A stretch of 22,655 nucleotides of DNA from a virus. Both the position numbers and the translations under genes were made by a program. The stretch is from positions 1-22,655 of IMG/VR virus record IMGVR_UViG_3300046095_000293, one strand, 5' to 3'. The notes under the pieces are model-generated. The model saw nothing but the letters and a program-made list of their open reading frames with translations. It was not told where the DNA came from and did no database searches. Each line of letters starts with the position of its first letter. Within the stretch, counting starts at the first letter, position 1. Shown one piece after another: positions 1-22,655 of this stretch.

Positions 1-236
1 GTAGAAGCGTGAGATGCGTGAGTTGCTAAATCTACAGGCTTTGCTTCTTTTGAAGCAGAATCGTCGGTAGAACTCTTTGAAGCTCCCTCAACGTGAGCTT
101 TCGCTCCCTTGCCGGTTCCTTTCCCTACATACTTCCAACCACCGTCGGTTTTGATATATTGGCGACCGCCGAATTCTTTCTTTGTTCCTATTGGAGTAGA
201 TACTCTTTTACCTGCTGGTTTTGATGTGTCTGACAT
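1..236 (-). CDS. Partial hypothetical protein downstream of portal (start present, C-terminus off the window)
   Basis: An open frame starts with ATG at 236 on the minus strand and runs off the left edge after about 78 codons. It begins MSDTSKPAGKRVSTPIGTKK and continues through a Gly/Lys-rich stretch (FGGRQYIKTDGGWKYVGKG), then a Ser/Ala/Lys-rich low-complexity tail. I do not recognise a catalytic motif in the visible part. It follows the portal gene and a 48-residue ORF, where tailed phages often carry a head maturation protease or minor head protein, so a structural role is plausible. That is inference from position only. Confidence 0.6.
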   Translation of the reverse strand, partial: MSDTSKPAGKRVSTPIGTKKEFGGRQYIKTDGGWKYVGKGTGKGAKAHVEGASKSSTDDSASKEAKPVDLATHASHAS

Positions 237-312
237 TGTTGCTGCGATGTTAAAGTTTAATTATTATACGATCCGTAACGCTTTGTTGTAATTAAATAAA
301 GATTGTGGTAGT

Positions 313-459
313 TTATGACAATCTGTGGGTGGTTCCAATTGGCATCTTTTTACCACCCTTTTCAAGATCTGTATCTTGCGCTTTCTCAAGTGGTTGATAG
401 CTTTGCGCTATCTGTGATTTGATCAATTCTCTGTGCTGTTGTGGTGTTAATTGCTCCAT
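313..459 (-). CDS. Small hypothetical protein (48 aa) after portal
   Basis: ATG at 459 opens a 48-residue frame beginning MEQLTPQQHRELIKSQI and ending with TAA at 313-315. It overlaps the last 13 bases of the portal gene, the same close packing seen elsewhere in the window, which argues for translational coupling. The protein is hydrophilic, with a likely N-terminal helix and no cysteine or membrane segment. I do not recognise it. It fills most of the space between portal and the partial gene at the left edge. Confidence 0.5.
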   Translation of the reverse strand: MEQLTPQQHRELIKSQIAQSYQPLEKAQDTDLEKGGKKMPIGTTHRLS

Positions 460-2123
460 GTCTCTTTATTTAAAAGTAATGCTAAATCGTCTTGTAAACT
501 CTTCATAAATGGGTTTTCTTCTTGATCATCACCGCCTTGATCTTCGTAAGGATTTTGATCATCTCCTTCTTCTGCAGCTTGATTACTCTCTTCTTGGCCT
601 TGTTGTGCCATTCCTTTAGCTTGTAGGAAAGTTGGATTAAGTACTACATCGCCATTTTCAATAGCAGGTAAATTCCTTTTCGCCCTCATCTCGTTGAGTG
701 TCATTATGTTGCTCACTAGCTTGATGTCGCGCTCTAATGCAAGTTCTTCGTCCTCTTCATCATCTATGCCAACGAACTTCAATTCATACCTAGGATCGAG
801 TGGTTGTATTACATATTTGTTTAGCCACTTCTCTGTTTTTTTGATTAGTGGTTTCAGTCCTTTAGACTTGCTGTATTGTAGTTTTTCTTTGGTTCCACCA
901 TCTCCCCCAAGACCACTTGGAGCTGCAGTTCCTTGCATTGGGAACCCTACTTCTGCAGGGTCAATCTTGTACATTGCGCACGAGATCTTGATCAAAAACT
1001 CTTGGAATTTAGCAAATTCCATATCTTTATTGTTCTGTCCTGTATTTATGAAGTCAAGCTTGTCGGCGTTAATCATTGGTATTTTATGCATATTCATGAC
1101 TCCTGACACTTGAGCCGTCCACTGTCTTCTGAAATCTTCAACTGTATTTGGATTGATGTTTCCTGAGTATTTCAAGATACCTTTAGGAGCTGATCCTACT
1201 CGGAAGAAGTTAGCGTTATAGCTGTCTGCATTCAGTATAGCAGTCACTGTTTGTATCATATCTTCAAGCTCACTTCGACCGTAGCCGTTAGTGTAGATGT
1301 TGCTTGATGGATTTCTTGTGCCAAAGCATAATTCCCAAGGGTAGAACTCTGCTATAACTCTCGCATCAATTACTTGAACGTATGATGGAGCGTATCCGCT
1401 TATTAGCACTTCGTTTTTAGAGTTGTCTTCTTCGTACGAGTCTGCTATTCTAAACGTCGCAGCATCTGTTGCGAAGAATTCGACTGGTTGACCTCCCCTA
1501 TTGCGAGGAACTTCAAACGTCGCTTGATCTAATGTTAATGAATCGTCTATTATCTTGCGTACAAAGTCGTCAAAGTCGTCAGCGTGCCAAGTGTTTTGAA
1601 TTGTACCACATTGCATCACAAACGCCATTAACTGCTCTATAGTTGCCTCTTCTTCTTTGGTTAATTTCTTTGTATTCGACGTTTCTTTGAATAGATATCC
1701 CTCTTTCTTTTGAATGATGAATCCAACTCCACTTTTACTGCTTTTAGGGGTGCAGAACGCTGACACTTGCTCTTTTCTTGTTTCAATAATTGATCGAACA
1801 ATATGTGTGCGAGACATAGCTCTTAACATTTCGTACGATATATTGAATGGCTTGTGCTTGTATCCTAAGGCACTTGATAAGTCGTTGGGATCTACAAGAA
1901 TGGATTTGAAGTCAATATCTTCTCTCGTTTTAATTGATTTGAGATATGTTTGAGCCTTCATAATCTCATTGACATCTGTCGAGTTGAGAGCTTTCTCTAT
2001 AGCAAGCTGTTGTTGTATCGTAGCAGCTTTGGAGAGATATATGGCTTGATCTAAATCTAATGGCTTTGGAACCATTAGATTAGATGTAACGCCTCTTCTA
2101 GTATGTATTTTGTTCTTTGCCAA
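447..2123 (-). CDS. Phage portal protein (HK97-type fold)
   Basis: The portal forms the dodecameric ring at the capsid vertex through which DNA is packaged and to which the tail attaches. The 558-residue length suits the family. Seen in the sequence: a mixed alpha/beta core, a central segment typical of portal stem regions (YGRSELEDMIQTVTAIL, about residues 280-300), a GNINPNTVEDFRRQW segment, and a helical stretch after an AEVGFP motif. The C-terminal tail is very acidic and Gln-rich (about residues 510-540). The start MAKNKIHTRR gives a basic N-terminus. It lies 28 bases after the 250-residue gene and about 11 kb from TerL, although the two are usually neighbours. Family assignment is by recognition of pattern, not by search. 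Confidence 0.82.
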   Translation of the reverse strand: MAKNKIHTRRGVTSNLMVPKPLDLDQAIYLSKAATIQQQLAIEKALNSTDVNEIMKAQTYLKSIKTREDIDFKSILVDPNDLSSALGYKHKPFNISYEMLRAMSRTHIVRSIIETRKEQVSAFCTPKSSKSGVGFIIQKKEGYLFKETSNTKKLTKEEEATIEQLMAFVMQCGTIQNTWHADDFDDFVRKIIDDSLTLDQATFEVPRNRGGQPVEFFATDAATFRIADSYEEDNSKNEVLISGYAPSYVQVIDARVIAEFYPWELCFGTRNPSSNIYTNGYGRSELEDMIQTVTAILNADSYNANFFRVGSAPKGILKYSGNINPNTVEDFRRQWTAQVSGVMNMHKIPMINADKLDFINTGQNNKDMEFAKFQEFLIKISCAMYKIDPAEVGFPMQGTAAPSGLGGDGGTKEKLQYSKSKGLKPLIKKTEKWLNKYVIQPLDPRYELKFVGIDDEEDEELALERDIKLVSNIMTLNEMRAKRNLPAIENGDVVLNPTFLQAKGMAQQGQEESNQAAEEGDDQNPYEDQGGDDQEENPFMKSLQDDLALLLNKETWSN

Positions 2124-2151
2124 AGTCGTGAAATTTTATGCAAATATCATC

Positions 2152-2904
2152 TTATTTTGACAATTGTTCACGCTTAGCTATCTCGCTTGTTAAGTTTTCC
2201 ATCTCTTTATCAATCAACTCTATCTGTTTCAAGTGATTAATTTTATGTCCTTCAAGCACCTTCAATCTCTCTTCGGCAGACAGAGTGATTTTAAACATAG
2301 TTTGGTGGCGGTTTTTAATCCCACCAACCCTAGTGGTACATAATTGAAACAGCTGTACTCCAATCATCATTTGAGTAGCCTCAGCAACAGTTCTAATTGA
2401 TGTCTTCTTAGTTATATTTTCAACTGAAAACCATCCATCTTTGAAGATCTCTTTAAGCTGAGAGGCGATCTTTACGTGATTGGCTTTGACTTCTGGGTCG
2501 TTGACATACGCTCTTGTAACCTCTTCTTGAGTAGGTTTTGGAGCAATCGGCTGCTTGTCGTCTTGGGCTTCTAGCTGCTTTACAAATTGCACATTCATCT
2601 CTACTGTTGACTGAAACTCTTGCAAGTAATTGTTAAACTGCTCATCACTACAATCGAAGATTTGTTGCACCTCTATCATATTGGAGTAGTCTTGATTCTC
2701 AAGACAGAGTAGTTTGAATTTATCGTCCTCCATATCTCTTACTACTCCTGGAAGCGATAGTAGAGCTTTCTGCCTATCCTCCATTACTTGCAGTGTGTTC
2801 GCTTCGTTGAACTCAGGTGAGTCTTCTACATTTGCAGGAAACTGTTCGCGCGTTTTAGCGTCTTTGGTCGATTTTGGTGTTGAAACACCTTTAGCTTTTG
2901 TCAT
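2152..2904 (-). CDS. Hypothetical protein with winged-helix-like middle and coiled-coil tail (250 aa)
   Basis: A 250-residue soluble protein. The first 30 residues are Lys/Thr/Ser-rich and probably disordered. Residues about 60-110 are acidic and helical. Residues about 150-205 contain helices and an ISVRTVAEATQMM-like stretch (here TSIRTVAEATQMM) followed by GGIKNRHQTMFKI, which could be a winged helix. The last 40 residues form a charged heptad-like helix (HLKQIELIDKEMENL). I do not recognise the family. It sits directly upstream of portal, where a scaffold, packaging accessory or regulatory protein could lie, but nothing in the sequence decides between these. Confidence 0.75.
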   Translation of the reverse strand: MTKAKGVSTPKSTKDAKTREQFPANVEDSPEFNEANTLQVMEDRQKALLSLPGVVRDMEDDKFKLLCLENQDYSNMIEVQQIFDCSDEQFNNYLQEFQSTVEMNVQFVKQLEAQDDKQPIAPKPTQEEVTRAYVNDPEVKANHVKIASQLKEIFKDGWFSVENITKKTSIRTVAEATQMMIGVQLFQLCTTRVGGIKNRHQTMFKITLSAEERLKVLEGHKINHLKQIELIDKEMENLTSEIAKREQLSK

Positions 2905-3025
2905 TTGTCGAATTGTTATTGTTATTTGATTTATTGCATTGACACTGCTTATACTGCTTAAAGCCGTTGACTAGCTTCGTAAAGACAAGAGGCTTACCAT
3001 ATATATTACAGGTCGAAGTGTACAT
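2891..3025 (-). CDS. Small Cys-containing protein, possible zinc knuckle (44 aa)
   Basis: ATG at 3025 opens a 44-codon frame 5 bases after the RNase H gene stops. It overlaps the start of the 250-residue gene by 14 bases. The product begins MYTSTCNIYGKPLVFTKLVN and has a later CQC pair, so three cysteines around a GKPLVF strand, then an Asn-rich tail. The layout suggests a small metal-binding protein, but a fourth ligand is not obvious. It occupies an otherwise empty 126-base gap, which supports it being real. No function can be assigned. Confidence 0.5.
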   Translation of the reverse strand: MYTSTCNIYGKPLVFTKLVNGFKQYKQCQCNKSNNNNNSTNDKS

Positions 3026-3030
3026 TTTTG

Positions 3031-3639
3031 TTACATTTTAATGATTTGATTGAGTTCAGCATCCCATACTTGATGCGACTCTCCTATTCCGGTGATTAAC
3101 GCGTCATATATTCGCTGTACTTTAATAAAATGATCTGAACGATATTCTATCCATTTATGATTAAGTTCGTTGTTCATTCCTCGTATTTCATACTTTCTCG
3201 ACTCGTTAGAGTTTAATCCCATCTTAGACAGCTCGTCCGCTTTTGTATTAAACTTTCTTGGCACCCATTGAATCTCAGGCACTTTCGCTGTCTCGTTGAA
3301 CTTTCTCGCTTTAGAAAAGTACTTGAGGAACTTATCTTCCTTGATTGACCAAATCATATTGAACTGGTTGGCAATCAACTGACTATCTCCGACTATTATA
3401 ATCTTCGCATCAAGATGTGTTTTGCGCAAATCTCCTGCCACTTCAAAAGCAAGGCATAGGGCCATCCACTCAGCAATATTGCTCGTTCCATCTTCTATTT
3501 CGTCCTCTACCAATGCAGCTCTACTCAACTCCTCTTGATAAACTCCTCCTACAAAAGCAGCTACTCCAATTCCCATTGGGCAGTCTTTATTCTTCGCGTT
3601 AGCACACGCTCCATCAAAGTGTATTTTGATTCTTTCCAT
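3031..3639 (-). CDS. RNase H (type HI-like) domain protein
   Basis: RNase H cleaves the RNA strand of RNA-DNA hybrids, which in a phage would remove primers or R-loops. The catalytic carboxylates are visible in order: D9 (HFDGAC), E57 (NIAEWMAL), D85 (VGDSQLI) and D135 (NTKADELS), with WVPR at 125-128 before the last one, as in the HI-like fold. The N-terminal 150 residues make up the domain; the remaining 50 residues are a short unassigned C-terminal extension. It lies 6 bases downstream of the DEDDh exonuclease, so the two probably share a transcript with the SF2 helicase. The start MERIKIHFDG places the first catalytic strand at the very N-terminus, as expected. Confidence 0.88.
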   Translation of the reverse strand: MERIKIHFDGACANAKNKDCPMGIGVAAFVGGVYQEELSRAALVEDEIEDGTSNIAEWMALCLAFEVAGDLRKTHLDAKIIIVGDSQLIANQFNMIWSIKEDKFLKYFSKARKFNETAKVPEIQWVPRKFNTKADELSKMGLNSNESRKYEIRGMNNELNHKWIEYRSDHFIKVQRIYDALITGIGESHQVWDAELNQIIKM

Positions 3640-3645
3640 AGTTAA

Positions 3646-4362
3646 TTATATTGGGAATTGAAAACCTTCTCTCTGTCCTTTGTGGTTCTCCTTATAGCTT
3701 GATCTCAAATTGACAATGCATCTTCTGAATACTTCCAATGTTGATAGTGTATCGTTCATTGCTCTGTGGGCGTTATTGAGATCTACTCCTAACTTATCCA
3801 CTAGTGTGGCTAATTTGAAGTTATCCATCTCTCCTTCTGCTTGAAACCAAGCCTTGCCAAGACTCCAAGTATCGAAGTATGACGGTTGAAAGTTGCCGTA
3901 ATGATCTCTTCTACCGTGAAGCACTCTTTCAAGCTCTTTTTGATAGTCTGTCTTAGTGCCTAGAAATCCGTAGTACATTAAGTGTGTGAGAAAAGCTATA
4001 TCGAACTGTGCATTGTGTCCGATCAGTATCGGTCTTAGTCCTGCGTTCTTCTCTTGTCGAGTATTAGCTTGTTCCATCATTGCGATAGTCTGTTCTGCAA
4101 CCAATCTTATCGGTTGTCCTTCTGCTTCGGCCATCTCTTTAGATATTCCACTAACTTTCTCAGCTCGAGGATCGTAAATCAAAGTGTCGTCGTATGGTTG
4201 AATCAAACTTTGATAACTTGAGATCGTCTCTAACTTATCTCCGGTGATTGATATCAATGCAATCTCTGTTACTGGATTTTTTACACTCTCAACCCCTCCT
4301 GTTTCAAAGTCGAATGCAATGAAATTATTTGGGCTTTGCGGTGCTCTTTTGAAGTTACTCAT
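3646..4362 (-). CDS. DEDDh-family 3'-5' exonuclease (DnaQ-like)
   Basis: A 238-residue protein with the three Exo motifs of the DnaQ/RNase T family. Exo I is AFDFETGG (D18, E20), Exo II is GHNAQFDIAFL (D121) and Exo III is HRAMNDT (H199, D204), so it belongs to the DEDDh subgroup, which uses two metal ions to remove nucleotides from 3' ends. No polymerase domain is attached, so it is a free-standing proofreading or nucleic-acid-trimming enzyme. Its start overlaps the 87-residue gene by 8 bases and RNase H follows after 6 bases. The substrate (DNA or RNA) cannot be decided from the motifs. Confidence 0.88.
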   Translation of the reverse strand: MSNFKRAPQSPNNFIAFDFETGGVESVKNPVTEIALISITGDKLETISSYQSLIQPYDDTLIYDPRAEKVSGISKEMAEAEGQPIRLVAEQTIAMMEQANTRQEKNAGLRPILIGHNAQFDIAFLTHLMYYGFLGTKTDYQKELERVLHGRRDHYGNFQPSYFDTWSLGKAWFQAEGEMDNFKLATLVDKLGVDLNNAHRAMNDTLSTLEVFRRCIVNLRSSYKENHKGQREGFQFPI

Positions 4363-4618
4363 TAACGATTTCTACTTTAAGGGATGAGTAATCAGTGTAA
4401 GCTACATCTGAAAGTGTTAGCAATTTGAGTGGTCCTAATTTAGAGATGCGAATATACTGCCCTCCATATTGCTTTGGAATACGCTGCTTATTTGCCCAAT
4501 CGTGAATGTCTGCTTTGGAAAAAGAAGTTCCATTGTTCTTTTGACTGTATTGTTTTTTTATGTGCTCAACAAGAGTTTCTACTGTAAATTCGTTGCTCTT
4601 CAATAATAGCTTTGCCAT
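4355..4618 (-). CDS. Small hypothetical protein (87 aa), possible helix-turn-helix
   Basis: An 87-residue protein beginning MAKLLLKSNEFTVETLVEHIK. The middle (SFSKADIHDWANKQRIPKQYGG) looks like a helix-turn-helix in which a second helix is followed by a basic turn, and the C-terminus is predicted beta. It overlaps the exonuclease start by 8 bases. A near-consensus TAATTTTG box (minus strand, about 4642-4649) lies upstream of it, but without a well placed TTG, so I do not call a promoter there. No family recognised. Confidence 0.65.
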   Translation of the reverse strand: MAKLLLKSNEFTVETLVEHIKKQYSQKNNGTSFSKADIHDWANKQRIPKQYGGQYIRISKLGPLKLLTLSDVAYTDYSSLKVEIVNE

Positions 4619-4662
4619 TGGTTATGTTTTTAATTTGCTGCAAAATTACAACTTTTTTATGT

Positions 4663-6681
4663 TTAGTTTTGATTCTCAACCTCTATTCCATTATCCCACT
4701 CTTTTTTAACAAGCTCATATACTTTATCCCCCTTAACGTATTTCTTTTCGTCTGTAGAGAATGCATACACTCGCTCATCTTTCCCTGTTACCTCGTTCTT
4801 TTTCCAAGATGTGTGTTTTCTTAAATGTAGGGTGATTGTATTATGATGACCGTTGATCTTTTTTGAAGGAATGTCAATCGCCAAGATAGATCCTTTCCAT
4901 TCGTAGTTGGTTTCTTTAAAGTAGTCAGTGTAAGTTACTGGTTTCTTGAGATTAAACCTTTTACCCTCTTTGGCCCAATCCTCAATCGACCGCTTCCATT
5001 GATCTTCTTTCATCTTTTCCTCAGCTCTTCTGAATTTATCTAAGTTGATTTTAGACTTCTCAAGATCTGTTATCTGCTCGAAAAGCTCAAATACTTGTTG
5101 GTGCAACTTTACTCCTCCTTTTCGTATAGTTCTATTCACTATACCATTGAACTCTGCTATCTCATAGAATTCTACTGCTGTCTCTCTCGAGAAGCTTGAA
5201 TTCATCTCTGCATAAATGCGTTTACGATCTTGATCTACTTTAAGTTCAACCCTATTGCCCCAACGCCCTTTGTCTGTAGTTTTGTTATACTTGAATGACA
5301 CTGCGATAGCTTTGTGCAGTTGCTCTTTTGTGTAATTAAACTTCTCTGCACTCTTTTTAGTGTCAACTATCAAGTTGAGCATCGCCTCAAAGATGTTGTC
5401 GATCTTGGTTTGAATATCAACGTTGATCTGTTCAGCTCTCTCTTTACCATCTTGTAGATTGGCAAGATATTCATCAGGAGACATCTCTACTACCTCTCCG
5501 AAGAAAAGATCAAGATCATCTGTAAGTTTGCCTTCTTTTGTTCTTCCAAAGATTTTGTTTCCTTGCCTCAATCCATTTGGATCGATTTCCGGGTTTAGTG
5601 ACCAGTGCTTTGGAGTACCGATAGTTCCATATTCTCCTGTCCAACCGCAGCAGTCAAGTAATATAAAGTAATCGTTCACTCCATCAGGTCTCATTCCTCT
5701 TCCAACAATCTGCATAAATAATGTTAGTGATTTGGTTGGACGAGCCCCTATGATACATCCTGCAGAAGGCAAATCTACGCCCTCTGTGATCATTTCTACA
5801 TTGATAAGTATTTGAGCATCTCCTGACTCGAATCGGCTGTATGCAGTTGTTATTTGCTCTTCTGTCATATCGCTATCCACTCTTGATACTTTGCCTTCGT
5901 AGCCATTATCTTGGAATACTGTTTGAAGATCTTTAGCGTGTGCTTTATCTACTGCAAATACAATCGTTTGACGCCCTTCTCCATACTGAATGTATTGACC
6001 AACCACATAGTTCAAGAACTTTGGTTTTCTCATATAGTTTGACAATGCAGTGATTTGATAGTCGTTAGCAACTTCTTTCACTTCTTCTTTCAATACCTCA
6101 AGTTCGATCGGACTTATAATCGTTTTGCATTTTTGTAGGAATCCTAGTTTAGTGAGCGACGCAATGTCTTGTTGGCTTGTCACCATAAACTGGAAGTGCT
6201 TATCTAAACGCTTTTTATCCTTTCTATATGGCGTTGCATCTACTCCTAATAATCTGTGGTTAGGGTGCTTCTCTACCAATGCATCAAGTACTTTGTCGTA
6301 TGACGCCGTTCTACTATGACGAGCCTCGTCGATGATCACTTTATTCCACTCTCTATCAAGAAGCATCTCTAATCGTGCGTCTTTTACAGCTGTTCTGATT
6401 GATACAATGATAATATTGCTGTCTAAGTTCTCTTGAAGAGTTCCTGCCAATACTCCTGCTTTAATGCTGATTGAGCTCAAGTGATCTCTTAACTGCATTA
6501 ATAGCTTTCTTTTATGGGCGAAGATCAAGATCTGCTCTTTTTTGTAGTCGTTGATGATCGACGAAAGCACTATACTTTTCCCTCCTCCTGTTGGAAGTTG
6601 ATATAGTACTGATCTATTTTCGATCCAAGCTGCTTCGATCGCTTTTTTGTCTTCTTGTTGATATGGTCTTAACTGTAGCAT
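4663..6681 (-). CDS. Superfamily 2 DEAD/DEAH-like helicase
   Basis: A 672-residue ATP-dependent nucleic-acid helicase of the type common in phage replication or recombination modules. Seen in order: Q-like motif LRPYQQE (4-10), Walker A PTGGGKS (30-36), a DEAR version of the DEAD box followed by His (118-122), motif III GVDATPYR (146-153), then the second RecA domain with an EGVDLPSAG segment and motif VI QIVGRGMRPDG. The last roughly 250 residues have no recognised fold and may hold an accessory DNA-binding domain (several WK/KW-rich segments). DEAR in place of DEAH is a mild variant. It starts 6 bases after the 139-residue gene, in the transcript expected from promoter P1. Confidence 0.9.
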   Translation of the reverse strand: MLQLRPYQQEDKKAIEAAWIENRSVLYQLPTGGGKSIVLSSIINDYKKEQILIFAHKRKLLMQLRDHLSSISIKAGVLAGTLQENLDSNIIIVSIRTAVKDARLEMLLDREWNKVIIDEARHSRTASYDKVLDALVEKHPNHRLLGVDATPYRKDKKRLDKHFQFMVTSQQDIASLTKLGFLQKCKTIISPIELEVLKEEVKEVANDYQITALSNYMRKPKFLNYVVGQYIQYGEGRQTIVFAVDKAHAKDLQTVFQDNGYEGKVSRVDSDMTEEQITTAYSRFESGDAQILINVEMITEGVDLPSAGCIIGARPTKSLTLFMQIVGRGMRPDGVNDYFILLDCCGWTGEYGTIGTPKHWSLNPEIDPNGLRQGNKIFGRTKEGKLTDDLDLFFGEVVEMSPDEYLANLQDGKERAEQINVDIQTKIDNIFEAMLNLIVDTKKSAEKFNYTKEQLHKAIAVSFKYNKTTDKGRWGNRVELKVDQDRKRIYAEMNSSFSRETAVEFYEIAEFNGIVNRTIRKGGVKLHQQVFELFEQITDLEKSKINLDKFRRAEEKMKEDQWKRSIEDWAKEGKRFNLKKPVTYTDYFKETNYEWKGSILAIDIPSKKINGHHNTITLHLRKHTSWKKNEVTGKDERVYAFSTDEKKYVKGDKVYELVKKEWDNGIEVENQN

Positions 6682-6687
6682 GATTTC

Positions 6688-7107
6688 TTAGTTTGAGGTT
6701 TGCCAAGGATATGATTGTTTCTTTTCTTGGAATGCGTCTTCAAAGTTGTACGTTCCATCTACTGCTAACGTCACTACTGCGTCTGCTCTATTAGCAAGAT
6801 CGATAACGTGCCTTTCGATGTCTTTTTGTGTAAGCTCACATAGACACGCGTGTAGATAGCATTTGCCTGGTTTTGCAATGTGAAGATGTGTGCAATATAC
6901 TTGTCCGTCAGTTTTGAAGTAGTCTGCATTACATCCCACTGAAATGAAGTATTGAACTCCATTTACCTCTTTCATATATGACTGAGCCATTTGGTCCCAT
7001 AAGCGGATCTTATCCATTGCAGTCACTACTGCGCCATCGAAGATTTGAACGTCATCAAGCATATCTGTATATCCTTGCTTTTTCAAAAGTGTTTTGAACG
7101 ATTTCAT
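6688..7107 (-). CDS. Hypothetical Cys/His-containing protein (139 aa), first gene after promoter P1
   Basis: A 139-residue protein with no family I recognise. A central region carries several cysteines and histidines (VGCNADYF, YCTHLHIAKPGKCYLHACLCE, about residues 57-91), which could bind a metal ion. The C-terminal part has a VVTLAVDGTYNFEDAF strand-helix pattern. It is the first gene downstream of P1 and is followed after 6 bases by the SF2 helicase, suggesting a job linked to it. That link is inferred from position only. Confidence 0.7.
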   Translation of the reverse strand: MKSFKTLLKKQGYTDMLDDVQIFDGAVVTAMDKIRLWDQMAQSYMKEVNGVQYFISVGCNADYFKTDGQVYCTHLHIAKPGKCYLHACLCELTQKDIERHVIDLANRADAVVTLAVDGTYNFEDAFQEKKQSYPWQTSN

Positions 7108-7118
7108 AATTGTATCTT

Positions 7119-7406
7119 TTAGATTATGGCATAAAGATACTGTACTACTTTCGATCTAGCAACAAAAGTATGTGTTTGTTTTAACTTTCTCGCTGACCAA
7201 TCTGTAAACACCTCGAATTGCTGGTTGTCTTTCAAAGTGACTACTCTACACTTTCTATTATTGAACGCTGAAATCTGTCCAACTTTAATAGAAGCGATCT
7301 CACCGACTTGTTTATAGTTATCTGTATTAAATCTCTCGTCAGAGTGTTGCATTGAGTAGAACGCTCCTTTTGGTGTTTGAACGATTGATGTGATAGTCTT
7401 TTTCAT
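7119..7406 (-). CDS. Small hypothetical protein (95 aa)
   Basis: A 95-residue protein beginning MKKTITSIVQTPKGAFYSMQ, predicted mostly beta strands with a KVGQISAFNNRKCRVVTLKDNQQFEVF core, which resembles a small barrel but is not a family I can name. Its start shares one base with the stop of the 170-residue gene (TAATG). The last 15 codons (to YLYAII) lie over promoter P1, so its 3' end doubles as regulatory DNA for the next block. Confidence 0.65.
   Translation of the reverse strand: MKKTITSIVQTPKGAFYSMQHSDERFNTDNYKQVGEIASIKVGQISAFNNRKCRVVTLKDNQQFEVFTDWSARKLKQTHTFVARSKVVQYLYAII
7123..7162 (-). promoter_or_regulatory. Promoter P1 (Bacteroidetes-type, phage promoter family)
   Basis: On the minus strand TTG (7162-7160) is followed after exactly 20 bases by TATCTTTA (7139-7132), three bases, then CATAAT (7128-7123). 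ACATAC lies just upstream, around 7170-7175. The same arrangement recurs at P2 and P4, and in variant form at P3 and P5. It fits the Bacteroidetes pattern TTG-N19/20-TAnnTTTG apart from the final base. It sits inside the end of the 95-residue gene and 16 bases before the 6688-7107 start. Confidence 0.7.
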
Positions 7407-7918
7407 TATGCTTTTTGTTTAATTTGTGATACTAATCTTTGAACGTATGAAGCATTTGCTCCTATCTCCTTTGCGATTGCTGACGGAGAAGTTACTCCTC
7501 TACTCATACACGCTTTAACTTGATCTAATCGACTGAGCGTTGCGTCCGAAGTGATCTGCTCGACGTTGAGCTTCACTTCATATATTGGTACAACTGAGAT
7601 CGTCGCTTTGACCACTTTCGATGTGCTTTTACTATAGTCGACTTCTCCATTAGCGTCAGGCTCGGGGAGAGTGATTTGCTCTACCATTATTGTGCGACAT
7701 TGTGGCATTTCGTCGCGAACTTCTATCTTTTTGCACGGATTAAGAAGATATTCTACCCACGTTGGGTTCATTTCGATAAATCTCTCCATATACTTAGCGC
7801 CCTGCTCAGTTAGTGGATTCCAATCAGGGAACGTTGAGTGCAGTTTGTAGATTGCAATGTCGTCTTGATACAGCACATTGTCGACTCTTTTATATACTGA
7901 GTTTGGATTGTATTTCAT
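7406..7918 (-). CDS. Hypothetical protein with C-terminal helix-turn-helix (170 aa)
   Basis: The first 120 residues are not recognised. The last 45 residues (LSRLDQVKACMSRGVTSPSA, then IAKEIGANASYVQRLVSQIK) form a typical helix-turn-helix as seen in small DNA-binding or sigma-like region 4 domains, with ANASYVQRLVSQ as the candidate recognition helix. The start overlaps the preceding gene by 4 bases. A DNA-binding regulatory role is inferred; its target is unknown. Confidence 0.7.
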   Translation of the reverse strand: MKYNPNSVYKRVDNVLYQDDIAIYKLHSTFPDWNPLTEQGAKYMERFIEMNPTWVEYLLNPCKKIEVRDEMPQCRTIMVEQITLPEPDANGEVDYSKSTSKVVKATISVVPIYEVKLNVEQITSDATLSRLDQVKACMSRGVTSPSAIAKEIGANASYVQRLVSQIKQKA

Positions 7919-8355
7919 AGCGTTATTAGTTTGATTTTATTTATTGATTTTTCAGCTCGCTTTAATCTAGCTTTTCGATTGCGCTCTCTTCTCATATCCT
8001 CTTTTTTAGCAGCTTGTATATCTTCTATTGTAAGAGGAGACATAGAGAAGAATAAAAGATCTTGATTCTTCGCGTTGATGTTAAAATTTCTTTGTTGTAG
8101 TTCTTTGGGAAATTCAAATCGGTAATAATATTCTACCTCCTCTCCCCTTAACCATACAGTATAGGGGATTGGTTTTGAGATTTTGATTTGCTTAATCGAC
8201 TGCTTTAAAGCTGTTGGAAGCTTTGATAACTTAGTTAAACCTATAAAGCAGGTTCTATCCTCTCTATTCCAATGTAGTTTGAGGTTATCTTGCGGTATGC
8301 GCAGCATCTTAGATAAATACCATATCACTCTCTCTTTTACAGCCGCCTCTTTCAT
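7915..8355 (-). CDS. Hypothetical basic protein (146 aa)
   Basis: A 146-residue protein beginning MKEAAVKERVIWYLSKML. The N-terminal half is mixed alpha/beta with Trp, Tyr and Arg residues. The last 35 residues are strongly basic (RRERNRKARLKRAEKSINKIK) and probably a nucleic-acid-binding helix. Overlaps of 4 bases on both sides (ATGA type) tie it into one translationally coupled run. No family recognised. Confidence 0.65.
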   Translation of the reverse strand: MKEAAVKERVIWYLSKMLRIPQDNLKLHWNREDRTCFIGLTKLSKLPTALKQSIKQIKISKPIPYTVWLRGEEVEYYYRFEFPKELQQRNFNINAKNQDLLFFSMSPLTIEDIQAAKKEDMRRERNRKARLKRAEKSINKIKLITL

Positions 8356-8561
8356 TTACTCTCAACCGTTAGTTTCAATGTGATGTGGCCTTTTTCTACC
8401 TGTCTTTTAACGATCGAAAGTGTTACTGCTAATGCATCTGCACTTTGCGATTTGATCTTTTTCCAATCGATATTGCTGTGAGCGAACGTTGATTCTAACT
8501 GTTTCAATTCTGCAATCATTTGCTCTTTTTCTTGTTTGGTTTCCCAACTTGACTTTGCCAT
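8352..8561 (-). CDS. Small hypothetical helical protein (69 aa)
   Basis: A 69-residue hydrophilic protein, MAKSSWETKQEKEQMIAEL at the start, with a long charged helix and a beta-like end (HITLKLTVESK). A stable hairpin with a UUCG loop lies 16 bases upstream of its ATG. It overlaps the next gene by 4 bases. A longer overlapping frame at 8407-8676 was judged a shadow because it cuts into the flanking genes. No function recognised. Confidence 0.6.
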   Translation of the reverse strand: MAKSSWETKQEKEQMIAELKQLESTFAHSNIDWKKIKSQSADALAVTLSIVKRQVEKGHITLKLTVESK

Positions 8562-8576
8562 AGTATTTGAATTTAA

Positions 8577-8592
8577 CCCCTCCGAAGAGGGG
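8577..8592 (-). promoter_or_regulatory. UUCG-tetraloop hairpin in the 5' leader of the 69-aa gene
   Basis: On the minus strand CCCCTC-TTCG-GAGGGG forms a perfect 6-bp stem closed by C(UUCG)G, among the most stable RNA tetraloops. It lies between a stop at 8601 and a start at 8561. No U-tract follows (TTAAATTC), so it is unlikely to be an intrinsic terminator. An mRNA-stabilising, processing or translation-tuning hairpin is more likely. Confidence 0.55.
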
Positions 8593-8600
8593 ATTGATGG

Positions 8601-9143
8601 TTATTTTAAATATTCTACTCTTCTTGTAGTTGTAATGAATCTGAAGTGTGGGGTCTTTTCTGTACAGTTCACCCAAATCAATCGAGCGTGTACCTCTTTA
8701 TCTGACTTAGTGATTAAGAACTCAAGAAGTGAGCCAATTGCGTGGATGTCCACTACTTTGTACGATCCGTTTGAGAAGCCTTCTTGAATAAGCAAAGTCA
8801 CTAATCTCTCTACTTTGTTGTCATACGATTTTTTAGCGGCAACGATCGTTCTTAATGTGATTTTAGCGTCAAGTGTAAGTACTTCTTTCTCTCTCTGCAA
8901 TCTCCATTGAAGATCTTCAATACGTTGATGGCGATTTCTTGGCGTGATTTCGCGAGTTGGAAAGTTGTCAATCTCTTTTTGAATGTTAGCGATTGATCTT
9001 TTTACTTCATTGATTTCCCACTGTACACTACTATTCAAGTAGTCATTTTCAAAATACCTCAACTTGTTTCTCAACGTGTGGTTGAGGCTTTCACGTGCTT
9101 GACGATCTCTTTTTTCTTGCGCTTTGCTTACTACTGTTTCCAT
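8601..9143 (-). CDS. Hypothetical coiled-coil protein (180 aa), first gene after P2
   Basis: A 180-residue protein. Residues about 5-120 are long charged helices with heptad character (KRSIANIQKEIDN, RIEDLQWRLQREKEVL), followed by a small alpha/beta C-terminal domain (NGSYKVVDIHAIGSLLEFLI). It is the first gene behind promoter P2, with a 20-base leader after the CATAAT element. I do not recognise a family. Early accessory protein is an inference from its promoter. Confidence 0.65.
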   Translation of the reverse strand: METVVSKAQEKRDRQARESLNHTLRNKLRYFENDYLNSSVQWEINEVKRSIANIQKEIDNFPTREITPRNRHQRIEDLQWRLQREKEVLTLDAKITLRTIVAAKKSYDNKVERLVTLLIQEGFSNGSYKVVDIHAIGSLLEFLITKSDKEVHARLIWVNCTEKTPHFRFITTTRRVEYLK

Positions 9144-9164
9144 TATGATATCTTTTATGTTAGA

Positions 9165-9204
9165 ATTATGTCATAAAGATACTACCACCTAAAACGATAT
9201 GCAA
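9165..9204 (-). promoter_or_regulatory. Promoter P2 (Bacteroidetes-type, phage promoter family)
   Basis: Minus strand: TTG (9204-9202), 20 bases, TATCTTTA (9181-9174), three bases, CATAAT (9170-9165). Upstream is an A-tract followed by GACATACTTT, nearly the same as upstream of P4. It lies in an 80-base intergenic gap before the 180-residue gene and is the cleanest copy of the family. Confidence 0.75.
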
Positions 9205-9221
9205 CAAAAGTATGTCTTTTT

Positions 9222-9839
9222 TTAGCATTTAATTAGTGCAAATTCATTCTCGCTGCAGATTGTGCGAGCTTTGTCGGCTATTTTTTTATTGATATTCATC
9301 ACATCAAGATGCACTACGAGATAAACAATCGCATCGAACAGCTTATTGTACCGTCCTGGATCTTGAGCTTTCATATATTGAAGATCACTTTCAAAGCAGT
9401 TGAGGGAGATCATTCTTAGGATATCTCCACTCTCCCACTTAACGTGACACGGTCGACATAGCAAATTGATATTAGCCTTCTCGAGTGAGAGGTCTTTTCT
9501 ATGCTTGACTGATAAGATATGACTACAGTCAAGATGCTTCTCTGCTTTACCGCACCCCTTACAGAAGTGCTCTCCGCTTTGTTTAGCATCTAATCGGATT
9601 GATTGCTTTACAGCTTGAAGCGCTACATCTATGACATGCTGTTTTTCACTTCGTTGCTTGATCGATTTCGATTTTTTGATATCAGTATAAGGCTGAGCGA
9701 TCAATCGTTTGACTACGGCTTTGTTTCGAGCTACATCTGCTTTAGATTGTCCATCGTGAAGTCTCTTGTAGTTACACTCGTCGCATAGATTATACTTCTT
9801 ATTGACAATTGGGTGTGGTTGGTTGCAGCTGTTACACAT
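9222..9839 (-). CDS. HNH nuclease-like protein resembling lambda NinG (Rap)
   Basis: A 205-residue protein with an N-terminal zinc site (C2, C5, C19, C22), then a basic helical linker (about 35-90), then an HNH-type zinc-finger domain: CKGC (93-96), DCSH (104-107), N123-N125 and CRPCH (128-132). This order, with zinc finger, charged helices and CxxC-H-N-CxxC HNH, is that of lambda NinG/Rap, a structure-specific nuclease that acts on recombination intermediates. The assignment to NinG is from architecture; generic HNH nuclease is the fallback. Its start overlaps the 82-residue gene by 8 bases. Confidence 0.72.
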   Translation of the reverse strand: MCNSCNQPHPIVNKKYNLCDECNYKRLHDGQSKADVARNKAVVKRLIAQPYTDIKKSKSIKQRSEKQHVIDVALQAVKQSIRLDAKQSGEHFCKGCGKAEKHLDCSHILSVKHRKDLSLEKANINLLCRPCHVKWESGDILRMISLNCFESDLQYMKAQDPGRYNKLFDAIVYLVVHLDVMNINKKIADKARTICSENEFALIKC

Positions 9840-10080
9840 CGGTCAGTAATTTGTCTGCTTCGATTTGTACTTTATACCAATAGTCATTGAATGACGTTGC
9901 ATAGGTAACAGGAATGTCTTGAGCTGAATTGATAATGTGCTTAATGATCGCCAACGCTCTTCTTTTAGCATTCTCAAGTTCTTCGAGATGCTGTTGTTTG
10001 GTTTTAGTGAACACATCTCCCTCATACATCGCATTTGCAATTTCAAGAGCTTTTTCTTTTGGTGTTAGTGTATTGTTCAT
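9832..10080 (-). CDS. Small hypothetical helical protein (82 aa)
   Basis: An 82-residue protein (MNNTLTPKEKALEIANAMYE at the start), almost entirely helical, ending in NDYWYKVQIEADKLLTDV. This kind of short KEKA-LEI-A protein is common in Bacteroidetes phages but I know no function. One base of overlap with the gene before (TAATG) and 8 bases with the gene after indicate coupling. Confidence 0.6.
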   Translation of the reverse strand: MNNTLTPKEKALEIANAMYEGDVFTKTKQQHLEELENAKRRALAIIKHIINSAQDIPVTYATSFNDYWYKVQIEADKLLTDV

Positions 10081-10304
10081 TATATATTTGATTTGTTTCT
10101 GAATTGAACTTTGCCTTTCGACTTGATCGGCTTAGTGCTCGAATACTTAGCTTGTTTCGCGTTACTCTTTTTATTCTTGACTTTCTTAGTCGAGTTCCTT
10201 TTCTGAGGATTGCTTACAACTACACAAGATCTCCTCATATCTCTCTCCATTTGCCCTGCGACTAAAACAAGCCCTCCGAGAAGCATTCTTAAATTTGGTC
10301 TCAT
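10080..10304 (-). CDS. Small very basic protein with N-terminal hydrophobic stretch (74 aa)
   Basis: I choose ATG at 10304 because it overlaps the previous stop by 4 bases (ATGA); an in-frame ATG at 10343 would run deep into the upstream gene. The product starts MRPNLRMLLGGLVLVAG, a short hydrophobic segment, and then is rich in Lys, Arg, Asn and Ser (KKVKNKKSNAKQAK). It could be a small membrane-associated or nucleic-acid-binding protein. Not recognised. Confidence 0.5.
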   Translation of the reverse strand: MRPNLRMLLGGLVLVAGQMERDMRRSCVVVSNPQKRNSTKKVKNKKSNAKQAKYSSTKPIKSKGKVQFRNKSNI

Positions 10305-10549
10305 AATTGTATTTGTAGGTTTGCTTGCGTATTCCACACCCACTTATCACCTTGATAAAATGCAGAATCTCCTCGAGCGTCATAAGAGCCTCGAAATCCA
10401 AATCCTACTGTATCTGATATTCTAAACATTACTCCACCTTCTATTGCAAATATGGGATAGACACTGGCGCGATTAATGACACCAAATTTTACTCCTGAAT
10501 ATAAGTTAGTGCCATTTAATGATTTAACACATATTGTAACGGTCTCCAT
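10301..10549 (-). CDS. C-terminal half of a small outer-membrane beta-barrel protein (82 aa)
   Basis: The frame starts with ATG at 10549, inside the end of the signal-peptide gene 10516-10824, in a different reading frame. Its sequence is a run of alternating hydrophobic strands with turns (YSGVKFGVINR, YPIFAIEGGVMFRISD, VGFGFRGSYDARGD, WNTQANLQIQL). This is the pattern of the second half of eight-strand-type barrels in Bacteroidetes. There is no signal peptide, so on its own it could not be exported. It is best read as the continuation of the preceding frame, lost by a one-base shift or joined by recoding. Confidence 0.6.
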   Translation of the reverse strand: METVTICVKSLNGTNLYSGVKFGVINRASVYPIFAIEGGVMFRISDTVGFGFRGSYDARGDSAFYQGDKWVWNTQANLQIQL

Positions 10550-10824
10550 TGATATTCAGTGGTCTTTTCGTATGTCAAGTTTATTCCTATTCCTGCAGAC
10601 GTTTCGAGATAGCCGTCTTTAAGTGCAGCATAATGAATTTGTGGTCTGACATATATTCCGTTACTAAATTCGGCATTAAACTCAACTCCTCCGTAAAATA
10701 GTTGTTTTTGAAATATCATATTGTCTGTAGTTAATTGGATTGAGTAGCGATCTTGGTCTTGCAAATGAATTTGCGAGATGCATGTGTTGATTGCTAATAG
10801 CGCGATGATTGATAGCTTTTTCAT
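10516..10824 (-). CDS. N-terminal half of a small outer-membrane beta-barrel protein with signal peptide (102 aa)
   Basis: I choose ATG at 10824 (MKKLSIIALLAINTCIS) rather than the upstream ATG at 10881. It gives a classical signal peptide and sits one base after the stop of the 41-residue membrane gene. The mature part shows barrel-like strands (FYGGVEFNAEF, GIYVRPQIHYAAL, GYLETSAGIGINLTYE), then ends in a short non-barrel tail (WRPLQYVLNH). A second barrel half starts within it in the -1 frame. A phage-encoded outer-membrane protein could alter the host surface, for example to block superinfection; that is speculation. Confidence 0.62.
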   Translation of the reverse strand: MKKLSIIALLAINTCISQIHLQDQDRYSIQLTTDNMIFQKQLFYGGVEFNAEFSNGIYVRPQIHYAALKDGYLETSAGIGINLTYEKTTEYQWRPLQYVLNH

Positions 10825-10825
10825 A

Positions 10826-10951
10826 CTATTTCTTGTTTTTCTTATCTCTCCTACGCTCTCTATAAGTAGAGATTGCTTCAAATAGCACTGCTAAGAAGAT
10901 TGCGGTTAGACCGACGTCGGTGATTGTCTGAATGATTGTTTGTTGTTCCAT
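10826..10951 (-). CDS. Single-helix membrane protein (41 aa), possibly holin-like
   Basis: ATG at 10951 opens a 41-codon frame ending with TAG at 10826-10828. The product starts MEQQTIIQTITDVGLTAIFL, continues the hydrophobic helix (about residues 9-28) and ends in a dense basic tail (RERRRDKKNKK). One membrane span plus a positive C-terminus is the layout of very small holins and other phage inner-membrane peptides. Its stop is one base from the start of the signal-peptide barrel gene. No lysis enzyme is visible nearby, so holin is only a possibility. Confidence 0.55.
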   Translation of the reverse strand: MEQQTIIQTITDVGLTAIFLAVLFEAISTYRERRRDKKNKK

Positions 10952-10962
10952 TTTGTGTGTAT

Positions 10963-11211
10963 TTATTCGTTTGTACTAATTCTTTGAAATAGCCATACTT
11001 GATCGTAGGCATCTTGATATAATCTATAATGACCCTTTATGTATTCAATGTGATCTTCATTGGGCTGACTGGTGAGAGTCGCTTGTTTGATCCATTGTTC
11101 GAGAGGCTGTTTGATTCTTCTCTCAAATTCTTGCTCAAATTTGGAAAGAGTTGTGTTTGGGTTTATGTGGCCCCTTTGAGACAGTACAGTGGTGTATGTT
11201 GGCTTACTCAT
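10963..11211 (-). CDS. Small hypothetical protein (82 aa)
   Basis: Start chosen at ATG 11211 (MSKPTYTTVLSQRGHINPNT) because it overlaps the upstream stop by 8 bases and has GAGAGAG just before it; the ATG at 11247 would overlap by 44. The protein is hydrophilic with helical heptads (KFEQEFERRIKQPLEQWIKQ) and an aromatic C-terminus. It is not recognised. It precedes the small membrane protein and barrel genes. Confidence 0.55.
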   Translation of the reverse strand: MSKPTYTTVLSQRGHINPNTTLSKFEQEFERRIKQPLEQWIKQATLTSQPNEDHIEYIKGHYRLYQDAYDQVWLFQRISTNE

Positions 11212-11602
11212 CTCTCTCAAAGTTATAGGTTTCCATTGCATTCGCAACCTCTGCGAAGCTGTTTGCTCTTTGTCTGCACGACTTAATGAAGTTACTTATT
11301 GCATTTAGATCTGTCGTCTTGTAATACCCATTGCTATTGGCTATCATATTTGACAAATCTCCTTTTACTCGTGCGCAATGAATTAACTTGCGCATTCGTG
11401 GACCATTCATCTTATATCGCTTCCCTGCCTTGTTGGTGATGTTTTGCTTATCGATCCAACTCTGCATTCCTTTTGTCATCTCCGTCATTGTGATTAGCGA
11501 CTCAAAAGATCTTGCCTTCCATGCAGCCACAAACTTAGGATAAATGCGACGTTGCTCTATTTCTGTCAATTCATACGAGAATTGTTCAAATCCTGTTACC
11601 AT
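11204..11602 (-). CDS. Hypothetical protein, possible winged helix (132 aa)
   Basis: A 132-residue protein. Residues about 55-95 (NKAGKRYKMNGPRMRKLIHC, then RVKGDLSNMIANSNGYYKT) have the look of a helix-turn-helix followed by a wing, a pattern I associate with small DNA-binding proteins in Bacteroidetes prophages. The C-terminus (FIKSCRQRANSFAEVANAME) is a basic amphipathic helix. DNA binding is inferred. It starts 16 bases inside the preceding 27-residue ORF. Confidence 0.65.
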   Translation of the reverse strand: MVTGFEQFSYELTEIEQRRIYPKFVAAWKARSFESLITMTEMTKGMQSWIDKQNITNKAGKRYKMNGPRMRKLIHCARVKGDLSNMIANSNGYYKTTDLNAISNFIKSCRQRANSFAEVANAMETYNFERDE

Positions 11603-11669
11603 CTTGTTGCAATTTTTCGATTAATTCTTTTTCTTTCATCTGTAAGTACAATTCACTACTCGCTCCCAT
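11586..11669 (-). CDS. Very small protein (27 aa) with a strong Shine-Dalgarno
   Basis: ATG at 11669 overlaps the previous stop (TAATG), and 27 codons follow (MGASSELYLQMKEKELIEKL at the start). The sequence before it, GAGGAGGAGGTTGACTAATG, holds an unusually strong Shine-Dalgarno for this window, which supports translation. The frame ends 17 bases inside the next gene. A helical micro-protein; function unknown. Confidence 0.5.
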   Translation of the reverse strand: MGASSELYLQMKEKELIEKLQQDGNRI

Positions 11670-11815
11670 TAGTCAACCTCCTCCTCTCTAATTTCAACGT
11701 AATCTTTACTTGAATCTACATACACTACAAAGCTCTGCACTTTGCCTGGTGTGATTAACTTGGCTAATTCTTCGCCTACTTGGTCGAAAGTTGTTGTAAC
11801 GATATCGCTTATCAT
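11669..11815 (-). CDS. Small hypothetical protein (48 aa), first gene after P3
   Basis: ATG at 11815 opens a 48-codon frame ending TAA at 11669-11671. It starts MISDIVTTTFDQVGEELAKL, has a strand FVVYVDSS and an acidic end (EIREEEVD). It lies 17 bases after the CATAAT element of promoter P3 and is coupled by a one-base overlap to the 27-residue ORF. Not recognised. Confidence 0.55.
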   Translation of the reverse strand: MISDIVTTTFDQVGEELAKLITPGKVQSFVVYVDSSKDYVEIREEEVD

Positions 11816-11831
11816 TTGATTTGTTTTTAAG

Positions 11832-11866
11832 ATTATGTGGTAAAGATAGTTTGATAATTAACGCAA
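11832..11866 (-). promoter_or_regulatory. Promoter P3 (variant of the phage promoter family)
   Basis: Minus strand: TATCTTTA (11848-11841), three bases, CATAAT (11837-11832), as in P1, P2 and P4. The upstream ACATAC-CTTTG segment is present but 8 bases closer, leaving only 15 bases between TTG (11866-11864) and the -7 box. Spacing suggests a weaker or activator-dependent promoter. It lies between the 290-residue gene and the 48-residue gene. Confidence 0.55.
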
Positions 11867-11897
11867 AGGTATGTTGACAACCTTCTGATCGACTACT

Positions 11898-12770
11898 TTA
11901 TCTCTTAGGCACTTTAGCTGCAGCCTCCAGTAGTCTCTGTTGAATGGTTTGCTTGATATCGATCAGTGTTGGGGCGACGATAGTTCGGTTGGGTTTAACA
12001 AATTTCTCGATGCGCTTGATGTTATCGTTGATCACTTCAACTTCCACAGCTTCATCTATTATCTTGCCGTCAACTCCTCTCAACTTAACTCCATACACTT
12101 CGTCCTCACTTCTTGATGAGATTGCAATCAAATCGAGAAGCTCTACTTGCTCTTCAAGTGTAAGTCGATCTAAATCAAGTGACTGCTTGGTTTGCTTTGG
12201 TTTAGTAACAGCACCACCAATGAAATTGTTCTGTGTATTGAATACTATTTTGAACGTCTTTCTGTGTAGGCCTAGTAATACCTCTTTTTGACGCAATGCT
12301 TGTAGGGCGTCCATTAAGTCCATTTCAATAATCTTGTTTACTACAAAAGGGGAGATGTTCTCATTGTTAAGTAAACTAGTATAATCCTTATTCATCTTAT
12401 CAACAACGATCGAATTATATCTTACTGCGTGAACTTGCTCGACTTTGTATATTTGTTCCTTATACCATAAGTTTAACAGCTGATTAGCGGTGGTAATGAT
12501 ATTCTCTACAAATCTAACAGCATACAATCTTTTAGTGCGCTCATTGACTGTATTGCGAAGCTCTTGAGTGCACCATTCAGTACTCCTTCCCTCCTTCATC
12601 CAATCAATCACTTTGTACACCTCTTTCTCCATTAATGGAAACTTACCTTTGACTGGTACAAGCACTGGTCGGTTCTTAGCTTCAACTATCTTGGGATCTT
12701 GAAGAGTTTTCCGACCGCTCGTTGATGTTTTGAGTATTTGCTTAGTAGTTTTACCTCTCGTCTTAGCCAT
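11898..12770 (-). CDS. Terminase-small-subunit-like protein (290 aa)
   Basis: A 290-residue, mainly helical protein two genes downstream of TerL. After a basic tail, residues 44-80 (FPLMEKEVYKVIDWMKEGRS then TEWCTQELRNTVNERTK) look like a helix-turn-helix, followed by long helices (81-170). A segment QKEVLLGLHRK (161-171), NTQNNF (178-183) and LTLEEQVELL (203-212) matches the C-terminal part of the protein at 17119-17604 in order and spacing. DNA-binding helices, central oligomerising helices and a QKE-LL-L tail are the usual small terminase layout. The role, recognising phage DNA for packaging, is inferred from this and from proximity to TerL. Its start overlaps the 84-residue gene by 8 bases. 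Confidence 0.55.
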   Translation of the reverse strand: MAKTRGKTTKQILKTSTSGRKTLQDPKIVEAKNRPVLVPVKGKFPLMEKEVYKVIDWMKEGRSTEWCTQELRNTVNERTKRLYAVRFVENIITTANQLLNLWYKEQIYKVEQVHAVRYNSIVVDKMNKDYTSLLNNENISPFVVNKIIEMDLMDALQALRQKEVLLGLHRKTFKIVFNTQNNFIGGAVTKPKQTKQSLDLDRLTLEEQVELLDLIAISSRSEDEVYGVKLRGVDGKIIDEAVEVEVINDNIKRIEKFVKPNRTIVAPTLIDIKQTIQQRLLEAAAKVPKR

Positions 12771-13017
12771 CTTGAAGTGTATTTAATGCTGCTCTCAGAC
12801 GAGCCACTGTCAATTGCAGTTCGCTTTGCTGTTGTTCTAATAAGATGCCCTCTTGAATGAGAGACTCTTCTACTTTCGATTTGAACTGTTGCGTAATCTG
12901 CACTCTTTCACTGTATGTAAATTCAAAGTCGTGGTCGTTCATCAACACACTGAATAATGCATTTACCTTTCCTTCTACTCTTTGTTCTCTTGTTAACTTC
13001 GATCTAAGCCATCCCAT
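12763..13017 (-). CDS. Small hypothetical helical protein (84 aa) after TerL
   Basis: I choose ATG at 13017 (MGWLRSKLTREQRVEGKVNA); the ATG at 13095 would extend back into TerL and encodes an unlikely N-terminus. The 84 residues are mostly helical, with a Gln-rich coiled-coil end (LLEQQQSELQLTVARLRAAL). A TACTTTTG box just upstream (minus strand, about 13043-13036) matches the host -7 consensus but its TTG is only 15 bases away. Position between TerL and a TerS-like gene suggests packaging; no family is recognised. Confidence 0.6.
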   Translation of the reverse strand: MGWLRSKLTREQRVEGKVNALFSVLMNDHDFEFTYSERVQITQQFKSKVEESLIQEGILLEQQQSELQLTVARLRAALNTLQDG

Positions 13018-13051
13018 AATTTGTATTTTTTGACAAAAGTACACATTCCTC

Positions 13052-14503
13052 CTACACAAACGAGTAATCAGGACCATCGTTAAATAGTAAGTCATTGATA
13101 GCCATCACTGTTAAGTCGGTCGCCTCATCGTGAGATCCATTAGGGAACGTTGATACTTTCTCGATGTAATTCACTATATAAACTCCATCTACTAGTCGCA
13201 CTCTTCTCCCCTCAATAGTAGGGGCAACACTATTCGCTCTCGTTAACTTGTCGTCTTTTGGAGGTATGCCTTCTACTACATTCATCTGCGTCATTGCTCT
13301 TAATTGTTGTACAACTGACAGACCACTTGCTTTAGGTTCGATCACAATTCGACTGCGATATGAGTATTGGAATCTCATTACGTACTCTTGAATGAATTTG
13401 ATCAAACTAGGGAAATCCAACCATACCTCTGTAAAGTCAAGAATGTAGATGTAGTTATCTTGCCTAAATGCTGCCAATATTCCTGTGGGGTCATTTGTGG
13501 TCTTCTCAGTATATGCTCCATCGACGTAGAAGTGTACTGGTTCATTCTCTGTATCTCTTCTTAGAATTAGTGGCGATATGATATCAAACCAATTTCGTTT
13601 CCATATTCCTCCTTCTAACGGAGCAGGGCTTTGATCGTACTGACCACCATAGCCTCGTTCTCCTAACGTTTTTCTGAATCCTGATAACGTTTTAGCACTT
13701 AGCCTAATTGGATCGAGCAGACCGTCGATATACTGTTCAGCATATTCTGGCGGTTCAATCTTTTCACTTATAGTTGCAGGTAAACAGATATGCAAATAGT
13801 CCTCTCTATTATTCTTGAGCAAGTATCCAGTCAAGTCATCCTCGTGCAGTCTCTGCATAATAATGATTCTCACCCCAAGGTTGATTGGAGTTAAACGATT
13901 GTATAATGCTCGAGTATAGTAGTCGATTGTGCTTTGTCTGTTGATTGCGCTTTCAGATGTTTTTGGATTCTGTGGATCATCGACAATAATAACAACACCT
14001 TTGTGACCAGTAATGTTACTTCCGGTAGTCTTACTTAATCTAAAACCACCTTTGTCGTTCATAAAGTATCCCTTTGAATTGGCATCTTTACGGATCTGGA
14101 ACTTATCTCCAAACAGCTCTTGAAACTCTGGACTGTTGATAATGTCTTTTGAATACTGTGCATTTAACAATGAAAGGTCCTCGTCAAACGATATCGAAAT
14201 CATTGGTAGCGTAGCGTCCTTAATCCACATCCAAGGTAGTAGGAATACACTTGTGATCAGCGATTTCGACGAACGAGGAGGAATGTTTACAATGATATCT
14301 TGTTCTTTCTCCTCCTTCCTTATGATTCTTTCGACCTCTTTTTGATACAAATCACAAAGCAATTCTATGTGAAAATTGACCTCAAACTTTTCATTAGGGT
14401 ACAATATACTAAAACACCACTTTGCAAACTGATAGTAGCTTTTCGTAAAGATTTCTCTTTTCAAAGCTACCTCTAACTTTCTATCTATCTGTATATCAGT
14501 CAT
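13052..14503 (-). CDS. terL: Phage terminase, large subunit (TerL)
   Basis: TerL is the packaging motor: an ATPase that pumps DNA through the portal and a nuclease that cuts the concatemer. The 483 residues show a Walker A-like PPRSSKS (75-81), Walker B VVIIVDD (170-176), coupling motif IIMQRLHEDD (214-223) and an RNase H-like nuclease domain with D328 (YVDGAYT), E389 (IVIEPKASG) and D459 or D463 (SHDEATD). The length is typical. The start MTDIQIDRKL lies 16 bases after the zinc-ribbon gene. TerS-like and small helical genes follow, whereas portal is about 11 kb further on, an unusual separation. Confidence 0.95.
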   Translation of the reverse strand: MTDIQIDRKLEVALKREIFTKSYYQFAKWCFSILYPNEKFEVNFHIELLCDLYQKEVERIIRKEEKEQDIIVNIPPRSSKSLITSVFLLPWMWIKDATLPMISISFDEDLSLLNAQYSKDIINSPEFQELFGDKFQIRKDANSKGYFMNDKGGFRLSKTTGSNITGHKGVVIIVDDPQNPKTSESAINRQSTIDYYTRALYNRLTPINLGVRIIIMQRLHEDDLTGYLLKNNREDYLHICLPATISEKIEPPEYAEQYIDGLLDPIRLSAKTLSGFRKTLGERGYGGQYDQSPAPLEGGIWKRNWFDIISPLILRRDTENEPVHFYVDGAYTEKTTNDPTGILAAFRQDNYIYILDFTEVWLDFPSLIKFIQEYVMRFQYSYRSRIVIEPKASGLSVVQQLRAMTQMNVVEGIPPKDDKLTRANSVAPTIEGRRVRLVDGVYIVNYIEKVSTFPNGSHDEATDLTVMAINDLLFNDGPDYSFV

Positions 14504-14519
14504 TTATATTATTACTTTA

Positions 14520-14780
14520 CTATTCATCGTCATTATCTACACTATCGTCGTCCTCTTCGCAGTCAGAACAGAATTCTTGACCCCTATCTGATACCTCGCA
14601 CCACCAACCACAGTTATCGCAACAGAATATTTCACCATCTATCTGCTCGTGTTGATTTTCATCGAGGTCATTGTCGTCGAATTGATCTCCATATATTGTT
14701 TGGACTGCTTCGTTTAACGTATTGCTACTCCCTTGTAAGTATTCAATAAGCTGTTGAGTCTTTTGTTGTGATCTATCCAT
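14520..14780 (-). CDS. Small acidic zinc-ribbon protein (86 aa)
   Basis: An 86-residue protein with a zinc-ribbon pair FCCDNCGWWCEVSDRGQEFC followed by SDC: CxxC at residues 54-57 and CxxC at 71-74. The ribbon is flanked by very acidic segments (DDNDLDENQ, EEDDDSVDNDDE). The acidity suggests protein binding rather than DNA binding. It is immediately upstream of TerL (16 bases). Function unknown. Confidence 0.7.
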   Translation of the reverse strand: MDRSQQKTQQLIEYLQGSSNTLNEAVQTIYGDQFDDNDLDENQHEQIDGEIFCCDNCGWWCEVSDRGQEFCSDCEEDDDSVDNDDE

Positions 14781-14792
14781 GATTGAACTGTT

Positions 14793-15080
14793 TTAAATCC
14801 ACTCGCCATTAATACGAACAATCATGTTTCTTTCTATTTCAAAAGATTCTCCAGTCGATTCGTCTTTAAACGTTTCTTTCCATTTTATAAGGCCGTGTAG
14901 TTGTTTTTCAATTTTTTTTGGTCTCTTTGAGATAACAACCTCTCTTTCTTCTTCATAATATTGTTGCTGTTCGTCAGACATCAATAATTCTTGCTTTCTC
15001 AATTCTAAAATTTCATTTCTTAAACTCTGTATTGATTGCTTCTTATCTTCAATCAATTCGTTGATTTGTTTTCTGGTCAT
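14793..15080 (-). CDS. Small coiled-coil protein (95 aa)
   Basis: The first 50 residues (MTRKQINELIEDKKQSIQSL onward) are a continuous charged heptad helix; the last 40 form strands (HGLIKWKETFKDESTGES, IERNMIVRINGEWI). The start lies within the last 32 bases of the CAP-like gene. No family recognised; an oligomeric accessory protein is likely from the coiled coil. Confidence 0.6.
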   Translation of the reverse strand: MTRKQINELIEDKKQSIQSLRNEILELRKQELLMSDEQQQYYEEEREVVISKRPKKIEKQLHGLIKWKETFKDESTGESFEIERNMIVRINGEWI

Positions 15081-15408
15081 ATCCTTTGTTTTTATTAAAC
15101 ACGATAGTCGACTGACTTTGCAATGTATCTACTATCCCTTCACTGGTCATTATTTGATTGATTATCATATTGATTGTGTGATACTCTGCCATTTGCGATA
15201 AGTAGTTGTTTATTTTAAATGGCGCCTTGTTATTTATCAATCTGTACTGATTGATTTGTGCAATCGTTTGTTGCTCAAACTCAGTAAGTGTGAACGGCAC
15301 TGAGTGGCGTTGTGGTGTAAATGATGAGAACAATGTCTCTCTTATCGCTTGGCCTACTGCTACGAGTATTAATGCTAAGAATCCTGCTTGTACTATTGCT
15401 GCGAACAT
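15049..15408 (-). CDS. Membrane-anchored CAP/SCP-like protein, short (119 aa)
   Basis: Residues 3-22 (AAIVQAGFLALILVAVGQAI) are one hydrophobic helix, an uncleaved signal anchor. Residues about 42-90 (EFEQQTIAQINQYRLINNKA, then PFKINNYLSQMAEYHTINMI) follow the N-terminal pattern of CAP/SCP domains: helix with IN-YR, a short link, N--L---A--H. The rest of a CAP domain, about 50-60 residues with the second His and Glu motifs, is not evident, so it is a truncated or very divergent member. It overlaps the ACP-like gene by 16 bases. A cell-envelope role is inferred. Confidence 0.45.
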   Translation of the reverse strand: MFAAIVQAGFLALILVAVGQAIRETLFSSFTPQRHSVPFTLTEFEQQTIAQINQYRLINNKAPFKINNYLSQMAEYHTINMIINQIMTSEGIVDTLQSQSTIVFNKNKGYDQKTNQRID

Positions 15409-15683
15409 AATAATTGATTTAGTTGTGAATATAATTGCTCTACTGTTTTGATGTCATACATAGTGTCATCAGGAATCGTTATGTTGAGTGCTCTTTCAAG
15501 AGAGATTTGAATATCTATCTTCATTAAGCTGTCGATACCATAGTCGTCTTGAATGGTGTGATGTGGTAGAGGATTGAGGTGTGGTGCGAACTGAGTGCCA
15601 GTTGGTAGCGCTTCTTCTAATATCTCGATGATGTCGTTGTTCATCGTTAGAGTGATGTTTGGGTAGTGATCTAGGTTTAGCAT
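15393..15683 (-). CDS. Acyl-carrier-protein-like protein (96 aa)
   Basis: The start is taken as ATG 15683 (MLNLDHYPNI), 13 bases after the preceding stop; the in-frame ATG at 15731 lies within the decayed gene. Residues 45-92 follow the ACP pattern: a DDYGIDSLMKIDIQISLE helix with the DSL motif (D51, S52, L53), whose Ser normally carries 4'-phosphopantetheine, then a short IPDD turn, a TVEQLYSQL helix and the C-terminus. The first 40 residues carry helix I (IIEILEEAL) and a Pro/His-rich loop. No acyltransferase or synthase gene is nearby, so any carrier role would need host enzymes. Confidence 0.68.
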   Translation of the reverse strand: MLNLDHYPNITLTMNNDIIEILEEALPTGTQFAPHLNPLPHHTIQDDYGIDSLMKIDIQISLERALNITIPDDTMYDIKTVEQLYSQLNQLLCSQQ

Positions 15684-15696
15684 ATCGTTTTGATTT

Positions 15697-16094
15697 TTAG
15701 TTATCTTCGTTAGTCCACTCTTGTACTTCATCTCTGAACTGTTCGAGTTCGTCGATCTGTTCGTTTAGCACGTGACTCTCTTGTAGAGATTGTGGAACGT
15801 TATCAAGGTTTTGTTCGATGAAGTCATCGATCTCTTGAAGTAGCTCGTCTCTTTGATCTTCATCTTCAAGTTAGCTTAGTGCTGCTGACCAGTTTTCCAT
15901 ATTGCTCGCAAACTCCCCTTGGAACGATTTCATATATTGTAAAATCCAAGCTGATACCTCTTCGGCTGTATGTCGTCGGATTTTCTTGTTGTCTTTCTTA
16001 GACTTTTTGGCTCGCAGTAGTAATACTCGTCACCCTTTTCTATCCCCTCTGTTGGATAGTTTTTGTTGGCTTTTTTAATAAAATAGATCTTCAT
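15697..16094 (-). pseudogene. Decayed gene of a Bacteroidetes phage coiled-coil family (frameshift plus in-frame stop)
   Basis: ATG at 16094 starts MKIYFIKKANKNYPTEGIEK then GDEYYYCEP, the N-terminus of a protein type I associate with Bacteroidetes phages. At a run of five A (16008-16004, minus sense) the frame must shift: with one extra A the reading continues KKSKKDNKKIRRHTAEEVSA to a TAA at 15873-15871. In that same frame after the stop a good acidic helical sequence resumes (LEDEDQRDELLQEIDDFIEQ, then ESHVLNEQIDELEQF) to the final TAA at 15699-15697. As written only a 54-codon ORF (15930-16094) is translated. Two lesions point to real decay rather than one read error. It lies between the tRNA-like element and the ACP-like gene. 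Confidence 0.7.
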
Positions 16095-16119
16095 GGTTTT
16101 CGGTTTTTCAATTAATTAG

Positions 16120-16216
16120 TGGAAGAGAGAGGAATCGAACCTCTGATCTCGCTCATTATCTCCTTATCATTCCGCAAGGCATGCTCGTGCTTTCCCCACC
16201 CTAAGCTATCTCTCCC
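16120..16216 (-). tRNA. tRNA-like element with G3-U70 pair and abnormal anticodon arm
   Basis: Minus strand: acceptor GGGAGAG (16216-16210) pairs fully with CTCTTCC (16127-16121), with G-U at position 3-70, the alanine identity pair. The T arm AGAGG-TTCGATT-CCTCT is perfect. The D arm TAGCTTAGGGTGGGGAAAGC is canonical, with T8, A9 and a GCTT/AAGC stem, but there is one extra A before T8. Between the D and T arms lie 44 bases, far more than usual for class I. The best pairing I find is CGAGCAT with ATGAGCG across tandem A-G mismatches, enclosing an extended hairpin. No proper seven-base anticodon loop is seen; CTTGCGG would read as UGC (Ala). CCA is not encoded. It may be a decayed tRNA-Ala or a specialised tRNA-like RNA. 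Confidence 0.5.
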
Positions 16217-16248
16217 ATTAGGGACATTTTCGCTGTCCCAAGTCTCGT

Positions 16249-16287
16249 TTATGCAGCCACTTCTAAAGCAGGTGCAGAAAAGATGTT
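16249..16287 (-). other. tmRNA tag-peptide reading frame
   Basis: Within the coding piece the frame AAC-ATC through GCT-GCA-TAA reads NIFSAPALEVAA then stop. An Ala-Leu near the end and a terminal -VAA match the hydrophobic C-termini of known tags (for example -ALAA or -AVAA), which the host ClpXP and related proteases recognise. The exact resume codon is uncertain: ATT or GTT one or two codons earlier is also possible. The stop codon falls in the loop of a P5-like stem, as in other tmRNAs. Confidence 0.7.
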
Positions 16288-16360
16288 AATAACCTTTGGA
16301 GTTATCGTGTACTATCGCCTATTTAACTCATTGGTGCTGAAATCAAAACCAGTCACCCCC

Positions 16361-16479
16361 GTGTGCCCGACATTTAACGACCTCGAAGCAACAGTCGTTT
16401 GGGGTCGATAGAATATCAAACTACCGACAAATCCACCACTCTGTTCCGTGTTGACGTTTACAGAGAACCCTAAGACTCG
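16361..16479 (-). other. Intervening transcribed segment of the permuted tmRNA, hairpin-rich
   Basis: The 119 nt joining the acceptor and coding pieces carries no ORF. It can form three local hairpins: CTCTGT/ACAGAG (loop 15), GTCGGTAG/CTATCGAC (8 bp with one G-U, loop TTTGATATT) and AACGAC/GTCGTT. In permuted tmRNAs this segment is removed by RNase P at the 5' end of GGGGGTG and by 3' processing after the discriminator base. The structure here suggests folding that assists processing or a retained function. Confidence 0.6.
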
Positions 16480-16663
16480 TGGAGGTGCTCGGAATCGAAC
16501 CGAGGTCTTTCAACTAATTTGTCAACCTGACAGCGAATAGTATATTTAGAAAGACAAAGTTGCTGTGTCACACCTTATTGTAATGTAAGGGCGTCCACCC
16601 ATTCCGTATTTGTTGACCGACACTTGTTTCGCTTTGTCTTTTTTGATTTCAATGAACGTTTTT

Positions 16664-16702
16664 ATTATGATGTAAAGTTAAAACTTATTTATGTAATGCC
16701 AA
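16664..16702 (-). promoter_or_regulatory. Promoter P5 for the tmRNA locus
   Basis: Minus strand: TTG (16702-16700), 19 bases, TAACTTTA (16680-16673), three bases, CATAAT (16669-16664). It lies just after the stop of the HNH gene, and the next 570 bases to 16094 contain no open gene, so its product is an RNA. This supports independent transcription of the tmRNA. Confidence 0.68.
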
Positions 16703-16712
16703 CGATCTGCAC

Positions 16713-17126
16713 CTAGAATGGGGTATCGTGTTGATCTAATTGTAGTGGCTTGACTGTAACTACTTCAAACTCACTTTCGCCCCTTTCGTTTAATTGCTTC
16801 CATCGCTTGTATTTGCGTGTATTCTCTGCGTTAGTTAGCAATTGTAAATTATCTTCAATGTATCCTAATGTTTCGTCTTTGCGATCTACGTGATAGCACG
16901 TACTACTCCTCCCTCTTTTAGCAATATACTCAACTTTAATGCAAAATGCTGTAAAGTATTCAAGTGTGATTGTAAATAACTTTCCTCTCGCTTTGGCGTG
17001 CCCTTTCAATCTGTAGTATGCTACTTTGATTGGGTACTTAGCTTCATATCTATGGTTTTTGCAATTATTGCATATCTTTCTTCCCTTTGCTGGTGGAGCT
17101 GTATTGCAGTCGATACACTTACTCAT
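16713..17126 (-). CDS. HNH endonuclease with N-terminal zinc ribbon (137 aa)
   Basis: Residues C4, C7, C19 and C22 form a short zinc ribbon. The C-terminal half has an HNH-type core: CYHVDRKDETLGYIEDNLQL with H79, D81 and N93, then LLTNAENTRKYKRW with N99 and N102. This is the degenerate His-x-Asp ... Asn form common in phage homing or packaging-associated HNH proteins. It overlaps the TerS-like gene by 8 bases, and HNH proteins next to terminases can help cut packaged DNA. A homing role is the alternative. It is the last gene before the tmRNA promoter. Confidence 0.75.
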   Translation of the reverse strand: MSKCIDCNTAPPAKGRKICNNCKNHRYEAKYPIKVAYYRLKGHAKARGKLFTITLEYFTAFCIKVEYIAKRGRSSTCYHVDRKDETLGYIEDNLQLLTNAENTRKYKRWKQLNERGESEFEVVTVKPLQLDQHDTPF

Positions 17127-17604
17127 TCGATGTCGCTTTGCTTAATAGTTGGGTCAGTCTACTTTGTTGATCTATCGACAATTTTTGAGTGTCATATCTT
17201 TGAGGTATGCCATAATTGTTTTGAGTATTGACTGTAACTTCGGTCACGTCTTGTTCATATAATTGCAGTAACTTTTCTTTCTGCTCCATCGCTTTCATCT
17301 TAACTTTAGCAATGTCATATATCTCGGCTTTGCGATAAATATCCTCATAAACGAGTGTATGTATCTCTACAATTTTTTCGTTGTTCTCAGCCGTTGATTC
17401 AGATATGTAATCGCGAACCTCTTTAATGAAAGTCAAAGCCTGTCCTTCGTTCATTGCAGTGTCATCACACAGCTCTTTCATTACTTCTCGCAAAGGTCTT
17501 GCTTCAAGAATGTATTTGCTGTATTTTAGCACAGCCTCTCTCTTCTCGTTATGAGAAGAGAATATATTGACTGCTCCTGGTTTGGTTGCTTTTCTTATTC
17601 TCAT
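17119..17604 (-). CDS. Second terminase-small-subunit-like protein (161 aa)
   Basis: A 161-residue helical protein. The basic N-terminus (MRIRKATKPG) precedes helices (24-66) that could be a DNA-binding domain, a long central helix (75-118, VEIHTLVYEDIYRKAEIYDI onward), then QKEKLLQLYEQ (108-118), NTQNNY (126-131) and LSIDQQSRLTQLL (142-154). The last three blocks recur in the same order and nearly the same spacing in the 290-residue protein beside TerL. This suggests that the two are distant paralogues. Small terminase or a related DNA-binding oligomer is the best guess. It follows the UvrD-like helicase with a one-base overlap. Confidence 0.5.
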   Translation of the reverse strand: MRIRKATKPGAVNIFSSHNEKREAVLKYSKYILEARPLREVMKELCDDTAMNEGQALTFIKEVRDYISESTAENNEKIVEIHTLVYEDIYRKAEIYDIAKVKMKAMEQKEKLLQLYEQDVTEVTVNTQNNYGIPQRYDTQKLSIDQQSRLTQLLSKATSNE

Positions 17605-19064
17605 TAAATACTTAACTGAATCAATTGTTTTTTTGCCCTAGTTATTGCAACAAACTGTAAGTTAGCTTCTTGAACTTTCTCCCAAGATTGTACTGCTCTT
17701 GGCGATGGATACATCGCTTTGCCGTCGTACTTTTCAATCAAGAATACTCTGTCAGCTTCTAACCCCTTGCTTCTATGGATTGTCATCAATTTAAGGCTCG
17801 TTTTACTTTCGGCAAAGATCTCCTTAATTGTTGATACTAGCATCGATGAACTATCAATATGTGACAAAATAACTTTGATCACTTCACATTTCTCTTCTAA
17901 TGACACGTACTTAGGGTGAAGAGTCGGCTTACTTATTCTCTCTCTAGTTAGTTGTTCGATTATTGCATCAAGCTCATCCTGCATTCTTAGTAGTGTATTC
18001 TCGATAGAAGATGTTTGTACTTTTTCTGCAAGATTGACAAGTCCCGTTTCGATATCTCTCCCTATTACTTGTGCTTTAATTCTGTTTTTCAAAAGATGGA
18101 AGAACGCTTCAATTAGTGGAGCTGTTTTGCGACAAATTATCAAATCACCTACTTGAGCTTCATCTATAGTTCCTTTTCTAACCTCTCCATCGACTGCTCC
18201 TTCAAAGTATTGTATTGAATCGGGATATATCTCTTGCGCTTTGCGCACAATATTCTTAGCACATCTATATGAGATTGACAATGGCAGTGTCGTTGTATTT
18301 GGTCTCTCTTGCAGTTTGCTGAAAGAGTCCACACTTGATCCTGAGAACGAATAGATACTTTGCTTTTCATCTCCTACAGCTAACAATCTCCCTTGTGGCT
18401 TGAGTATTCTTTCAACAAATATTCGCTGAGCGTTGTTGAGATCTTGAGCCTCATCAAGAAGGACATAGTCGTAAATAGGATCTGCTAAATTGAGTTTGAT
18501 TGGCAAGTAGATCATATCAGTGAAGTCAATTGACGTCAACTTTCTATCCTTATTGAATTCGCTGATCACTTTATTGAAGTGCTCTTTGGTGTAGTTCACA
18601 TTGTAGTGTTGACACATCAACTCTAAGTCTTCATCGTTGAACTTTGTCAATGTCATTCTTGCATAGTTGATAATATCAACCATCTCATAACACATCTTGA
18701 ACGTTGCTTTGATCTTCAACTCCTCCTTTGGGAATGTGTTGAGAAAGATCTTGAACCACTTATCGTTATCAATTCTTACCCCCTTCTTAGTTGCAAAGAT
18801 CATTCTACATCCTAGACTGTGCAGCGTTGACGCTGTAGTGTGTGCTGGAATCCTACTCTTCAATTCGTTGACAATCGTATTACTGAACGACAAGAAAATT
18901 GTTTTCTTGAATTTAGGAATGATATTCAATATTTCAAGAAGTGTTGTTGTTTTCCCTGACCCTGCAGTTGCTTGTACGCAGATATTATCTTGCGTAGTCT
19001 TTACTGCCTCAAAGATGTTAAATTGATATTCACTAAATTTCATTTTCGGTGCTACTGCTTCCAT
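17604..19064 (-). CDS. Superfamily 1 UvrD/Rep-type helicase (486 aa)
   Basis: A 3'-5' DNA helicase of the UvrD/Rep/PcrA class, likely for phage replication or recombination. Motifs in order: I ATAGSGKTT (32-40), Ia SFSNTIVNELKSR, Ib-like TTASTLHSLG (76-85), II VLLDEAQDLN (201-210), III AVGDEKQSIYSFSG (229-242), IV SYRCA (265-269), V LMTIHRSKGLEADRVFL and VI FVAITRAKKQL near the C-terminus. The 2A/2B insertions are short, since 486 residues is well below cellular UvrD (about 720). An internal ATG at residue 8 (MKFSEYQFNIF) is an alternative start. It follows the GIY-YIG gene after 18 bases. Confidence 0.93.
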   Translation of the reverse strand: MEAVAPKMKFSEYQFNIFEAVKTTQDNICVQATAGSGKTTTLLEILNIIPKFKKTIFLSFSNTIVNELKSRIPAHTTASTLHSLGCRMIFATKKGVRIDNDKWFKIFLNTFPKEELKIKATFKMCYEMVDIINYARMTLTKFNDEDLELMCQHYNVNYTKEHFNKVISEFNKDRKLTSIDFTDMIYLPIKLNLADPIYDYVLLDEAQDLNNAQRIFVERILKPQGRLLAVGDEKQSIYSFSGSSVDSFSKLQERPNTTTLPLSISYRCAKNIVRKAQEIYPDSIQYFEGAVDGEVRKGTIDEAQVGDLIICRKTAPLIEAFFHLLKNRIKAQVIGRDIETGLVNLAEKVQTSSIENTLLRMQDELDAIIEQLTRERISKPTLHPKYVSLEEKCEVIKVILSHIDSSSMLVSTIKEIFAESKTSLKLMTIHRSKGLEADRVFLIEKYDGKAMYPSPRAVQSWEKVQEANLQFVAITRAKKQLIQLSI

Positions 19065-19082
19065 TTTTTTTCGATTTTTCGA

Positions 19083-19457
19083 TTATATTTTAATTTCTAT
19101 TTTCAATTTTACCGCCTGCTCATAAGTGATTCCTAAAGTTTTAGCGAGTGCTCTTCGTTTCTTTTGAAACTTACCATCCTTATTCAATTCAGGAGTGTGT
19201 TGGTCGATACACAACTCTTCAATCGCTTTAAGATTTAGCTTTTCATCTACTCTAACATAAGAGTATCGATTGAATACCTTGCCATCCTTCTTATGTCTGT
19301 CGATCGAGAAAGCTATATGATTTGTAGTTTGACCTATATATACTAAAGTATTTCCTCTATATAGAAAGTATAACAAATTATATGAATCTCGTATGGTGTA
19401 AATCTGCAATTTGCAAAGATCCAACTCTTGAGCGAATTTGATTTCTTTAGGACTCAT
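19083..19457 (-). CDS. GIY-YIG nuclease-like protein (124 aa)
   Basis: I place the start at ATG 19457 (MSPKEIKFAQELDLCKLQIY), one base after the upstream stop; the ATG at 19496 lies within the previous gene. The domain shows LLYFLYRG (28-35, degenerate GIY), VYIGQT (39-44, YIG), R54/H55 and the catalytic Glu in KAIEELCIDQHTPELN (E80), with N92 closing it, then a basic tail. It is a compact nuclease, either homing-type or a replication/repair nuclease. Position between an initiator-like gene and a helicase favours a DNA-processing role. Confidence 0.75.
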   Translation of the reverse strand: MSPKEIKFAQELDLCKLQIYTIRDSYNLLYFLYRGNTLVYIGQTTNHIAFSIDRHKKDGKVFNRYSYVRVDEKLNLKAIEELCIDQHTPELNKDGKFQKKRRALAKTLGITYEQAVKLKIEIKI

Positions 19458-19458
19458 G

Positions 19459-19803
19459 TTAGGTGGCTTTGAACAATTTAGCAATCTCGTTCTCATTAAC
19501 AGTGTAGTAGTTTTTCTTTGGAGCGGCTCCTCTACTTTCGTAACTAATCAACTTCAACTCTTCTAATTCTTTAAGTATTCGACGCTGAGTGTCAACTCCA
19601 ACTTTCCACTTCTTCTCAATGTCCTCTCTCTTGTAGAAGAACCACTTACCATCCTCCAATTCGTCTCTAGTGGAGTGATAATCGTACTTGTCGATTAGAT
19701 CTGTCAATGCAAACGCTGTTAGTAATCCAAGCTTATCAGTAATAACTTTGCTTAGGCGCCAATAGCTCTGTTGAGCTAATAAGTGTGATAGTATGTTTTT
19801 CAT
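19459..19803 (-). CDS. Winged-helix replication-initiator-like protein (114 aa)
   Basis: A 114-residue protein with a winged helix: LGLLTAFALTDLIDKYDY (25-42), FFYKREDIEKKWKVGVDTQR (55-74), RILKELEELKLISYESRGAA (75-94), then a wing APKKNYYTVN (94-103). This pattern is shared by DnaD N-terminal domains and phage O-type or plasmid replication initiators. The gene lies directly downstream of the 22-bp iteron-like repeats, the usual arrangement for an initiator that binds iterons next to its own gene. No oligomerisation domain is present, so it may be a minimal initiator or a repressor of the same locus. Confidence 0.6.
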   Translation of the reverse strand: MKNILSHLLAQQSYWRLSKVITDKLGLLTAFALTDLIDKYDYHSTRDELEDGKWFFYKREDIEKKWKVGVDTQRRILKELEELKLISYESRGAAPKKNYYTVNENEIAKLFKAT

Positions 19804-19850
19804 TTGGTAAAAGTAATATATTTTTACAATCCCCTTTAGTTATTAGTACT

Positions 19851-19938
19851 TACAATCTCGAAATCTTCGCTATACTATGGCGATTCTTTAGCTATAGTAT
19901 GCCTAAATTTTAGCCGTACTATGCCTAAAAAATCGCGT
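19851..19938. repeat. Iteron-like 22-bp phased repeats (three good units plus one degenerate)
   Basis: Units start at 19873, 19895 and 19917, exactly 22 bp apart. Units 2 and 3 share TA(G/C)TATGCCTAAA; unit 1 reads TACTATGGCGATTCTTTAGC. Unit 2 contains a CTAAATTTTAG palindrome. The preceding 22 bp (19851-19872, TACAATCTCG then AAATCTTCGCTA) is a weaker match in the same phase. Two helical turns per unit places each copy on the same face of DNA, as in initiator iterons. Confidence 0.65.
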
Positions 19939-19945
19939 ATATATA

Positions 19946-20001
19946 AAGAACAAATCTATAAGAACAGAATAATAAGAACAAATAAGTAAAAACAAAGCAA
20001 C
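19946..20001. repeat. Four 14-bp tandem repeats, AT-rich (AAGAACAnn)
   Basis: AAGAACA begins at 19946, 19960 and 19974, with a degenerate AAAAACA at 19988, all spaced 14 bp. The block contains almost no G or C outside the core. Directly next to the iteron-like array, it has the composition of a DNA unwinding element, where strand opening would start. Together with the 22-bp repeats it fills the 214-bp gap between 19804 and 20017. Confidence 0.6.
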
Positions 20002-20017
20002 TGCGTTGAATTTCAAA

Positions 20018-20314
20018 TTATTTTGGATTGTACTTTGAAAGTTGATTGAGAGTATAAAAAGCTGCTTTATCAAAATCTCTTTCAAAATTATGAGACGTTG
20101 TGTGTTCTCCAACTCTTATAAGAAGAATTATATCATTTGAAGACCAAGCTTCTGTGATTGATATATCAACTCCCTTAGTTTGTATATGTAATCCTATTCC
20201 ATAATTATTGCGTAGAGGATAAACATCTCCATCCACTCCTTGAGATTTTTTGTCTGCTAAAATTATCGCCAACACCATTTGTGCTGTCACGAACGATTGA
20301 TTAATTACTAACAT
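20018..20314 (-). CDS. Hypothetical protein (98 aa)
   Basis: I choose ATG 20314 (MLVINQSFVTAQMVLAIILA), two bases after the stop of the small membrane gene, over ATG 20353, which overlaps it. The product then reads DKKSQGVDGDVYPLRNNYGI and is mixed alpha/beta. The N-terminal hydrophobic helix is too polar at its start for a clear membrane span. Not recognised. It is the last gene before the repeat-rich gap. Confidence 0.55.
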   Translation of the reverse strand: MLVINQSFVTAQMVLAIILADKKSQGVDGDVYPLRNNYGIGLHIQTKGVDISITEAWSSNDIILLIRVGEHTTSHNFERDFDKAAFYTLNQLSKYNPK

Positions 20315-20316
20315 AA

Positions 20317-20445
20317 TTAGATTTTTAAAGTGAATATTGTGTGAAGTGTCCAAACAATGCCTTGAACTATATAATGCATTGCGAGTAGTGAGATCGATAC
20401 TATAATTAAAGATCCAATTGTCAAATATACATATTTTTTTAACAT
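20317..20445 (-). CDS. Small single-span membrane protein (42 aa)
   Basis: ATG at 20445 opens 42 codons ending TAA at 20317-20319: MLKKYVYLTIGSLIIVSISL, then LAMHYIVQGIVWTLHTIFTL. The first 25 residues are a positive start plus a hydrophobic helix, a membrane anchor with N-terminus inside; a second, amphipathic helix follows. It sits 14 bases after the 99-residue gene and 2 bases before the next start. Function unknown. Confidence 0.55.
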   Translation of the reverse strand: MLKKYVYLTIGSLIIVSISLLAMHYIVQGIVWTLHTIFTLKI

Positions 20446-20458
20446 AACATATTGATTT

Positions 20459-20758
20459 TTAGATTATTCTTCCATAAGGGCCGTCGTCAGCCATTCTATC
20501 GCACGTACGAGCATATTCTCTGTACTCGTGCTCTTTTCGCTTTCTTTCAGCTTTAGTTTGAGATCTATCTCCACCAACTCCTACTCCAATAAATGTGTAG
20601 AATTCACTGCCCTCACCACTATGCAACTCGTCTTGATGTGTAATGTACTTTGCTTCAAAGTGGATATTTCTCAACGTAGACCTCTCTTCTATAGAATAGA
20701 TATCTAAGTAAGAGGCTTTCAGCATTATTGCCTCGTGAATATAGTTTAAATTTTTCAT
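20459..20758 (-). CDS. Hypothetical protein (99 aa)
   Basis: A 99-residue hydrophilic protein, MKNLNYIHEAIMLKASYLDI at the start, with a GSEFYTFIGVGVGGDRSQT Gly-rich stretch and a basic helical C-terminus (KAERKRKEHEYREYARTCDR). I do not recognise a family. It lies 34 bases after the 277-residue gene, in the P4 block. Confidence 0.6.
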   Translation of the reverse strand: MKNLNYIHEAIMLKASYLDIYSIEERSTLRNIHFEAKYITHQDELHSGEGSEFYTFIGVGVGGDRSQTKAERKRKEHEYREYARTCDRMADDGPYGRII

Positions 20759-20792
20759 TATATTTAGCTTTTAAACAGTTAAAATACTAGGA

Positions 20793-21626
20793 TTAACCTA
20801 GTACTTTAACTCTTTGGATTAATGCTTGCTTAACACCATTGTATTCAGAATTTTTAATAGTCGCTCTCACTTTAGTAAAAACTTCCGTTGCGATATCTGG
20901 TTTGCTTGATCCTTTATAAGTGTAGATCATTCCTTTTTCGTCGTTGTACGTTGCGATCGTTACATATCCGTAAGCTGACTCATATCCTGCAAGTTTAATC
21001 AACGTCAGCATTAATTCTACTTTCTCGCCATCAAGATGAGTTGGAGCCATTACTGCTCTTGCAATAGTATCAAGTCTTTTAATATTGTCGCGTTTAGTCA
21101 TATATTTGCAAGGAACTTCTCCCCAACCCTGTGTAGCGTTGTCCCATTTTTTTTCAGTATGGTCGATGCGAAGTAGTTCGCCAAGTTCCAATAATCTTGT
21201 ACGAGCCAACACTCTTCTGCGAAGAGGAATTGATGTTTTGTACTCTTTAGCTCCTCCAATCGCTCCTTCTCCGGAATACACTCTATTCAATTGATATGCA
21301 TCGTCACAAGTAGCGATGTCACATCCCATATATCTTCCGAAAGGGAATACGGTGAATGGCAATGCTCTTTCTTCATATCTTGTAAATCTTCTTGAACTTA
21401 TTCCTTTCAAACACTCGTCGATTTCGATGAACTGTTGTTTAGGAAACATTTTATGAGCTTTCTCTACCGCTTTCTCTTCATTGATAGAGAGGTTTTGGCG
21501 GTAGTCGTAGTACCAATTAGTTCCTACTTGAATGTGTTTATCATTAACTGTTTTATACACTGGCGCTTCTGTAATACTCCATAATGTGTAAAACTCTGTT
21601 GCGAATCCGATTACCATTGTTGACAT
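20793..21626 (-). CDS. Hypothetical early protein (277 aa)
   Basis: A 277-residue protein starting MSTMVIGFATEFYTLWSITE. An FPFGRYMGCDI segment (about 94-104) resembles the PFGK/RYxG motif seen in small proteins linked to exonucleases, and the C-terminal stretch VRATIKNSEYNGVKQALIQR resembles a short strand-turn motif I associate with phage nucleic-acid-binding proteins. Neither is enough for a family call. It is the main gene behind promoter P4 and its 26-codon leader, which suggests early expression. Confidence 0.7.
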   Translation of the reverse strand: MSTMVIGFATEFYTLWSITEAPVYKTVNDKHIQVGTNWYYDYRQNLSINEEKAVEKAHKMFPKQQFIEIDECLKGISSRRFTRYEERALPFTVFPFGRYMGCDIATCDDAYQLNRVYSGEGAIGGAKEYKTSIPLRRRVLARTRLLELGELLRIDHTEKKWDNATQGWGEVPCKYMTKRDNIKRLDTIARAVMAPTHLDGEKVELMLTLIKLAGYESAYGYVTIATYNDEKGMIYTYKGSSKPDIATEVFTKVRATIKNSEYNGVKQALIQRVKVLG

Positions 21627-21636
21627 AACTAGTGAA

Positions 21637-21717
21637 TTAAAAGATTGATGCTCCTACATTTTTTCCACTAAATAGGAAGAAAGAGATTTTTGCGTAAATT
21701 TTAGATAATGTTTTCAT
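21637..21717 (-). CDS. Leader-like micro-ORF (26 aa)
   Basis: ATG at 21717, 19 bases after the CATAAT element of P4, reads MKTLSKIYAKISFFLFSGKN then VGASIF and stops at 21637. It ends 11 bases before the next ATG. Basic N-terminus plus SFFLF resembles a tiny membrane peptide; translational coupling or attenuation of the 277-residue gene is the other option. Its position supports that it is translated, not what it does. Confidence 0.45.
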   Translation of the reverse strand: MKTLSKIYAKISFFLFSGKNVGASIF

Positions 21718-21735
21718 AATATTAATTGTTTGATT

Positions 21736-21775
21736 ATTATGATATAAAGATACTGCACCTTATAACAATATGCAA
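21736..21775 (-). promoter_or_regulatory. Promoter P4 (Bacteroidetes-type, phage promoter family)
   Basis: Minus strand: TTG (21775-21773), 20 bases, TATCTTTA (21752-21745), three bases, CATAAT (21741-21736). An A-tract and GACATATTTATG precede it, close to P2. It directly follows the terminator of the upstream gene, a classic terminator-promoter boundary between transcription units. Confidence 0.75.
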
Positions 21776-21800
21776 CATAAATATGTCTTTTTTTTAAATA

Positions 21801-21825
21801 AAAAAGGGGGAGATCATCTCTCCCC
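21801..21825 (-). terminator. Intrinsic (Rho-independent) terminator
   Basis: On the minus strand GGGGAGA-GATGA-TCTCCCC forms a perfect 7-bp GC-rich stem, followed immediately by C and a run of six T, then ATTT and more T. It is 18 bases beyond the stop of the 262-residue gene and ends that transcription unit. Confidence 0.9.
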
Positions 21826-21842
21826 ACACTTTATGCACAAAA

Positions 21843-22631
21843 CTAATCTTTACTTTTTGAAGTATCAAGACCAATTTGACGTTTACATCTTTGCAACTCG
21901 CTATGATATAGTTTTGAGAATCCTGCAGTTTCAAGTGATTTGTTGAGCTCTATAAATGTCAGTGATGTGTTTTTTCTCAACAAAGCCCTAACGTAAGCTG
22001 ATTTTTCTAATGGTTTACCTGCTATTTCAATTTTAACTCTAACTTTCCTGAAAAAGTTTTGCTCGTTTTTGTCTTTCTGTTTGTATGGCATCTTGCCATT
22101 TATCATCTCTTTTGCCGCCTTTAGAACACTTAAAGAACCTTGAGTGTATGACACTAATCCCTTTTTGGCTAAACTACCTAGAACTCCTTTAAATTCCCTC
22201 AAACTAGAGAAGTGAGCAATTTGTGGTTCAAAATTCTTAAAGTCAATTAAATCAATTTTAGTCACCTTTGCTTGCTCTCGCTCAGTACGCTTGTCTTTAA
22301 TCAACTCGAACAATTCAAACTCCTGTTTGGTCAATTTCATTATAGGAGAGACTATCTCTTTTGCTGCCTTTTTACTGACAGCAACTTGATCCACTTTCGC
22401 TTTAGATGTCTTTGTACTTTTTTTATTGCTACCCAACTTCTCTTTGACAAAAGTGAGAGATTCTTGCTCTGCTTGTTGCATTTCTTGAGCTCTTTGTTGT
22501 TGGCGAGTGTTAGCCTCGGCGATCTCTTGCTCAGTCATCTGCGAGCTATGTTTACCAAAACTACAAGGACCTTGAGAGGCAGCCTCTTTAAGTATCGCTG
22601 TTTTAGCAACTTTTAATTCGATACTTGCCAT
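21843..22631 (-). CDS. Hypothetical protein with central winged helix (262 aa)
   Basis: I start at ATG 22631 (MASIELKVAKTAILKEAASQ), which has AGAGGA just before it; an open frame continues upstream to the window edge from a GTG. Residues about 45-100 are a Gln/Lys-rich coiled linker. Residues about 93-165 (LTKQEFELFELIKDKRTERE, then FSSLREFKGVLGSLAKKGLV) look like a MarR-style winged helix. The C-terminal 70 residues (LLRKNTSLTFIELNKSLETA) may be a further helical DNA-binding domain. It is the last gene of its unit, just before the terminator. A phage regulator is a reasonable inference. Confidence 0.65.
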   Translation of the reverse strand: MASIELKVAKTAILKEAASQGPCSFGKHSSQMTEQEIAEANTRQQQRAQEMQQAEQESLTFVKEKLGSNKKSTKTSKAKVDQVAVSKKAAKEIVSPIMKLTKQEFELFELIKDKRTEREQAKVTKIDLIDFKNFEPQIAHFSSLREFKGVLGSLAKKGLVSYTQGSLSVLKAAKEMINGKMPYKQKDKNEQNFFRKVRVKIEIAGKPLEKSAYVRALLRKNTSLTFIELNKSLETAGFSKLYHSELQRCKRQIGLDTSKSKD

Positions 22632-22655
22632 TCCTCTTTTTTCTAAGTAGTACAC

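Follow-up and report, generated by a model that had tools for sequence, protein, structure and literature searches.

The tmRNA locus of the window

The record analysed consists of the 22.6 kb window only (the window being the whole stretch of 22,655 nucleotides). The parts of a circularly permuted, two-piece tmRNA gene lie on its minus strand, between an endonuclease VII-like gene and the large terminase gene. The features, taken 5′ to 3′ along that strand, are as follows.

16713..17126, minus strand: endonuclease VII-like gene (phrog_3322/phrog_1035), directly upstream of the tmRNA
16481..16542, minus strand: acceptor (3′ tRNA-like) piece, from the RF04321 match, covariation and the cognate duplex; 16542 is a provisional 5′ limit
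Between the proximal P2 strand and CACCTCC, minus strand: T-arm CTCGG-TTCGATT-CCGAG, following GAC, within the acceptor piece
16487–16481, minus strand: CACCTCC, the 3′ strand of the acceptor stem, within the acceptor piece
16480, minus strand: discriminator A73, read from the sequence; CGA comes next, so no CCA is encoded
16361..16479, minus strand: intervening segment of about 119 nt, expected to be excised
16217..16360, minus strand: coding piece (5′ tRNA-like and mRNA-like), from the RF04321 match and homologues; RNase P is expected to form the 5′ end, and the 3′ end is putative
16249..16299, minus strand: tag reading frame PKVINIFSAPALEVAA-stop, aligned with the tags of phages L123 and MA9V-3
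16221..16248, minus strand: conserved 3′ element ACGAGACTT, then a hairpin (z −2.49)
16120..16215, minus strand: degenerate tRNA-like element adjoining the hairpin on its 3′ side (RF00005, 28.3 bits; cut-off 29)
13052..14503, minus strand: large terminase gene (phrog_38), used for finding related phages

An acyl carrier protein-like gene (PF00550, phrog_5934; 15731–15393, minus strand) follows the tmRNA at a distance of a few hundred bases, and an HNH gene is located at 9839–9222 (minus strand).

The order of the gene is acceptor piece at the 5′ side, spacer, and coding piece at the 3′ side. This order was described in a first-pass annotation made from the sequence alone, and it was verified both in the sequence and by the RF04321 match. 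The pairings given in that annotation are likewise present, on the minus strand. The acceptor strand GGGGGTG (16360–16354) pairs with CACCTCC (16487–16481) at all seven positions, including G3–U70. In the proximal part of P2, TTTCAGC (16342–16336) is paired with GTTGAAA (16514–16508), and in the distal part GCGATAGTA (16318–16310) is paired with TACTATTCGC (16542–16533) with a single bulged T. The tRNA-like part contains the T-arm, the GAC and the D region, with P2 in place of an anticodon arm. Because CCA is not encoded after A73, the 3′ end would have to be trimmed and CCA added to it. The spacer is the longest among the 14 phages compared below (range 41–118 nt, counted from the end of CTCCAC to GGGG), and the intervening segment folds no better than shuffled sequences.

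From its acceptor strand the coding piece continues through the D region, the P2 strands and the tag frame to the 3′ hairpin. The tag frame is preceded by GATAACT, as it is in the relatives, and its codons (16299–16249, minus strand) are CCA AAG GTT ATT AAC ATC TTT TCT GCA CCT GCT TTA GAA GTG GCT GCA TAA. The ALEVAA-stop end, all of the tag that had been noted before, is found as the terminus of this complete frame. The resume codon CCA is unusual; in the relatives it is GGC, GGA or GCA.

Related phages and covariation

The Rfam permuted tmRNA model RF04321 matches the window at 16538–16249 (minus strand) over the full length of the model. The score is 48.7 bits against a gathering cut-off of 47, with E = 5.6e-7 over 4227 families, or 1.3e-10 when the single family is searched against the record. 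Of the outcomes anticipated from Rfam, a match to a permuted model was obtained with RF04321, but alpha_tmRNA, beta_tmRNA and cyano_tmRNA (RF01849, RF01850 and RF01851) gave no gathering-level match in any of the 14 phages; the best beta_tmRNA match of the window is partial, with 25.2 bits against a cut-off of 84. The standard tmRNA model RF00023 has no match in the window, L123 or MA9V-3, and its cut-off is reached by phages L124, phi38:1 and Lak-A1. ARAGORN, suggested as a further check, calls no tmRNA in the window, though it calls a permuted tmRNA in L123, in MA9V-3 and at every locus from the pattern scans described below except L294.

As the score of the window is barely above the cut-off, related phages were sought by similarity of the large terminase. 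Three were found, and together they settle that the observation in the window is real. L123 (terminase 83% identical) has a permuted tmRNA that scores 63 bits with RF04321, and ARAGORN reads its tag as AKVINLFTPQMRFAA-stop. MA9V-3 (77%) has a permuted tmRNA of 64.7 bits with the tag GNVIDINKYVAKLEVAA-stop, while L124 (52%) has a one-piece tmRNA of 78.4 bits with the tag GKQINFRPSFSPMRFAA-stop. In L123 and MA9V-3 the permuted gene is at the same place as in the window, between the endonuclease VII-like gene and the terminase, the former being the constant upstream neighbour in all three. The window and MA9V-3 share the gene order UvrD helicase, 161-aa gene, endonuclease VII-like gene, tmRNA, terminase, and their endonuclease VII-like proteins are 55% identical. 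A BLASTN search of phage records with the tmRNA region of L123 returned tRNAs only.

MA9V-3 is an isolated phage of Chryseobacterium, reported to be lytic, and as the nearest isolate it bears out the Bacteroidota host that had been proposed for the window. Its tmRNA gene already bears the annotation SsrA in the GenBank record (PV245944.1), and is listed under that name in the accompanying paper, where the permuted form is unmentioned (PMC13120357). A gene of MA9V-3 (L286; 14939–15778, minus strand) is annotated as ClpX; Pfam finds only generic AAA domains in it, so the name is doubtful. A link between this protein and the tag was dropped, as it has generic AAA domains only and no match to the compared protein of the window.

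The predicted pairing was analysed in a gap-free alignment of 61 columns from 14 phages, comprising the window, L123, MA9V-3, a phage-type locus in a host genome (L300) and ten phages from pattern scans. The T-stem and acceptor stem are paired in 100% of cells. P2, held in a fixed register, is paired in 72%; it is imperfect in several phages, partly through bulges. A lack of compensatory changes in P1 or P2 of related phages had been named as a ground for refutation. Such changes are found: across P1, P2 and the T-stem, 12 of the 19 pairs change on both sides, which none of 500 shuffles reached, and slid-structure controls score far below the real structure. The most variable columns (P2 and the T-stem) are not fixed by the search patterns. 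Cognate pieces form a duplex of −22.8 kcal/mol compared with −17.5 kcal/mol for swapped pieces (0 of 200000 permutations), and for the proximal 14 nt the values are −7.0 and −3.8 respectively. G3–U70 is present in 14/14; it is fixed by the patterns in ten, and free in the window, L123, MA9V-3 and L300. The encoded CCA is absent also from L123, MA9V-3 and L300, none of which was chosen for that. The full-length RF04321 match, the homologues in related phages and the covariation all uphold the identification as a phage-encoded permuted tmRNA.

The wider group and its origin

IMG/VR was scanned with patterns for a permuted gene lacking an encoded CCA. The D-region spacing and the absent CCA were built into these patterns, and are not counted as evidence for the phages so found. 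The scans gave ten more distinct phages (L204, L205, L287, L290, L291, L293, L294, L295, L296 and L297), with L288, L289 and L292 as near-copies of L287. The ARAGORN tag of L293 seems shifted; read by eye it is GKVIQMFAQPVRLAA-stop. A pattern for the T-arm only was too general, and its matches (viral contigs L001–L120) were kept as a comparison set, in which ARAGORN assigns 34 tmRNAs to the permuted form and 16 to the standard form. The 14 phages score 48–68 bits with RF04321, all above the cut-off; the window has the lowest score, and its relatives range from 55 to 68 bits. The nearest isolates, for the loci checked, are Prevotella Lak phages (L205), Tenacibaculum phage JQ (L288) and Bacteroides phages DAC/SJC (L291). 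As these infect Bacteroidota, Bacteroidota hosts are likely for the pattern-found phages, judging by the nearest isolates of three of them. The permuted group thus has at least 13 distinct members besides the window, in unlike Bacteroidota phages. The gene of the window is accordingly no isolated instance.

Bacteroidota chromosomes carry the one-piece form, as the first-pass annotation had stated: a one-piece match is present in 61/61 genomes, above the cut-off in 60 of them. A permuted match is found in one of 296 Bacteroidota genomes (L300), where its neighbours are phage-type genes and tRNAs; the same genome carries a one-piece gene of its own as well. The permuted form here therefore belongs to the phages. 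One-piece tmRNAs also occur in isolated or complete Bacteroidota phages, at 26803–27164 in Cellulophaga phage phi38:1, with an unusual tag reading of 22 aa (AQIEANMEAVNAILNLEVAVGV), and at 223026–223421 in Prevotella phage Lak-A1, where ARAGORN makes no call. Synteny between Lak-A1 (one-piece) and L205 (permuted) near the T4-like portal gene was rejected; the portal alone matched and the order differs.

A motif resembling ACGARACTTG follows the tag stop, together with a hairpin having a GCGAAA-type loop, in the window (GGGACA-GCGAAAA-TGTCCC at 16239–16221, minus strand), L123, L204, L205, L294 and L296, and L300 shares the hairpin part. This element was not seen after the tag stop of 30 host and three phage one-piece genes. 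In L204, L205, L294 and L296 the hairpin is followed by a terminator-like T run. The tRNA-like element that follows it in the window has lost or expanded its anticodon region; in the corresponding place L123 has a tRNA (635–708, plus strand; 44.5 bits) with an apparent 8 nt anticodon loop (ARAGORN: tRNA-???, gaaa). The element may have been retained for its role in processing and not to act as a tRNA, and RNase P cleavage at it would generate the 3′ terminus of the coding piece. The Bacteroidota −7 promoter motif TAnnTTTG is present in some members only, and absent from the window.

Permutation of the tmRNA gene is found in three bacterial lineages and in mitochondria. The alphaproteobacterial form (RF01849, Caulobacter type) has the same order as the phage genes, with two pieces held by the acceptor stem and P2, and a tag. 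However, eight alphaproteobacterial loci differ from the phages in several respects. They score 130–149 bits (seven loci) and 95.5 bits (the eighth) with RF04321, compared with 48–68 bits. CCA is encoded in 7/8 and in none of the phages, the T-loops are such as GGCGGTA or GGCAGTA rather than TTCGANN, and the tags begin with A (ANDN...), whereas those of the phages mostly begin with G, with A in L123 and P in the window as exceptions. The betaproteobacterial (RF01850) and cyanobacterial (RF01851) lineages and the CCA-encoding phages of IMG/VR also have the same gene order and tRNA-like core; the tags of permuted tmRNAs with an encoded CCA in viral contigs are mostly A-start, and their rows stand apart in the tree. 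The tRNA-like core closest to that of the phages in the tree is that of the one-piece tmRNAs of Bacteroidota phages (L124, phi38:1 and Lak-A1) and chromosomes. The tags of L124 and L123 both end in MRFAA, and an encoded CCA is absent from the three one-piece phage genes and from most hosts, as it is from the permuted phages. The one-piece genes differ in their standard order, and in the short tags of the hosts (GENNYALAA, ANDYSYAMAA).

In the tree (99 columns, cyanobacterial rows left out) all 14 phage rows group with a few hosts and the one-piece genes of Bacteroidota phages, whereas 8/9 CCA-encoding viral rows fall elsewhere. The AU test rejects a topology that places every permuted row in a single clade (p 0.002; 0.036 with just the four rows that were obtained without DNA patterns), although the signal fades when the acceptor and D region are omitted (p 0.05 to 0.36). 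A clade uniting the phage rows is compatible with the test (p 0.26). The independent evolution proposed earlier, as one of two possibilities, is thus backed by the tags, the missing CCA and the AU test, and weakened by the fading of the signal. On these data an origin separate from the CCA-encoding permuted lineage is favoured. A fuller account, which we put forward tentatively and hold slightly less probable than its negation, is that a fourth permuted lineage arose from a one-piece phage or Bacteroidota tmRNA inside Bacteroidota phages, both forms surviving in related phages, and that in the branch of the window the tRNA-like element took the place of the terminator and now directs the cut that forms the 3′ end of the coding piece.

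Function, alternatives and significance

Judged from sequence comparison, the window very probably contains a functional two-piece tmRNA gene, circularly permuted, from a Bacteroidota-infecting phage. A single transcript would comprise acceptor piece, spacer and coding piece. Host RNase P would cut before GGGGG (16360), and a tRNA 3′-processing nuclease after A73 (16480), with CCA supplied by the CCA-adding enzyme; the spacer would be lost, the acceptor stem and P2 holding the two pieces together. The RNA would be charged by host AlaRS through G3–U70. A search of 12 phage records, the complete MA9V-3 among them, found no SmpB, so delivery of the charged RNA would need the SmpB of the host. Ribosomes stalled on non-stop mRNA would be freed, and a phage-specific tag ending in VAA added, which host ClpXP-type proteases would probably recognise. 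Ribosomes could in this way be kept free during infection while mRNA is degraded. Rescue and tagging dependent on host SmpB is the likely function, and with G3–U70, an open tag and the retained pairing it is the simplest account. Retargeting of the tag during infection is speculation.

Several points count against a working gene in the window, namely the score just over the cut-off, the silence of ARAGORN, the CCA resume codon, the longest spacer and the imperfect P2. Most of them would suit a copy that is decaying to a pseudogene while those of the relatives are functional, as would the adjoining degenerate tRNA and a score that is the lowest of the 14. Yet the acceptor and T-stem of the window are fully paired, its tag frame is intact, and its P2 differs from that of L123 at many sites and still pairs, the cognate partner ranking first of 14; we regard decay as improbable. 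No greater weight is given to a phage tmRNA that mainly competes with or blocks that of the host, short of full tagging. Such blocking has been reported for DS6A (PMC11915505), and the host already has its own ssrA. Against this, the tag frame is open with a stop in 14/14, most ending AA-stop, and between the window and L123 it remains open through an in-frame change of length. A pure decoy would need no tag, and its retention argues against one.

tmRNA genes commonly serve as integration sites, and the locus might on that ground be an attP copy left from prophage integration into a host ssrA, rather than a phage gene. This is very improbable indeed. The locus has the two halves of the gene in permuted order, and a tag; the hosts lack a permuted ssrA (the one match in 296 genomes being in phage DNA), no integrase family was matched among the window proteins scanned, and MA9V-3 is reported to be lytic. 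A working gene accordingly remains the preferred reading of the window.

Two-piece tmRNA in phages is as such already known, with 53 examples in a set of 133 unique phage tmRNAs, almost all of aquatic-phage origin (PMC9004378). A two-piece tmRNA is likewise encoded by OM43 phage Melnitz and by pelagiphages, and it differs in being of the alphaproteobacterial type, in other hosts, and linked to a glutamine riboswitch (PMC9004378). The SsrA gene of MA9V-3 is the gene of the window at the same place, permuted and with a tag likewise ending in LEVAA. In the main texts of the searchable papers, no description was found of a permuted tmRNA from phages of Bacteroidota. Within those texts, the Bacteroidota-phage group without encoded CCA, and with mostly Gly-start tags, is undescribed.

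ARAGORN misses some tmRNAs of the permuted group. The equipment that Bacteroidota phages introduce into the cell is extended by a ribosome-rescue RNA with its own tags. One member of the group, MA9V-3, can be grown in the laboratory. The occurrence of permuted and one-piece tmRNAs in related phages bears on how permutation begins, and with both forms in related phage genomes the permutation step could be traced.
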